A stretch of DNA of 64,000 nucleotides from NCBI GenBank assembly GCA_009676745.1, contig CP046062.1, forward strand, positions 498,501-562,500, written 5' to 3'. Made by a program: the position numbers and the translations under genes. Position 1 is the first letter of the stretch, and every line of letters begins with the position of its first letter. Shown here in pieces: positions 1 to 64,000 of the stretch. The notes under the pieces were generated by a model. It was not told the DNA's origin, searched no databases, and saw nothing but the letters and a program-made list of their open reading frames with translations. The DNA is from Leuconostoc mesenteroides subsp. mesenteroides. Its GTDB lineage: Bacteria; Bacillota; Bacilli; Lactobacillales; Lactobacillaceae.

Positions 1-621
1 CGCAATCTGAGTAGCAGTATCAAAGCCTAATCCAAAAAGAAAGCCAACAATTGCTACTTGCCAATTGTGCTTAATCATTCCTAATAGTTTCAAAAATAAA
101 CGATAAATCTTAGATGAATTAATTTGGCTGTCCGTACTGGCTTTAGTATGATGATTGCGCATAGCGATAAACTTCACCCAAATATCATGCAAGATAACAC
201 TATTAACGAGAGCCAACATCAACAACATGGTAGCTGCAATCAGCGTGCCTAAAGCACCTCCTATTTGCTCAAAAATAGGCATAGAATGTTTTGCCCATTC
301 GACAAATAGTACGGTTACCAATGCCATTAACACCACAACCATTGAATGTCCAAATGAAAAACTAAAACCAACACCTCGTGTATTTTTACCATCGTTGAGC
401 ATCTTACGTGTCATGTTGTCAATTGCTGCAATATGATCTACATCAAAAGCATGCCGCAATCCCATTGTGAAGGAAAGATAAGCCATCGCTATCATTTCAG
501 GATATCGAGTAGCACTTGTCATTAACAATAGCATTCCTGATATCAAAAAAAGAAGAATTATTGCGCCATAACGTATCGCATCGGACTGAACGGTTGCTTG
601 TTTTTTTATATTTAACATCAT
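1..621 (-). CDS. Nickel/cobalt transporter, NiCoT (HoxN/NixA) family, partial
   Basis: The gene runs off the left edge; the first 207 codons are present. It encodes a membrane permease for Ni2+ and/or Co2+. Two family signatures are visible: RHAFDVDHIAAIDN at about residues 60-73, which holds the HX4DH metal-binding motif in helix II, and LGFDTATQIA at the edge of the window. Several hydrophobic helices lie between. The start is taken at ATG 619-621, with AGGGAG about 8 nt upstream; the next codon is also ATG. The gene lies behind a long leader with a conditional terminator (802-1012). A further hairpin, TAGCACGA/TCGTGCTA at 748-776, sits between terminator and gene. The metal specificity cannot be read from sequence. 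Confidence 0.9.
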   Translation of the reverse strand, partial: MMLNIKKQATVQSDAIRYGAIILLFLISGMLLLMTSATRYPEMIAMAYLSFTMGLRHAFDVDHIAAIDNMTRKMLNDGKNTRGVGFSFSFGHSMVVVLMALVTVLFVEWAKHSMPIFEQIGGALGTLIAATMLLMLALVNSVILHDIWVKFIAMRNHHTKASTDSQINSSKIYRLFLKLLGMIKHNWQVAIVGFLFGLGFDTATQIA

Positions 622-801
622 AAATTTTTCTCCCTTTTTGCTGTAAAAATAAGATTATCACAGCAGCAATTATCGCGTAAATATGCTGAACAAATTGTGT
701 CTTTAACGAACTAAACTTGTCCTTTCATACTACCTTCGATTATTTTCTAGCACGACGCACATTTTAATTCGTGCTATTACCTTTTTAAGTTAAAAAGAAC
801 A

Positions 802-838
802 AAAAAACACCTCAACATTTACCAGTTGGGGTGTTTTT
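802..838 (-). terminator. Intrinsic terminator in the leader of the Ni/Co transporter
   Basis: On the minus strand a stem AAAAACACCCCAAC / GTTGAGGTGTTTTT closes an 8-9 nt loop and runs into a T tract. It lies 180 bp upstream of the transporter start, so it would stop transcription before the gene. Its 5' arm (CCCAACT, 824-830) is complementary to AGTTGGG at 849-855 of the same leader, which could hold the terminator open. Confidence 0.8.
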
Positions 839-1012
839 GCTCACTTGTCCCAACTATCTACTATGCAATAACCTATTGGTTTAGTAGATAGTCACTCAAA
901 GAACCTACTAAACATCAACTGAGAAGTAGGTAGAGGAGAGAATAATTCATTTTTTTAATTTTTTTGTTCATAATTTTTCCTCTTTTTCATATAATTTACA
1001 TTTTTTAATACA
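839..1012 (-). promoter_or_regulatory. Leader-peptide attenuator upstream of the Ni/Co transporter
   Basis: The minus-strand leader contains an 18-codon ORF (915-971) and ordered complementary strands. Strand 1 (924-931, inside the ORF) pairs with strand 2 (902-911). Strand 2 also pairs with strand 3 (881-892). Strand 3 pairs with strand 4 (854-863). The end of strand 4 pairs with the 5' arm of the terminator. Stalling on the ORF would mask strand 1, allow 2:3, free strand 4 and open the terminator. The same design, with compensating base changes, occurs at 15823-15997. The structure is read by eye; the mechanism is inference from classical amino-acid attenuators. Confidence 0.65.
915..971 (-). 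CDS. Leader peptide, 18 aa, leucine-rich
   Basis: Encodes MNKKIKKMNYSLLYLLLS. Five of the last eight residues are Leu, read by CTC, CTC, CTA, CTT, CTC. A good ribosome binding site, AGAGGA, lies 7-8 nt before the ATG. The stop codon TGA falls in the loop of hairpin 1:2, the usual position in ribosome-mediated attenuators. The leader peptide at 15899-15955 has the same length and its TGA at the equivalent place. Expected role: ribosome stalling when Leu-tRNA is scarce. No function of the peptide itself is implied. Confidence 0.6.
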   Translation of the reverse strand: MNKKIKKMNYSLLYLLLS

Positions 1013-1018
1013 AAACTA

Positions 1019-1047
1019 ATTATATTATTTAAATCTAATCAAAGCAA
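1019..1047 (-). promoter_or_regulatory. Promoter of the Ni/Co transporter leader
   Basis: On the minus strand TTGCTT (1042-1047) is separated by 17 bp from TATAAT (1019-1024). Transcription would start near 1012, about 40 nt before the leader peptide. No clear terminator separates it from the upstream gene ending at 1098. Confidence 0.6.
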
Positions 1048-1097
1048 GGGTTTTGTTATTTTTTTAATATATAACTAATGAAAATGTATATTAACTA

Positions 1098-2084
1098 CTA
1101 CTTAATGGTCACATCTCCGCTATCTGTTGATATGACGTATGTTCCAGTTGTTCCTTGATGTGTGTAACTTTTCTGGTCATCATTATAACTATTGAAAGTA
1201 GCAATGTCCCCGTCAAGCGTTTTGGCAGTCACACTACTTTTACCAATCATTGCTGATATATCGCCATCTTGTGCTATGACAGTAAGTTGACCAGATAGTT
1301 GATTATTCGTTAAAGCAACATCCCCGTATGAGGTGTTTATTTTACCCGTATTGATATGATTGTGATGCATGTTCAAGTCACCATCTTCAAGTTGAATATT
1401 CACGCTATCACTGACTCGTGTATTTTGTATCGTTAAATCACCATTATCACTTTTAATGGTAGCTGTAGCTGTAGTCACATCATTTAAATTAGTATCCTCA
1501 ACATCATCAAGCATTACGTCATCTTTAACTGTTATGTTTTTTAAACTTGTATCAGCAACATGTTGAATCGCTATTTTATCTGCTTTAACATCAGAGAGGC
1601 TAACATCACTGCTATTATGTCCGTCAATTTGAATATCAGACAACCTTTGTGATTGCGGTACCGTAATCACAATACCTTCTTGGTATCCGTAGTTACCATG
1701 ATTCCAAGATAAACCAGTAATATTCAATTCAATGTTAATATTACCTTGAGATATACCAGCAGCCTGTTTATCAGTAATTTTCAAATGATTTTGCTGATAG
1801 CTCAACTCAGGTAATTTCTGGTACGTCATTACTTTAACAGTGGTTTTCTCAACATCTCCTGTGATAATACGTACAGGTAACGATGTTGACACGTCAATAT
1901 TTTTCACTTCATTATAGGTATATGTTTGTCGTACCATTTTTTCTTTTTGTGTTTTTCGATCAGTAACTTTGAGTCCATTATTCCAAGAAATAGCGCTAGA
2001 ACCGCCACCAAAAATAAATCCAATTAAAGCTAGCACAGCACCAATAACGATCAAACTCAATCCAATTTTAACACTTCGTTTCAT
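1098..2084 (-). CDS. DUF4097-type beta-strand repeat protein, membrane-anchored
   Basis: 328 residues. Residues 1-30 hold a basic start (MKRSVK) and one hydrophobic helix, so the protein is probably anchored with the rest outside. The remainder is a series of short beta repeats of the DUF4097 type, with recurring patterns such as DGDISAMIG, DGDIATFN and SGDVTI near the end. DUF4097 proteins (for example LiaX of enterococci) act in cell-envelope stress responses. The ribosome binding site GGGAGGG precedes ATG, and the upstream gene ends 1 nt before. It is the last gene of a PadR-HAAS-DUF4097 operon. The second module at 19077-21073 carries the same domains in a fused form. The precise role is unknown. 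Confidence 0.8.
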   Translation of the reverse strand: MKRSVKIGLSLIVIGAVLALIGFIFGGGSSAISWNNGLKVTDRKTQKEKMVRQTYTYNEVKNIDVSTSLPVRIITGDVEKTTVKVMTYQKLPELSYQQNHLKITDKQAAGISQGNINIELNITGLSWNHGNYGYQEGIVITVPQSQRLSDIQIDGHNSSDVSLSDVKADKIAIQHVADTSLKNITVKDDVMLDDVEDTNLNDVTTATATIKSDNGDLTIQNTRVSDSVNIQLEDGDLNMHHNHINTGKINTSYGDVALTNNQLSGQLTVIAQDGDISAMIGKSSVTAKTLDGDIATFNSYNDDQKSYTHQGTTGTYVISTDSGDVTIK

Positions 2085-2085
2085 G

Positions 2086-2691
2086 TTATTTACCCTCCCG
2101 ATGCATGTGCTTTTTATCAGTAAAACGTCGATAAATTGCCTTGCTTAATTGTGCTGTTTTATCAATTAGCCACTTCAAGAGACCAATGCCAGCTGGTATT
2201 ACTGTCAACATTATTCCCAATATGAGCAAACCACAACCAATATAGTACAGACCCGTCCAGATTGATTGCAGCAAAACACTGACTCCGATGATGACTAATA
2301 AAATACTTGTCAGGCTCAGTGCACTGACAACTGCAATAAAAGTAACTAAGAGTGCAAAAAATACAGCAGCGAGCGTGACTAAGATAACGAATATAGGCAG
2401 TGCTAACGGTGATGCCAGTAATGCTAATGCAATCCACCAAATCAGCTTAATACTTGATCGTGGATTTTTACTAGTTGTATCATCCGCTGATTTTTCGTCA
2501 GCCTTAATTGAATAGTCAGCTAAAGTTTTTCGTGAGAGTTGTTTTGGCGTGCCTAATTCACTAATACATTGCTCATATGTGACTAAATCAGCGTCCATCA
2601 CGTACTCTCGATAGAAATTCATCGCTTCCTCTTTATCTGAATGGTGCAACTGATGTAATAGTTGCTCTAACTCAGCTAAATATTTCTCCAT
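2086..2691 (-). CDS. HAAS (DUF1700) domain membrane protein
   Basis: 201 residues. The N-terminal ~75 residues (MEKYLAELEQLLHQL... with QCISELGTPKQL) match the HAAS/DUF1700 helical domain, usually encoded next to PadR regulators. Residues ~80-185 are three or four hydrophobic helices, and the C-terminus is basic. The start lies 4 nt after the PadR stop, with AAGGAG inside the PadR end, so the two are translationally coupled. Family knowledge: HAAS domains couple PadR-type regulation to membrane or envelope components. The biochemical role is not known. Confidence 0.8.
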   Translation of the reverse strand: MEKYLAELEQLLHQLHHSDKEEAMNFYREYVMDADLVTYEQCISELGTPKQLSRKTLADYSIKADEKSADDTTSKNPRSSIKLIWWIALALLASPLALPIFVILVTLAAVFFALLVTFIAVVSALSLTSILLVIIGVSVLLQSIWTGLYYIGCGLLILGIMLTVIPAGIGLLKWLIDKTAQLSKAIYRRFTDKKHMHREGK

Positions 2692-2695
2692 CTGC

Positions 2696-3004
2696 TTATC
2701 TCTCCTTTAATAATGTGTCAACGTTTGCTTGAAATATTACCCAATCTTGGCGTATGTTAGCCAATTGGTCACGACCTAGTGTTGTAATCTGATAGTAACG
2801 CCGATTTCTGCCTTGATAAGGTTGATCATACGTTGTAACAAATTGATTATTTTTTAATCTCCGTAATACAGGATATAATGTTGACTCTGAAACGGGAATT
2901 GTCTCCTGTACTCTTTGTGTTAACGCATATCCATAATAATCTTCCTTGTCTAATATCGCTAAAACGCAACCGTCCAATAATTCTGAACTCATTTGAATTG
3001 CCAT
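2696..3004 (-). CDS. PadR-family transcriptional regulator
   Basis: 102 residues, a typical small PadR winged-helix protein. The line DKEDYYGYALTQRVQE followed by SESTLYPVLRRLKNN is the PadR recognition region, and RNRRYYQITTLGRDQL is the wing. Upstream codons back to a TTG (3019) are in frame, but GGAG at 3014-3017 lies correctly for ATG 3002-3004, so that start is used. It heads the operon with the HAAS and DUF4097 genes and probably represses it through the palindrome at 3029-3043. Confidence 0.9.
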   Translation of the reverse strand: MAIQMSSELLDGCVLAILDKEDYYGYALTQRVQETIPVSESTLYPVLRRLKNNQFVTTYDQPYQGRNRRYYQITTLGRDQLANIRQDWVIFQANVDTLLKER

Positions 3005-3028
3005 ACTTATTTTCTCCAATACTATACG

Positions 3029-3043
3029 ACATATAATATATGT
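3029..3043. promoter_or_regulatory. Candidate PadR operator
   Basis: ACATATAATATATGT is a 15-bp near-perfect palindrome 25 bp upstream of padR, next to a possible -35 TTGAAC. The half-site resembles AACATAT in the operator of the second PadR module (19014-19046), which supports autoregulation by related regulators. This is inference from position and symmetry. Confidence 0.5.
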
Positions 3044-3085
3044 TCAAAAATATTATATGGATTTTATGTTATTTTGTCAACAAAA

Positions 3086-3117
3086 AAATATCTCAACAAA
3101 TACTATCGTTGAGATAT
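3086..3117 (-). terminator. Terminator of the leu operon / YrdC gene
   Basis: On the minus strand AATATCTCAAC / GTTGAGATATT closes a 10-nt loop and is followed by TTTTTTT. It lies about 90 bp after the stop of the YrdC gene and before the PadR promoter. Confidence 0.8.
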
Positions 3118-3208
3118 TCTTTCGTTTTCTAATTACCTTTTAGCAACTCGCAATCAGTAGAATAAATGATATAGGCCTAGTTTTACTTTGAACTGTTTTA
3201 TGCACTTT

Positions 3209-3997
3209 TTAATAATAAAATCCGTGACGATAGTCCCATGACGAGAAAATATCACTCATAATTTTCATGATTTTGTCGACATCTAATCCCTTACGAATAA
3301 CGATTGGGGCTGGTTGAATGCCCACGGCACCATTTTGTTCTGGAATAAGCTTACCTGACTCATCAACCATAGATACCATCACGCCTTGTTCGTAGCGTGT
3401 ATCTAGTGTCTTGTCGGGTTGAATGGATGCCACATAATCATCGGCCTCAATAATTAAGTCAGCAGCATTTTCAATTTGGTCACCAATACCGGTTACCAAA
3501 CCACGGTTCCCTTTACCAGACGGATTAGCTGAACTTGCAAATGAGAACTTACCGTACTTTTCCCACATTTCTTTGGCAATATTTTCACTTGGTGTACCAA
3601 ACTTGATAACAAAACAACTGGTTTCACGTTTATCCATCATCAAATCTTTTGTACCGTCATTTGGTATCTTGCTCTTAGCTTCTTCTTTCCAAGGCAAAAT
3701 ACAACCTAACAGAATATCCTCATGCCAATGTTGCTGATACATTTGTTCGATTTCAGGTGTCATTTGTGCTAATTCTTTAACTTGCTCTACTGAACCACAC
3801 AATACGACACCTGGCTTATTACGCTTACGATTCTTAGCGGCAAACTTGCGTTCTAGTCCTTTATCATCTGAAGTCATAATAATGTAACCCACTTTTGTTG
3901 GACTAACAATCATCCCCCCATCTTCTTTCAAAATGTCAATCGCTTCACTTTGAACGCCACCATTCCAATGAATCTTTGCTGTTGTTGCTTCTGTCAT
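3209..3997 (-). CDS. YrdC/Sua5-domain protein
   Basis: 262 residues. The YrdC fold, which binds double-stranded RNA and nucleotides, is seen in GGMIVSPTKVGYIIMTSD at ~28-45 and FASSANPSGKGNRG at ~152-165, equivalent to the PTDTVYGL and SANxSG motifs of Sua5/TsaC. These enzymes make threonylcarbamoyl-AMP for tRNA t6A37. This copy is divergent in sequence, so it may be a paralogue and not the housekeeping TsaC. It starts 46 nt after leuD with no terminator between, so it is probably the fifth gene of the leu transcript; a terminator follows. The function is inferred from the family only. Confidence 0.75.
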   Translation of the reverse strand: MTEATTAKIHWNGGVQSEAIDILKEDGGMIVSPTKVGYIIMTSDDKGLERKFAAKNRKRNKPGVVLCGSVEQVKELAQMTPEIEQMYQQHWHEDILLGCILPWKEEAKSKIPNDGTKDLMMDKRETSCFVIKFGTPSENIAKEMWEKYGKFSFASSANPSGKGNRGLVTGIGDQIENAADLIIEADDYVASIQPDKTLDTRYEQGVMVSMVDESGKLIPEQNGAVGIQPAPIVIRKGLDVDKIMKIMSDIFSSWDYRHGFYY

Positions 3998-4043
3998 GAT
4001 AAATTACCATCCTTTTAATATTTGATTTCCGTAAAATACTTAC

Positions 4044-4628
4044 TTATCCAAAATTAGGTCGCTGCTTTTCGAAGGCAGCAATTAATTTTTCATACTTCAT
4101 CGTATTATCAATGTCATCTTCACCATTGATAAACTTTTCTTTCCATTGTGAATTAATATCAAAATGAAAAGTATAGTTGTTATAGGTCACTGTTTGTTTA
4201 GGTAAATCAATTTGAATATTTTCATCTGCTTGAATACCCCGCAATATTCTCCGGTTTTCTTCGGGCAACACAATTGGTAACAAACCATTTTTAGTTGAAT
4301 TCATGTAAAATATATCTGAAAATCCACCGCCAATCACTGCTCTAAATCCATAATCCGTTAACGCCCAAACCGCGTGTTCTCGTGATGAGCCTGATCCAAA
4401 ATCATGCCCTGTAATTAAAATCGAAGCCCCTTGATGTGCTGGTTTGTTCAATTCAAACGCCTCGTTCAACGAACCGTCGTCATTATAACGCCAATCATAA
4501 AATAAATCTTTACCAAAGCCGGTCTTTAAAATGTTTTTTAAAAATTGTTTAGGCAAGATAATATCCGTATTAATGTTGTCATTTGGAATAACAACGGCTC
4601 TGCCTGTCTCTCTTACAAAAGCTTCCAT
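4044..4628 (-). CDS. leuD: 3-isopropylmalate dehydratase small subunit
   Basis: 194 residues, normal length. LeuD is the swivelling domain that with LeuC converts 2-isopropylmalate to 3-isopropylmalate in leucine synthesis. [18 protein letters not shown] near the start and [17 protein letters not shown] at ~73-89 are family signatures; the latter lines the active site. It follows leuC by 9 nt and ends the core leuABCD cluster. Confidence 0.96.
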
Positions 4629-4637
4629 ATCATTCCC

Positions 4638-6014
4638 CTATACAAATTCATCTGTCGTAATATCAACAAAGTGACCAGCAATCCCTGCTGCAGCAACCAT
4701 CGCTGGAGAAGCCAAATGCGTTCTCGATCCTGCACCTTGGCGCCCAATGAAATTTCTATTTGATGTTGAAGCAACATGTTTCCCCGCTGGAATTTTATCA
4801 GGATTCATCGCCAAACATGCCGAACATCCTGGTTCACGCCATTCACAACCAGCTTCTTCAAATATTTGAGCAATACCCGATTTAATTGCACGATTTCTTA
4901 TCGCACGACTACCAGGCACGACCCAGGCAGTAACATTAGGTGCTAAGTGATGGCCTTTCATCATATTCGCAGCAATTTCAAGATCTTCATAACGACTATT
5001 CGTGCATGATCCGATGAAAATGTAATCTAAATTAATGTCAACAGGCTTCATATTAGGCTGCAAGCCAATATACTCATAGGCGTTGGCGTCATTGTCATCT
5101 TTTATTGCTGGCAAAGATTGATCAACAGGTGTAGCCATGCCTGGATTTGTTCCCCATGTCACCATGGGCTTCAAATTTGATACATCAAAGGTCAACGTCT
5201 CATCAAAGTCACTTTCATTATCTGTGTAGAATTGTGACCAATAATTTTTAGCAGCTTCAAAATTCTTAGGTGCTTGTTCACGGCCTTCAATATAGTCAAA
5301 TGTCGTTTGATCTGGTTGTACCATACCCGTTCTTGAACCAGCCTCAATGGACATGTTGCATATCGTCATACGAGCTTCCATTGATAACTTCTCAATCGTT
5401 TCACCGTAAAACTCAATCGCATAACCAACGCCAAATGACACCCCATATTTAGCAATAATGCCCATGATAATATCTTTAGCGTATGTATTTTTGGGCAGCT
5501 TTCCAGTAACCTTAATTCCCAGAGTTTTTGGTTTAACTTGCCAAATTGTTTGCGTCGCGAGCACGTGCTCAACTTCGGAAGTACCAATGCCAAATGCAAT
5601 TGCGCCAAACGCACCGTGTGTCGCTGTGTGGGAATCACCACAGACGATTACTTTAGCAGGCTGTGTCAGACCCCGTTCAGGCCCCACAACATGAACGATT
5701 CCTTGCTTGTCATCACCAATTGATGCTAATGGGATGTCAAATTCCTTCGTGTTTTTGACCAATGTATCCATCTGCAATCGAGACATTTGATCTTGCACAT
5801 TAAATATATCTTGCGTTGGCACATTATGATCCATAGTTGCAAAAGTTAAATCTGGTCGTCTAACGCGGCGATTCGTACTTCTCAGTCCATCGAAAGGCTG
5901 CGGTGATGTTACCTCATGTACTAAGTGTAAATCGACATAAATCAATTGCGCCTCACCAACTTCCCCAGTAATAACATGTTTTTCCCAAATTTTGTCAAAG
6001 AGTGTTCTGCTCAT
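4638..6014 (-). CDS. leuC: 3-isopropylmalate dehydratase large subunit
   Basis: 458 residues. LeuC carries the [4Fe-4S] cluster of isopropylmalate isomerase. The three cluster cysteines are visible in [13 protein letters not shown] (~335) and in [11 protein letters not shown] (~395-405). [14 protein letters not shown] is the substrate-binding region. Its ATG overlaps the leuB stop by 4 nt (ATGA), which implies coupled translation. It needs Fe-S clusters, and the suf assembly operon lies a few genes upstream on the same strand behind a leader with Ile/Leu codons. Confidence 0.97.
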
Positions 6015-7084
6015 TGTATACCTACCGATTCATTATTTTTTATGTAATCAACCATTTTTTGTGTCACTTCATCGGTCGTCATTGTTCCACCCATGTCTGG
6101 TGTCACATAGTGGTTCTCAATAATGTAGTCTACTGCTTTAGTCATTTTATCGGCAATTCTTTTTTCACCAAAGCTTTCTGTCAACATCATAGCTACTGTA
6201 TTTACCATAGAAATTGGATTGGCTATGCCTTGGCCAGCAATATCAGGTGCTGAACCGTGAATTGGTTCATACAAATTAGGGCCGCTTGCACCAACTGACA
6301 TCGAAGGTATTTGTCCAATGGAACCTGTAATTTGTGCTGCTTCGTCACTTAGAATGTCTCCAAATAAATTAGGTATAATCACAACATCAAATGCGGTCGG
6401 CTTGGTCATAATTGCCATTGTCATCGCGTCAATATAGTAATAGTCGATTGTCACATCCGGATAACTTTTGCCAACTTCATTAGCAATCTTTCGCCAAAAT
6501 TTTGATGTAGCCAACACATTTGACTTATCAACAATGGTGACATGCTTGTTCCGCTTTTGCGCCATTTTAAATCCTTGGTGCATAATACGAGTTACTTCTT
6601 CTTCACTGTAATACATCGTATCAATTGCTTGATCTGCTTCCAGTTTACGTGGCTTGCCAAAATAAGCACCTGATGTCAACTCCCGAACAATGACAAAGTC
6701 CGTATTTTCTACATATTCTGGCTTCAATGGTGAACGGTCAATTTGTGCTGCCGTCACTTTGGTTGGCCGTATATTGGCAAATAAGTTCAGTTTTGATCTG
6801 ATTTCTAACAACCCTTGCTCCGGACGTCGTGACGCATTATCCCATTTTGGCCCACCAATTGCACTAAGTAGGATCGCATCAGCTTGTTTTGAAACATCAA
6901 TCGTTGATTGTGGTAGCGGGTCACCAGCCCGATCAATCCCATCACCACCAAATGGTGCATCTATCAGTTCATAAGCAAATGTTGTATCCTTTGTCGCAGC
7001 ATCCAATACTGCTAAACCCGATGTCATGATTTCCGGACCGATATAATCGCCTTTTAAAACTACTATTTTTTTAACTGATGTCAT
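6011..7084 (-). CDS. leuB: 3-isopropylmalate dehydrogenase
   Basis: About 357 residues. It oxidises and decarboxylates 3-isopropylmalate to 2-oxoisocaproate with NAD+. [19 protein letters not shown] marks the N-terminus; [13 protein letters not shown] and the nucleotide-binding stretch [15 protein letters not shown] are typical. An in-frame GTG at 7094-7096 lies inside the end of leuA; ATG 7082-7084, 4 nt after the leuA stop, is preferred. Third-to-second position in leuABCD, overlapping leuC by 4 nt. Confidence 0.96.
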
Positions 7085-7088
7085 ATTA

Positions 7089-8258
7089 TTAATCACTCAC
7101 CATCTCTTTTTCTTCAACAACTTGCATAATAACCTTTAACTGGTTATCTGTAATCAAATCAGACTCTTCGGCAACTGATTTAAAGATTGGGAAAATTACT
7201 TTCATATCATCACGAGTCACCGCGTACCCTAGGCTATTTAATTTTGACATGACCGCATGCGATCCTGATAGTTTGCCCAAAGGTAGTGTTGCCGTAGCAC
7301 CAACCATTTCTGGCTTCAAAATTTCATAGGTTTCTGGATTTTTTAAGTAACCATCCTGATGAATCCCAGATTCATGAGCAAAGGCATTGCGTCCCATAAT
7401 GGGCTTATTACCTGCAACTGGCACGCGGGTTGCCCGTGCGACAATGTCAGAAATGGCTTTTGATTGATCTAAAACAATAGCTGTTTCTGCGTCAAACTTT
7501 TCATGACGCACATGAATGGCTGCTGCCGCTTCAATCATATCGACGTTTCCAGCCCGTTCACCAATACCATTAATTGTGCCTTGAATCTCCGTTGCCCCAT
7601 GTGCAATGCCTGCCAAAGCATTAGCTGTTGCCATTCCCAAATCATTATGTGTATGTGTTGACCAACCAACTGTGTCAAAACCAACAATATTTTGACGCAA
7701 GTTTTCAAAAACCTCACCGTATTCTTCTGGTGTGTCATAACCAACTGTGTCTGGTATGTTAATCATTGTTGCCCCAGCGTCAATAGCTGCTTGCACACTA
7801 GCTACCAGAAAGTCGGGCTCGGTTCTTGTCGCATCTTCCGGCGAGAACACAATATCTTGCATATGTTGCTTAGTAAACATAACGTCTGCTTTAATTTTGT
7901 CTAAAATTTCTGCCTTGGTCATGTGTAATTTAAACTCACGATGAATTGGTGAAGTTGCGATGAACACGTGAATCATTGGATGCTTTGCATTCTTAGTAGC
8001 TTCAATAACTGCATTAATGTCACTTCTAATCATCCGTGCCAAACCAACAACTTTTGCGTTATCTACAACCTCGGCAATTTTTTTTACTTCTTCAAAATCT
8101 TTGTGAGATGCTGCAGGAAATCCTGCTTCAATCGCTGATACACCATAATCATCCAATCCTTTTGCTATTTCAATTTTTTCCGCAATTGAAAAATTGACGC
8201 CAATTGTCTGTTCACCATCACGTAATGTTGTATCAAAAAATGAAATAATTTTATCCAT
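7089..8258 (-). CDS. leuA: 2-isopropylmalate synthase, short form without regulatory domain
   Basis: 389 residues. It condenses acetyl-CoA with 2-oxoisovalerate, the first step of leucine synthesis. FFDTTLRDGEQTIGVNFS, STHTHNDLGMATANAL and GIGERAGN are the catalytic and metal-binding motifs of the DRE-TIM family. The usual LeuA is about 510 residues with a C-terminal leucine-binding domain; here the chain ends after the linker domains, so the allosteric domain is missing. ATG 8256-8258 is chosen because GGAGGG (8263-8268) lies just before it; an earlier ATG overlaps that site. A homocitrate-synthase-like role is less likely in a leuABCD context. Confidence 0.92.
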   Translation of the reverse strand: MDKIISFFDTTLRDGEQTIGVNFSIAEKIEIAKGLDDYGVSAIEAGFPAASHKDFEEVKKIAEVVDNAKVVGLARMIRSDINAVIEATKNAKHPMIHVFIATSPIHREFKLHMTKAEILDKIKADVMFTKQHMQDIVFSPEDATRTEPDFLVASVQAAIDAGATMINIPDTVGYDTPEEYGEVFENLRQNIVGFDTVGWSTHTHNDLGMATANALAGIAHGATEIQGTINGIGERAGNVDMIEAAAAIHVRHEKFDAETAIVLDQSKAISDIVARATRVPVAGNKPIMGRNAFAHESGIHQDGYLKNPETYEILKPEMVGATATLPLGKLSGSHAVMSKLNSLGYAVTRDDMKVIFPIFKSVAEESDLITDNQLKVIMQVVEEKEMVSD

Positions 8259-8277
8259 GCTGCCCTCCATTATTAAT

Positions 8278-8323
8278 CAAAAAATCCTAAACCAATTCGT
8301 CTATCGAATTAGTTTAGGATTTC
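8278..8323 (-). terminator. leu operon attenuator terminator
   Basis: On the minus strand AAATCCTAAAC...AATTCG / CGAATT..GTTTAGGATTT forms a long stem followed by TTTTTT, just upstream of leuA. The inner part (8294-8309) is nearly perfectly complementary to 8342-8357 upstream, which gives a mutually exclusive antiterminator. Confidence 0.85.
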
Positions 8324-8485
8324 TAAATCACTTTTTTAACTATTCGTTAGACAAATTAGCCCAACGACACCAACAAAAAGCTCAGCTCGTTAGGTATACA
8401 CTTAACAAGTTGAGAAGAAGCACTTCATGATTATTCATATGTTGAATTGCTGTACTTGACATGAGTTACTTTCCTTTTAGTTTAT
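8324..8485 (-). promoter_or_regulatory. Leucine attenuator of leuABCD
   Basis: Strand 1 (8387-8394, at the end of the leader ORF; CCTAACGA on the minus strand) pairs with strand 2 (8360-8367; TCGTTGGG). Strand 2 can also pair with strand 3 (8342-8350). Strand 3 with its flank (8342-8357) pairs with the terminator core (8294-8309). A ribosome waiting at the upstream Leu codons leaves strand 1 free, so 1:2 forms and strand 3 opens the terminator. A ribosome that reaches the stop codon covers strand 1, 2:3 forms and transcription ends. This fits leucine-controlled attenuation as known for leu operons in other lactic acid bacteria. Confidence 0.8.
8382..8462 (-). CDS. leu operon leader peptide, 26 aa
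   Basis: A 26-codon ORF whose second half reads EVLLLNLLSVYLTS, with CTT CTT CTC and TTG TTA codons plus one CTA. AAAGGAAAG lies 6-9 nt before the ATG. Transcription from the promoter at 8492-8520 would start about 23 nt upstream. It serves as the ribosome stalling site of the attenuator and is too short to be a conventional protein. Confidence 0.8.
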   Translation of the reverse strand: MSSTAIQHMNNHEVLLLNLLSVYLTS

Positions 8486-8491
8486 ACATTC

Positions 8492-8520
8492 ATAATACGG
8501 CGACCATATCAGTGGGTCAA
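8492..8520 (-). promoter_or_regulatory. leu operon promoter
   Basis: On the minus strand TTGACC (8515-8520), 17-bp spacer, TATTAT (8492-8497). Near-consensus sigma-A promoter placed directly before the leu leader. It lies just downstream of the stop of the SufT-like gene (8560). Confidence 0.8.
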
Positions 8521-8559
8521 TGAAAAAATGATATTATTCCAATTTTATATAATTCATTC

Positions 8560-8871
8560 TTAATAAAGTCCTAATGATATTCGTGCATAGCGACTCATTT
8601 TTTCAATATTCCAAGCCGGTTCCCACACTAATTGAATATCAACGTCTTTAACCTCTGCTAGACTCATCAAGGATTTTCGAATCATATCTTCCAAAACTTC
8701 TACCAATGGACAGCCCATGGTTGTTAGCGTCATTTGTATAATCACTAATCCTGTTTTTTCGATAAAATCGACGTGATAAATTAACCCAAGGTTCACAATA
8801 TCAATTCTTAACTCTGGGTCAACCACTGTTTGCAATGCTTCTAAGACATCAGATTCTATCGTTTGAGACAT
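8560..8871 (-). CDS. sufT: SufT-like metal-sulfur cluster maturation protein (DUF59/MIP18)
   Basis: 103 residues, the usual size. DPELRIDIVNLGLIYHV at ~17-33 and TTMGCPLVE at ~50-58, with its conserved cysteine, are the signatures of the SufT/PaaD/MIP18 family, which helps mature Fe-S proteins. It lies downstream of sufB and the NmrA-like gene on the same strand, so it may be part of a suf regulon. A perfect 12-bp palindrome CTAGTATACTAG followed by T's lies in the 56-bp gap upstream and could be a weak terminator or an operator. Confidence 0.82.
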   Translation of the reverse strand: MSQTIESDVLEALQTVVDPELRIDIVNLGLIYHVDFIEKTGLVIIQMTLTTMGCPLVEVLEDMIRKSLMSLAEVKDVDIQLVWEPAWNIEKMSRYARISLGLY

Positions 8872-8927
8872 ACGCTTCTCCTATTACAAAAAATACTAGT
8901 ATACTAGATTAAAAATAATTATCTGGC

Positions 8928-9806
8928 TTAAATATTATCTGATAGTAAACTTTTTAAATTTTCTTTGAGATTATTTGCTTTAACCCCAGCTAATTCAGAA
9001 ATAGCTGTTGATGTCGTTGCGAATTTTTCTTCCCTAATCGACTTTTGCAATAAAGTAATAAATTCTGCATTTTCTCTAGCTACATCATGCTTCAAAAGAT
9101 AATCTGTCACACCATCATCAGATAAGGCTTTATGCGTAATTTCTGTATCCGTTATTTCACTCAATATTGTAGCAATTTCTGGATAACTGATTAAATGTTC
9201 ACGGGTAAGGTAATAAATCTTATTTTCATGCCCTTCTTCACTCAAAACAGTAGCATTGGCCAATGCTAAATCATCCCGTAGTACATAATTAAATGACATG
9301 CTATCCGTTGAAGAAACCAATTCTTTGGTTTTGATTGCAGTCAAAATATTTGGCTTCAACTCATCTAAGTAAATTGCATTTTTTAAAATGGTAAAGGGAA
9401 TATTTGTAGCTCGAACCATGTGTTCTGTTGCCATATCAACATCTTCTAAGCCAAATAATCTTTCCTGCGTCTCAGCAAGACTTATGAGATAAATATGTCC
9501 AACTTTTGCTTGATAGGCAGCTCTGACTACATTATATTGCTGTTGTAATCTGGTCATATTATCAAGTTCAGGTGATGAAATGATCAATAATTTTTCTACA
9601 TTTTGGAAGGCAGCAGTCATTTGACTCACATCATCGTAACCACCTTTTCGCAATGTAATACCTAACTTTGATAAATAAGTTGCCTTTTCTGGACGTCTAA
9701 CCAAGGCCGCTATCTCATCGGCAGGAATCTGTTTACTAAATAACAAATGTTGAATCGTCTTTGTACCAAGTTCTCCTGTTGCACCTGTAACCATTATTTT
9801 TTTCAT
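8928..9806 (-). CDS. NmrA/QorB-like NAD(P)-binding reductase
   Basis: 292 residues from the ATG at 9804-9806, which is preceded by GGAG at 8 nt; an in-frame upstream start lacks a binding site. MKKIMVTGATGELGTKTI is a Rossmann glycine-rich motif of the atypical short-chain dehydrogenase group (NmrA, NAD(P)H:quinone oxidoreductase 2). The substrate is unknown. It lies 53 nt after sufB without an obvious terminator, so it may be read through from the suf operon. Confidence 0.78.
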   Translation of the reverse strand: MKKIMVTGATGELGTKTIQHLLFSKQIPADEIAALVRRPEKATYLSKLGITLRKGGYDDVSQMTAAFQNVEKLLIISSPELDNMTRLQQQYNVVRAAYQAKVGHIYLISLAETQERLFGLEDVDMATEHMVRATNIPFTILKNAIYLDELKPNILTAIKTKELVSSTDSMSFNYVLRDDLALANATVLSEEGHENKIYYLTREHLISYPEIATILSEITDTEITHKALSDDGVTDYLLKHDVARENAEFITLLQKSIREEKFATTSTAISELAGVKANNLKENLKSLLSDNI

Positions 9807-9859
9807 AGCAAATACTCCATTATTTGTTATACATACCGACACTAAAATATCTATACAGC

Positions 9860-11293
9860 TTATCCTACTGATCCCACCATCTCAAATTTCATAAGCCGGT
9901 TTAATTCAACCGCATATTCCATTGGTAATTCTTTGGTAAACGGCTCAACAAAGCCCATAATAATCATCTCTGTGGCTTTTTCGGCAGAAATACCGCGTGT
10001 CATTAGATAATACAATTGTTCTTCGGATACGCGTGATACTTTAGCTTCATGCTCCATCGACACATTACCATTCAAAATTGTATTGTATGGAATCGTATCA
10101 GCGGAAGACTTATCATCCACCAAAATTGTGTCACACTCGACGTGTGCAAATGACCCATCAGATTCGCGGCCAAATTTCACTGTGCCGCGATAATCTGTGG
10201 ACCCACCATCGTGTGCAATCGACTTTGAAATAATAGACGACGACGTATTCTTAGCTTGATGAATCATTTGCGCGCCAGAATCTAGGTTAACGCCCTCGCC
10301 AGCAACAGCAATCGATAACATTGTACCCTTTGCGCCCTCACCTTCTAAATAAACTGATGGATATTTCATTGTCGTTTTTGATCCAAAATTACCATCAATC
10401 CATTCCATCGTGGCATTTTCATGCGCCGCTGCACGTTTTGTTTCTAATGAGTACACGTTATTTGACCAGTTTTGAATCGTCGTGTAACGGCAATAACCGT
10501 CTTTTTTAACAATCACTTCTACCACAGCAGCATGTAGCGCATCCCCTGAATACATTGGTGCTGAACAGCCCTCAACGTAGTCAACATGCGCCCCTTCATC
10601 AACAATAATCAATGTCCGTTCAAACTGACCTTCATTTTCTGTATTGATACGGAAATAAGATTGAATAGGTGTCGTTACATGAACACCCTTAGGCACATAA
10701 ATAAATGTGCCACCAGACCAGACTGCTGAGTTTAAGGCCGCTAATTTATTATTGGTTGGTTTAACTAATGATCCAAAGTATTCTTGAATAAGCTCCGGAT
10801 ATTCTTGCACTGCAGTGTCTGTGTCGGTAAAAATAATTCCTGTCTTAGCAAATTCTTCTTTCATACGATGATAAACCACTTCAGACTCATACTGAGCAGA
10901 AGACCCTGCTAGCCATTTCCTTTCGGCTTCAGGTACACCCAAACGCTCAAACGTTTCCTTTAATTCAGTTGGTACGTCATCCCAATCACGATATTTATCA
11001 TTTGCTGGCTTATTATAGTAGTAAATATCCTCAAACTGTATCTCGCTTAAATCTGGCCCCCATGTATGCATAGGCATTCTGAGGTATGTTTGATAGGCTT
11101 GTAACCGATATTCTAACATCCATTGGGGCTCATTCTTTTTGGCTGAAATTTGACGAATAATGTCTTCGTTTAACCCTTTTCCTGTTGAAAATACAGCCTG
11201 GTAGTTATCTTGAAACCCTAATTCGCTGGCCTTGTCATTTGAAATGGCTGCTTTTGTTTGATTAATAGCTTCTTGTCTGTCTATTTCCATCAT
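9860..11293 (-). CDS. sufB: Fe-S cluster assembly scaffold SufB
   Basis: 477 residues, full length. SufB with SufC and SufD forms the scaffold on which Fe-S clusters are built. SufB family regions such as [19 protein letters not shown] (~195-213), VEGCSAP (~240) and the C-terminal [20 protein letters not shown] are clear. Last core gene of sufCDSUB, 10 nt after sufU. Confidence 0.96.
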
Positions 11294-11303
11294 CGAAACC
11301 TTT

Positions 11304-11738
11304 TTATTTCTCTACTGCTAATAGCTCATCCAGAGCATGCCAAGCCAAAGTTGCGCACTTTATTCGCGTGGGGAATTGCGTAACCCCTGCTAGAATTTGT
11401 GCTTCTCCAAGAAGTTTAGTATCTGCTACTTCCCCACGTGTCAGTTTTGAAAACTCCTCAAGTAAGGTAGCGACAGCTTCACGACGCTGTCCTACTACTA
11501 AATCTGTCATTATTGAAGACGAAGCCTTTGATATAGCGCAACCATCCCCATAAAAATATATATCTGTTACTTTATTGTCAGTCATCTCAAAAGCTAAGTC
11601 AATGATATCGCCACAAGTGGGATTGTATTTTCGAACATGATACGTTTCTGTCCCTGACATAGGCTTATAATGGTGCGGATGTTGGGCATATTCCATGACC
11701 GTTTGACGATATAAAAGATCTAAATTATGCAAACTCAC
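11304..11738 (-). CDS. sufU: SufU zinc-dependent sulfurtransferase
   Basis: 144 residues from a GTG start at 11736-11738. SufU accepts persulfide sulfur from SufS. The Zn ligands are visible: YNPTCGD (Cys and Asp), [15 protein letters not shown] (Cys) and [12 protein letters not shown] (Cys). The GTG is chosen because AAGGAG lies 10 nt upstream inside sufS; a longer in-frame reading has no binding site. The gene overlaps the sufS end by 14 nt. Confidence 0.93.
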
Positions 11739-12951
11739 GGTTAAAATACTCCTTAATATCTTCAATGACACGAATCAATCGATCGATTTCTCCACGCGTA
11801 TTATAGATATACAAACTAATACGAACTGTCGCCGCAATATTCAAATATTTCATGAGTGGCTGTGCGCAATGATGCCCTGCACGAACCTCAATCCCTTCTT
11901 GATCCAAGGCCGTTGCTAAGTCGTGAGCATGGATTCCTGCTAAATTAAATGCCATCACACCTGAATGCTGTGCACTGTTTTGCGGACCATAAATAGTGAC
12001 ACCTGCAATACTTTTTAACTTCGGCAAAGCATAATCAACTAGAGACTGCTCATAGCTTTCAATTTCTTTCATTCCAATATTTGTCAGATAATCAATGGCG
12101 GCCCCTAAAGCAATTGCACCAGCAATATTGGGTGTTCCCGCCTCAAACCGCCATGGTGAAGGCTGAAAAGTCGCTTCTTGCAAGTCCACCAGTTCAATCA
12201 TTTCTCCGCCAAATTGAGCTGGTTTCATATTTTTTAAAATATCATGTTTGCCGTAAAGCACCCCTATACCTGTTGGTCCAAGCATTTTATGACCCGAAAA
12301 GGCAAAAAAGTCAACATCCATATCTTGCACATCAACACGCATATGCGGAACAGATTGGGCACCATCAGCAATCATGATAGCGTCGTGTTTATGGACTATT
12401 TTTGCGATTGCTTTTATAGGATTAACAACCCCCAACACATTAGAAGCATGTGTGATTGATACAATTTTAGTTTTGTCTGTTATTTTTCGCTCAAGATCAG
12501 CCATATTTAAGGTGCCATCGTCGTTAAGTTCAACATATTTTAAATGTGCCCCAACACGTTGCGCCAATTGTTGCCATGGCACAATATTAGAATGATGTTC
12601 CATGTAAGATATTAAGATTTCATCGTCCTGCTTAACATGTTCTGCACCATAAGTACTTGCTAACCAATTAAGTGATTCAGTTGTGCCACGAGTGAATAAA
12701 ACCTCTTCACGTTTTTGAGCATGAATAAATTCTTGTACTTTATCACGGGCTTGTTCATATTGTTGTGTCACACGCTCTGATAATTCATAAATACCGCGAT
12801 GTACGTTTGCATTATTATTTTGGTAGTAATTTACTAATGAATCAATCACATATTGGGGTTTTTGTGACGTAGCTGCACTGTCGAAATAGAGTAGTTCCTG
12901 CCCGTTGATAGTTTGATTAAGTATTGGAAAATCATGTCTAATCGTCTTCAT
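11725..12951 (-). CDS. sufS: Cysteine desulfurase SufS
   Basis: 408 residues. PLP enzyme that takes sulfur from cysteine for Fe-S cluster assembly. The PLP lysine is in FSGHKMLGPTGIGVLYG (~residue 223) and the catalytic cysteine is in RAGHHCAQPLMKYL (~361). The short active-site loop fits a group II enzyme that works with SufU. Its start overlaps sufD by 14 nt. Confidence 0.96.
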   Translation of the reverse strand: MKTIRHDFPILNQTINGQELLYFDSAATSQKPQYVIDSLVNYYQNNNANVHRGIYELSERVTQQYEQARDKVQEFIHAQKREEVLFTRGTTESLNWLASTYGAEHVKQDDEILISYMEHHSNIVPWQQLAQRVGAHLKYVELNDDGTLNMADLERKITDKTKIVSITHASNVLGVVNPIKAIAKIVHKHDAIMIADGAQSVPHMRVDVQDMDVDFFAFSGHKMLGPTGIGVLYGKHDILKNMKPAQFGGEMIELVDLQEATFQPSPWRFEAGTPNIAGAIALGAAIDYLTNIGMKEIESYEQSLVDYALPKLKSIAGVTIYGPQNSAQHSGVMAFNLAGIHAHDLATALDQEGIEVRAGHHCAQPLMKYLNIAATVRISLYIYNTRGEIDRLIRVIEDIKEYFNREFA

Positions 12952-14122
12952 GTTGTAATTTTCTTTCTATTTCTTCAACTATTTGCTTTTGTGCTGATTT
13001 TGTTGGCATTTTGGCCAAAACTTCACCCATGAAGCCACGAATAACTAGCTTGCGAGCCACTTGTTCGCTAATACCCCGACTCATTAAATAATACATTTGG
13101 TTTTCATCAACTCGGCCTACAGAAGCCGCATGACCAGCCGTCACATCGTTTTCATCAATGAGTAACAAAGGATTGGCATCTCCACGTGCGCGACGTGATA
13201 GCATCAAAACACGCGACTCCTGCTGCGCATCTGATCCTTTAGCACCCTTAACAATTTTTCCTATCCCATTAAATACTAAAGTGGAGCGATTGAGAATAAC
13301 CCCTCGTTGAAAAATATGACCAGTGGTATGGCGACCACGATTCAAAATAGTTGTTACCATCCCTTGTGTTTGTTTTTTTGTGGTGAGTCCAATGACATTT
13401 GTATGTGATGCAGCGCCCTCACCATTTAGCTGACTAGCTAATCGTATGATTGCATTACCGTCGTTAAACTCAGCATTTTGCCAGTCCACAGTCGCGTGAT
13501 TTCTTACATCAACTTCTCGATTAATAAATGCTGTTGTTTGTTCCCCAAACGCATCAATGTTAGCATAACTGACTTGGGCACCGACGTCTGCTACCGCTTC
13601 AATAACAACAGAAGCTTTTGTTTTTTGAGTCCCAATCGTGTGCATTTGTTGTAGTATGTCAACTTTGGCATTGGTACCAACGTATATAAAAATACGAGCC
13701 ACAAAATCCTCTCCAGATATAGCTAAATGATTCAATGACAGATGCAAAACACTATCAAATTGAACGTTTTCTGGTATATAAACAAAAATTCCTGTGTTAA
13801 ACTGTGCCAAATTTTGTGCTGATAATCGATCGGCTGTTTTGGAAATCACGCTACCTAACAGCTTTTCAACTAGTGCTGGATACTCAATCTGCGCTTGTGC
13901 CATATTCATCAGAATCACACCACGAGCAATCATATCATCCGATAATTGGTGATAAGTGGTAGATAGCCCACTCACTTCGATGCCGTGAACATTATCCTCA
14001 GCAAAATATGACATTGTCGTTTCTTCCTTGGCTGCTATCATTTTATCAAGTTGCCAGGAAGTGTATCGAACTTTAGCAAATGTTGGTAGTGGTAAAGAAT
14101 GCATTGCACTATTATCAACCAT
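12938..14122 (-). CDS. sufD: Fe-S cluster assembly protein SufD
   Basis: About 394 residues, paralogue of SufB and partner of SufC. The shared C-terminal core is visible: DVTAGHAASVGRVDENQMYYLMSRGI. ATG 14120-14122 follows the sufC stop by 1 nt and has GGAGGAT in the sufC tail; the longer in-frame reading is not supported. Confidence 0.95.
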   Translation of the reverse strand: MVDNSAMHSLPLPTFAKVRYTSWQLDKMIAAKEETTMSYFAEDNVHGIEVSGLSTTYHQLSDDMIARGVILMNMAQAQIEYPALVEKLLGSVISKTADRLSAQNLAQFNTGIFVYIPENVQFDSVLHLSLNHLAISGEDFVARIFIYVGTNAKVDILQQMHTIGTQKTKASVVIEAVADVGAQVSYANIDAFGEQTTAFINREVDVRNHATVDWQNAEFNDGNAIIRLASQLNGEGAASHTNVIGLTTKKQTQGMVTTILNRGRHTTGHIFQRGVILNRSTLVFNGIGKIVKGAKGSDAQQESRVLMLSRRARGDANPLLLIDENDVTAGHAASVGRVDENQMYYLMSRGISEQVARKLVIRGFMGEVLAKMPTKSAQKQIVEEIERKLQHEDD

Positions 14123-14123
14123 G

Positions 14124-14924
14124 TCAATCCTCCACAAAATATGAATTCACATCTTCATCTGTCAACGTAACGTTCAATCCAAGTTCATCTCGTAATCCCG
14201 CATATCCTTCAGATTCTAGTTTCTTAGCCAATTCAGCACCGCCTGTCTTAACTATTTTACCGCCCATCATCACATGGACAAAATCAGGCGCAATATAGTC
14301 AAGTAACCGTTGATAATGCGTAATCATAAGTGTGCCAAATTCACTGGAACGCATTTCATTGACACCACGAGAAACAACCTTTAGAGCATCAATGTCTAAT
14401 CCTGAATCAATCTCATCTAAAATAGCAATTTTTGGCTCTATCATCATCATTTGCAAAATTTCATTACGTTTCTTCTCACCACCAGAGAATCCTTCGTTAA
14501 GATAACGTTCTGCCATTTCTTCTGACATCGATAAGAATTCACGTTTTTCATCGAGTTTTGCAATGAAAGACATCACACCAATTTGGTCGTCCTCGGCACG
14601 ACGAGCGTTGATGGCTGCTCTCATAAATTCAGCATTAGTCACCCCTTGAATTTCAGATGGGTACTGCATAGCCAAGAATAGGCCTGCGCGAGCACGTTGA
14701 TCAACTGACATGTCAGCCAAATCTTGATCGTCCATATAAATATGACCTTCAGTAACTTCATATGCTGGATGTCCCATAATTGTTTGTGACAACGTTGATT
14801 TTCCAGTTCCATTTGGTCCCATAATAGCGTGAATTTCACCAGTATTGACGACTAAATTAACCCCCTTTAAAATTTCTTTTCCTTCTACTGAAACATGTAA
14901 ATCCTCTATCTTAAGTGTTGTCAT
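14124..14924 (-). CDS. sufC: SufC ATPase
   Basis: 266 residues. ABC-type ATPase of the SufBCD complex, with Walker A GPNGTGKST, signature FSGGEKKRNEIL and Walker B IAILDEIDSGLD. ATG 14922-14924 overlaps the end region of the upstream regulator: AGGGGA, TAA stop and ATG follow in one short stretch, so translation is probably coupled to that regulator. Confidence 0.96.
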   Translation of the reverse strand: MTTLKIEDLHVSVEGKEILKGVNLVVNTGEIHAIMGPNGTGKSTLSQTIMGHPAYEVTEGHIYMDDQDLADMSVDQRARAGLFLAMQYPSEIQGVTNAEFMRAAINARRAEDDQIGVMSFIAKLDEKREFLSMSEEMAERYLNEGFSGGEKKRNEILQMMMIEPKIAILDEIDSGLDIDALKVVSRGVNEMRSSEFGTLMITHYQRLLDYIAPDFVHVMMGGKIVKTGGAELAKKLESEGYAGLRDELGLNVTLTDEDVNSYFVED

Positions 14925-14925
14925 A

Positions 14926-15768
14926 TTATTTTTCCCCTCTTCGCTGACTGATTTTTTGTAAAATAACTTTATTTTTATGCATTTTTGCAATCACACGCGC
15001 ATTTTCAATCATCTCATTTACAATAAAATGCTGACTATCCCAAGTATCACTAGCTTGCACCAATAACCAAAAAAAGTTTTCTAAGAAATAAGTACTATCA
15101 CTTGTGTTCGCTAAATCAATGCCATAAGTTGCCAACATCATAGCATATTTGTAGTTTTTAATCGACATTTGATATTGAGCTAATAAATAAACAATTGCCG
15201 CTTGAAATCCAGAATGGTCTACTGTTGTATTTTCCTTTTGATAACGCCAAACATCTTCAAAAGCCTGGTGTGCTTCTTCAAATTGGCCGCGTTGATAGTA
15301 GTAATGACTCGTTATGGCATAAAACAATAATTTGTGTGTCCTATTAAGACCTGCTATATCAATTTTTTTAATGATTTGTTTTGCTCTGAAACAGTCTTGT
15401 TTTAAGATAACTGCAGAAAAATATTGTGTAATTTGATAGCATTCCCGTTCAGTATCAATCATTTTATCCGTTTGTACTTGTTTGATTAGATGCTCAAATT
15501 TTCCAATGTCTTGATAAAAAAGTGCTTGAGTGGCCAATGATAAAATACGCTCGTTGTCTGTTTGACGTATAGTAACATCGATTGGGAAAACATCATTCAG
15601 CGTTAACCCTAACCGTTCACACAAAGCAATCATGATATCAAAAGCTGGCACTTGTTGATGCTTTTCAAATTTTGACAAAGTAGCTTGTGTACAAATATCA
15701 GAACACAACGCCATTTGTGACATTTTCAAACGTTTTCTCGTAGTGATAAATTTTTCTATGTTGATCAT
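14926..15768 (-). CDS. XRE-family regulator with C-terminal TPR-like region (Rgg/RRNPP-like)
   Basis: 280 residues. Residues 1-65 form a Cro/CI helix-turn-helix (MSQMALCSDICTQATLSKFE). The rest is all-helical and TPR-like, with motifs such as AITSHYYYQRGQFEEAHQAF, as in RRNPP/Rgg regulators that sense short peptides. It is the first gene of the suf operon: its TAA stop lies 1 nt before the sufC ATG. GGGGGG precedes its ATG, immediately after the leader terminator. It may regulate suf or other genes; the ligand is unknown. A link to peptide signalling is family inference only. Confidence 0.75.
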   Translation of the reverse strand: MINIEKFITTRKRLKMSQMALCSDICTQATLSKFEKHQQVPAFDIMIALCERLGLTLNDVFPIDVTIRQTDNERILSLATQALFYQDIGKFEHLIKQVQTDKMIDTERECYQITQYFSAVILKQDCFRAKQIIKKIDIAGLNRTHKLLFYAITSHYYYQRGQFEEAHQAFEDVWRYQKENTTVDHSGFQAAIVYLLAQYQMSIKNYKYAMMLATYGIDLANTSDSTYFLENFFWLLVQASDTWDSQHFIVNEMIENARVIAKMHKNKVILQKISQRRGEK

Positions 15769-15786
15769 TATCCCCCCAATTCTATG

Positions 15787-15822
15787 AAAAAAGGCATCTA
15801 ACTGCGCTAACAGTTAGGTGCC
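15787..15822 (-). terminator. Intrinsic terminator in the suf operon leader
   Basis: On the minus strand GGCACCTAACTG / CAGTTAGATGCC (one G-U pair) closes a 6-nt loop and runs into TTTTTT. It ends 19 nt before the start of the first gene of the operon. Its 5' arm CCTAAC (15813-15818) can pair with GTTGGG (15837-15842). Confidence 0.82.
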
Positions 15823-15997
15823 CGAACAAAAAATATCCCAACCGTCTACTAACTATAAGTTAATTAGCAGACAATCACTCAAAATAACCTACTAATCATC
15901 AGTTGATAAGCAGGTTACTGAGAATATTGTTTGGTTTTCTTGCATTTTTATTCATTAAGTCATTTTTCATTTCTGAGTAAAAACTCATATCTGTGTT
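15823..15997 (-). promoter_or_regulatory. Leader-peptide attenuator of the suf operon
   Basis: Same architecture as 839-1012. Strand 1 (15908-15917, in the leader ORF) pairs with strand 2 (15886-15896); strand 2 with strand 3 (15864-15872); strand 3 with strand 4 (15844-15852); GTTGGG next to strand 4 pairs with the terminator arm. Several base pairs differ from the other copy but stay paired (A-U against G-U). On the minus strand both share AGTAGGTT, TGAGTGA and GTTGGGA in the same order. Stalling on the leader ORF should allow read-through into the regulator and sufCDSUB. Mechanism is inference. Confidence 0.65.
15899..15955 (-). CDS. suf operon leader peptide, 18 aa
   Basis: Encodes MNKNARKPNNILSNLLIN, with ATT CTC and CTG CTT ATC codons near the stop. 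Length and stop position match the leader at 915-971. No strong ribosome binding site is visible before this ATG; an in-frame ATG at 15968-15970 would add five residues but is no better supported. Likely a stalling leader for Ile/Leu starvation. A pheromone role with the adjacent RRNPP-like regulator is an alternative, but the peptide lacks a secretion signal. Confidence 0.5.
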   Translation of the reverse strand: MNKNARKPNNILSNLLIN

Positions 15998-16003
15998 TAG
16001 ATA

Positions 16004-16032
16004 ATTATATTCCTATAATTTAAAAATGTCAA
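16004..16032 (-). promoter_or_regulatory. suf operon promoter, consensus
   Basis: On the minus strand TTGACA (16027-16032), 17-bp spacer, TATAAT (16004-16009): a perfect sigma-A consensus. Transcription would start near 15997, upstream of the leader ORF. Such a strong promoter followed by a terminator fits control by attenuation. Confidence 0.85.
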
Positions 16033-16338
16033 ATATCATTGGAAAACGGGTGAGTATGCGTCTGCATTTCACAAACATCAATACCTTATGGTTACTTTCT
16101 AAAAATAAACCAAATCATAAAGATTGGGGATATTTTGTTGATAATTATTGTACATCTCCACCATCCTTTTATATCATTAGAAAAACATTAGAGATTAAAA
16201 TATAAGGAGATTTATTTCATAAATCAAATTTTTAATGTAAATACCGATCATTCAATCATATCCAAATAGCCATTCAGTACGCTGCACTGGTATTTTTTGA
16301 TGAACAACGTAATTTAATACGCGTTGGCATCAAATTAA
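16033..16338. other. Intergenic region without a confident gene
   Basis: AT-rich stretch between the suf promoter and the ldh terminator. On the plus strand a 59-codon ORF (16026-16205) has no ribosome binding site and overlaps the suf promoter. The end of the region reads IQYAALVFFDEQRNLIRVG in one plus frame, which looks protein-like and may be a gene remnant, but no family is recognised. Confidence 0.4.
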
Positions 16339-16370
16339 AAAGACGATGAATTCAGTATCATCGTCTCTTC
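16339..16370 (-). terminator. Terminator after the D-2-hydroxyacid dehydrogenase
   Basis: On the minus strand AGACGATGAT / ATTCATCGTCT hairpin followed by TTTTTAATTT, about 50 nt after the dehydrogenase stop codon. Confidence 0.75.
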
Positions 16371-16415
16371 TTAATAAAAAAGCCAGTTTATTACTGACAT
16401 TTAGATATCTGGGTT

Positions 16416-17405
16416 TTAACGTAAAATTTCGTTTTCAGTAACACCACCATTTGCCATCGTTACGGCATCATTTAAAGCCATTTCCACCATATTTTTGATT
16501 GCTGTATTTGTATAAAAAGCGATATGTGGTGACAGTAAAAAGTTATCATATTCAACTAAACGTTTTATATCCGCTGGTAGTGATGTTGGATCTTGATTTT
16601 GATTCATAAAATCATTTTCATTTGGTGTCACATCGAATGCTGCACCAGCCAATAACTCTGATTCAAGCGCTTTTTCAAGCTCAACCATGTCCACAATTTC
16701 ACCACGGGCAAAATTCAACATAATTGTTCCTGGTTGAATTTTGGCAAAGAAACTTTTATCCGCCATATAGCGTGTCTCTTCATTTAATGGTGTATGAAAA
16801 CTAACAACATCTGCTCGAGACAAAGCATCGTCTAACGTTGTATAAGTTACAAAAGGTTCGTTTTGGGCGCGATATATTGGGTCCACACCTAAAACTGTTG
16901 CGCCCAGCGCGTGAAGCATTTCTGCAAAGGCCGTTCCAATTCGTCCTACACCAATTACAGCAACCGTCAAATTATGAATTTCTCTCGCTTGACCACCAGC
17001 AGCCCAAGTATAGTCACCTGTACTCATAGCACGATCAAACTTTTTATTGTGTCGAATCAAATTGAAAAGTTGTGTTAGCGTGTATTCTGCAATTGCTCGA
17101 GGTGAATAGGCTGCAACATTAGACAAACGAATATTGTGAGCAAATGCTTCTGGCAAATCCAACACATCATAACCAACCTGTCGAATAGCGATTTGCTTAA
17201 TATTGAATTGAGCTAATTGCTCATAAACCGGAGCATTGATTGTCGTTGTTTGTTGTGTGGTAATTGCATCAAAACCTTCAGCGCGACGCACCGTTGTTTC
17301 GTCAAGAGGTTGATCAATGGTCACCACTTCATGTCCTGTTTTTTTGGTCCATTTTTCTACATAGGGCATTTCATCTGAAACTGTATTATACATTAAAATT
17401 TTCAT
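16416..17405 (-). CDS. D-2-hydroxyacid dehydrogenase (D-lactate dehydrogenase family)
   Basis: 329 residues. It reduces 2-oxo acids to D-2-hydroxy acids with NADH. VIGVGRIG (~150) is the NAD-binding loop; the catalytic Arg is in NFARGEIVD, the Glu in the FDVTPNEND region, and the His in LLSPHIAFYT near residue 297. The family includes D-lactate, D-hydroxyisocaproate and phenyllactate dehydrogenases and cannot be split by eye. It follows tyrS by 30 nt with no terminator between, so it is probably transcribed from the tyrosine T-box leader, which favours an aromatic 2-oxo acid substrate. GGAGG precedes the ATG. Confidence 0.88.
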   Translation of the reverse strand: MKILMYNTVSDEMPYVEKWTKKTGHEVVTIDQPLDETTVRRAEGFDAITTQQTTTINAPVYEQLAQFNIKQIAIRQVGYDVLDLPEAFAHNIRLSNVAAYSPRAIAEYTLTQLFNLIRHNKKFDRAMSTGDYTWAAGGQAREIHNLTVAVIGVGRIGTAFAEMLHALGATVLGVDPIYRAQNEPFVTYTTLDDALSRADVVSFHTPLNEETRYMADKSFFAKIQPGTIMLNFARGEIVDMVELEKALESELLAGAAFDVTPNENDFMNQNQDPTSLPADIKRLVEYDNFLLSPHIAFYTNTAIKNMVEMALNDAVTMANGGVTENEILR

Positions 17406-17435
17406 AGTATCCTCCAGAGGTGCGCTAGCAATAAA

Positions 17436-18683
17436 TTATTTAACTTTTCCCAAGAAATATTTTTTCTTACCACGACGAACCAATACAAATTTACCATCGT
17501 AATGCTTTGTTGGATCAATTTCGAAGTCAACATCCGTTATTTTTTCACCACTAATGGTAATCGCTCCATTTGTAACATCTTCACGCGCTTGACGCTTAGA
17601 TTTCTCAACTTCTCCGTCAACTAAGAAATCAACAATGTTTTTCTTTTCAGATGTAATGTCAAAGCTTGGTACACCACCAAATGCATCAGCAATATCTGCT
17701 GCAGATAAATTAGCAACATCGCCACTAAATAATGCTGCTGATAGCTTCTCAGCATCAGCAACAGCCTGTTCGCCATGAACAAATTTCGTTACTTCTTGTG
17801 CCAAGCGCTTTTGTGCTACACGACCTCCAGGATTATTTTTAGCTTCTTGTTCGAGGTTATTAATCTCATCAACACCCAAAAATGTAAAGTATTTCAAATA
17901 CTTTACTACATCTTCGTCACTTTGGTTATACCAGAATTGGTAGAAAGTATATGGTGAGGTTTTTTCAGGATTCAACCAAATGGCATTCCCTTCCGACTTA
18001 CCAAACTTTTTACCTGATGAGTCAGTCATCAAAGGAATTGTTAAACCAAAAGCTGTCGCGTTACTTCCTTCAATTGAGTGAATTAAATCAATGCCAGAAG
18101 TAATGTTTCCCCATTGATCCGAACCACCAATTTGCAATCGTACATTATGACGACGCCATAGTTCATGGTAATCAATACCTTGCAAAATCTGGTAGGTAAA
18201 CTCTGTAAACGAAATACCTGTTTCTAAACGTGAAGCGACAACGTCCTTTTTCAGCATCACATTGATAGAGAACAACTTTCCATAATCGCGTAAAAAGTCT
18301 GTCAATGTTAATTTGCCAAGCCAGTCATTATTATTAACAATAGCAGTTTTTTCATCGCCAAATAGCTTGGTTACTTGCTCAGTAATCCCTTTTTCATTTT
18401 GACGTAACTGTTCTGGTGAAAGTAATTGGCGTTCTGTAGTTGGACGTGGATCACCGATAGCACCAGTTGCACCGCCAATAATAATAACAGCTTTTCCGCC
18501 AGCATTTTGAAAACGTTTTAACACCATAAATGGAATCAAGTGCCCTAAATGTAATGAATCAGCTGTTGGGTCGGTACCCACATAGGCCCCAACTTCTCCT
18601 GATGCCATTGCTTCAATTAATCCTGCTTCATCTGTCACTTGGTTCAGCGCACCGCGCCATTTCAAATCTTCAATAAAATTCAT
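17436..18683 (-). CDS. tyrS: Tyrosyl-tRNA synthetase
   Basis: About 415 residues. It charges tRNA-Tyr. The class I signatures are HLGHL (in DSLHLGHLIPF, ~43-53) and KFGKSEG (~230); an S4-like RNA-binding domain forms the C-terminus. The second ATG (18681-18683) is used because AAAGGAG overlaps the region just before it; the first ATG is too close to that site. Controlled by the T-box at 18705-18915. Confidence 0.97.
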   Translation of the reverse strand: MNFIEDLKWRGALNQVTDEAGLIEAMASGEVGAYVGTDPTADSLHLGHLIPFMVLKRFQNAGGKAVIIIGGATGAIGDPRPTTERQLLSPEQLRQNEKGITEQVTKLFGDEKTAIVNNNDWLGKLTLTDFLRDYGKLFSINVMLKKDVVASRLETGISFTEFTYQILQGIDYHELWRRHNVRLQIGGSDQWGNITSGIDLIHSIEGSNATAFGLTIPLMTDSSGKKFGKSEGNAIWLNPEKTSPYTFYQFWYNQSDEDVVKYLKYFTFLGVDEINNLEQEAKNNPGGRVAQKRLAQEVTKFVHGEQAVADAEKLSAALFSGDVANLSAADIADAFGGVPSFDITSEKKNIVDFLVDGEVEKSKRQAREDVTNGAITISGEKITDVDFEIDPTKHYDGKFVLVRRGKKKYFLGKVK

Positions 18684-18704
18684 TGCCATCTCCTTTAATT
18701 ACAG

Positions 18705-18915
18705 AAAAAATCGTCCTAATCTTAATAGACTAGGACGATTTTCACCGTGGTACCACCTAAATTGTAAGTCATCGGACCTACCACTTAATATGCCTTATCG
18801 CGGCAGACGTCATTGATTTGCACACTGTGTAACTCAATAATATCCACGGATTAGCTCACAGCAACCGCTAACTCTCTTTGACGCGTATGATATTATCTTT
18901 ATCAGTGTAATGAAT
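18705..18915 (-). promoter_or_regulatory. tRNA-Tyr T-box riboswitch of tyrS
   Basis: On the minus strand AGGTGGTACCACGG (18745-18758) is the conserved T-box sequence that pairs with the uncharged tRNA end. A terminator (18711-18738, TCGTCCTA / TAGGACGA plus T's) follows it. In stem I, ACACTG and CAGTGT close an internal loop whose 3' side carries TAC (18829-18831), a tyrosine specifier codon. AGAGAG lies in the upper stem. Uncharged tRNA-Tyr should stabilise the antiterminator and switch on tyrS and probably the dehydrogenase behind it. Confidence 0.93.
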
Positions 18916-18921
18916 GTTTTT

Positions 18922-18927
18922 ATTATA
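18922..18927 (-). promoter_or_regulatory. tyrS promoter, extended -10
   Basis: TGGTATAAT on the minus strand gives an extended -10 (TGnTATAAT). The -35 region is T-rich and weak. Transcription would start close to 18915, at the beginning of T-box stem I. Confidence 0.65.
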
Positions 18928-18973
18928 CCAGAATATTGAATAAAAAAGGACATTTTAATTTTACAAGAAAACG

Positions 18974-19003
18974 ATCAGAATGTTTCATGTGAAACATTCT
19001 GAT
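18974..19003. repeat. Perfect 14-bp inverted repeat containing a parS-like core
   Basis: ATCAGAATGTTTCA and TGAAACATTCTGAT flank a central TG. The core TGTTTCATGTGAAACA (18981-18996) differs by one base from the ParB site TGTTTCACGTGAAACA. It lies between the divergent tyrS and padR promoters and has no T tract, so it is not an obvious terminator. It could be a weak parS or an operator. Confidence 0.5.
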
Positions 19004-19013
19004 AATAGCCTAT

Positions 19014-19053
19014 AACATATTACTTTGACAGCCACAGTAATATGTTATATTAT
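19014..19053 (+). promoter_or_regulatory. padR2 promoter with embedded operator
   Basis: TTGACA (19025-19030), 17-bp spacer, TATTAT (19048-19053). The -35 lies between the arms of a perfect 11-bp inverted repeat, AACATATTACT (19014-19024) and AGTAATATGTT (19036-19046). A regulator bound here would block RNA polymerase; PadR encoded by the next gene is the obvious candidate. Confidence 0.75.
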
Positions 19054-19076
19054 GTAGTTGTAAGAGGTACCTGCAT

Positions 19077-19427
19077 ATGGATATATCAAAAGATCTCATT
19101 CGTGGTCATACGGACACTATTATTTTAAATATTCTTAATCAAGGTGATTCTTATGGATACCAAGTTTCAAAATCCATTCGTCAATTATCCGGTAAGCAAT
19201 ATGAACTGAACGAAGCAACACTATATACTGCATTTAGGCGCTTGGAAAAGGTCGGAGACATCCGTAGTTACTGGGGCGATCAAACCCAGGGGGCTAGACG
19301 AAAATACTACACCCTTACTGATCAAGGCCAGCAACATTTCAAATCAGCAGAACAAGAATGGCATTTCGCCAAAGATATCATTAGCCATTTAATTAGCGGA
19401 AGGGTAAAAGATTATGATGAGTGTTGA
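19077..19427 (+). CDS. PadR-family transcriptional regulator
   Basis: 116 residues. Winged-helix PadR protein: GDSYGYQVSKSIRQLSG, then NEATLYTAFRRLEKVG (recognition helix), then ARRKYYTLTDQGQQHF (wing). First gene of an operon with a HAAS-DUF4097 protein, whose ATG overlaps its end, and a PspC protein. It probably represses itself through the inverted repeat at 19014-19046. Confidence 0.92.
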   Translation: MDISKDLIRGHTDTIILNILNQGDSYGYQVSKSIRQLSGKQYELNEATLYTAFRRLEKVGDIRSYWGDQTQGARRKYYTLTDQGQQHFKSAEQEWHFAKDIISHLISGRVKDYDEC

Positions 19428-20748
19428 AATGGAAATTAGAACCCGTTTGGATGTTATTTTTTCTAAATATATGCCAAACGCACAATTAACGGAATTTAAA
19501 GAAGAACTTGTAGCCGATTTATTAGAAGCTTATCAAGATTTTTCCAAAACTGATCGATCCCATAATGAAGCTTTGGACGATGCTTTTGAGCAATTAGGTG
19601 ACATTGATAACTTGTTAAAGGACTTAAGTGAAGCCAGTACCAAAAAGGAAACAGACAACGAATCTGAACCCAAACGACCTTACGTGGATATTTCAAATAA
19701 AGGCGTGCATATTGGAAATTTACACATCAACAAACAAGGCGTAGCGCTTGGTGATGATATCATACTTGATGGCAAAAATAATAAACTTCAATTTGGTGAC
19801 TGGCTACACGTTGACCGCGCCGGTGCTCGGGTGGGTGACAAATACTACCAATTTGAAAACAATGTTAATTCTGGCATCAATGATGATTTTGAAAATAAAG
19901 ATTTCAAGGAACCTACCTGGGCTAAAGCACATCACCAATTGACAGTGCCAACCAGTATCAAAGATTTTGTAATCAATTACAGCGAAGCTGCGATTCACTT
20001 CTATACAAATGATAAAATCGATCTCATCACTATTGATGAATATTTTAGTCGTGATAATAGACGTTATTTTGCCACTATTTCAGAAAATGATGATAAAATT
20101 GTAATTAATCAGGGCGAACATCCTATAATTTTCCACGTCCGCACTTCTGTGAACATAGGAATTCCGAGTTCATTCATCACTGGGAAGATAGAGGTACGAA
20201 ACCAAGCGGGTAGTTTATATGCGCAAGACTTAGTTACCGAAAAATTTAACGTTCAAATTAACGCTGGAAGTTTCAAAGTCAAAAATATGAACACCAATAT
20301 TGCAGATTGGCAGCTTACGTCCGGATCAATAAAGGCATCACATATCAAGGCTGAACAAGTTAAGATACACGCTAAATTAGGAACTGTTAATATCAGTAAT
20401 GCAACTGTTGATTATGCCAAAGTTAACGCTGACCTGGGCTCTGTGCTTATAGATAATCTTGTTGGTGGCGGAGAATTCACAATAAATTCAGGTTCACTTC
20501 GTTTGAGAATTGACCAACTAACAAACGATTTGAAACTAAACTCAAATTCTGGTACCATTCGCCTAACAGCTCCGGCTGATCAAGACTTCAATTTTGAACT
20601 AGCCACTAAGTCAGGGGCAATTGATTTGGATCGCAATGATATTCATTATCATAAAAGCTTCGATGGTTATAAAAGTGGATTTGTTGGTGCTAACCCTGAA
20701 TTTACAATCGATGCACAAGCCGCTATGGGTTCTATAAAAATATACTAG
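19414..20748 (+). CDS. HAAS-DUF4097 fusion protein, LiaX-like
   Basis: 444 residues. Residues ~1-75 are a helical HAAS-type domain (FKEELVADLLEAYQDF, DDAFEQLGDIDNLL); a charged linker follows, and residues ~90-440 are DUF4097-like beta repeats (NAGSFKVKNMN, NSGSLRLRIDQ, KSGAIDLDRND). No membrane helix or signal peptide is seen. The order DUF4097 protein then PspC protein resembles liaX-liaY of enterococci, which sense envelope damage and antimicrobial peptides; there the control is by LiaFSR, here PadR. The start overlaps padR by 14 nt. The parallel operon at 1098-3004 has the domains on separate proteins. Confidence 0.8.
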   Translation: MMSVEMEIRTRLDVIFSKYMPNAQLTEFKEELVADLLEAYQDFSKTDRSHNEALDDAFEQLGDIDNLLKDLSEASTKKETDNESEPKRPYVDISNKGVHIGNLHINKQGVALGDDIILDGKNNKLQFGDWLHVDRAGARVGDKYYQFENNVNSGINDDFENKDFKEPTWAKAHHQLTVPTSIKDFVINYSEAAIHFYTNDKIDLITIDEYFSRDNRRYFATISENDDKIVINQGEHPIIFHVRTSVNIGIPSSFITGKIEVRNQAGSLYAQDLVTEKFNVQINAGSFKVKNMNTNIADWQLTSGSIKASHIKAEQVKIHAKLGTVNISNATVDYAKVNADLGSVLIDNLVGGGEFTINSGSLRLRIDQLTNDLKLNSNSGTIRLTAPADQDFNFELATKSGAIDLDRNDIHYHKSFDGYKSGFVGANPEFTIDAQAAMGSIKIY

Positions 20749-20809
20749 TCCTAGTACCTATATTTGGTTTTTAAGACTAAATCGGCAATTATTACATGGA
20801 GGAATAACA

Positions 20810-21073
20810 ATGACAAAACATAAAAAATTAACTCGCTCACGTGATAACCGCGTTATCGCTGGTGTGCTTGGCGGGATTGCTAACTATTTTAATTGGGATG
20901 CTACGTTAGTTCGAATTATTTTCGTGGTATTAGGTTTTCTACCCGTTTTGCCTGGAATTTTAGTTTATATCATCGCTTGGGTGTTGATTCCTGATGAACC
21001 ACGTCAAACACATTATTATTCAGACGGTTTCAGAAAAGATGTCACACCTGATGACTACGATGATCGCCCTTAA
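20810..21073 (+). CDS. PspC-domain membrane protein, LiaY-like
   Basis: 87 residues. RSRDNRVIAGVLGGIANYFNWD at the start and one long hydrophobic helix (VRIIFVVLGFLPVLPGILVYIIAWVLIP region) are the PspC domain. PspC proteins take part in membrane-stress responses. GGAGG precedes the ATG. It is the last gene of the PadR operon, 61 nt after the fusion protein, with a terminator following at 21091-21131. Confidence 0.9.
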   Translation: MTKHKKLTRSRDNRVIAGVLGGIANYFNWDATLVRIIFVVLGFLPVLPGILVYIIAWVLIPDEPRQTHYYSDGFRKDVTPDDYDDRP

Positions 21074-21090
21074 TTAAAACATTTATCTCA

Positions 21091-21131
21091 AATAGACCTT
21101 GTGGATTTTTTTCATATCCACAAGGTCTATT
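21091..21131. terminator. Bidirectional terminator
   Basis: AATAGACCTTGTGGAT / ATCCACAAGGTCTATT, a 16-bp stem with a T-rich loop, between the convergent pspC and esterase genes. Both flanks can supply T's. Confidence 0.85.
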
Positions 21132-21155
21132 TACTTGCTTGATAAAAACGCATTG

Positions 21156-22049
21156 TTAGTTAGTATTTCGTCTGATAAACGCCAATTTTTTTGCATGAAT
21201 ATCATCCGTGTTGAAATCATGTGGTCCATGATGTGCATCATCAACTAATATCATCTCAGCTTGTTTACCCACTTTTTGATAATACCTTTCAGCCAGTGAA
21301 ACACTCTGCAAATAGGGTACTACATCATCCTTAGTCCCAGCAAATAATAACAAAGGCGGCATATTCTTTGAAAAATAAGTTGCTGGATTCGCTTGTGCAA
21401 CCTTACTTGGCATCTGATCCGGCCGCTTGGTTCCTAACATTATTCCTTCAAATGACTGTGCCTCACCAGTTTCGTTGAACTGTGGTTTTATATTGAGTTC
21501 GGCAAATTGTTTAGCAAAATCGTCAACTTTGTAAGGACCATACATCCCAATCACACAACTGATTTTTGGAAAAAATGTGTGTTCCGCTACATCTTTGAGT
21601 CTGCCCAATAATAAATGCTCAGATATTGTTGCTGCCGTTAAAACAGCTAGCTGGGCCCCGCTAGATTCCCCAATCAATATAATGTTGTTCTTATCAAAGC
21701 CATACTGCTCTGAATTCTTTATCAGAAAAGTTATTACTGCACGAATCTCAGCGATTTGAACAGGGAAAGTTTCTTCACCTAACTGATTGAGTGAATAATC
21801 TGGACTGACCACTGCAAAACCATCATTTAAGAACCGTAAACTGGGATTAAGTTTATATGAGGATTTTTGTCCTCGAAGCATACCTCCACCGTATATATCC
21901 ACAATAACTGGATAATTTCTCCCCATTTTAGGTAAATAAAGGTCAAGCTGATTACGCTTTCCAACCGAATAGCTAAGATTATGAAAAACTTTAGCGTTTT
22001 TTGGTATATTTGCTGGAACATATTTATATGTTTTATCTTTGAATAACAT
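21156..22049 (-). CDS. Alpha/beta hydrolase (esterase, BD-FAE/HSL-like)
   Basis: 297 residues. The oxyanion region DIYGGGMLRGQ, the nucleophile elbow GESSGAQLA and the C-terminal His in DDAHHGPHDF show an intracellular carboxylesterase-type hydrolase. Substrate unknown. The start is taken at ATG 22047-22049. A strong promoter (TTGACG, 16 bp, TATAAT) ends only 6 nt before this ATG, which suggests leaderless translation; no ribosome binding site is present. Confidence 0.82.
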   Translation of the reverse strand: MLFKDKTYKYVPANIPKNAKVFHNLSYSVGKRNQLDLYLPKMGRNYPVIVDIYGGGMLRGQKSSYKLNPSLRFLNDGFAVVSPDYSLNQLGEETFPVQIAEIRAVITFLIKNSEQYGFDKNNIILIGESSGAQLAVLTAATISEHLLLGRLKDVAEHTFFPKISCVIGMYGPYKVDDFAKQFAELNIKPQFNETGEAQSFEGIMLGTKRPDQMPSKVAQANPATYFSKNMPPLLLFAGTKDDVVPYLQSVSLAERYYQKVGKQAEMILVDDAHHGPHDFNTDDIHAKKLAFIRRNTN

Positions 22050-22177
22050 ACTTTCATTATAAAACAATTAATGTGTTCGTCAAATTGTAACAATAATATT
22101 AAAACGGATACCAATTTTACCACTACCTGCTTATAATAAGTTAAAATGGTTTAAATATAACAATTGGAGAACGTTGT

Positions 22178-23632
22178 ATGCTTAAAAATTCTATACAACT
22201 TACAGATAACAAGCTACGTGACATACTATTTGCTGGTCGTTTCGGCATTGAAATAGAAGAACACCGTGTGCAATCAGGAAGCAAAAGCCTATCTCAACAT
22301 CCACACTCTCGTAATTTAGGCAATCGACAATATCAACCCTACTTCCAGACTGATTTCTCTGAAAGCCAAGAGGAACTGGTCACCGGCACTAAACACTCTT
22401 CAAAAGATGCCTTAATGCACTTGCACGAACTCCAGACTATTTTGGCATCTGAATTAGCTGAGGATGAAATCATTTGGCCACTTTCGATGCCCCCACATTT
22501 GTCTGCCAACGATATTGATTATTTGCTTAATCATTTTGAACGATCTTGGTATCAAGAATATCGAGATGTTTTAGTCAAGCGTTATGGGCCTTTCAAGCAT
22601 ATTATGGCAGGAATTCATGTTAATTTTTCACCAAGTGACAACTTGGTTTGGTGGTTTGGTTCTCAAAAACAAATCAATTCTTATCCTGCTGCTAAAAATG
22701 AGTTATACTTTCAAATCGCCCAACAGATAGCTAGTTATAGGTGGCTACTGACCTATCTTTTTGGTGCAAGTCCCGTTTCTGAAAATTCAACAGATAATTT
22801 ACCAACCGATTTCAAAGATATGCAGCCGGTTCGTTCTTGGCGTGCCAGTAATTTTGGTTTTGCAAATCATAGTGATATTGAAGTTGACTATACTAGCTTT
22901 GAAACACATATTCAACAAATTCAACATTATGTCGATACTGGCCAGTTCTATGATAAAAGTGAGTTTTATGGTCCAGTACGTTTAAAGGCTCCAGGAAGTT
23001 TAACTGATATGGTACAACGTGGCGCCTCATACCTAGAGTTCAGGATGTTTGACACCAATCCCTTCACACTAGATGGGATTTCACAAGATGCGCTAAGTTT
23101 TCTTCATTTGTTAATCATCGATGCCATCATTAATCCACAGCAATGGTCAGATGACGACCTAAAAAATGCGCAGTCTCTAAATCATACGGTAGCTTTACAG
23201 CATCCAACTGATCATCTCATCCCATCACTTACCACTTCCGCTAAACACTTGATTCAACGCTTGGATAATATTATTAGTCTGTCCCCCGCTGAATTACAGA
23301 AAGATTTCCTTAGTGCTCTCACATTCGCTAAAAATGCCCTTGCTGATCCATCGAAAACGATTGGGGCCCAGTTATTAAGCTTCATTAGTAATGATTCTCT
23401 GGAAGCATTTGCTTTGAAACGCGGACAACAGATTTTGTCAGAACGCAAGTCTAGTAATGATAGGTTTATTTTTGTCCCTCAGCATTTAAAACAAACTTAT
23501 ATTCAGGCGCATAAATTAGGATTTAAAACATTAATGCGCAAAGATAATTATCTACAAATAAGCCGAAATGGCCGTGTCTGGACGTTCACAAAAAATACTG
23601 ACTTGACTAAATACGTCAAAATAAAAAAGTAA
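22178..23632 (+). CDS. gshA: Glutamate-cysteine ligase
   Basis: 484 residues. It joins glutamate and cysteine, the first step of glutathione synthesis. GRFGIEIEEHRV at ~20-31 is the conserved glutamate-binding start, and DMVQRGASYLEFRMFDTNPF (~274-293) is the central motif of the monofunctional GshA type. It lacks the ATP-grasp half of bifunctional GshF, so a separate gshB or only gamma-glutamylcysteine production is possible. GGAG precedes the ATG. A glutathione peroxidase lies at 54176. Confidence 0.88.
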   Translation: MLKNSIQLTDNKLRDILFAGRFGIEIEEHRVQSGSKSLSQHPHSRNLGNRQYQPYFQTDFSESQEELVTGTKHSSKDALMHLHELQTILASELAEDEIIWPLSMPPHLSANDIDYLLNHFERSWYQEYRDVLVKRYGPFKHIMAGIHVNFSPSDNLVWWFGSQKQINSYPAAKNELYFQIAQQIASYRWLLTYLFGASPVSENSTDNLPTDFKDMQPVRSWRASNFGFANHSDIEVDYTSFETHIQQIQHYVDTGQFYDKSEFYGPVRLKAPGSLTDMVQRGASYLEFRMFDTNPFTLDGISQDALSFLHLLIIDAIINPQQWSDDDLKNAQSLNHTVALQHPTDHLIPSLTTSAKHLIQRLDNIISLSPAELQKDFLSALTFAKNALADPSKTIGAQLLSFISNDSLEAFALKRGQQILSERKSSNDRFIFVPQHLKQTYIQAHKLGFKTLMRKDNYLQISRNGRVWTFTKNTDLTKYVKIKK

Positions 23633-23660
23633 TGATACGAACTGTATCATTACTTTTTTT
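23622..23660. terminator. Bidirectional terminator between gshA and the ABC permease
   Basis: AAAAGTAATGATAC / GTATCATTACTTTT with a short loop and T's on both sides; it begins in the last codons of gshA. Confidence 0.85.
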
Positions 23661-23668
23661 ATTAGTTA

Positions 23669-24850
23669 CTATCTCAAAATATCAATCAAGTTTTTGTTAC
23701 TTGCTGTTTTTGCTGGTAAAATACCAAACACTAGACCAACAACTGTTGACGTGCCGAAGGCCAATAAGAATGTTGATAATGAAACACTAGCTTTAAATGG
23801 TAGGAAAGCAGAAATTCCCATCGCTATCCCTAACCCTGCGAGATAGCCAATCATCCCGCCACTAAGTGTTAACATAACTGCTTCAATCAAAAACTGCCAT
23901 AAAATTTGTTTTTGAGATGCTCCCACAGCCATCCGAATACCAATTTCTTGAGTTCGCTCGCTGACTGCAATATACATCATGTTCATGACCCCAATACCGG
24001 CAATAAATAGCGAAATACTTGCGACAGCAACAATGAAGTAAGTAATCCCCTTAATGACTGCTGTTATCCCTTTCAGCATAGCTGCTGTATCAAAGAACTC
24101 ATAAGATCCAGAATCATGTTGTGAACCATTTTTATTAAGCTGATCTTTAATATCAGTTGTTGCTTTAGATATATTTGTTCCAGGCACAAAAGTTAACTTT
24201 AACGTATTCGCATTAACTGTTGCGTTACTGTTCTCAAAAACGTGTCGTGGCACAACAATGTCGTAATTGTAAAATTCACCCTTTACCGCATTGTTCTCAA
24301 TAATACCAACAATTGTATACATTGTGCCATTAATTTCAATTCCTGAATTCAACGCATTTTGGTTAGTTCGATAGCCTTTCTTAGCAATCGATTGACTAAC
24401 CATTGCAACTGGGTTATCCATGGCAATATCCGTTGCTTTAAGACCTTGACCAGTAATTATTACACTATCATTTGCTGTTGTTGCTAAGTATACGGATGCT
24501 GTTAAGCTCTTTCCATTAATACTTCCCTCACTAGATAAGATGCCATGATCATCAGACTGTACTGTCACTTTACTGACTTTGTTATTAGCACGAATACGGG
24601 CTAAATCATCATTATTAAATCCAGAAACTTTAGCATCATTACTTGGTGAAAAAGTAATTTCTGTCGACTGTTGTCCACTACTATCGGCCTGCAAATTTTT
24701 CAGCATTTCAATTCGTGCACCATCACCAAGAGATAGGATGGTAATCACCGAGGCAATACCAATAATAATACCAATCATAGTTAGAATACTGCGTCGTTTA
24801 TTTGAAACTAATGACCTGAATGAACTGACAATTAACTCACGAACCTGCAT
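23669..24850 (-). CDS. MacB-type ABC transporter permease
   Basis: 393 residues. One N-terminal transmembrane helix (SILTMIGIIIGIASVITILS), a large extracytoplasmic MacB periplasmic-core domain, and three C-terminal helices ending in FtsX-like regions (GIRMAVGASQKQILWQFLIEA). It works with the adjacent ATPase and adaptor as an exporter of antimicrobials or envelope substrates. ATG 24848-24850 overlaps the ATPase end; GGAGG lies before it. Confidence 0.92.
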   Translation of the reverse strand: MQVRELIVSSFRSLVSNKRRSILTMIGIIIGIASVITILSLGDGARIEMLKNLQADSSGQQSTEITFSPSNDAKVSGFNNDDLARIRANNKVSKVTVQSDDHGILSSEGSINGKSLTASVYLATTANDSVIITGQGLKATDIAMDNPVAMVSQSIAKKGYRTNQNALNSGIEINGTMYTIVGIIENNAVKGEFYNYDIVVPRHVFENSNATVNANTLKLTFVPGTNISKATTDIKDQLNKNGSQHDSGSYEFFDTAAMLKGITAVIKGITYFIVAVASISLFIAGIGVMNMMYIAVSERTQEIGIRMAVGASQKQILWQFLIEAVMLTLSGGMIGYLAGLGIAMGISAFLPFKASVSLSTFLLAFGTSTVVGLVFGILPAKTASNKNLIDILR

Positions 24851-25526
24851 GTTGCACCTCCATGTCACTTTGTAAGCGACCGTCTAAAATTCTAATCAGA
24901 CGATTTGTTTGGCGTGCCACGTTTTCATCGTGTGTCACCATAATGATTGTTGTCCCAGTACGATTTAGCTCTTCAAAAAGTGCTAGTATTTCTCTAGATG
25001 TCGCTGAATCTAATGCCCCTGTAGGTTCATCTGCCACTAAAAAGTTAGGGCGTGTGACAATTGCTCGAGCAATCGCAACACGTTGCTGTTGCCCGCCCGA
25101 TAAATTTTTAGGTAGTTTGTCATAACTACCAGGCAATCCCACTTGCGCCAACACATCATTTACACGAGCAATAATATCACGTCGCTTCAAACCAGCATAT
25201 AATAATGGCAACCCGACATTTTCGCCGACACTTTGGTTCCTAATTAGTTTGAAATTTTGGAAAATAAAACCAACTGATTGATTACGCAATCGCGCATGAT
25301 CACGTCTATTCAAATCGTTAACTACAGTATCATTGAAATTATATTGTCCATCAAAATTATTATCTAAAAAACCAATAATGTTAATCAATGTTGATTTTCC
25401 TGAACCGGAAGGTCCCATAATAGCCACAAATTCACCAGCATCAATATTTAACGAAATTTCATGTAAAGCCTTATAATTCTCGTTTCCCTGTTGATAACTT
25501 TTGCTGACTGAAACTAAGTTAATCAT
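24837..25526 (-). CDS. ABC transporter ATP-binding protein (MacB/LolD type)
   Basis: 229 residues. Walker A GPSGSGKST, signature LSGGQQQR, Walker B FLVADEPTGALD and H-loop MVTHD are all intact. MacB-like group that powers tripartite-like exporters. The ATG overlaps the adaptor stop by 8 nt; the three genes form one translational unit. Confidence 0.95.
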   Translation of the reverse strand: MINLVSVSKSYQQGNENYKALHEISLNIDAGEFVAIMGPSGSGKSTLINIIGFLDNNFDGQYNFNDTVVNDLNRRDHARLRNQSVGFIFQNFKLIRNQSVGENVGLPLLYAGLKRRDIIARVNDVLAQVGLPGSYDKLPKNLSGGQQQRVAIARAIVTRPNFLVADEPTGALDSATSREILALFEELNRTGTTIIMVTHDENVARQTNRLIRILDGRLQSDMEVQHAGS

Positions 25527-26559
25527 CAACAACCTCTCCGTTTGTCAACTTTGCATCCGGATTAGTAACCAATTTTTCCCCCTTACTAATCCCTGAGTTA
25601 ACAATGTACGCGTCCCCATTTTGCGTTAAGTCTGCTTGAGCTCGACTAGCCTTACCATCAATAACCTTGTAGATACTGCCTTTATATACCGCTGATTTTG
25701 GAATTTTCAACTCTGACTGTGGCACCTTTACTTTAACGCTCTGACCATACAAAAAGTCATTATTGACGCTGGCAGAGAAAGGATAGTATGTTGTTCCTTT
25801 GCCCTGATTCGATGGGATTTGTTCAATTTTTGTAATCTTAGTACTTTGTTTTGGCGAGCCATCAATACCGCTCACTGTAACAGTGTCCCCAGCATGTACT
25901 TTGCTGTAATCATACTCTGACACATTAGCCTGCAAAACTTTTTGACTTGAATTCATTGTAATGGCTGGTATACCATCTTTTGTATCATTACTTACTGAAA
26001 CAACTCCGTCAAAAGGTGCTTTCAACGACACACTTAATTTACCTTGTAATTCTACCAGCTTTCTTTGGGCATCTTGCAAATCACCATTTGCATCAGTTAA
26101 TGCTTGTTGCGCTTGTGTAACCGTATCCTTTAGCGAAATTTTAGTATCCGCATCTGCTTGGTTGTAACTTTGTTGCGCATTTTTCAGAGTAGCCGATGCG
26201 CTGTTAACTGCGCGATTGGCTTTATTTACAACATCTTGTTGTGAACTAATAGACTCTTGCACATCTGTAGCGGTTACGGTAAGTAAAATATCACCACTTT
26301 TAACAGACTGCCCATCTTTCACATTAAGCTGTTGCAATTTTCCAGTTGGTGAGTTCAAAGATTGTGTTTTTTCGGCAACCACTTTTCCTGACATTGTAAG
26401 TGGTAAGGCGCTGGTTACTTTATACACTTGATATTTGTTTTTAGCAGTTGTTGTTGGATTTACCAATGTATGATAAGCTTGCACACCAGTGGCAGTTAAA
26501 ATACCAAGTGCAGCAACACTTCCAGCAACAGTTACTATAATTTTTGTCTTGCGTTTCAT
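25519..26559 (-). CDS. HlyD-type membrane fusion / adaptor protein
   Basis: 346 residues. An N-terminal membrane anchor (ITVAGSVAALGILTATGV region), two lipoyl half-motifs (SGKVVAEKTQSLNSPTGKL and KAPFDGVVSVS) around a coiled coil (~105-170), then a beta-barrel. It links the MacB-like permease to the extracellular side. It is first of the three-gene exporter cassette and follows a small membrane protein gene by 66 nt. Confidence 0.9.
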   Translation of the reverse strand: MKRKTKIIVTVAGSVAALGILTATGVQAYHTLVNPTTTAKNKYQVYKVTSALPLTMSGKVVAEKTQSLNSPTGKLQQLNVKDGQSVKSGDILLTVTATDVQESISSQQDVVNKANRAVNSASATLKNAQQSYNQADADTKISLKDTVTQAQQALTDANGDLQDAQRKLVELQGKLSVSLKAPFDGVVSVSNDTKDGIPAITMNSSQKVLQANVSEYDYSKVHAGDTVTVSGIDGSPKQSTKITKIEQIPSNQGKGTTYYPFSASVNNDFLYGQSVKVKVPQSELKIPKSAVYKGSIYKVIDGKASRAQADLTQNGDAYIVNSGISKGEKLVTNPDAKLTNGEVVDD

Positions 26560-26625
26560 ATACTTCCCCTATATCACACATTAATGATTATTCAGAATTC
26601 TTTACGCTGCGTTAACTACAACAGG

Positions 26626-27114
26626 TTAAAACGCAAAAGTTATACCAGCGCTAAGTACTACTGAAATCACAATAAAAATAATCTGTGTACGTTTTGTAAT
26701 CGTACCCTCTTGACGCAAAATTAATGTATATAATAAAGTAGCAACCACATTACCAATAACACTTGCTACTTTATTATCGTTCTTATATACATTCAAAACA
26801 GTTACTAGAAACAGATTAATGATTCCCACAGGTAGCATACCTACTACTGTTGCGTACCAAGAATTCATGAACGATACGGATTGCTTTGTTTCTTGTCCAA
26901 GTTGCGAAAGATAAATAAATAATTTGCTGAACAACGCACCTATTATAACAGATGCTATTGCGCCAACAACTATAGCCATCATTACAGGCAAAGCTGGCGT
27001 ATGAAACTCAGATCCACTTACGTCTTTTATAGCAATCAAACTGCTAACCATTGTTATTGCAACTAGCACCAAAGTACCAACGATTGTTAACACAATCTTC
27101 ACTGCTTTTGTCAT
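26626..27114 (-). CDS. Hypothetical integral membrane protein
   Basis: 162 residues with five hydrophobic segments (about 7-28, 41-63, 86-108, 115-132, 141-160). No family is recognised. It lies upstream of the MacB-like exporter on the same strand with no terminator between, so it may be an accessory subunit of that system. The start has GGGAG before the ATG. Two direct repeats in its promoter region (27162-27190) may be operator sites. Confidence 0.7.
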   Translation of the reverse strand: MTKAVKIVLTIVGTLVLVAITMVSSLIAIKDVSGSEFHTPALPVMMAIVVGAIASVIIGALFSKLFIYLSQLGQETKQSVSFMNSWYATVVGMLPVGIINLFLVTVLNVYKNDNKVASVIGNVVATLLYTLILRQEGTITKRTQIIFIVISVVLSAGITFAF

Positions 27115-27535
27115 ATTTCTCCCTGTTGATTACCAAGATTACAAGATTCATCATGCTTGCACCTTAACAATAGTTCAAACCGTAACAATACTTGAAGTAA
27201 AATAGATGAGTTTTGAAAATATCCCCACAGACTTTCAAAAAATCATCTATTTTTTTAAATACAAGTATTCAGTGAACTATTCAGATAATCCCTTTTCTCC
27301 TTTATTTGTATCGGCCCTATACTATTTGGCCGATAGTTATTATTATATCAAAATCATGATACCCAAAATTCATCAAAAGTTACATCACACCGGATTTTTC
27401 TCAATAATTATTTTATTGACTTTTGTTGTAAAATCTGATAATAATTGTTTTAATTAAACAAACGACAAATAAATGTCATTTCTCATCATATTATTCGGAA
27501 TTTATTATTAATTTATAAAAACTAGTGGTATTTTC
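27115..27535. other. Divergent control region between the exporter operon and its putative regulator
   Basis: On the minus strand TATTGTTAAGG (27162-27172) and TATTGTTACGG (27180-27190) are imperfect direct repeats 18 bp apart, near the start of the exporter operon. A promoter for the plus-strand regulator lies at 27416-27444. The plus-strand ORF 27206-27457 (83 codons) has no family match or good binding site and is not called as a gene. Confidence 0.45.
27416..27444 (+). promoter_or_regulatory. Promoter of the dual-HTH regulator
   Basis: TTGACT (27416-27421), 17-bp spacer, TAATAA (27439-27444), about 90 bp upstream of the regulator ATG. Confidence 0.6.
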
Positions 27536-28303
27536 ATGTATGAAATTAATAAAATAATTAAAAAAATCAGAAACGACAACAAACTCACGCAAACAGAGTT
27601 TGCTGCTTTTTTGTCTGTATCTCACCAAACTGTTTCAAGTTGGGAACGCGCGAGAACTCGACCCACACTTGTGATGTTGAAAAAAATATCACAATCATTT
27701 AATATACCACTTTCAAAATTATTACCCGTCGATAAGGTAGCAAAGAAGAATAAACGTGATTTAGATAAAGAAAAGTTAGCGCATTCATTCCTGTGCTTGT
27801 TGTCTCGCTCTGATATGCGCAATATTACCATGCACGATATTATTCTTGAATCCGGTCTGAGTTCTCATCATGTTTCATCGCTTTTTTCAACACCTTTGGA
27901 TATATTGACTTTTATTGCAATGAAAATTGAACAGGAAATATCAATTGCGCTAGAGTATACAACAGCAACTGACCCGCTTATCATACTTGCTGATGTCATG
28001 TTACCTGTCTTATACCAACATTGTCATGTTCTAAAAATACTCTATTCAAAAAATTATGCAAATGGTGAATGGCTGCACTTTTTAGAGCAACGATACATCA
28101 AATGGGTAACCCCTTTTTTTGATAATTATTGTGTTGAGAATGCCCCAGTTAGTCGATTATTTGCTATTGAACTCAGCGTGAAAATGACACTCTCAATTAT
28201 TTCAACTTGGCTAACGCAACCGATTCCTGAAGCACCAGAAACTTTTCGAGCTCGTTTCTTACAACTAACCAAGATGTCCATTACTGATATCGCCAATTTA
28301 TAA
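27536..28303 (+). CDS. Dual-HTH regulator: XRE domain fused to a TetR-like protein
   Basis: 255 residues. Residues 1-65 are a Cro/CI helix-turn-helix (KLTQTEFAAFLSVSHQTVSSW). Residues ~75-125 resemble a TetR DNA-binding domain (KLAHSFLCLLSRSDMRNITM followed by HDIILESGLSSHHVSSLF), and the rest is an all-helical TetR ligand-domain-like region. XRE-TetR fusions are uncommon. The gene is divergent from the MacB-like exporter, so it probably controls it. The binding site before ATG is weak. A terminator follows at 28311. Confidence 0.75.
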   Translation: MYEINKIIKKIRNDNKLTQTEFAAFLSVSHQTVSSWERARTRPTLVMLKKISQSFNIPLSKLLPVDKVAKKNKRDLDKEKLAHSFLCLLSRSDMRNITMHDIILESGLSSHHVSSLFSTPLDILTFIAMKIEQEISIALEYTTATDPLIILADVMLPVLYQHCHVLKILYSKNYANGEWLHFLEQRYIKWVTPFFDNYCVENAPVSRLFAIELSVKMTLSIISTWLTQPIPEAPETFRARFLQLTKMSITDIANL

Positions 28304-28310
28304 TGTTTAA

Positions 28311-28351
28311 ATAAAAACACCGTATTTTACTAGTACGGTGTTTTTATTTAA
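28311..28351. terminator. Terminator after the dual-HTH regulator
   Basis: AAATAAAAACACCGTA / TACGGTGTTTTTATTT, a long near-perfect stem with T's on the plus strand. Confidence 0.88.
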
Positions 28352-28507
28352 TAATTATGCATGCTGCATCATCAACTGTTTGATTGAATTTTAAATTGTG
28401 ATTTTATTAACTAATGTAATAACAAAGATGTTCTTCCGTATTTGAATAAAAATGCAATAATCGTGTATTCCACCAGGTTTTTATTTATAATGGCGATTTA
28501 ATTATAA

Positions 28508-28550
28508 AAATAACAATATTATTGTTATTTTATCTTTTTTGTTTTATAAT
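28508..28550 (+). promoter_or_regulatory. Promoter with overlapping palindrome before the Ile leader
   Basis: TTGTTA (28522-28527), 17-bp spacer, TATAAT (28545-28550). The -35 lies inside a perfect inverted repeat AAATAACAAT (28508-28517) / ATTGTTATTT (28521-28530), a likely operator. The -10 ends 7 nt before the leader ORF ATG, so the transcript may start at or next to that ATG. Confidence 0.7.
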
Positions 28551-28557
28551 TAAAGCC

Positions 28558-28620
28558 ATGAACAAACAAATGAACTCACAAGTAAACAATATAATTATCA
28601 ACGCAATTATTATTATTTAA
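28558..28620 (+). CDS. Isoleucine-rich leader peptide, 20 aa
   Basis: A 20-codon ORF that ends VNNIIINAIIII. Seven of the last nine codons are Ile (ATA ATT ATC ... ATT ATT ATT ATT) directly before TAA. There is no ribosome binding site and the promoter places the transcript start at about the ATG, so it may be read as a leaderless message. It lies upstream of a very strong terminator (28686-28729), as expected for ribosome-mediated attenuation by isoleucine. Confidence 0.65.
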   Translation: MNKQMNSQVNNIIINAIIII

Positions 28621-28685
28621 TAGTTGGGTTGTTATTTAACGTAACGACTCTTAATATCTGGTCGTTACGGTTATCAATGAGTTTA
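28621..28685 (+). promoter_or_regulatory. Attenuator region between the Ile leader peptide and the terminator
   Basis: CGTAACGAC (28640-28648) and GTCGTTACG (28661-28669) form a 9-bp hairpin. GTTATTTAA (28631-28639) can pair with TTTAATAAC (28694-28702) inside the terminator with one mismatch, a candidate antiterminator. Read by eye; alternative folds are possible. Confidence 0.5.
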
Positions 28686-28729
28686 AAATCCCATTTAATA
28701 ACTGTAACAGTTATTAAATGGGATTTTTT
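28686..28729 (+). terminator. Attenuator terminator upstream of the hydratase gene
   Basis: AAATCCCATTTAATAACTG and its perfect 19-bp complement close a 3-nt loop, followed by T's. It ends 31 nt before the hydratase ATG, so the gene needs read-through or an internal promoter, of which none is seen. Confidence 0.85.
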
Positions 28730-28760
28730 GTTTGAAATATCAATAAAAGAGGAAAATACC

Positions 28761-29540
28761 ATGACAACACACAACGTACAAGAATTAACTACTAAACTCT
28801 TCCAAGCATTTGATACCAACACGCCACTTGACCGAGACGAATATGTCGGCGTTGTTGATAATTTCGAAGATGCCTATAAAGTCCAAGATGCTGTTCTTAC
28901 TCAAAAGAATGCACCAGTCGCTGGTTACAAGGTTTCCCTAACGTCCCAAGAAACACAAGAGTTATTTAACTCTGATTCACCACTATATGGTGCCCAATTG
29001 GCTAATCGCTTTGTTCAATCTGGTTTCAATTTAGATTTAACAGCATACAATGAACCATTGGTTGAGGTGGAATTAATGTTTACTGCAAAAAAAGACCTAA
29101 CCCCATCGATGAACGAAGTAGAACTACTTCAAAATACAACCGTCGCACCAACTTTAGAATTACCAGATGCTCGTTTTAAAAATTGGTTTCCAAAGCTCGA
29201 TAAATATCTCGTTTTGTGCGATGCTGCTGTAGGCGGTGCTGTAGTTTATGGTCGGCAACGAGATGGTGCTGACTTAGATTTAACTACTTTAGCAAGTGTT
29301 TCAGCTGTTTTGCTGCATAATGATCAAGAAGTTGCCAATGGCGTTGGCAGTGAAGTTCTTGGCAACCCAGTGACATCACTAAAATGGCTGGTTGAAAAAC
29401 TATTTTCACAAGGTAAGGATTTCCCAGAAGGAACGCATGCCTCGACAGGAACATTCTTGCTCCCCTTATCACTGACAGCCGGCACTTGGACAGCGCAATT
29501 TACCGAAGGCTTTGGATCTGTTTCGGTTCATGTGAAGTAA
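28761..29540 (+). CDS. 2-keto-4-pentenoate hydratase / fumarylacetoacetate hydrolase family protein
   Basis: 259 residues. Resembles MhpD-type hydratases and decarboxylases: AGYKVSLTSQETQELF near residue 48, YNEPLVEVELMF (~95) with acidic metal ligands, and LELPDARFKNW. Family reactions add water to 2-hydroxypenta-2,4-dienoate or decarboxylate 4-oxalocrotonate, using a divalent metal. No partner catabolic genes are near. AGAGG precedes ATG 28761. Control by an Ile leader suggests a role near isoleucine or 2-oxo acid metabolism, but the substrate is not known. Confidence 0.8.
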   Translation: MTTHNVQELTTKLFQAFDTNTPLDRDEYVGVVDNFEDAYKVQDAVLTQKNAPVAGYKVSLTSQETQELFNSDSPLYGAQLANRFVQSGFNLDLTAYNEPLVEVELMFTAKKDLTPSMNEVELLQNTTVAPTLELPDARFKNWFPKLDKYLVLCDAAVGGAVVYGRQRDGADLDLTTLASVSAVLLHNDQEVANGVGSEVLGNPVTSLKWLVEKLFSQGKDFPEGTHASTGTFLLPLSLTAGTWTAQFTEGFGSVSVHVK

Positions 29541-29545
29541 TAATA

Positions 29546-29573
29546 AAAAAGCGTTCCACGTGGAACACTTTTA
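29546..29573 (+). terminator. Terminator after the hydratase, with parS-like core
   Basis: AAAAGCGTTCCACGTGGAACACTTTT is a short perfect stem ending in T's. Its core CGTTCCACGTGGAACA (29552-29567) is close to the ParB site consensus; the terminator explanation is sufficient. Confidence 0.6.
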
Positions 29574-29577
29574 TAAT

Positions 29578-29648
29578 AGGCTTGTAGCTCAATGGCAGAG
29601 CGTTGCGCTGATAACGCAGAGATAGAGGATCATTACCTTTCAGGCCGA
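29578..29648 (+). tRNA. Degenerate tRNA-Ile(GAT)-like sequence
   Basis: 71 nt that fold as a cloverleaf: acceptor GGCTTG/CAGGCC with a mismatch at pair 1-72, D-arm GCTC/GAGC with GG in the loop, anticodon arm TTGCG-CTGATAA-CGCAG with anticodon GAT, and a T-arm AGAGG/CCTTT. The T-loop reads ATCATTA in place of the near-universal TTCRANY, the D-loop is short, the variable loop has 4 nt and no CCA is encoded. These defects point to a decayed tRNA or a tRNA mimic. TATAAT lies directly upstream. Confidence 0.4.
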
Positions 29649-29655
29649 TATATAC

Positions 29656-30648
29656 TTAAAACAGAATTTTTATTAAAACAATAGCGAGTACGACCTGTAC
29701 TGCACCAGTCACAAGGCCAAAGCCAAGAAATTTCCCTCCAGACTTTTTGATTGTGTCTAACTTAAGATTCAATCCGATTCCCGCCAAGTTCACGACACCG
29801 AAAAATCCAGAAATCTGTTTGGCTCCACTTGTTATTAAGTGCGGTAATGAAATAAAACTATTAACGAATAGTAAAAATACGAATACCATGATGAACCAAG
29901 GAATTTTGACACCTTTACGATTAATACTTGTTGCTGATTTGTCTTTTTTTTGTGCCATTTTAGCAAAAACTAACACAACAACGGTTAACATGATAACACG
30001 TAACATTTTAAACAAAGTCGCATACGTGACAACAGTAGGATTAATCAATGATGCTGTTCCAACAACTTGCCCAACTGACTGAACCACACCACCAACAAGT
30101 GCACCCAACAGTAAGTTATGTTCTCCTACCACGTGTGTCCCAAGAATCGGCAAAATCAGCAACAACACAACACCAGTCAAACTAACTGTCGCAACGCTTG
30201 TTCGGCGTTGATCATCAGTGGCTCCTATCGCCGGTGCTACTGATGCAATAGCACTTGATCCACAAACAGCATTACCCGCCCCCATCAACATGGCAGATTT
30301 GTCAGAAACTTTGAAAACACGCCCCCCCATCCAAAGAACTATTACGATAGTTAATGTCATCTGTATCAAAATAAAAGCCAAGCCATTAATACCAAGGTTT
30401 TCAATGGTCCGAAGTGTAACAGTAAGCCCCATCAAGGCAATACCTATTTCGATGGGGAATTTTTCTGCCCATTTTATTCCCGGTGCGAAAATGGGCTGAT
30501 TCAAAACAGTATTACCTAATAAAATCCCTAGTAACATGGCAATTGCTTCCGCACCCAAAAACGGTAACCAGGTAGCTAAAACTTTAGCAACTGCAGACAA
30601 TATTAAAGTAATGATAATACCAGATATCATGGCCTTTTTAATTTTCAT
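29656..30648 (-). CDS. YeiH/UPF0324 family membrane protein, putative exporter
   Basis: 330 residues with about ten hydrophobic helices; GNAVCGSSAIASVAPAIGA (~130) is the family motif. YeiH proteins are putative sulfate or sulfite exporters; the activity is not proven. ATG 30646-30648 has GGGAG upstream; an earlier in-frame start lacks one. Divergent from a LysR regulator, the arrangement seen for yeiH/yeiE in enterobacteria. Confidence 0.85.
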   Translation of the reverse strand: MKIKKAMISGIIITLILSAVAKVLATWLPFLGAEAIAMLLGILLGNTVLNQPIFAPGIKWAEKFPIEIGIALMGLTVTLRTIENLGINGLAFILIQMTLTIVIVLWMGGRVFKVSDKSAMLMGAGNAVCGSSAIASVAPAIGATDDQRRTSVATVSLTGVVLLLILPILGTHVVGEHNLLLGALVGGVVQSVGQVVGTASLINPTVVTYATLFKMLRVIMLTVVVLVFAKMAQKKDKSATSINRKGVKIPWFIMVFVFLLFVNSFISLPHLITSGAKQISGFFGVVNLAGIGLNLKLDTIKKSGGKFLGFGLVTGAVQVVLAIVLIKILF

Positions 30649-30787
30649 GTCAATTCTCCCACACATTTAGCAGTATCAATGAGCTACTAAATTCTAATTT
30701 CGATAGTTATTATGTTACCCCCACCTTTGCTATTTGTAAAATAAATATTTATAATATATTCAATTAATTTTTTTAATAGGAAGTCTT

Positions 30788-31615
30788 ATGTTTAAACAAA
30801 TTCAATCTTTTATCGCAGTTTATGAAACACGTTCTTTTTCAAAGGCGGCTGAGCAATTATTTATTTCTCAACCTACCGTCAGTGTGCATATTAAACAGTT
30901 AGAGTTACAATTAAACATTCAGTTATTTGAACGAAACGGGCGTACTGAATTAGTACCGACTACAAATGCTAGAAAATTTTACCAACATGCTCTCCATCTA
31001 CTTGATGACTGGCAAAATGCAACAGACAGCTTAGATTTAGATGAAGAACGGCCACGTACTACAGTGAAAATAGGTGCATCGCAAACCTCAGCAACCGTAC
31101 TACTACCCAAGATTTTTGCACAAATAAAAAAAGATGAATTTAACACCATTGATTTCAAAATTGAAATGCACAATTCTGAAGAAATTCTAGCCGGTGTTTT
31201 AAATCATCAATTTGATTTTGGTATAATTGAAAAACCTATCACACATGATTTTATTATTCGTGATGCAATATCCAGTGATCAACTTGTGTTAGCAGGTGAT
31301 CTGGACAGCGCAGTTTGGTTGGTTCGAGAAAAAGGTTCTGGTGTATACCATTACACACAACAATACTTTAAGCAGCATAACATTTTACCAGACCATTTCT
31401 TGACTATCGCAAATAATGACATTATTGTAAAAATGCTGGCGCAAAATATTGGCAAATCTATTGTTAGTATTCAAGCTTTACCAGAATCAGTTCCTTATAA
31501 GAAACTGGATAACGCATTCAAACGTCATTTTTATATTATTCATCATGAGCATAATAATCAGAACATCATAAAAAATGAGATTGCACGTTTTATTCAAATT
31601 GGCAGAAGTTTATAA
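30788..31615 (+). CDS. LysR-family transcriptional regulator
   Basis: 275 residues. The N-terminal winged helix ([20 protein letters not shown]) and a periplasmic-binding-like effector domain are clear. Divergent from yeiH with a 139-bp shared intergenic region, so yeiH is the probable target. The effector domain is slightly short. Its end overlaps the convergent xpt end by 6 nt. Confidence 0.9.
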
Positions 31616-32182
31616 GAAAATAACTTCATTATTATCAAAACCTTGAATTCTTGCCAAGCTTTCAACGCGTACCCCGCGCTCATCTAGAATTTGACGACCT
31701 TTTTGAAAAGTCTTTTCTATGACAATCCCAACCCCCACAACATTAACATCTGCATCATTGGCTATCTTAAGTAACCCCTCGACAGCTTGTCCATTAGCTA
31801 AAAAGTCATCAATTATTAAGATATTTTCAGCGGCATTTAAGAAGCGATGATCAATCATGATATGATTCGTCGTTTGCTTTGTAAATGAATATACATCTGC
31901 AGTCCAAACATTGTCTGGCAATGTTAAAGATTTATTTTTTCGCGCGAATACAACTGGCACATGGAGTGCTAAACCTGCAAAAACTGCTGGAGCTATTCCA
32001 GATGATTCTATCGTTACAATCTTATCAATTTTTTCATCGGAAAATTTTTTTGCAAATTCTGCACCCATGGCTTGCATAAGTTCTGGATCAACTTGATGAT
32101 TTAAAAAAGAGTCTACTTTCAATACATCTTTGCCCAAAACACGACCATCTTTTTTAATTCTTTGCTCTAATATTTTCATCAT
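31610..32182 (-). CDS. xpt: Xanthine phosphoribosyltransferase
   Basis: 190 residues, standard length. It converts xanthine and PRPP to [23 protein letters not shown] at the N-terminus and the PRPP loop [14 protein letters not shown] (~118-131) are diagnostic. Two consecutive ATG codons; the first is annotated. No guanine riboswitch is seen upstream, and there is no pbuX behind it. Confidence 0.95.
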
Positions 32183-32313
32183 TCATATCCTTTATCGTTT
32201 ACTGACATTATTAATAACTATTAACTTTTTAAATGAAGACATTGTTTAGAAAAAAATAAACAATTATCTCAATATCAAATTTAAATTGACTGTTATTACC
32301 CGTTTCCACAAGA

Positions 32314-33237
32314 TTATTTTCGAAAAAAACCAGAAATCAGCATTAAAATACTAACCAACGCCATTAGTATAAGGGTAATAACAATGGTTACCCACCAACC
32401 ACTTTGTGCATCTGCAAATGGTAACCACTTCACATTTTCACCGTAAAACCCGCTGACAATGGTGGGGACTGTCAAAACAATTGAGTATACGGTTAATACC
32501 TTCATCGTCCAATTCAAATCACGGTTACTGAGATTGCCCATCGCGTCACTGACTGAATTAATCACCTCTAGTGCCAAATTAGCCATTCGCTTAGCTTGTT
32601 CAACTTCAACCCTGACATCATCAATATGCTCTAATTCAAACTCTTTCAAGACGGTTTTAAAATCCGTTCGAAAACTGTCTAGCATCACATGATTATTAGC
32701 TAATGAATTTTGAATATAAATCATTTGCGTTTTTAAATATAATAATTCGTTCATCTGGCGTGTCGTTTGTTTTTGTTGACCAAATTGTGCTTGAATAACA
32801 CGGCGCTTTTTATTAATTTCTGTTATTTCGTCAACATACTTTATCATCAAAGAATATAACCCTGTCATGATAAAATCAAATGCGCTAATTTCACCTTCTT
32901 GTGCTCGTACTTGTTGATTTTTCGGATCTAATAGGATCGGTTTGATATACTCCGTAGGCCCATGCGTAAATGTATAGACATCATTATGAGCAAACAAAAT
33001 ACCGATTGGTCTTGTTTCTACATTGTTGTCTTGATGTACAATCACATCAACAACCATCAAAGTTTCGTCCGCATGCCAATCGTATTCCATACGCACACTT
33101 TCATTATGATCAACAGCATATCTTATCATTTCATCGGTTAAATGATGCTCTTTGACTAATTTTTCATGTTCTTCAACTGTCAAATTTGAAACATGATACC
33201 ATGTAAATTTTTTTACGTGCTTAACTATCTCAATCAT
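32314..33237 (-). CDS. corA: CorA-like divalent cation transporter
   Basis: 307 residues. A cytoplasmic funnel domain and two C-terminal transmembrane helices (VYSIVLTVPTIVSGFYGENV and WWVTIVITLILMALVSILML). The pore signature, usually YGMN, reads YGEN here. The gene is the third of lepB-GNAT-corA; its ATG overlaps the acetyltransferase stop (ATGA). Mg2+ or Co2+ uptake is the family function; the effect of the Met-to-Glu change is unknown. Confidence 0.88.
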   Translation of the reverse strand: MIEIVKHVKKFTWYHVSNLTVEEHEKLVKEHHLTDEMIRYAVDHNESVRMEYDWHADETLMVVDVIVHQDNNVETRPIGILFAHNDVYTFTHGPTEYIKPILLDPKNQQVRAQEGEISAFDFIMTGLYSLMIKYVDEITEINKKRRVIQAQFGQQKQTTRQMNELLYLKTQMIYIQNSLANNHVMLDSFRTDFKTVLKEFELEHIDDVRVEVEQAKRMANLALEVINSVSDAMGNLSNRDLNWTMKVLTVYSIVLTVPTIVSGFYGENVKWLPFADAQSGWWVTIVITLILMALVSILMLISGFFRK

Positions 33238-33698
33238 TTTTTGCTGTCCCTATAAGTCAGATTTTGTGGTTTTGATAATACTGATTTTCCAACAACTAAA
33301 AATCCTTCTCGTTCGTAAAAACGTTGTGCAGCAACATTGGCTGTAACCACTTTTAATTCTAACGCTTGCATTACTTGATTACGTGCCCAGTCAAGTAACT
33401 TTGCGCCAATACCACAACCATTCCAGCCTTCTTTAATAAATAATAAATGTAAAAAACTATCATGCTCGGATATGGATGCAAATCCTACAACTTCTTGATT
33501 AATAATAGCCACCTCAACCATCTCACCATGAGAATCTCTAGCAAAATCCTCTAACTTAGGATGCTTAATCCAAGAAAAGTTATGCTGTCGCGTACCTAAA
33601 TAAATACGCGCAAGTGCCTCTGAATCGGTAGGCTGCATTGCGCGTAATACTAGATTTTTCGTTGATTTAATTTGCAAAGAATTTTTTGGACTGGTCAT
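33234..33698 (-). CDS. GNAT-family N-acetyltransferase
   Basis: 154 residues. LHLLFIKEGWNGCGIGAKLLDWA is the acetyl-CoA-binding region (motif A; G-x-G-I-G-x-L) and VVTANVAAQRFYEREGF is motif B. ATG 33696-33698 overlaps the lepB end, and the gene overlaps corA by 4 nt, so all three are coupled. Substrate unknown. Confidence 0.85.
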   Translation of the reverse strand: MTSPKNSLQIKSTKNLVLRAMQPTDSEALARIYLGTRQHNFSWIKHPKLEDFARDSHGEMVEVAIINQEVVGFASISEHDSFLHLLFIKEGWNGCGIGAKLLDWARNQVMQALELKVVTANVAAQRFYEREGFLVVGKSVLSKPQNLTYRDSKK

Positions 33699-34272
33699 TA
33701 ATATTCTCTTTTGATTGCTTATCTGAATTCCAGAATGGCACATAGATTTTACCAAGTACATGCTTTTTTTCAACGTAACCAAACATACGACTGTCATTTG
33801 AAACCGATCGGTGATCGCCGAGTACAAAGTATGAATTCTTTGGTACCATTGTTGTATTACGATCTTTCTTTTGCCAAAAATCTCGAGATGATAATGTTTT
33901 TAACGTCCAATCACCCCAAGTACCCCCTGATTGTTGCTCTGATCCAATGTAATCCTGATTAACTTTTCTACCGTTAACATATAGATTTGCACCTTTATGT
34001 GATACTGTATCACCACCCACAGCAATCACCCGTTTTACGTAATCTTTGTGACCAGATTTAATTTGTGGATCCTCATTGGTTGCATCAAAAACTATGACAT
34101 CCCCACGCTTCACAGTAGATATTTTACTCTCAACTACTAATTCACCGTTGTCTAAATTGGGGTTCATTGATGGTCCGTCAACCGTCACCAAAGTAAACAA
34201 AAAAGTGCGAATAATCAAAGCAATGAAAAGACCAATGGCAATGGGTATTACCCAGTTTTTTATAAAGTTCAT
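33667..34272 (-). CDS. lepB: Signal peptidase I
   Basis: 201 residues. One N-terminal membrane helix, catalytic Ser in DGPSMNPNL (~38) and Lys in YVKRVIAVGGD (~83), and the box E-like LGDHRSVSNDSR. It cleaves signal peptides of exported proteins at the membrane. Preceded by a TATAAT-containing promoter in the gap after the yidC terminator. Confidence 0.95.
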   Translation of the reverse strand: MNFIKNWVIPIAIGLFIALIIRTFLFTLVTVDGPSMNPNLDNGELVVESKISTVKRGDVIVFDATNEDPQIKSGHKDYVKRVIAVGGDTVSHKGANLYVNGRKVNQDYIGSEQQSGGTWGDWTLKTLSSRDFWQKKDRNTTMVPKNSYFVLGDHRSVSNDSRMFGYVEKKHVLGKIYVPFWNSDKQSKENINDQSKKFFAN

Positions 34273-34342
34273 ATCCTATCTGCCCCTCTAACATTAAATA
34301 ATATTATATCAGTTTTTAAAAAATATTTATACAAAAAAAGCT

Positions 34343-34374
34343 GTAAACAGTGTTATAACAACATTGTTTACAGC
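34343..34374 (-). terminator. Terminator after yidC
   Basis: On the minus strand AGCTGTAAACA / TGTTTACAGCT with a 10-14 nt loop and TTTTTTT; it ends the rpmH-rnpA-yidC cluster. Confidence 0.85.
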
Positions 34375-34385
34375 TAATAATATTT

Positions 34386-35222
34386 CTACCGCTTACGGCG
34401 TTTTGCTTTTCTGATTTTACGTTGCTTTTCTTTTTCAAGTTGCGCTGCTGCTTCACGTTCACGTTTTATTTTGAAAGGATTTTGCAAGAAAAATGTCTGT
34501 ACCGTCTGGAAAGCATTTCCCACAACCCAGTATAGTGACAAGGCACTTGGAACGGCTAGAGCGGAGAAAAAGATAATTACAGGAAAAATGTATGGCATGG
34601 CCTTAGTCATACCATTTTGGTCAGGATTCGATTGCATTGAAAGCCATGATGATGCAAACGTAAACAATGCGGCTAATACCGGTAAAATGAAGTACGGATC
34701 ATTACTGCCCAATTGTAGCCAGAGAAACTTTCCCGATTTTAGAACAGGTGAATTCCAAATTGATTGGTACAGTGCAATTAAAATAGGCATTTGTACAATT
34801 AAAGGTAGCATTGAAGCAAATGGATTTACTCCGGCATCTTTATAAAGTGCTTGTTGCTCTGCCATCATTAACTGGCGGCTTTCAGTATCTTTACCTGGAT
34901 ACTTCGCCTGTAGTTCTTTTAATGCCGGCTGAACTACTTGCATTTTCATCATCGATTGGACTTGATACACCATTAATGGCAGAATCAGGAAGCGAATGAA
35001 AATGGTAAACAAGATAATACCCATACCATAATTATTGCCAAACCAACTTGAAGCACCCAAAATAGCTCTTGTGAACACCGCGACAATTGCACTCCAGAAA
35101 CTATGCGATGTCACATGCCCATCATATGACAACCCGGATACAATGATTAAGACCAAAGCTACCCCCGCCATAATCAAAGGTAATGGTCCAATTCTTTTCA
35201 AAATATTCTCAAATCGCTTCAT
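34386..35222 (-). CDS. yidC: Membrane protein insertase YidC (OxaA/SpoIIIJ type)
   Basis: 278 residues. The 60KD_IMP domain with five helices is clear (WFGNNYGMGIILFTIFIR, PIFVQMPILIALYQSIW-like region, VPSALSLYWVVGNAFQ) with a basic C-terminal tail. It inserts membrane proteins alone or with Sec. Firmicute YidC is often a lipoprotein; here the N-terminal segment has no lipobox cysteine. The start overlaps the rnpA end by 4 nt. Confidence 0.95.
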   Translation of the reverse strand: MKRFENILKRIGPLPLIMAGVALVLIIVSGLSYDGHVTSHSFWSAIVAVFTRAILGASSWFGNNYGMGIILFTIFIRFLILPLMVYQVQSMMKMQVVQPALKELQAKYPGKDTESRQLMMAEQQALYKDAGVNPFASMLPLIVQMPILIALYQSIWNSPVLKSGKFLWLQLGSNDPYFILPVLAALFTFASSWLSMQSNPDQNGMTKAMPYIFPVIIFFSALAVPSALSLYWVVGNAFQTVQTFFLQNPFKIKREREAAAQLEKEKQRKIRKAKRRKR

Positions 35223-35569
35223 TCGTTCTCTTCTTTCAATATCTTAGCCAATTTTAACACATGAATCATTTGGTTTTTCAAAAATTTTTGACTTCTATGT
35301 GCTGCAGCAGGGCGTGCAATGACTAATAAATCCAACTCTTGAGGTAATTCAGATTTTAATTCTAACAAGCTTTGACGGATACGACGTTTAACCCAAACCC
35401 GCTCATGTGCTTTACCTACTTTTTTACTAACCGAAAGCCCAACACGAAAATGTTTTTGCTCTGGTTTATCCATTTGATAAACAATAAAATACTTATTAGC
35501 TACAGAACGGTGTTTATTAAAAACATGTTGAAATTCTTCTGGTTTTTTTATGCGGAATGTTTTTCTCAT
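35219..35569 (-). CDS. rnpA: Ribonuclease P protein component
   Basis: 116 residues. RKTFRIKKPEEFQHVFNKHR at the N-terminus and KKVGKAHERVWVKRRIRQSL at ~50-69 mark RnpA, which binds P RNA for tRNA 5' processing. The usual RNRxKR motif is altered to RVWVKRRIR. Downstream of rpmH, upstream of yidC, as in most bacteria. Confidence 0.95.
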   Translation of the reverse strand: MRKTFRIKKPEEFQHVFNKHRSVANKYFIVYQMDKPEQKHFRVGLSVSKKVGKAHERVWVKRRIRQSLLELKSELPQELDLLVIARPAAAHRSQKFLKNQMIHVLKLAKILKEENE

Positions 35570-35679
35570 GAAATTACTCCCTATTTATGTACGTAGCCGT
35601 ATCAACATGCCTAAATGGTTACTAAAACGATTATCTTCACGATAAAAAAATGTATTATTTTTTCTTCATGTACTAAATA

Positions 35680-35705
35680 AAAAAGCCACTGCATAGCAGC
35701 GACCT
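35680..35705 (-). terminator. Terminator between rpmH and rnpA
   Basis: On the minus strand GTCGCTGC / GCAGTGGC with a 3-nt loop followed by TTTTTT, directly after the rpmH stop. Probably reduces rnpA expression relative to rpmH. Confidence 0.7.
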
Positions 35706-35707
35706 TG

Positions 35708-35842
35708 TTAGGCAGATAGAACCTTGCGGCCCTTTGCACGACGGCGAGCCAAAACTTTACGACCGTTGCTCGTGCTCATACGTTTACGGAATCCGTGTAC
35801 GCGTTCACGATGACGCTTTTTTGGTTGGTATGTACGCTTCAT
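35708..35842 (-). CDS. rpmH: Ribosomal protein bL34
   Basis: 44 residues: [18 protein letters not shown] at the start and a basic [13 protein letters not shown] end. A constant-length 50S protein. GGAGGTG lies before the ATG. Upstream gene dnaA, usual neighbour in Firmicutes, is 9 kb away here. Confidence 0.98.
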
Positions 35843-35898
35843 GTGTGTTCACCTCCATTCACGATTTTTACCTGCAAAAACTTTGCAATTCGAGTTTA

Positions 35899-35927
35899 AT
35901 TGTATCATGAAAACAATTGCAATACAA
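35899..35927 (-). promoter_or_regulatory. rpmH promoter
   Basis: On the minus strand TTGTAT (35922-35927), 17-bp spacer, TACAAT (35899-35904). Confidence 0.6.
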
Positions 35928-36110
35928 GCATACTAGATTTTTTCAAATACTTAATTATTATACGCTCTTTGATGCGGTAACAGCAACAGAATCTTTATCT
36001 CAGCATTGACAATCAAACCTTTGTTACAATAAGCTTTGAAATAACGTATAATATGTTATTTTTTACCCCTATTTGCTCAAATATTATCAAGATAATCTAA
36101 GGACACTCCT

Positions 36111-36785
36111 ATGCGTAAACTAATACATCCTAACCACAATTGTATTTCTGCAACCGTTCTGTTTAGTCAACTGCCACAAGATGAACTAGACATGATCAGT
36201 GAACAAATCAATTACATTGAATACGCGCCTGGGGAAACCGTTTTCAATGTAGAGGATGATTCAGATCGATTACTATTAGTACATCAAGGCAAACTAAAGA
36301 TCAGCCAAACTGCCAGCAATGGAAAAGAACAAACACTTTATTTCTTAAATGATGGTGACATTGATGGTGAAGAATCTCTAATTACAGGTTCACGCCACGC
36401 AGTAACGTGTGTCGCTGTAATCAAATCTCGCATTTGCGAGATTCGCAGAACTGATTTTCTAAATTTAACAAAACGACAACCAACCATTGGTCTATCATTA
36501 GCTATGTCTATTGCTGTAAAGATGCAGAAACTACAGACACAACAGGCTAATCTTTTAACAGGATCTGTTGAAGACAGATTATTAAAATTTTTAAAGGATA
36601 TTGCAGAGGAATCAAATAGTTTGAGTTTCGAACTGCCTATGTCAAAAAAAGAGCTAGCAGCTTATCTCGGAACCATTCCTGCTACCTTAAGCCGAAACCT
36701 TACAAAACTTGAAGAAAAAAGAATTATCAGCAATAGTTCTAAAGGTAAAATCGTGTTAAATATCACAAAAATTGATAATCCTTGA
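36111..36785 (+). CDS. Crp/Fnr-family regulator, FNR-like
   Basis: 224 residues. A cyclic-nucleotide-type beta barrel (~20-130), a long dimerisation helix and a C-terminal winged helix with SKKELAAYLGTIPATLSRNL as recognition region. Only one cysteine (C11) lies in the N-terminal part, so an FNR-type 4Fe-4S cluster is unlikely; redox sensing by disulfide, as in lactobacillar FLP, or another signal is possible. Promoter TTACAA-17-TATAAT lies upstream. The gene just ahead of nox carries a TTGACTTAGGTCAA site at its 3' end, which suggests that it activates nox. Confidence 0.9.
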   Translation: MRKLIHPNHNCISATVLFSQLPQDELDMISEQINYIEYAPGETVFNVEDDSDRLLLVHQGKLKISQTASNGKEQTLYFLNDGDIDGEESLITGSRHAVTCVAVIKSRICEIRRTDFLNLTKRQPTIGLSLAMSIAVKMQKLQTQQANLLTGSVEDRLLKFLKDIAEESNSLSFELPMSKKELAAYLGTIPATLSRNLTKLEEKRIISNSSKGKIVLNITKIDNP

Positions 36786-36824
36786 CTTAGGTCAATTACT
36801 TATGTGATTGTTTGAGCTTATAAT
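36782..36824 (+). promoter_or_regulatory. nox promoter with FNR/CRP-type box
   Basis: TTGACTTAGGTCAA (36782-36795) is a perfect palindrome of the TTGA-N6-TCAA type. TATAAT (36819-36824) lies downstream; a weak -35 abuts the box. The box centre is about 42 bp before the expected start, the class II activator position. It overlaps the end of the upstream regulator gene. Confidence 0.7.
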
Positions 36825-36864
36825 TGATGTACAGATTACCCTTACTAATCGGAGGACATACATC

Positions 36865-38220
36865 ATGAAAATAGGTATAATTGGCGCTACACATGCTGGC
36901 GTATATGCAGCTAAGCAAATAAAATCAGATTATCCTGAGGCAGAAGTAACTGTATTTGAAAAAAACACTACAGTTTCATTTTTGTCATGTGGCATCGCTT
37001 TGTGGATTGGTGATCATGTTTCTGATCCTAAAAAAATGTTCTACGAAACTCCTGAATCAATGCGCGATCAAGGGATTACCATGCTGATGGCGCACCAAGT
37101 TAATAAAGCTGATTTAAAAGCTAAAACATTAACAATAACCAATTTAGATACAGAAGAAGTTACAACACAACAATTTGATAAAATTGTCATCACAACCGGT
37201 TCAAAGCCTGTTATTCCAAATATTCCCGGAATTGACAGCAATCGTGTGTATTTCTGTAAGTCTTGGGATGACGCTATCCGTATCAAAAGTGTTGCCAAAG
37301 ATCTTAAGCGTGTGGCGGTCATTGGTGCCGGTTACATTGGTGCTGAATTAGCCGAGCAATTATCTGTTACTGGAAAAGAAGTGACACTAATTGATGGTGC
37401 TGACCGCGTATTGGCAAAAAACTTTGGCCCAGCTTTTACTGAACGCATTCAAAAAGAGTACGAAAAGAACAATGTTGATGTGGTGCTCAATCAGTTTGTA
37501 TCTAAATTCGAAAATACACCTAATGGTATTAAAATAACTACACCAAATGGCTCATATGAAGCCGATATTGCAATACTAGGCATTGGCTTCTTACCAAACA
37601 CTGATTTATTTACTGGTCAACTTGAAACACTTCCAAATGGCGCAATACTTGTAAATGATTATATGCAAACTAGTGAAGACAATGTCTACGCTGCTGGGGA
37701 TGCTAGTACCGTCTTTTTCAATCCAACCCAAGCAATTGATTACATCCCCTTGGCTACCAACGCTATTCGCCAAGGTATATTAGTCGGTAAAAACATTATT
37801 GAACCAACAACTCGTTATCTTGGAACACAAGCTACTTCCGCAGTAGAATTATATGAACAAGCCATGGTTGCTACCGGGTTAAATAGTGCGACTGCTAAAG
37901 AAAAAGGGCTTGATGTCATTGAAACAGTTATCGAAAGTGATTATCGTCCCGATTTTATGTTAAGTACAACTTCTGTTCTTAGTTCATTAACTTGGGAAAA
38001 AGATACTGGTCGAATTGTTGGTGGTTCATTTATGTCTCAACATGATGTATCACAATCTGCCAATCTTGTTTCCATAGCTATTCAAAAACAAATGACAATT
38101 GATGAATTAGCAATGTCTGACTTTTTCTTCCAACCCAACTTTAGTCAACCAATTAACTACATTCCTGAGGTTGCTCTAGCCGCTGTCGCTGAGAAACAGG
38201 CTCTGACATTAGCTTATTGA
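36865..38220 (+). CDS. nox: NADH oxidase, water-forming
   Basis: 451 residues. Flavoprotein that reduces O2 to water with NADH. His10 and the redox-active Cys42 (SFLSCGIALWIGD) match the Nox/CoA-disulfide reductase family; VIGAGYIGAELAEQL is the NADH site and VYAAGDAS the second FAD motif. ATG 36865 has GGAGGA 8 nt upstream; an earlier in-frame start is not supported. It regenerates NAD+ in heterofermentative metabolism under air. Terminator follows. Confidence 0.95.
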   Translation: MKIGIIGATHAGVYAAKQIKSDYPEAEVTVFEKNTTVSFLSCGIALWIGDHVSDPKKMFYETPESMRDQGITMLMAHQVNKADLKAKTLTITNLDTEEVTTQQFDKIVITTGSKPVIPNIPGIDSNRVYFCKSWDDAIRIKSVAKDLKRVAVIGAGYIGAELAEQLSVTGKEVTLIDGADRVLAKNFGPAFTERIQKEYEKNNVDVVLNQFVSKFENTPNGIKITTPNGSYEADIAILGIGFLPNTDLFTGQLETLPNGAILVNDYMQTSEDNVYAAGDASTVFFNPTQAIDYIPLATNAIRQGILVGKNIIEPTTRYLGTQATSAVELYEQAMVATGLNSATAKEKGLDVIETVIESDYRPDFMLSTTSVLSSLTWEKDTGRIVGGSFMSQHDVSQSANLVSIAIQKQMTIDELAMSDFFFQPNFSQPINYIPEVALAAVAEKQALTLAY

Positions 38221-38243
38221 TGAATTTATTGCATTAATGGATA

Positions 38244-38286
38244 CAAATAAAACACGACTTGCTATAGCAAGTCGTGTTTTATTTTT
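38244..38286 (+). terminator. Terminator after nox
   Basis: AAAACACGACTTGC / GCAAGTCGTGTTTT with a 4-nt loop and TTTTT downstream. Confidence 0.9.
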
Positions 38287-38367
38287 GTAGCGTGTTTTTT
38301 ATATTTAAATTATTAGTCCTTATCATTTCAGATTATAAAGAATTCCAAAGAACCATTCATTACGATG

Positions 38368-38589
38368 TCATTTTTTCAGCAATATTCTGCCATCTTTTGA
38401 CAAATGTTGGGTGAGGGATAGCTTTTGAAGTTCATTAGTCACACTGACTATTTCCCTGTACTCTGATGCTTTTGGATTATTCAACCTCTTAATTGCATCA
38501 AAAATTAATTTTTCTTCCATATAATTTAAATTGGGGTGTTTTTCTAAAAATTTTAATAAATATTTACGTTTGTCCGTTTTGAACATCAT
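38368..38589 (-). CDS. Hypothetical small protein
   Basis: About 73 residues from an ATG at 38587-38589; the longer reading to a TTG at 38616 is weaker. Basic and helical (KYLLKFLEKHPNLNYMEEKL, IFDAIKRLNN). No family recognised. No strong ribosome binding site. It lies alone between the nox terminator and the reductase gene's terminator. Confidence 0.5.
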   Translation of the reverse strand: MMFKTDKRKYLLKFLEKHPNLNYMEEKLIFDAIKRLNNPKASEYREIVSVTNELQKLSLTQHLSKDGRILLKK

Positions 38590-38653
38590 TTTCTTTTTAC
38601 TTTTTACGTCCGTCAATTTTTTACTAAATTAACATACAAGATAACTAAAAATA

Positions 38654-38690
38654 GTCTAGTGAAAATGATTCGAATCAACCTCACCGGACT
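38654..38690 (-). terminator. Possible terminator after the NAD(P)-dependent dehydrogenase
   Basis: On the minus strand AGTC-GTGA and TCAC-GACT form an interrupted stem with GATTCGAATC inside, followed by ATTTTT. Confidence 0.45.
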
Positions 38691-38727
38691 AATTTGTTTA
38701 TTTTATTCAGCTCAAACCATACAACGA

Positions 38728-39591
38728 TTATTCAAATGAGGTCCAAAGTTTTACAATTGCTTGCACACCTTCATCCCCATGTTCTTGACTCAAACGCTCA
38801 AAGAGTTGTTCAGCAAGTTGAGTATTGGGTAAGTCTATTCCCATTTCCTTGGCTGAGTCTAAGGCTATTCGTAGGTCTTTTAATAAGTACTTAACATAAA
38901 ATCCGGGTGCATAATCTCCTTGGAAAATACGAGGTATATAGTTATCGACCGACCAAGATCCCGCAGCGCCTTTGCGCCAAACATTGTAAGCACTCTCTAA
39001 ATTGAGACCAGCTGCTTTTGCGTAAACTAAGGATTCTGCCATTGTAACCACTGTTGCTGCAACACCGATATTGTTGCTCATCTTCATGTGTTGTCCCTTA
39101 CCAGCAGAACCAGCAAAAACAATTTGCTGTCCAATAACGCCTAATACAGGTTTAATTTCATCAAGAACCTGTTGCTCACCACCAACCATAATTGCTAATG
39201 TACCGTTCTTAGCGCCAATATCCCCGCCTGAAACTGGTGCATCTAATACTTTAAATCCCAAATCAGCACCGGTTTGCGCTAATTGTTCAGCCAAAAGTGG
39301 TGTTGAGGTTGTCATATCAACCAAAATTGACCCTTCGTTAGCACCAGCAAAAACACCATTCTCACTCGTCCACACTTCTTCAACATCTTTTGGATATCCA
39401 ACCATTGTAAAAGTAATATCCGAGTGCTGAGCAACTTTAGCCGGTGTGTCGCGCCAGATAGCACCATTGTTGAGTACTTCATTTGCTTGGCTATGGGTAC
39501 GATTAAAAACAGATACCTCGTAACCCGCTTGCAACAAATTATTAATTATTCCTGTGCCCATTACGCCAGTACCAATAAATCCGATATTCAT
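38728..39591 (-). CDS. 3-hydroxyisobutyrate dehydrogenase-family NAD(P)-dependent reductase
   Basis: 287 residues. GFIGTGVMGTGIINNLL is the nucleotide site, DAPVSGGDIGAKNGTL the substrate-binding motif, and GKGQHMKMSNN holds the catalytic Lys. The family covers 3-hydroxyisobutyrate, tartronate semialdehyde and 6-phosphogluconate-like substrates, and cannot be resolved by eye. AAGGAG precedes the ATG. Confidence 0.88.
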   Translation of the reverse strand: MNIGFIGTGVMGTGIINNLLQAGYEVSVFNRTHSQANEVLNNGAIWRDTPAKVAQHSDITFTMVGYPKDVEEVWTSENGVFAGANEGSILVDMTTSTPLLAEQLAQTGADLGFKVLDAPVSGGDIGAKNGTLAIMVGGEQQVLDEIKPVLGVIGQQIVFAGSAGKGQHMKMSNNIGVAATVVTMAESLVYAKAAGLNLESAYNVWRKGAAGSWSVDNYIPRIFQGDYAPGFYVKYLLKDLRIALDSAKEMGIDLPNTQLAEQLFERLSQEHGDEGVQAIVKLWTSFE

Positions 39592-39638
39592 ACTTCATTC
39601 TCCTTAATTTAAAAGCCATGTGTGTTGCTTTTAAATAA

Positions 39639-40448
39639 CTATTTTGTAGCAATCAGTTGCTGAATAGTCTTTAAAACTCCACTATGATTATTATCTGACA
39701 ATGCGACATTAAATGGACCGATGACGTCAGCATCCGGCATTTTATATGGTAGCCCAACTGCGTTTAACATTTCCAAATCATTACCACCATCACCAAAAGC
39801 AACAGCACGAGACAAGTCAAGTGCATAACTTTCAGCCAACATTTTTAATCCTTCAGCTTTATTGACATGGGCAGGAACAATATCAATAGCCCCAGTACCT
39901 GTTTCCGTAATATGCACATCATCACCAAAGAATGCAAGAGCATCCTCGTAAAACCTTTTTTCGTCAAAGTTGGTCCAACTCATAGTAACTTTGTAAATTG
40001 GTTCGTTAATTTCACGCACGTCCCCGAAACTTTTAACGTACTTAAAGTATTTAAAATAACGCTTGTTATTTGCCGTGTCCAGGCTCAATGGCAAATAAGC
40101 AGTCTCATCTGTTGAAAAAACCAAACCACGGTCTGGACGCATACTATAGCTATTCAGGAATCGTTGAATTTTATGTAAAGTTTCCGGTGAAAGAACTTTC
40201 GAAAACAACACGGTACCATCGCTCTTTACCACACGAGCCCCATTATTGGTCACAAAATTCAATGGTTCATTAAGAAAATCCTTAAACAAGATATTAATAC
40301 GTTCTTGATGAACACCCGTCGTTATTGCAAATTGAATATGCTTCTTATTTAGTTCATGCAGTACATTACGAAACAACGCGCGATCAAACTTTTTATCGTC
40401 TGTCAAAAACGTACCATCTAAATCCGTTGCTATCAGCTGAATGGTCAC
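39639..40448 (-). CDS. Cof-type HAD hydrolase
   Basis: 269 residues. The HAD nucleophile motif is DLDGTFLTD (~9-17); GDGGNDLEML (~217) is motif IV. Cof subfamily (type IIB cap). These act on sugar phosphates, pyridoxal phosphate or flavins; the substrate is not known. Confidence 0.9.
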   Translation of the reverse strand: MTIQLIATDLDGTFLTDDKKFDRALFRNVLHELNKKHIQFAITTGVHQERINILFKDFLNEPLNFVTNNGARVVKSDGTVLFSKVLSPETLHKIQRFLNSYSMRPDRGLVFSTDETAYLPLSLDTANNKRYFKYFKYVKSFGDVREINEPIYKVTMSWTNFDEKRFYEDALAFFGDDVHITETGTGAIDIVPAHVNKAEGLKMLAESYALDLSRAVAFGDGGNDLEMLNAVGLPYKMPDADVIGPFNVALSDNNHSGVLKTIQQLIATK

Positions 40449-40531
40449 TGTTAGAAAGTTCCTTTACCTATCTACTAATCTATATGCTTTTCATTCTACC
40501 TTGATAAACGAGGTATAGCAAATCTATCTTT

Positions 40532-40547
40532 TGTTTCACGTGAAACA
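40532..40547. other. parS site (ParB/Spo0J binding), perfect consensus
   Basis: TGTTTCACGTGAAACA, an exact palindromic match to the bacterial parS consensus. It lies 7 bp after the stop of the FAD-binding protein, 4 kb left of oriC. A second exact copy is at 53932. No parAB genes lie in the window. Confidence 0.9.
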
Positions 40548-40554
40548 ATCAATC

Positions 40555-42405
40555 TTATGCCAAAATTTGCTGTGCAATCCATGCCCCTTCACGCAAAACA
40601 ACCGTATTAACACCCGGCCGTGGAATAACTGTCCCAAACCACTTTTTGCCTTCGAGAGGAATACCGTAAATATATAAGTTAGGCATTCGCTCTCCTTTGG
40701 CATTAACAACCTCAAAGGTACGACGATCCGCATTAGCTGAACCCAATTTATAGGTGGATCCATCACTACGTGTCCAAATAGCAGTTGTCAAAATACCCTT
40801 CTCCCGCAAACTAGCAATCAATGGGTTTGTCGATAAATCAATATTTATCACACCAATACGTGCTTCAACTAATGCATTCCCGTGTACTTCATTTCCCCGA
40901 TCATCACGAGCAATAAAGTTACCTGATTCAGTGGTAACCTGCATGTTAGTAGCCATCACTTCTACAATTCCAGCCTTAATCAAGGCACGTAACTGTTCAA
41001 CACGTTTCAAAGGTGGTCCAACAGATAACATAGCGTCTAACGGTCTGAATTTGCTCAAAAATATTTCATACTCATCTGCAGAGAAATAATCATGCTCAAC
41101 TACAAAACGAATCCGATCGCGTAAATCACGTAGAATGTCGAAGGTTCCCGCAAAAGGCGCTATTTTATTGCCTAGGCGAGCATCTTGAATATCTTTTTCT
41201 AAGTAGTCTAATAACCACTCCGTGTAATCAGCACGCTTAGGTAAATACTTTGCTGGTTGTCGTATAACCTCAATATCGAAAGGCGGTTCGTCAATCAAAC
41301 CAAATGATTCTGCTGTTACATTTAAATCAGCACTCATTAATAACGCCTGCTTCAGCTCCTGTGCCTGATCGTATGTCAAATTACTGGTTGGACTGTCGAT
41401 TCTATTCAGTAAGTGTTTATAAGTCATTTCTTTAACGAGCAACTTTTCAAAATCATCGTATTTGATTTGTCCATGCCCGGCTGCGCGCAAAGCTTCTAAG
41501 GCAGGCAGTGTGAAAAAGATTGGCTCATAAACTTCGCTTGTCTTTTTTTCATTGATACCCCGAGCATGGAACGGCACACCACTACGAGACCCTGCAATAA
41601 TATGCGGTTCCCGGCCAGATGCATGATAAGTTAAATCACCATCTGTTTCACGTTCAAAGTACCCCCCTTTTCCAATTGACAGTCCCGCCATATAATCGAA
41701 AAAGCTTAATCCAAGACCACGAATAATGACTTTATCTTCTTGTGAAAATATAGAAAGATTGGCCTCTGATGGATGCATAGGTGGTAAATACTTTAGGTTG
41801 TTTTCGTCTGCAAATGACTTAAATTTAGCTTCCTCGTTCGTTAAAACATTATTTGAGTGCCCTAAGGCCATTACGACTTGATTAGCTAAAATTTGGGAAC
41901 CATCTGCCAAAACTACTTGATAATTTGCACCGATTTGGGTAAAGTTTACTACACTTTGCTGTGTAAAGGTTAAAGTTTGCTTACTGCGGACTCTTTTTTT
42001 CAGCCATTCAAAATACCAAGCCGCGTAAATGCCCATCATGCCCCTCGTAGCAAAATCACTAGGTGATGTTAACTGTTGTATTTCGGCTCTATAGGCATCA
42101 TCAAACTCCGAATGGTTCTCCAAAAAAGTATGTGCGTCTTCTTTTAACCACTGAAACAACGTCGGTCCATGTAGTGGCTTACCGCTATGTTCAATTGAAT
42201 CATCAGTAAATAACGTAATTTGATCAATCACTGTATTCATTAGAAACAGTTTATTTTGTGGTATAAATGGATCCCAGACCCGTCCACCAATGACGTAAGG
42301 GTCAAATATTTGAACATCGAGTTGAACATTGTCATCCACTAAATTAATCAATCGCTCAGCTACCGCTAAACCACGCGGACCGGCCCCAATGATTGCTACC
42401 TGCAT
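40555..42405 (-). CDS. FAD/NAD(P)-binding protein
   Basis: 616 residues. The FAD-binding motif GAGPRGLAVAERL starts the protein, and a second Rossmann motif VIIRGLGLSFFDYMAGL follows at ~225. Belongs to the FAD-NAD(P)-binding group (NAD_binding_9 type, YdhS-like), related to ornithine N-monooxygenases, function unknown. GGAGA precedes the ATG. Confidence 0.8.
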   Translation of the reverse strand: MQVAIIGAGPRGLAVAERLINLVDDNVQLDVQIFDPYVIGGRVWDPFIPQNKLFLMNTVIDQITLFTDDSIEHSGKPLHGPTLFQWLKEDAHTFLENHSEFDDAYRAEIQQLTSPSDFATRGMMGIYAAWYFEWLKKRVRSKQTLTFTQQSVVNFTQIGANYQVVLADGSQILANQVVMALGHSNNVLTNEEAKFKSFADENNLKYLPPMHPSEANLSIFSQEDKVIIRGLGLSFFDYMAGLSIGKGGYFERETDGDLTYHASGREPHIIAGSRSGVPFHARGINEKKTSEVYEPIFFTLPALEALRAAGHGQIKYDDFEKLLVKEMTYKHLLNRIDSPTSNLTYDQAQELKQALLMSADLNVTAESFGLIDEPPFDIEVIRQPAKYLPKRADYTEWLLDYLEKDIQDARLGNKIAPFAGTFDILRDLRDRIRFVVEHDYFSADEYEIFLSKFRPLDAMLSVGPPLKRVEQLRALIKAGIVEVMATNMQVTTESGNFIARDDRGNEVHGNALVEARIGVINIDLSTNPLIASLREKGILTTAIWTRSDGSTYKLGSANADRRTFEVVNAKGERMPNLYIYGIPLEGKKWFGTVIPRPGVNTVVLREGAWIAQQILA

Positions 42406-42537
42406 TATTTATCTTCTCCAGAACGTCTAAATTTATTAAACGCTTTTATATTATTATTAACTTCCCATTATTATAGTTGTTTATAAAAATATTTTCAAAA
42501 CGCGCAATAAATATCATAAGATACCTTAAGACACAAA

Positions 42538-42565
42538 AACGACAGCCATCAGGCTGACGTTATTC
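42538..42565 (-). terminator. Terminator after the AEC transporter
   Basis: On the minus strand AACGTCAGCC / GGCTGTCGTT with a 4-nt loop and TTTTTGTG. Confidence 0.8.
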
Positions 42566-42585
42566 GTATATTCATTCACTTGCGA

Positions 42586-43527
42586 CTAGTTATTTATTAA
42601 TGTCATCAGAATTGGAACCACTATCAAACTAAGAATAGTTGATTCAGTCACCATGATTGCTGCATAATCAGCATCCGCACCATATAAACTAGCCACTACT
42701 GGCGCATTTGTCATAACTGGCATCGCTGACTGTAAGATGAATACTTGTTTCATTAGATGCGGCACATCAGCCTTCCATAAAAGGAAAAACATGACAATTG
42801 GTGCTAAAATAAAACGACCAAATAATATACCTAAGCTATATTTATTGAACTCCATATTTCTTAAGCCGGCACGCTGCACGGCGATACCAATAAAGAACAT
42901 TGATAACGGTACCGTTAAGTTACCGATGTATTGTAAATCAGAGACTACAAACGTTGGTAGTTTAACATCTGTCCAAACAAAGATGATGCCTAAGATAAAA
43001 CCAAGCAACGGTGGTGAAAAAACCTTTGACAGCGTTGCCCTGATATCAAATTTCCAGGCCCCTTCCCCATCACGCTGGATGAGATAAGTGCCCAATGTCC
43101 AGAAGAAAGTCGTGTTGACCATATAATAAACTAGCACATACGGTAAACTTTTAACACCAAACAAAGCCATATTTATTGGTAAGCCGACAAATACAGTATT
43201 TGAATTGAAAAACATGGATTGAAAAAGGCCACGGCGATTTTTTCGAATACCTAAAACTCGTGCAAATCCAACCGAAATTGCAAATAAAACTAACATCGAA
43301 ATGATTGGAAATTTGATTTCAGGTAATAAACGTACCAGTTCGCCTTTGGTGAAATCATGCGTTATTGTATTCACCATGTACATTGGCAACGCCACCTGTG
43401 TCACGATACGTGCAATAATCTGTCCACTTTTGTCTGTGAACCACCTTGCACTTGCTAATCCATAACCAATGGCAACCATTACTAGAATTACCAAGACGCC
43501 CTGTATACTCTGTAAAAATACACTCAA
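42586..43527 (-). CDS. AEC-family transporter (auxin efflux carrier / malate permease type)
   Basis: 313 residues with ten hydrophobic segments; VFVGLPINMALFG is a typical AEC motif. Members include MleP malate permeases, but no malolactic gene lies nearby. The start is a TTG (43525-43527) with GGGGC upstream; no in-frame ATG precedes it. Substrate open. Confidence 0.85.
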   Translation of the reverse strand: MSVFLQSIQGVLVILVMVAIGYGLASARWFTDKSGQIIARIVTQVALPMYMVNTITHDFTKGELVRLLPEIKFPIISMLVLFAISVGFARVLGIRKNRRGLFQSMFFNSNTVFVGLPINMALFGVKSLPYVLVYYMVNTTFFWTLGTYLIQRDGEGAWKFDIRATLSKVFSPPLLGFILGIIFVWTDVKLPTFVVSDLQYIGNLTVPLSMFFIGIAVQRAGLRNMEFNKYSLGILFGRFILAPIVMFFLLWKADVPHLMKQVFILQSAMPVMTNAPVVASLYGADADYAAIMVTESTILSLIVVPILMTLINN

Positions 43528-43647
43528 AACACTGCCCCATTTATGTGAGAAATTTTAAAATTATTCACATAACATCATATCATTTACGAGTTTTGTTTGC
43601 ATCATCTACATAGAAATATACATAAATGTGATAATGTCCTAACGTGT

Positions 43648-44274
43648 TCAATTATTTTTTTCAGAAAAAAAGTCGATTTTTCGCCCGTTTAAGTCTTGTA
43701 CTTCGCGATAATTATTTGGATAATCAGCATGTAAAAATGCTTTATCTTGCTTCGATATTTTTATTGTTGATGTTAAAACTACCCAGTTAATATTTTTCCC
43801 TAATGGCGGCGTTGTCAACGACCCCATATAGCGATAATAACTATGGTTGTCGGGAATTAATTTCATTAACCCTTCTGCGTTAACATTTTCATCATAAATA
43901 TTTTCCACATCAATACCGTTATCAGTATTTGTTGTTTCTCCAAAGACTGCCAACACTAACGTTTGATTGTCTCGTTGGAAAACAAAGTGAATCTCAGCAT
44001 CGTATCTCTTACCGTCTACGAGATGTTCTGCCCCATCATGAAAATGAAATCTTTCCAATTCCCAAACTGTCCCATCAACACGCAATTTACCGCGAACTAA
44101 AAACTGTTCTCCTATAATTCGATCGTCAGAATGAACTCGATCCTCAAAATGAACAACCAACTGACTGTTTTCTTGTTGTTGAATACTTTTCAACGGAATG
44201 TCAATCGGTGATTGATAAATCGTGTCATCGGCCTTTCGCCAATTCTCTTGTTCTCTATAATCTAAGTGCTCCAT
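43648..44274 (-). CDS. Alpha-type carbonic anhydrase
   Basis: 208 residues. Hydrates CO2 to bicarbonate. QSPIDI (~21-26) and the zinc ligands in FHFHDGAEH (H77, H79) and AEIHFVF (H96) are present; GSLTTPPLGKNINWVVL is the alpha-class C-terminal motif. There is no signal peptide, so the enzyme should be cytoplasmic. AGAGG precedes the ATG. Confidence 0.92.
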   Translation of the reverse strand: MEHLDYREQENWRKADDTIYQSPIDIPLKSIQQQENSQLVVHFEDRVHSDDRIIGEQFLVRGKLRVDGTVWELERFHFHDGAEHLVDGKRYDAEIHFVFQRDNQTLVLAVFGETTNTDNGIDVENIYDENVNAEGLMKLIPDNHSYYRYMGSLTTPPLGKNINWVVLTSTIKISKQDKAFLHADYPNNYREVQDLNGRKIDFFSEKNN

Positions 44275-44897
44275 TTAGATACCTCTTAAGTTCCCTACTA
44301 TCATATTCATATCTATATATAGTAAAGCAACAACAAAGAAAGTTCCCAAAATATGCTCATAGTGTACCATCATATGCTAGCTTGTTTTATTTTTAGAAAA
44401 TAATTCTTAATATATGTTGGTTTATTTTCCTAATAAACAAAGTTCTTAAGAAATTCTTTAACATTCACAGTGTTATAAAAACTTATCCTCTTCCTGTTTA
44501 TTCACAGTGTTTTTCAGCTTTTTACTCACATGCCCTTTCACAAGTTATCCACATATCCACAAGTTGTGAACTCATGCCTGTGGATAATGTTTATAAATAA
44601 CCTCAATTATTGTCCTTTCGCTCTTTTGCGTGTGTATAACAATGTTCATTTGTGGATAACCCACACATTTGTTCGTCTTAATATCAACAACCTCACTTTT
44701 CCATTGTCCACAACTGTTGATATTCTCTAAAGTTGTCGTTTGCCTGTGGAAAACTATTTTTCTTATTGTTATAATTATCTTTGCTACTTCTTCTATGATT
44801 AGAAAAGTTGTCGGTTCAATCCACAATCTTCGTTAAATACTATCAATGCAAGATCGTCATTTTATTATGACTTGAACCATATTTAGGAGAGATAATC
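44275..44897. other. oriC, upstream DnaA-box cluster
   Basis: A 620-bp gene-free region before dnaA. DnaA boxes: TTATCCACA (44545-44553), ATATCCACA (44553-44561, overlapping), TGTGGATAA (44579-44587 and 44651-44659), TTGTCCACA (44704-44712), TGTGGAAAA (44745-44753), TTATTCACA (44498-44506). Boxes occur on both strands in a tight run of ~250 bp. This corresponds to the incAB-like half of a bipartite Firmicute origin and probably contains the dnaA promoter under DnaA control. Confidence 0.93.
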
Positions 44898-46244
44898 GTG
44901 ACAAAACCAATAACCAAAGAAGAATTATGGTCAAAAGTGCAAGCCGAATTTTTTACCAAGCTCGGTCGTGTTACTTTTTCCACCTATATAGAACCGCTAA
45001 AACCGCTGACACTAGGGGATACTAGTTTAACATTATCGGTCCCAAGTGATATGGCACAAGATATCATTGATCAATGGGATAGTGAATATTCCATGGATTT
45101 TGTACAATTTGCTATGTCGATTGCTGATGGTTTTATTAAACCTGACTTGCAGGTAGCAGAAGCAAAGCCTACCACCATACCAACTTTTTCAGATAATTTA
45201 TCATTTACGCGCGAATCTGACTTAAATCCAGATTTTACTTTTGAAAAATTTGTTATCGGTTCAGGCAACGAAAATGCCTATGCTGTCGCACGTGCCGTTG
45301 CTGACGAACCAGGACAAGTATACAATCCTTATTTAATTTATGGCGGAGTCGGCCTTGGAAAAACACATTTGATGCAAGCTATCGGTAACGCTTATGCTGT
45401 GTCAACGCCAAGCGCACATATTAAGTACGCTACAGCTGAAGATTTTTTGAACGATTTTACTGAATCTTTACGCGCAGGAGATGGCGCTACAGCAGCTTTC
45501 AAGCAAGAATATCGATCTGTTGACCTTTTACTTGTTGATGATATTCAATTCTGGTCTGGAAAAGAAAAAGTTCAAGAAGAATTTTTCAATACATTTAATG
45601 TTTTGACAAAAAATGGTAAGCAGATTGTCATGACTTCAGACAAATTACCAACAGAAATCGTTGATTTGCAAACACGATTAACATCACGTTTTGAAGCCGG
45701 TATTATGATGGATATTCAAAAGCCTGATTTACCAACAAGAGTAGCTATTCTACAAAATTTATCTGAATCTGATGGCTTAAATATTCCTAATGATGTATTA
45801 GAACTAATTGCCGAAAAAATTGATTCTAATGTGCGTAGCTTAGAAGGGGCATTCCATAAGTTTGAAGCCAGTTTGCGATATATGAATAAGCCGGCTACAA
45901 AAGAAACTGCGCAACAAATATTAGGTGATTTAAATATTAACCAAGGTTTCAAGATCACTGTTGAACGTATTCAACAAGTTGTGGCAGATTATTACATGCA
46001 AACTATCGATGATCTTAAAAGTTCAAGTCGCAAAAAAGATCTTGTCACTGCACGACATGTTGCTATGTATCTCACACGAACGCTGACAAATGAAAGTTTA
46101 CCTGATATTGGTCGTTCATTTGGTGGACGTGATCATTCTTCAGTCCTACATGCTACAACCAAAATAACTGAAAAATCAGAGAGTGATCCACGTACAAAAG
46201 AAATGTTAGATGCCCTAACGGATGAAATTAAACATGGAAAATAA
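44898..46244 (+). CDS. dnaA: Chromosomal replication initiator DnaA
   Basis: 448 residues from GTG 44898 (AGGAGA upstream). Domain I, linker, AAA+ domain with Walker A GGVGLGKTHL and Walker B LLLVDDIQFW, and the C-terminal DNA-binding motif GGRDHSSVLHATTKI. Binds DnaA boxes on both sides of its own gene to open oriC. Confidence 0.99.
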   Translation: MTKPITKEELWSKVQAEFFTKLGRVTFSTYIEPLKPLTLGDTSLTLSVPSDMAQDIIDQWDSEYSMDFVQFAMSIADGFIKPDLQVAEAKPTTIPTFSDNLSFTRESDLNPDFTFEKFVIGSGNENAYAVARAVADEPGQVYNPYLIYGGVGLGKTHLMQAIGNAYAVSTPSAHIKYATAEDFLNDFTESLRAGDGATAAFKQEYRSVDLLLVDDIQFWSGKEKVQEEFFNTFNVLTKNGKQIVMTSDKLPTEIVDLQTRLTSRFEAGIMMDIQKPDLPTRVAILQNLSESDGLNIPNDVLELIAEKIDSNVRSLEGAFHKFEASLRYMNKPATKETAQQILGDLNINQGFKITVERIQQVVADYYMQTIDDLKSSSRKKDLVTARHVAMYLTRTLTNESLPDIGRSFGGRDHSSVLHATTKITEKSESDPRTKEMLDALTDEIKHGK

Positions 46245-46289
46245 CGCAAACCATTACTCACGAAAATATATGTTTATAACATTGTACAA

Positions 46290-46440
46290 ATAGGGTAGTT
46301 ACCAACAAGGTTGTGAACAACTGCTTTTAAACGTTCTTTTAGCCACAGGGTACTTTTCCACAACATCAACACCCCTTATTATTACTATTACATATTTTTT
46401 ATATCATTATTAATATCACTATCACTTATTTGCTTATTTT
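46290..46440. other. oriC unwinding element between dnaA and dnaN
   Basis: A DnaA box TTTTCCACA (46354-46362) is followed by a short GC stretch (ACACCCC) and then TTATTATTACTATTAC (46376-46391). Read on the lower strand 3' to 5', this is AAT AAT AAT GAT AAT, a row of DnaA-trio-like repeats, then 45 bp of pure AT-rich DNA. This order (box, GC, trios, AT) matches the basal unwinding system described for Firmicute origins. A degenerate box TTGTGAACA lies at ~46310. Confidence 0.75.
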
Positions 46441-46456
46441 AAAAAGGAGCAACATT

Positions 46457-47593
46457 ATGCAATTTACAATTAACCGTTCGGCCTTTATTAAAGCGCTCAA
46501 TGATGTATCACGTGCTATCTCATCACGAACAACGATTCCAATTTTGACGAATATCAAATTAGTATTAAACGACGAAGAATTAGTCCTTACTGGTTCAAAT
46601 GCAGATCTTTCTATTGAAACAACAGTGCCACAATCAGATACGAGTGCCCAATTAATTATTACAACTCCTGGTGGCATTACCTTACCTGCAACTTTCTTTA
46701 TTAATATCGTTAAACGTCTTCCTAGTGATACAATGACACTCAATGTCGAAGGCTTACGAGCTACTATTACATCAGGAGCTTCATCGTTTACGATTAATGG
46801 ACAAGACGTACAAAACTACCCACAATTACCAGAAATGGATGATGTGCAAAGCTTGAGCGTTTCTGCGGCACAACTTGTCGATATTATTTCACAAACTAAA
46901 ATTTCAGCTTCTACACAAGAAAGTCGTCCAATTTTAACTGGGATACATCTACAACTAACAGGAAGTAGCGTGAAGGCAGTTACAACTGATTCTCATCGTT
47001 TGTCCCAGCGTATCGTTCAATTAACAGGAACTGACGCCAACGATATTGATGCAAATGTTATTATTCCAGCAAAATCATTTAATGAATTACAAGCATTACT
47101 CGAGGGACAAGATCGTGTAGAAATCAAATTTTCTACAAATCAAGCAGTGTTTGATTTAGGACATACGACATTTTATTCACGTTTACTAGAAGGTAATTAT
47201 CCTGAAACAGATCGTTTGATTCCTACGGAGAGTACGACACAAATCACGATTGAGGCAGTTTCCTTACTGGGTGCAATTGATCGAGCAAGCTTACTGAGTC
47301 ACGAAAGTCGCAATAACGTTGTTCAACTATCATTAAAATCAGGGCGCGCAGTATTGACCGGTACATCTCAAGAAGTTGGACAGGTAACCGAAGAGTTGAA
47401 TGCCAATAGTATTGAAGGGGAAGACTTAGATATCTCTTTCAATCCGGATTACGTTCGTGATGCTTTGCGTATTTTTAATGGCAAGCGTGTAGATGTTAAA
47501 TTTACAAGTAATTTACGTCCGTTTACTGTGACGCCTGAAGGAGAAACGGACAATAAGCAATTACAACTTATAACACCAGTACGCACATTTTAA
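46457..47593 (+). CDS. dnaN: DNA polymerase III sliding clamp
   Basis: 378 residues. MQFTINRSAFIKALNDVSRA start; three clamp domains; ends with the conserved QLITPVRTF tail region. ATG 46457 has AAAAAGGAGC before it; an upstream in-frame start is unsupported. Loads on DNA to tether polymerase. Confidence 0.98.
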   Translation: MQFTINRSAFIKALNDVSRAISSRTTIPILTNIKLVLNDEELVLTGSNADLSIETTVPQSDTSAQLIITTPGGITLPATFFINIVKRLPSDTMTLNVEGLRATITSGASSFTINGQDVQNYPQLPEMDDVQSLSVSAAQLVDIISQTKISASTQESRPILTGIHLQLTGSSVKAVTTDSHRLSQRIVQLTGTDANDIDANVIIPAKSFNELQALLEGQDRVEIKFSTNQAVFDLGHTTFYSRLLEGNYPETDRLIPTESTTQITIEAVSLLGAIDRASLLSHESRNNVVQLSLKSGRAVLTGTSQEVGQVTEELNANSIEGEDLDISFNPDYVRDALRIFNGKRVDVKFTSNLRPFTVTPEGETDNKQLQLITPVRTF

Positions 47594-47667
47594 ATTGAAA
47601 AATATGTTATTTGTTCAAATACTTGAAAATAAACCCGTTTAAACAAAAATAAACAAAACACACTGAC

Positions 47668-47707
47668 GAGGCCTAGAATTGCTTATATACAATTTTAGGC
47701 CTCGTTT
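47668..47707 (+). terminator. Terminator after dnaN
   Basis: CGAGGCCTA...TAGGCCTCG stem with an AT-rich loop and TTTTT. A TATAAT-containing promoter for the S4 gene follows at about 47730. Confidence 0.85.
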
Positions 47708-47785
47708 TTGAGCTTTTAGGGTTAAAAAATGGTATAATACTATGGTAACTACCGTGACCATTAACTCATAAAGAGAAAGCGATAT

Positions 47786-48232
47786 ATGACAACCAGCGTA
47801 CGTATCACAACTGAATACATTACTTTGACACAATTATTAAAAGAAGAGAACATTATTTCATCAGGCGGCCAAGCCAAATACTACTTAATGGATTTTCCGG
47901 TGTTACTCAACGGAGAAACAGAAAATCGCCGTGGTAAAAAGTTATACGATCATGATGAGATTGTTATTGATGGCGAAACATACATGATTGAATTAGCAGA
48001 GAACGCTGAAGAATTGATAGCAGAAGCTGAGATTCAAAAAGCTGAACGTGCTATGAACGCTAAAAAAACTGTCCGTGATGATCGTATTAAGGCACAAAAG
48101 GCAGCTGTAGCGAAAGCTCGTAAGGAAGCTAGATTTGCTGAACTACGCAAAAAGAATCGTACTCGTGCTGGTGGCTTTGGTCGTTCGACAAATAAACCTA
48201 AAGGACCTGGTTCGTGGAACTCGAATCGTTAA
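47786..48232 (+). CDS. yaaA: S4-domain protein, YaaA-like with extended tail
   Basis: 148 residues. Residues ~1-72 are an S4 RNA-binding domain ([31 protein letters not shown]), as in YaaA between dnaN and recF. Typical YaaA is about 70 residues; here a ~75-residue Lys/Arg/Glu-rich tail ([20 protein letters not shown]) is added. Overlaps recF by 19 nt. RNA or ribosome binding is inferred. Confidence 0.85.
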
Positions 48233-49338
48233 AACTTGATCATTATCGTAATTATTCAGATTTAGCGCTGGAATTTAGCTCGGGTGTGAATGTTTTTCTT
48301 GGTGAAAATGCGCAAGGAAAAACAAACTTATTAGAAAGTATTTATGTATTGGCACTGGCAAGGTCACATAGAACCAGCAGTGACAAAGATTTGGTTCAAT
48401 GGCAAGCAAAAGAAGCAACCATTAGTGGCCGGGTTAAACGCTCCGTTAGTGAAATTCCGCTGTCACTTCATTTTTCTAATAAGGGTAAAAAAGCACGAGT
48501 TAATCATCTTGAACAATCAAAGCTGTCGCATTATATTGGACAACTCAATGTCATTTTATTTGCACCAGAAGATCTTGAACTTGTTAAAGGGGCACCTAGT
48601 GTACGCCGTCGGTTTATTGACATGGAGTTTGGACAAATGAATCCCTTGTATCTGTATAACACGACACAGTATAAGCGGATTTTAAAAGAAAGAAATGCCT
48701 ATCTTAAGCGTTTGCAACTCAAACAAACAACGGACACAGTATTCTTGGATGTATTGAGCGAACAATTGGTTGATGTAGGGTCACAAATTTTAGTTGCACG
48801 TCAAGAATTTTTAAATAAATTAGAATTAGCTGCGCAACCAATTCATGCGGAAATATCTGATCAGCGTGAAGCCTTGAAATTACGTTACATGAGTTCAGTT
48901 GATTTTACGACAGATGCTAGTCTTGAAGAGGTAAAAGCGGTATTTTCTGATGTATTGTCACGTCAGCGCTCACGTGAAATTATGCAAGGATCGACAATGG
49001 TTGGTCCGCATCGCGACGAATTACAATTTGATGTTAATGGAAATAATGTGGCTGTTTTTGGCTCACAAGGGCAGCAGCGCACAACGGCGTTAGCTATTAA
49101 GTTAGCTGAAATTGATTTAATGCAACAAGAAACTGGTGAGTATCCAGTATTACTTCTCGATGATGTACTTAGTGAACTTGATGCCAGTCGGCAAACACAT
49201 TTGTTACTGGCAATTCAAGATAAGGTGCAAACATTTATTACTGCGCCAACACTCAGCGATATTGCACGGCAGCTCATCCGAAAACCACGTATGTTTCATG
49301 TGAACCAAGGCATGGTTATACTCGAAAACGACACGTAG
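48214..49338 (+). CDS. recF: DNA repair and replication protein RecF
   Basis: 374 residues from GTG 48214. Walker [14 protein letters not shown], signature GSQGQQRT and Walker [12 protein letters not shown]. Loads RecA at gaps. Overlaps the S4 gene; standard dnaN-yaaA-recF-gyrB order. Confidence 0.97.
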
Positions 49339-49380
49339 GTTAAATTAATTCATTGGTTTAACGCTATGTGATGATAATAG

Positions 49381-51411
<2,031 letters not shown>

Positions 51412-51484
51412 TCCAAGTGTGTTTAGTATGAAATTTAAAAGCACAATATAAAAGTCATAAATATTTGCGAGGAGTAAATAAGTA

Positions 51485-54031
51485 ATGTCTGAGTTAAACG
51501 ACAGCCGTATTAAAAATGCGAATTTGTCAGAACAAATGAAAACGTCATTCTTGTCATATGCCATGTCTGTTATTGTGGCACGTGCACTGCCAGATGTACG
51601 CGATGGTATGAAACCGGTACATCGACGAATTTTGTATTCAATGATTGAACAGGGAAACACACCAGATAAGCCACACAAAAAGTCGGCTCGTATCGTTGGG
51701 GATGTAATGGGTAAATATCACCCCCACGGAGATTCTGCAATTTATGAGTCAATGGTCCGGATGGCGCAACCTTTTTCGTATCGACACATGTTAATTGACG
51801 GTCATGGAAACTTTGGTTCTGTCGATGGGGACGGTGCTGCTGCTATGCGGTACACGGAAGCACGTTTGAGTAAAGTCGCCATGGAAATGGTTCGTGATTT
51901 AAACAAAGATACAGTTAATTTTATTCCCAACTACGATGGTGAGGAACGCGAACCAGAAGTATTGCCAGCACGTTTTCCAAATTTATTGGTTAACGGGGCG
52001 ACTGGAATTGCCGTTGGAATGACAACGAACATCCCAACACATAACCTTGCTGAAGTGATTTCTGCACTTCATATTTTGATGAGTAATCCAGAGGCTACTA
52101 CGGCCGAACTCATGGAAGCACTACCAGGACCTGATTTCCCTACCGGTGGGATTGTTATGGGAAAATCAGGAATCCGTCGTGCATATGAAACTGGACGTGG
52201 TACTGTAACTGTACGTGCAAAAGTAGATATTGAGCAACTCAAATCAGGTAAAGAGCAGATTATTGTAACAGAACTACCTTACGCCGTGAACAAGGCACGT
52301 TTAATTGAGCGTATATCTGAATTAGCACGGGACAAAAAGATAGAAGGTATCACAGGAATTCGTGATGAATCCGATCGGGAAGGTTTACGAATTTCTATTG
52401 ATGTTCGTCGTGATGCCTCGGCAAGTGTTATTTTAAATAATTTATATAAGCAGACATTATTGCAAACTAGCTTTAGTTTTAATATGTTGGCGATTGACCA
52501 TGGTGCACCTAAAACAATGAGTTTGAAAGAAATACTTGTTGCTTATCTGGCACATCAGCGTGAAGTTATCCGTCGTCGTACAATATTTGAATTACAAAAA
52601 GCACAAGCGCGTGCACACATCTTAGAAGGGTTACGCATTGCGCTTGACCATATAGACGAAATCATCACCATCATTCGGTCGTCAAAGACTTCTGAGGAAG
52701 CTAAAACTCGTTTAATTAATGGTTATGCTTTGTCCGATAAACAAGCACAAGCTATCTTGGACATGCGTTTGGTTCGTTTGACCGGATTGGAACGTGACAA
52801 GATTGAAGAAGAATACCAAAAACTTGTTGCTCTGATTGCTGATTTGAAAGATATTTTAGCGCACGAAGAACGTGTTGATGAAATTATTTATAATGAGTTA
52901 CTAGAAATCCAAACGAAGTTTGGTGACGAGCGTCGTACAGAGTTGCAAGTCGGTGATGTTCTAAGTATTGAAGATGAAGATTTGATTGAAGAAGAAGATG
53001 TAATCGTAACATTAACTAATAGTGGTTACATTAAGCGCGTTGCAACTGGAGAATTTAAGGCACAAAATCGTGGCGGTCGCGGTGTTCAGGGAATGAACGT
53101 TCATGATGAGGATTTTGTTGACCAGATGATTTCTACATCGACGCACGATACTTTGTTATTCTTTACTAATAAGGGCAAAGTCTACCGTATGAAGGGCTAT
53201 GAAGTACCAGAATATGGACGTCAAGCGAAGGGAATCCCAGTTGTTAATCTGTTGAATTTTGAGGGAAATGAGAAAATTCAAACAGTTATTAACGTTCGTG
53301 GGGAAGCCAGTGAAAGTGATGATTACCTATTTTTTGTAACTCGTTTGGGTGTTGTCAAGCGTACAGCGGTTAAGGAATTTGCAAATATTCGTACGAATGG
53401 ACTAAAGGCCTTAACTTTGCATGAAGATGATGAAGTGCTATCTGTTCAAATTACCGATGGTACGCAAAATATTATTATTACGACACATAATGGTTATTCA
53501 GTTAGCTTTGCCGAAAACGATGTACGTGTTATGGGACGCTCAGCTGCTGGAGTCCGTGGTATTCGCTTGCGCGAAGGGGATCTAGTGGTTGGTTCTGACG
53601 TGTTGAAAAAGGATCATAATGTTTTGATCATCACGGAAAAAGGCTACGGAAAGCAAACACCGGTGAGCGAATATCCAATCAAGGGTCGAGGTGGTAAAGG
53701 AATTAAAACAGCCAATATCACCGAGAAAAATGGTCCTCTTGCTGGAATGACTATTGTTAGTGGTCAAGAAGATATTATGGTTACCACGACACAAGGTGTA
53801 ATGATTCGGTTTAATGTTGATTCTGTCAGTCAGACAGGACGTGCAACGTTAGGTGTACGTTTGATTCGCTTAGAAGATAATGCTAAAGTGGCAACGTTAG
53901 CAAAAGTGGATCATGAGGAAGTGCTTGATGATGTTTCACGTGAAACATCTGACAGTGTACCGTTGAATGAGCAACAAATTGACCAAGTTTCAGAATTATT
54001 AGATCGTGCACAAGACGATAGTGATAAATAA
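51485..54031 (+). CDS. gyrA: DNA gyrase subunit A
   Basis: 848 residues. Catalytic Tyr in [11 protein letters not shown] (~123), winged helix and tower; the C-terminal wheel contains the GyrA box-like [11 protein letters not shown], which favours gyrase over topoisomerase IV. GAGGAG precedes ATG. A perfect parS lies in its 3' part (53932-53947), in an acidic tail codon stretch. Confidence 0.98.
53932..53947. other. parS site inside gyrA
   Basis: TGTTTCACGTGAAACA, an exact match. It encodes part of VSRET in the GyrA tail. Together with the site at 40532 it brackets oriC, as expected for ParB/SMC loading. Confidence 0.9.
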
Positions 54032-54033
54032 TA

Positions 54034-54081
54034 AAAAATAAACCAACAGGACGTTAGCAACCTGTTGGTTTATTTTTTATA
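54034..54081 (+). terminator. Terminator after gyrA
   Basis: AAATAAACCAACAGG / CCTGTTGGTTTATTT with a 10-nt loop and T's. Confidence 0.9.
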
Positions 54082-54175
54082 AAGGATAGAACAACCGAGA
54101 GTCTGGTAGCAAACAAATAGTATAACAATTGATTTTCATAATGGTATAATACATTAAAATTAAGGAGTAATGATT

Positions 54176-54649
54176 ATGAGCATGTACGATTATTTCGCAA
54201 CCTTAGAAAATGGGGAAACTTATTCACTTAGTAAGCTAGCCAATCATCCAGTAGTGATTGTTAATACTGCTACAAAGTGTGGTTATGCTCCACAATTTGG
54301 TGAGTTAGAAAAATTATATAAAAAGTATAAAGATAAAGGACTAATAATTTTAGGTTTTCCATCTAACCAATTCAAGCAAGAGTTAGAAACTGCATCAGAA
54401 GCAGCTCAAGCATGTCAGCTCACTTATGGTGTAACTTTTCCAATGCATCAACTCGTTGATGTGAATGGTAAAGATACAGACCCTTTGTTTAAATATTTGA
54501 AAGAAAATTCAAAAGGAATGCTGGGTAGTAGCACAATCAAATGGAATTTTACAAAGTTTTTAGTGGACAAAGAAGGAAACGTTGTGAAACGTTACGCACC
54601 AAAAACAGCGCCAAAGGAACTTGAAGAAGATATTAAAAATGTTTTATGA
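54176..54649 (+). CDS. Glutathione peroxidase-like thiol peroxidase
   Basis: 157 residues. Peroxidatic Cys35 in NTATKCGYAPQF, then GFPSNQF (Gln) and IKWNFTKFLVD (Trp, Asn), the GPx tetrad with Cys in place of selenocysteine. Bacterial members often use thioredoxin. ATG 54176 is chosen because AAGGAG lies 8 nt before it; ATG 54170 is too close. Confidence 0.92.
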   Translation: MSMYDYFATLENGETYSLSKLANHPVVIVNTATKCGYAPQFGELEKLYKKYKDKGLIILGFPSNQFKQELETASEAAQACQLTYGVTFPMHQLVDVNGKDTDPLFKYLKENSKGMLGSSTIKWNFTKFLVDKEGNVVKRYAPKTAPKELEEDIKNVL

Positions 54650-54924
54650 GAGTTAAGTATGCCATAAAAAACTGAAGTACGTATCTTGGTTACTAGAAAT
54701 ACGAATAATGCTATCGACATATTAATGCGATATATCATGAACTTCCTGTAATCGCGTATAATATTAATTATGGATCAAATACAGACATGTCAAATGAGCA
54801 ATTAAAACAATTGTTCATTATGATTAGCGCTGTAAGTAGTGGCAAAATTTGAACTTGCAATGAGTTCACTATGATTTAGTCTAAAATCAGGAGAATTGAT
54901 CTCCGTACATATGAGGTACTTTCG
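54650..54924 (+). promoter_or_regulatory. Region upstream of asp1
   Basis: A TATAAT (about 54758) with weak -35. Two hairpins lie before asp1: AATGAGCAATT/AATTGTTCATT (~54792-54818) and GGAG-CTCC (~54892). A 21-codon ORF at 54787 (MSNEQLKQLFIMISAVSSG...) overlaps the first hairpin. It has no T-rich terminator, so it is not called an attenuator. Confidence 0.4.
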
Positions 54925-56388
54925 ATGAAAATTCACATTCTGCCAGACTGGAGCGAACTTGGTGCAGAAATACCACAATTTAATGACAGCATCCATCAAG
55001 CACAATTATTTTTAGAACAAGGACAAAAAGTTACTTTCATCTTGTGTAATTATCTGCCTAAATTGCGTGGTATATTGTCAAACAAAAATATTGATAAAGT
55101 TTCTGTTTGGTCTGCATTTGATGTATTACAACATATTGATTTGTCAGCGCCACGACCTGTGGCATTAAATGATTTTACTTGGCCGGATTATGCACAGTTT
55201 ATGACATTGGCTGATCGAATCTTAGTCAATGTTTCTGGTCGGCACTACGCGACAATTTGGCGTAATCAGTTATCATTTGACCATATTGATTTGTTTACTA
55301 ATGATATGATGACACAACAATTAATTATTGATGATAGAGGATTTGTATCAAAAGTTATCGTATTTGATGAGGGCAATAAAATTCGAACAGACTACTTGAC
55401 CCCTAGTGGTGACATTGCATTGCAAGAGGATGAACTGACAGGTCTTGTAACAACGCAACAGTTGTGGACAGAGCAGACGCAATTTTCTAATATGACGGTA
55501 TTAATTCGTAAACTGGTCAGTGATTACTTGGATAAAATACCAGATGATGAAAACATAATTATTTCTCCAAGCCCAACTACTGATGAGCTATTCGAGAATA
55601 TTATTGTCAGACAACCAATCATTGTCAGCGTACAAAATCAGCATGTTGAATTAGGTAAAAAATTAGAAAAGATTAGCGATTTTATTGTTACGGACAATGA
55701 ACGGCATCGACAACAGGTAATAGCATTTGATGGTGAAAAAAAGGAAGTTGCTATTGTGCCACCATACGCAACAGATATGATGGCAAACGAACAACCTCAT
55801 AGTCCATTGATAAGTCTATTTATTTCAGCACATAATTTATCTGTTGCACAGCAAACAATCGTTATTGCTGCATTAATTAATATTATTAATGCATATGATA
55901 CGACGACAGTTATATTTGAAACTTCTGATAAAACTTCAGCAATGCAAAAACAAATTCATGAAGCGAGTTTGAAAGCTAAAAATGAGCATGGTTTGATAGA
56001 TCAGGACAGTCAAATGGCCTTTAAATCACGTTTTCATTTCTTGGAGCCTCAAAATGAAGAACAACTTGTGCGTTATATGAAAAACACACGAATCTTAATT
56101 GATTTGGATAATGAGCCAAACCAATTCTTACAAACTTTGGCCATTAATTTTGCTATACCACAAATTAACAACACGGAAACAGTCTACCTCAAGCATGACA
56201 AAAATGGTAAAGTATTGGCAGACTTTGTAGAGTTAGACCAAGCAATAAGTTTCTTTTTGGACAATAAAAAACATTTTGAAATAGCGCGAGAAGCATCTGC
56301 AGACATACAAGCGAAATACACTGGTGAAATGCTGTGGATTAAATGGCAGCAAGTATTCAACAAAATAAAAAGTAACATGAATAATTAA
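54925..56388 (+). CDS. asp1: Accessory Sec system protein Asp1
   Basis: 487 residues. KIHILPDWSELGAEIPQFND start and its glycosyltransferase-B-like fold are typical of Asp1. Asp1-3 form a complex that helps export of glycosylated serine-rich adhesins by SecA2/SecY2. First gene of asp1-asp2-asp3; no secY2, secA2 or gtf gene is adjacent. Confidence 0.8.
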   Translation: MKIHILPDWSELGAEIPQFNDSIHQAQLFLEQGQKVTFILCNYLPKLRGILSNKNIDKVSVWSAFDVLQHIDLSAPRPVALNDFTWPDYAQFMTLADRILVNVSGRHYATIWRNQLSFDHIDLFTNDMMTQQLIIDDRGFVSKVIVFDEGNKIRTDYLTPSGDIALQEDELTGLVTTQQLWTEQTQFSNMTVLIRKLVSDYLDKIPDDENIIISPSPTTDELFENIIVRQPIIVSVQNQHVELGKKLEKISDFIVTDNERHRQQVIAFDGEKKEVAIVPPYATDMMANEQPHSPLISLFISAHNLSVAQQTIVIAALINIINAYDTTTVIFETSDKTSAMQKQIHEASLKAKNEHGLIDQDSQMAFKSRFHFLEPQNEEQLVRYMKNTRILIDLDNEPNQFLQTLAINFAIPQINNTETVYLKHDKNGKVLADFVELDQAISFFLDNKKHFEIAREASADIQAKYTGEMLWIKWQQVFNKIKSNMNN

Positions 56389-56415
56389 ATAATTTGATGC
56401 AATGACAGGTGAAAA

Positions 56416-57936
56416 ATGACAATATCAATTTTACAAATTGGCGCAGAAAATTGGGCCCCATATATAACTGATAAGCTCGATTGGTATCACACATCAGTAC
56501 TCGACTTACCTACTTTTTTGGCCATGCAACGAGATCCGTACGTATTGGAGCAAACTTATGTGCTACTCACAGATGATTATCTTGAAAGCACACTACTATC
56601 TAGTCAAATTAATGAATGGCCTGCATTACGAGTGATTTACTTTGCTCATGAAGTAGCTTCTGATTTTCAAAAAATTCTTGATGAGCGGCGCGCTTTTCAT
56701 ATCGAAGAACATACACCAGTAAATGTTGAAAAAAGAATAGTTACTGATATGGATACTAGCCAACATGGTTGTTCGACACGCTTTAGCGCCGAACAATTTG
56801 TTCCTCGTGTGCCTGAAGGGATCCATTTACAACGGCAAGGAGATTTTTCAACACAATTTGAAGGTGAATTCGGAGATGATTGGCAACAATTAGGGACATT
56901 AAAGGCTGGTACAAGCGATTTTCAAAGTGGTCGAGCAAACGAGGTATGGTTGGAATATAATCATACAGAGACAGCCGAGCCAGCCTTGTTGTTTGTGTTT
57001 TACCAAAATGGTGAAGTATTGACTCAACAGTTGATAGCCGGTCAATCACTACGCCAATTGACAACTGTAGTTCCCCCTGAAGATTACGAAAATTATGAAA
57101 TTTTGGTTTTGGGTAAAGGCCAAGGAACTCTTGATTTTTACACGATTCACCAAAGAGTCTCTCGGCATGGGCTAGGGCATTTGCTACCAGGTGGAACATG
57201 GCAACTTACTAAAGAAAATGAAGAAGTGTTAAGTTATTTTAATCCTGGGGATCGTCAAAGGCCACTGATTGTCAGCTTTGCGGATACGAGGCTTCATGTC
57301 GATGGGTTTGAAATGCAAGAAGCCTTAAATCGTTTAGGAACACCCTATTTATTGTTTACAGATGCGCGTATACAGGGTGGCGCGTTTGATATTGGAACAG
57401 CAGAATATGAAGCGACCATCATTAAAATAATTAAGCAAAAAATGAAAATATTGGGACTGCGTGCCAATGACCTTATTTTGATGGGTGCCTCCATGGGGAG
57501 TTACCCTGCTTTGTACTATGCTGCTGATCTTAATCCTGCTGCCATTGTCATTGCAAAGCCGATTGTTAATTTGGGCACGTTCACTGCTGGATCAACTACT
57601 GTACGTAGTTTTGACTATGGTTGGCGGTTAGATGTACGACGTTATTTAAGTGGTTATGCGAGGCCTGATGATAATGTAGCTATGAATGAAAAATTATGGA
57701 AACATATTGAGAATACGAACTGGACAAATATCAAAGTAGCATTATTTTCCATGTCTGAAGATGAATATGATGGTCAAAGCTTAGGTCAATTATTAGATTT
57801 TTTTGCTATGCATAATGCCCCACTAAAGCATAAAAGTGAAGAAGGGCAACATGCGGAGAAACTTGATGAAATGGTTGATTTCATGATGACTAACTTAAAT
57901 TTATTACGAAACACTTTACGAGCGGAGAGTGAATAA
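56416..57936 (+). CDS. asp2: Accessory Sec system protein Asp2
   Basis: 506 residues. N-terminal region, a beta domain (~140-260) and an alpha/beta-hydrolase domain with nucleophile GASMGSYPALYY (~360) and a C-terminal His (EEGQHAEKLDEM). In streptococci Asp2 is an O-acetyltransferase for adhesin glycans and needed for export. GGTGAA precedes ATG. The stop overlaps the asp3 start (TAATG). Confidence 0.85.
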   Translation: MTISILQIGAENWAPYITDKLDWYHTSVLDLPTFLAMQRDPYVLEQTYVLLTDDYLESTLLSSQINEWPALRVIYFAHEVASDFQKILDERRAFHIEEHTPVNVEKRIVTDMDTSQHGCSTRFSAEQFVPRVPEGIHLQRQGDFSTQFEGEFGDDWQQLGTLKAGTSDFQSGRANEVWLEYNHTETAEPALLFVFYQNGEVLTQQLIAGQSLRQLTTVVPPEDYENYEILVLGKGQGTLDFYTIHQRVSRHGLGHLLPGGTWQLTKENEEVLSYFNPGDRQRPLIVSFADTRLHVDGFEMQEALNRLGTPYLLFTDARIQGGAFDIGTAEYEATIIKIIKQKMKILGLRANDLILMGASMGSYPALYYAADLNPAAIVIAKPIVNLGTFTAGSTTVRSFDYGWRLDVRRYLSGYARPDDNVAMNEKLWKHIENTNWTNIKVALFSMSEDEYDGQSLGQLLDFFAMHNAPLKHKSEEGQHAEKLDEMVDFMMTNLNLLRNTLRAESE

Positions 57937-58973
57937 TGCAGTATCAAATTTATTGGACACCTAATACCGAACTACTTGAGCTTCAAGGGGCAACAGTTGA
58001 CTTTAGGTCGTTGAATGAAGTGTACTATGAAAATTATTTTTTGCCGAGTGGAGAAGTTGTTGCGCGATGGCATTCTGTCTATAACGCAATGAACGGACAA
58101 CCAGTAGCAAAGGCAGACTTGCCTCAGTTGTCAAACGATGAGACATATGTAATAGAACGTCATATTGATGTGAGTGATCGGATGTTTGCTTATTTGGTGG
58201 TAACTTTCTTTGATCAGCAATACCAGCCAATTGCTACTTTTAGTGAAAATACTGAAAAACTGTTAATCAATACACCAAGTGAGTATGCTTTTTATGTGAT
58301 TGATTTAGTTTCTGCAGGAAGCGGACATTTTACATTTCATAATTTCGATATCCGCGTAAAAAAGGCTGGTATTTTGCGAGAAACGGACCAAGAAATAGCA
58401 CCACAATTATATACTTATTTACACCAACCAAAGAAAGTGACGAGTAAAGTATTACGGGTTATTTTTTCAGAGCCAGAAAAAGCAGCGACTGACTATGTTA
58501 CGCAAAAAATAAAAACAACGCAGCAAGCTGTATTATTCGTTGCAAGCGGCGCACTGAAGGCAGGTTATTATCGCCAGTTAGCGTTGATATCAGCTATTAA
58601 AAATGCACGAAAACAGACTAAGGCGCACAACATTGAGTTTGTTGGTTATGGACCAATATCTAGTTACGCTGCCCTCTATTATCAGCAACAAATTAAAAAG
58701 AGTGTGGCGATTATTAGCGAAGATATTTTATTGTCTCCTGAAAAGTCGGAATGGGCAATTGAACGTAGCGTTGATGGTGTTAACTATCTTACTAGTTCGA
58801 TATTGCCTAACACGCAACTTGATCTGATCATTCCACATCCAAAGTATGAGCGATTAGAGACACTGACATATGAGACGCCAACGCCTGAAGAATACGAGCA
58901 GCAATTGCTATATGAAGCTGAACACCCGAAACCTAGCGCATTCGCTAAGTTTTTTGGTCAAAAAAGCAAATGA
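57936..58973 (+). CDS. asp3: Accessory Sec system protein Asp3 with extra C-terminal domain
   Basis: 345 residues. Residues ~1-155 match the Asp3 domain (IYWTPNTELLELQG, NYFLPSGEVVARWHS). The ~170 following residues look like an alpha/beta hydrolase: the strand-turn-helix VGYGPISSYAALYYQ resembles the Asp2 elbow GASMGSYPALYY, but the Gly-x-Ser-x-Gly serine is not kept. It may be a non-catalytic Asp2-like fold. One-nt overlap with asp2. Confidence 0.75.
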   Translation: MQYQIYWTPNTELLELQGATVDFRSLNEVYYENYFLPSGEVVARWHSVYNAMNGQPVAKADLPQLSNDETYVIERHIDVSDRMFAYLVVTFFDQQYQPIATFSENTEKLLINTPSEYAFYVIDLVSAGSGHFTFHNFDIRVKKAGILRETDQEIAPQLYTYLHQPKKVTSKVLRVIFSEPEKAATDYVTQKIKTTQQAVLFVASGALKAGYYRQLALISAIKNARKQTKAHNIEFVGYGPISSYAALYYQQQIKKSVAIISEDILLSPEKSEWAIERSVDGVNYLTSSILPNTQLDLIIPHPKYERLETLTYETPTPEEYEQQLLYEAEHPKPSAFAKFFGQKSK

Positions 58974-59018
58974 TAAGTTAGCCAGAACCAACAGAAAAAG
59001 AGTCAAACAGGTAAATGT

Positions 59019-59393
59019 TTAGCTCTTTTTCTGTTGGTTTTTTAAGGTAACGGTAGCAATACTCGTTAATTGATTATTAATATTCTCGGTAATTTTAACA
59101 TGCCATACTTGGAGTGAATGGCCAATATTTACTGGGATTGCAGTAGCAATCAAAATCCCCTTGTTTACTGGTTTTAAATGATGTGTTTGAATATCGACAC
59201 CAACAGGAAAGTAATCATCAGATAAAGCTTCTTTTGCACCTAATGAGGCTGCTGTTTCAGCTAATAAGGCGTTAATACCACCATGAACAATGCCATAAGG
59301 TTGCATAATTTTATCAGTGACAGCTAACTCAACAACAGTTTTATCAGCAGACAATATTGTGGTTTTTAATTCTAAAAGTTCTATAATATTCAT
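59019..59393 (-). CDS. menI: Hotdog thioesterase, MenI-like
   Basis: 124 residues. PaaI-type hotdog with PYGIVHGGINALLAETAASLG (catalytic Glu in the helix). Placed next to menB, it is probably 1,4-dihydroxy-2-naphthoyl-CoA thioesterase. The ATG has AAAGGAAA before it; a longer in-frame reading is rejected. Divergent from menB with 35 bp between the start codons. Confidence 0.8.
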   Translation of the reverse strand: MNIIELLELKTTILSADKTVVELAVTDKIMQPYGIVHGGINALLAETAASLGAKEALSDDYFPVGVDIQTHHLKPVNKGILIATAIPVNIGHSLQVWHVKITENINNQLTSIATVTLKNQQKKS

Positions 59394-59428
59394 AATAACT
59401 AATTTCCTTTCTGAATGGAGTATAACAA

Positions 59429-60262
59429 ATGACAACTTGGAGTGCTATTAAGAAATACGACGAGATTATTTTTGAAAAAAATAATGATGGCAAAAATCCT
59501 GGAAAAATTGCTAAAATTACGATGAATGACGTCGCAACACATAATGCTTTTACACCAGGAATGGTATCTGAAATGATAGATGCTTTTACAATTGCACGTG
59601 ATGATGCGCACATTGGTGTGATTATTTTAACTGGTGCTGGAGATAAAGCTTTTTCTTCAGGTGGAAACCAAAAAGTACGTGGTAATGGTGGGTATGTTGG
59701 ATCTGATGGTATTCCTCGTTTAAATGTTTTGGACTTGCAACGACTAATGCGTATTATTCCTAAGCCAATCATTGCTATGGTCAAGGGCTGGTCTATCGGT
59801 GGTGGGAATGTATTGCAATTGGTTGCTGATTTAACTATTGCTGCAGACAACGCTAAGTTTGGCCAAACAGGACCAATGGTAGGTTCATTTGATGCTGGAT
59901 ATGGTTCAGGCTACTTAGCTAGAGTAATAGGGCATAAGCGTGCCAAGGAGGTATGGTTCTTGAATCATTTCTATACTGCTGAGGAAGCTTATCAAATGAA
60001 CTGGATTAATAAAGTGGTGCCAACAAATGAAGTAGAAGACGCTACAATTGAATGGGCTGATGAACTATTAACTAAATCACCAACTGCCTTACGATTCATT
60101 AAAGCGGCTATGAATGCCGATACAGATGGACTTGCAGGCTTACAGCAATTTGCAGGGGATGCAACCATGCTGTACTATACATCAGATGAGGCTAAAGAAG
60201 GTCGTGACTCTTTCAAAGAAAAGCGCAATCCTGACTTTGATCAATTCCCAAAGTTCCCATAA
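59429..60262 (+). CDS. menB: 1,4-dihydroxy-2-naphthoyl-CoA synthase
   Basis: 277 residues. Crotonase-fold ring closure of menaquinone synthesis. [55 protein letters not shown] and the C-terminal [20 protein letters not shown] are diagnostic. Bacillus MenB has GGDQ where this one has GGNQ. GGAG precedes the ATG. Confidence 0.95.
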
Positions 60263-60282
60263 ACAACGGAGGTTTAACACAT

Positions 60283-61077
60283 ATGGCCTTAAAAATTGCG
60301 GTTGCACAAATTGATATAGTATTGGGGAAACCAGCTATTAATGAGCAAACAGTAATCGAGTATGCTCAGCAGGCTGCAACAGTAGGGGCTGATATTTTAG
60401 TTTATCCTGAAATGTGGAACACAGGTTATGACCTACTTAATTTGGAGGCCACAGCTGATTCCCAAGGACAAAGAAGCATTAAGTTGTTGCGTACTCTTGC
60501 TAAAAAATATCGTCTCAACATTGTTGGTGGCTCTGTGGCAACTGCCCAAGCAGAGAACAATTTTTACAACACGATGTTTGTTTTTAATGATAAAGGCGAA
60601 CAAGTAAGTGAATATAAAAAGCTCCATTTATTTGGATTAATGAATGAAGAAAAATTCATGTCAGCGGGAAACAAAACAAATTGTTTTAATTTGGCAAATG
60701 TATCGTCTGTTGGTGCCATTTGCTATGATATTCGCTTTCCAGAGTGGTTACGAACCATGATGAGTGAAGGACCACAAGAAATTTTGTATATTGTTGCTGA
60801 ATGGCCGATTCAACGAATAAAACAATGGCAACTTTTGCTGCAAGCACGAGCCATTGAAAATCAAACATTTGTAGTCGCTGCAAATCGTGTTGGTCGAGAT
60901 AACGACAATAGATTTGGTGGTCGTTCATTAATTATTGATCCACTAGGAAATATTATCGAACAAGCAAGTGATGACAAAGCGGAATTATTAGTAGCGGAAA
61001 TTAATATTAATGATGAAAAAGCTATTCGAGGAGAAATCCCAGTGTTTAACGATCGTCGTCCAGAACTCTACAGATAA
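60283..61077 (+). CDS. Nitrilase-superfamily amidase, omega-amidase-like
   Basis: 264 residues. The Glu-Lys-Cys triad is visible: YPEMWNTGYDL (Glu), YKKLHLFGL (Lys) and GAICYDIRFPEW (Cys). The branch hydrolyses 2-oxoglutaramate-type amides (Nit2, MtnU). GGAGG precedes ATG 60283. It is followed 10 nt later by an aminotransferase, a pair expected for methionine salvage (MtnU/MtnE). Confidence 0.88.
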   Translation: MALKIAVAQIDIVLGKPAINEQTVIEYAQQAATVGADILVYPEMWNTGYDLLNLEATADSQGQRSIKLLRTLAKKYRLNIVGGSVATAQAENNFYNTMFVFNDKGEQVSEYKKLHLFGLMNEEKFMSAGNKTNCFNLANVSSVGAICYDIRFPEWLRTMMSEGPQEILYIVAEWPIQRIKQWQLLLQARAIENQTFVVAANRVGRDNDNRFGGRSLIIDPLGNIIEQASDDKAELLVAEININDEKAIRGEIPVFNDRRPELYR

Positions 61078-61087
61078 GGTGAATAAT

Positions 61088-62272
61088 ATGCATTTTGAAG
61101 AATCCGACTTACTTAAAACACTACCGAAACAATTTTTTGCAACACTTGTGGCTAAAGTTAACGCGAAAATCGCTGCCGGAAAAGATGTGATTAATTTGGG
61201 TCAAGGAAATCCTGATCAGCCTACGCCTAGTTATATTGTTAAATCTTTACAAGCGGCTGCAGAAAATCCGGCCGATCATAAATATTCGTTATTTCGCGGT
61301 GAAGAACGCTTTAAGAAAGCCATTGCAGAATTTTATGCTGATGAGTACGGTGTTTCAATCGACCCAGAAACAGAAGTAGCTATATTAGCCGGATCGAAAA
61401 TTGGTTTGGTTGAGCTGCCATGGGCATTAATGAATCCTGGGGAGACACTATTATTACCAGATCCAGGGTATCCGGATTATTTATCTGCTACAGCATTGGG
61501 ACGCGTAAATTATGAATCAGTACCTTTAAAACAAGAAAATAATTTTTTGGTTGATTATGAAGCAATTCCAAGCTCAGTAGCTAAAGCAGCCAAATTTTTA
61601 TACCTCAATTATCCTAATAATCCAACTGGTGCAATTGCTACTTCAGAATTCTATCAGCAGACTGTTCGTTTTGCAGAAGAAAACCAGGTTGGCATTGTAT
61701 CTGATTTTGCCTATGGTGCAATTGGCTATGATAATCATAAGCCATTATCGTTTCTACAAACTGAAAACTCAAAAAAGGTTGGCATTGAAACGTATACTTT
61801 CTCAAAGACGTTCAATATGGCGGGATGGCGAGTAGGATTTGCGGTTGGAAACGCAGAAATGATTGAAGCAATTAATCTAATTCAAGATCATTTATTCGTT
61901 TCATTGTTCCCAGCAGTTCAAGATGCAGCGATTGAGGCTTTAACAAATAAAGTAGCGCGTGAAAAAGCAGTTGCAGATCTGACCAATCTTTATCAACGTC
62001 GTCGTGATGTCTTTATTAATGCGGTTCGAGAATTTGGTTGGGAACCTTATGTACCGCAGGGAGCCTTTTATGTATTGATGCCTGTACCTAAAGGGTACAC
62101 ATCGAGTGAGTTTGCAGATTTACTATTAGAAGAGGCTAATGTTGCCGTAGCTGATGCATCAGGATTTGGTAAAGAAGGACAAGGTTATATACGTGTCGGA
62201 CTAACAATTGGTGAAGAACGGTTAGCTGAAGCTGCGAAGCGAATTAGTAAGCTAGCAATATTTTCAAAGTAA
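61088..62272 (+). CDS. Class I/II aminotransferase, MtnE-like
   Basis: 394 residues. PLP lysine in YTFSKTFNMAGWRVGF (SKTFNMAG), substrate Asn/Arg in NYPNNPTGA and the C-terminal RVGLT. Glutamine-dependent aminotransferases of 4-methylthio-2-oxobutyrate belong here; the adjacent omega-amidase would remove the 2-oxoglutaramate product. ATG 61088 has AAGGTGA upstream. Confidence 0.85.
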   Translation: MHFEESDLLKTLPKQFFATLVAKVNAKIAAGKDVINLGQGNPDQPTPSYIVKSLQAAAENPADHKYSLFRGEERFKKAIAEFYADEYGVSIDPETEVAILAGSKIGLVELPWALMNPGETLLLPDPGYPDYLSATALGRVNYESVPLKQENNFLVDYEAIPSSVAKAAKFLYLNYPNNPTGAIATSEFYQQTVRFAEENQVGIVSDFAYGAIGYDNHKPLSFLQTENSKKVGIETYTFSKTFNMAGWRVGFAVGNAEMIEAINLIQDHLFVSLFPAVQDAAIEALTNKVAREKAVADLTNLYQRRRDVFINAVREFGWEPYVPQGAFYVLMPVPKGYTSSEFADLLLEEANVAVADASGFGKEGQGYIRVGLTIGEERLAEAAKRISKLAIFSK

Positions 62273-62763
62273 GCTATATACGGCTTACTTTTTATTTTCA
62301 TAAAAACGAATGTCATGAAACTTTTTTCTAAAAAAACTACTAAAACACGATTGATTATTTATGAAAAAAGAAAAAAATAAGTAAAAAAAGCAAGTAAAAA
62401 AGAAGTAAAGAAAGTAGTTGACTGAAAGGGATAAAGTTGGTATATTAATATATGTTCCGACGGAGCGAAGCAACGAAAAGGTTGAGGCGTAGGGAAGGAA
62501 CGAGCGCGAAAAGAGAGAGGAAGCAACGAAAAGAAGTAGTTGACAAATCGAAAAGAGCGTGATAAGATAATATAGTTGTCTCAGCGACAACAAGTAGCAC
62601 ATTGAAAACTGAACAAAACTTTGAACAAACGAATCTGTAGCTGTTACGTAAAGTAACAAAAACAAATTTGCGAAGTCAATTCGTAACAAACAATAAACGG
62701 ATTACGTTATAGAGATATAGCGAAAAATAGTCAGTTTAATCGAAGAGCAATCTTCAAATTTTC
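62273..62763 (+). promoter_or_regulatory. rRNA operon promoter region
   Basis: Two near-consensus promoters. P1: TTGACT (62418-62423), 17-bp spacer, TATATT (62441-62446). P2: TTGACA (62540-62545), 17-bp spacer, TAAGAT (62563-62568). A 14-bp direct repeat GAAGCAACGAAAAG occurs at 62467-62480 and 62520-62533, and GTAGTTGAC is repeated at both -35 boxes. The region before 16S is AT-rich with antitermination-like boxes. Confidence 0.85.

Positions 62764-64000
<1,237 letters not shown>

Follow-up and report, generated by a model that had tools for sequence, protein, structure and literature searches.

The window analysed here is a 64,000-nt stretch of contig CP046062.1 (positions 498,501 to 562,500) from Leuconostoc mesenteroides subsp. 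mesenteroides (GCA_009676745.1). Its minus strand carries a suf operon for Fe-S cluster assembly, with leuABCD located 3' of it on the same strand, and a leader with a short ORF and a terminator lies 5' of the first suf operon gene (Table 1). The operon opens with a gene for an HTH PlcR-like regulator, and sufC is second. Cysteines C26 and C50 of the PlcR-like protein were invariant in 14/14 sequences (alignment A3). Since a related HTH gene was found just 3' of a full sufCDSUB-DUF59 cluster in 13 of 66 other lactobacillus loci, the PlcR-like protein may be a suf regulator.

Anatomy of the suf leader

The perfect TTGACA-17-TATAAT promoter reported by the initial annotation was recovered with a 12/12 consensus match, as was the 18-codon leader ORF ending in ILSNLLIN, and the ordered strands with a terminator ahead of the first gene were extended from four to six pairing strands. 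The 17 kb scanned contained two perfect promoters of this kind, one of them that of the suf leader. The other is at 3080-3052 of the window, 5' of a gene resembling a PadR-type gene by eye. The Shine-Dalgarno sequence of the leader ORF looks weak. The terminator ends 18 nt 5' of the suf operon, for which the next ATG is at 15768. The fold of the suf leader was more stable than that of shuffled sequences (z -6.98; 0/200 shuffles as good).

Table 1. Features of the suf, leu and nicO regions in the window and further loci of the element; positions are those of the window unless a genome is named.
Feature	Position	Strand	Basis or remark
suf leader promoter, TTGACA-17-TATAAT	16004..16032	-	12/12 consensus match
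suf leader ORF, 18 sense codons, MNKNARKPNNILSNLLIN then stop	15899..15955	-	ends ILSNLLIN
Strand 1	15909..15915	-	pairs with strand 2; carries Leu codons CUG CUU; 83.8% of cells paired, 24 leaders
Strand 2	15887..15895	-	partner is strand 1 or strand 3; 24 leaders, 93.9% of 2:3 cells paired
Strand 3	15864..15875	-	3:4 helix 93.0% paired; both-side changes in 6/12 pairs
Strand 4	15837..15852	-	partner is strand 3, or strand 5 via GGUUGGG; 4:5 97.6% paired, 24 leaders
Strand 5, terminator 5' half	15812..15821	-	5:6 helix 96.6% paired; both-side changes in 6/10 pairs
Strand 6 and U-run of terminator	15787..15803	-	strand 6 15803-15794, U-run 15792-15787; terminator-like site in scan
HTH PlcR-like regulator, 280 aa, first operon gene	14926..15768	-	HTH_3 below Pfam cutoff; PlcR 2qfc profile E 4.2e-5 (weak match)
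sufC	14124..14924	-	ABC_tran and operon position; ORF list starts it at an upstream TTG
sufD	12938..14137	-	SUFBD_core
sufS	11725..12951	-	TIGR01979 above cutoff
sufU	11304..11771	-	NifU_N
sufB	9860..11293	-	TIGR01980 above cutoff
NmrA-like NAD(P)-binding protein, flanked by sufB and DUF59 gene	8928..9842	-	PF05368
DUF59-type Fe-S assembly protein	8560..8871	-	PF01883
Separate leader ORF of leuABCD, MSSTAIQHMNNHEVLLLNLLSVYLTS then stop	8382..8462	-	Leu-rich
leuA leader hairpin, terminator-like	8284..8322	-	read by eye; missed by terminator scan
leuA, leuB, leuC, leuD	4044..8258	-	ORFs identified from sequence and gene order; leuC above the TIGR00170 cutoff; LeuCD is the Fe-S isomerase; leuA start 8258 by eye
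nicO leader ORF (second copy), MNKKIKKMNYSLLYLLLS then stop	915..971	-	
Second copy, strands 2 onward and terminator	801..912	-	among the sequences from which R1 was built
nicO, nickel/cobalt transporter, runs off window	1..621	-	PF03824 E 6e-42
Apparent remnant of divergent ilvD (promoter/start region and later piece)	16112..16328	+	blastn
brnQ leader L121, Ile-rich peptide MTYQSVTTEEIIISIIIIR then stop	G000:C1:1767330-1767467		genome of the window
Further brnQ leader loci	L139, L136		
EIIC leader loci	L120, L122-L127, L129-L134, L096, L097, L105, L106, L108, L058, L110-L112		

Codon statistics were computed for 23 leaders (16 suf and seven nicO), with G004 left out. In their last nine codons, Leu, Ile and Val made up 127/207 codons in frame (61%), as against 51/207 (25%) and 34/207 (16%) in the other two frames, 33/200 in the remainder of the leader ORFs and a mean of 23.4% for 27 window genes. 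The Leu codons of these nine positions were CTC 41, CTT 23, CTA 15, CTG 3, TTG 1 and TTA 0. The leader ORFs therefore prefer CUC, the rarest Leu codon; in the 27 window genes, CTC accounts for 4.2% of Leu codons and TTA plus TTG for 67.5%. The need of strand 1 to pair may explain some of this bias. All 24 aligned leaders had the short ORF (starts picked by eye), whose putative control codons overlap the first pairing strand.

Conservation and alternative pairings of the element

The suf leader was found 5' of suf in 17/17 suf-bearing genomes among 19 genomes of the genus searched. Sixteen of these were read directly and G004, a fragmented and 89% complete assembly with a broken HTH gene and SufD fragments only, was counted by BLAST and its covariance model matches. 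All 16 leaders read directly had TTGAC(A/T), 17 bases and a TA-rich second box 5' of the leader ORF, which comprised 17-22 sense codons ending at the first hairpin (starts picked by eye). An exact pattern search of 201 family genomes matched the motif only within the genus (3/201), so a covariance model was adopted. This model, R1, was trained on 16 suf, seven nicO and one EIIC leaders found by BLAST or reading. It gave matches in 19/19 genomes of the genus (E up to 1) and in 45/397 family genomes (E up to 0.01), including those 19; outside the genus, matches below E 1e-4 occurred in four genomes (G025, G036, G089, G115). The matches examined above E 1e-4 were L135, L137, L138 and L139. L139, 5' of brnQ in G013 (E 3.8e-4), was accepted on its peptide and gene, and L135, L137 and L138 (E 2.8e-4 to 6.1e-4) were rejected by eye, two being tRNA-gene-like and one being without the leader layout. 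In the parts read, the BLAST matches L013, L015 and L060 did not prove to be leaders. True leaders cast reverse-strand shadows of up to 31.7 bits, and R1 scores near 30 bits were therefore regarded as noise.

The covariance model search, which the initial annotation had proposed as a check, found leaders beyond the training set 5' of brnQ in three genomes, 18 more EIIC genes of the genus, the nicO gene of G001 and an HTH-DUF59 pair of Fructobacillus. R1 marked 13 of the 14 named HTH loci of Leuconostoc/Fructobacillus and 0/66 other lactobacillus loci; the 13/14 is not independent evidence because 12 of the loci have leaders identical to A2 ones and L148 has the same sequence as G089, leaving only L. 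fallax as new. No match to R1 was obtained at the leuA leader of the window. Rfam gave no family at gathering score for any of these leaders. T-box models were not matched anywhere in the window at gathering scores, nor by the suf, leuA or nicO leaders when E values up to 5 were allowed.

Two folds were drawn by hand on alignment A2, which contains 24 leaders (16 suf, six nicO, one extra nicO copy of G014 and one EIIC): a terminator fold (1:2, 3:4, 5:6) and an antiterminator fold (2:3, 4:5). The decayed nicO leader L056 of G014, which has no intact ORF, and G004 were left out of both A2 and the 50-leader alignment A4; the leader L128, the brnQ leaders and two leaders of G115 were included in A4 only. 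Both folds are favoured in the A2 tests because they were drawn from those same sequences. For the terminator fold, 92.0% of cells formed standard pairs (26-47% when slid; 0/500 shuffles reached this value), both-side changes were found in 13/29 pairs (1/500 shuffles as high) and the covariation score was 0.307 against 0.151 in shuffles. For the antiterminator fold, the respective values were 95.5% (25-52% when slid; 0/500), 4/16 pairs (4/500) and 0.212 against 0.156. In both folds, cells paired and covariation score were above all 500 shuffles and all slid versions, and the pair-type count was not clearly above shuffles (107/500 as high for the terminator fold and 50/500 for the antiterminator fold).

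In A4, the terminator fold had 91.8% of cells paired, both-side changes in 25/29 pairs and a covariation score of 0.430 against 0.177, in an alignment that leans toward this fold because it was model-fitted to it. As in A2, cells paired and covariation score were higher for both folds than in any of the 500 shuffles or slid versions. The antiterminator fold, which is absent from R1, had 89.5% paired and a covariation score of 0.203 against 0.147, with two of five measures not above shuffles, namely both-side pairs (5 against 3.3; 74/500) and pair types (20 against 19.6; 259/500). The brnQ leaders fitted 2:3 and 4:5 poorly. By predicted pairing, mutually exclusive terminator and antiterminator folds are present, with mixed support in the 50-leader alignment. 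Calculated free energies favoured the 3:4 hairpin over 2:3 in 24/24 leaders, and with strand 1 covered and strand 6 unmade the antiterminator was the minimum-energy fold in 3/24, with one more mixed. The energies thus favour the 3:4 hairpin and the terminator side, so a switch would have to rely on the order of folding.

In the classical leu, ilv and trp attenuators of enterobacteria, the control codons are on strand 1, the stop codon is at the first hairpin and the pairings are mutually exclusive. The suf leader shares these features; its differences are the six strands, a 4:5 antiterminator of its own and a target in cofactor assembly. Among Gram-positive bacteria, branched-chain amino acid genes are reportedly also attenuated at ilv of Listeria monocytogenes, where the biosynthetic operon and not suf is controlled. 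The Rfam family RF01743 (leu-phe_leader of Lactococcus) has a general layout in common with the suf and nicO leaders; it matched the nicO leader weakly over its full length (17.4 bits, E 1.7) without reaching its gathering score of 70, and it did not match the suf leader. Like the suf leader, the ilv-leu attenuator of Staphylococcus aureus has, in the available part of its description, a short Leu/Ile-rich ORF, alternative hairpins, a terminator and branched-chain control; unlike the suf leader, it controls the biosynthetic operon, has a predicted antiterminator directed at the poly-U tail and involves no Fe-S assembly genes in that part of the account (PMC5794164). According to the same part, branched-chain attenuation is also predicted for Lactococcus, Corynebacterium and Streptococcus (PMC5794164), and the Listeria monocytogenes ilv attenuator is the subject of another paper (PMC5864092).

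Other genes behind the element

The second copy of the element, which the initial annotation placed at 802-1012, precedes a gene for a NicO nickel/cobalt transporter and not a suf or leu gene. The claim that its strands keep pairing despite base changes held: the copy has the same architecture and strands as the suf leader with a differing terminator sequence, and both folds are conserved across the 24 leaders. Its own fold was better than most shuffles (z -3.38; 2/200 as good). nicO was found behind such a leader in eight genomes of the genus (Pfam run on those of the window and G001; further loci L014, L056, L128). Between nicO and branched-chain amino acids, no link is obvious. G014 has two nicO copies, one with a suf-type leader divergent from ilvD and the other with the decayed leader (L056).

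A 380-aa EIIC protein, recognised by its shared N-terminus, is encoded behind the element in 19/19 genomes of the genus, and Pfam assigned PTS_EIIC_2 (PF13303) to it in L120 and to its relative in L112. The EIIC leader ORFs were located by their Leu-codon pattern (which matched 21/21 loci given), and the start was chosen via a Shine-Dalgarno-like stretch. Across 21 EIIC-class leaders, the eight LLLNLLLI codons had seven synonymous and two non-synonymous variants. A branched-chain-binding-protein-like gene lies 3' of EIIC in 7 of the 18 genus loci read, one of which was tested. In G115, two tandem EIIC genes each have a leader, with peptides ending in LLLSLLMYS and VIIIISLLNN before the stop. 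G115 shares its genus code with the Fructobacillus genome G089, and the two G115 leaders are of a Leu type and an Ile type. An orphan PTS_EIIC_2 gene behind a Leu-rich attenuator was also seen in three genomes outside the genus (G025, G036, G115).

brnQ was found behind the element in G000, G013 and G036, with peptides ending in IIISIIIIR or IIISAVII before the stop (families tested in G000 and G036) and with weak R1 scores of 42-47 bits. The brnQ leaders are Ile-rich and the EIIC leaders Leu-rich. The position of the element before PTS_EIIC_2 suggests that EIIC takes part in branched-chain amino acid transport, and on its leader this orphan protein may transport branched-chain amino acids instead of forming part of a sugar PTS.

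This range of targets bears on two other readings of the short ORF. Because the first suf operon gene resembles PlcR, with the ORF adjoining it, and because the peptide in the clade of the window starts basic and ends hydrophobic, the ORF could encode a signalling peptide that is secreted and then recognised by the PlcR-like regulator, as in RRNPP-style quorum sensing, with the RNA hairpins being secondary. The same type of RNA and peptide, however, stands before nicO, EIIC and brnQ, and a similar peptide before leuA, none of which are such regulators; the genus as a whole does not retain the basic start, and in the 13 lactobacillus loci with an HTH relative after a full sufCDSUB-DUF59 cluster no leader was found. 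A signalling peptide is accordingly considered very improbable. Slightly less credible still is that the leader senses antibiotic-stalled ribosomes, as do the drug-inducible attenuators of transporter genes: a short ORF, a terminator with an antiterminator and several transporter targets would suit such a device, but the targets include suf and brnQ, and the codons track Leu, Ile and Val, differing between brnQ and EIIC leaders.

Branched-chain amino acids and proposed control of suf

LeuC and SufB/SufD occurred together in 17 of the 19 genomes of the genus, and neither was found in the other two (G010, G011), which retain the EIIC leader. Because suf lies next to leu, a single deletion could account for both losses in G010 and G011. 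Leuconostoc fallax has HTH-suf; its assembly, of unstated completeness, gave no LeuC match, and no suf leader was found in it by R1 or reading. In Fructobacillus tropaeoli (L148), the leader, HTH and DUF59 genes lie beside a divergent ilvD with no sufCDSUB between HTH and DUF59, and LeuC lies outside this 16.8-kb piece.

The proximity of leuABCD allows the reading that suf is a passenger, co-transcribed from a leader that really serves leuABCD. In 11 of the 14 named Leuconostoc/Fructobacillus loci, DUF59 is followed immediately by leuA (of the other three, the L152 contig ends inside suf), and the terminator scan of the window, which also missed the leuA hairpin, lists no terminator-like site between 8560 and the leuA leader. 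On the other hand, leuA of the window has a promoter-like sequence (10/12 match) and a terminator-like hairpin of its own, a Leu-rich leader ORF was present at leuA in 12/12 loci read (chosen by a script favouring Leu/Ile/Val and a Shine-Dalgarno), and the leader of Fructobacillus tropaeoli still stands before HTH-DUF59 with LeuC outside that piece. We regard this reading as unlikely, though more plausible than a signalling peptide or drug sensing.

The suf leader is instead proposed to be a ribosome-mediated transcription attenuator that responds to branched-chain amino acids and has the HTH-suf operon as its target, with a probability of about 0.86. Branched-chain attenuation is favoured by the codon content and frame, the alternative pairings, the brnQ and transporter targets, the co-occurrence of suf with LeuC and the case of L. 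fallax, where suf is present and neither LeuC nor a leader was found. The promoter, ORF, codon content, alternative pairings, terminator, genus-wide conservation and position of the element before brnQ are legible in the DNA as annotated here; from them we infer stalling, read-through, a response to branched-chain amino acids and a purpose. RNA polymerase would start at the consensus promoter and a ribosome would translate the 18-codon peptide. With Leu (and Ile) tRNAs charged, the ribosome would run on to the stop codon, which lies in the loop separating strand 1 from strand 2; 3:4 would pair followed by the 5:6 terminator, and suf would be off. With Leu or Ile tRNA uncharged, the ribosome would stall on the control codons over strand 1, 2:3 and 4:5 would pair, the terminator would be prevented and the HTH-suf operon would be read. 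The purpose would be to supply clusters for LeuCD and, where retained, IlvD.

The proposal of the initial annotation that branched-chain control matches the cluster need of LeuCD and IlvD is supported comparatively, and its IlvD part fails here, as the genome of the window has no ilvD. Only the apparent remnant remains beside the suf leader, matching the ilvD region of G013 by blastn with 99/144 and 39/47 identities (both at E 5e-10 when just the two sequences were compared). ilvD is present in 6/19 genomes of the genus; it adjoins the suf leader in five and a suf-type nicO leader in the sixth, G014. The suf peptide has NILSNLLIN in the genome of the window at the place where the ilvD-bearing sister G013 has NILIILLIS. 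In the last ten codons of the suf peptide, Ile plus Val numbered 4, 4, 3, 5, 4 and 4 in genomes with ilvD and 2, 1, 3, 1, 3, 3, 1, 0, 1 and 3 in those without, a higher count with ilvD by a one-sided Mann-Whitney test that ignores relatedness (p 0.001); four of the ten genomes without ilvD still have three Ile/Val codons. Leu codons in suf peptides did not differ by ilvD status (p 0.89). On the HTH tree, ilvD and Ile/Val gave three independent contrasts on well-supported branches and five on all branches, none contrary and some without a difference, in an underpowered comparison (p about 0.25-0.5).

A further and more tentative idea, which we hold to be possible but somewhat doubtful, is that the attenuator is an indirect gauge of Fe-S clusters. 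The peptide would spell, genome by genome, the amino acids that are made with Fe-S enzymes (Leu through LeuCD; Ile and Val through IlvD) and would be rewritten upon loss of ilvD. A shortage of clusters would then cause a shortage of these amino acids, a stall and expression of suf, giving a homeostatic loop without an Fe-S-binding regulator.

The available parts of the open-licence literature contained no report joining suf or isc control to branched-chain attenuation. The nearest idea there concerns Fe-S formation and tryptophan synthesis in Corynebacterium (PMC11995493). The fungal factor LeuB/Leu3, like the suf leader as read here, couples leucine supply to iron metabolism; it is a eukaryotic DNA-binding factor, with no attenuator in the portion of the source at hand (PMC6221358). 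The mechanism of attenuation is classical, suf is an unexpected target and the Leuconostoc regulon is apparently undescribed.

The element ties nicO and the orphan PTS_EIIC_2 to branched-chain amino acids, and the suf leader system is compact and found in food bacteria. In the known cases, Fe-S assembly is mostly controlled by proteins that sense clusters or iron. Here, an Fe-S assembly operon is apparently governed by tRNA charging, via the metabolic product of its own client enzymes, and the cell appears to build its cluster machinery when it is short of amino acids whose synthesis depends on clusters.
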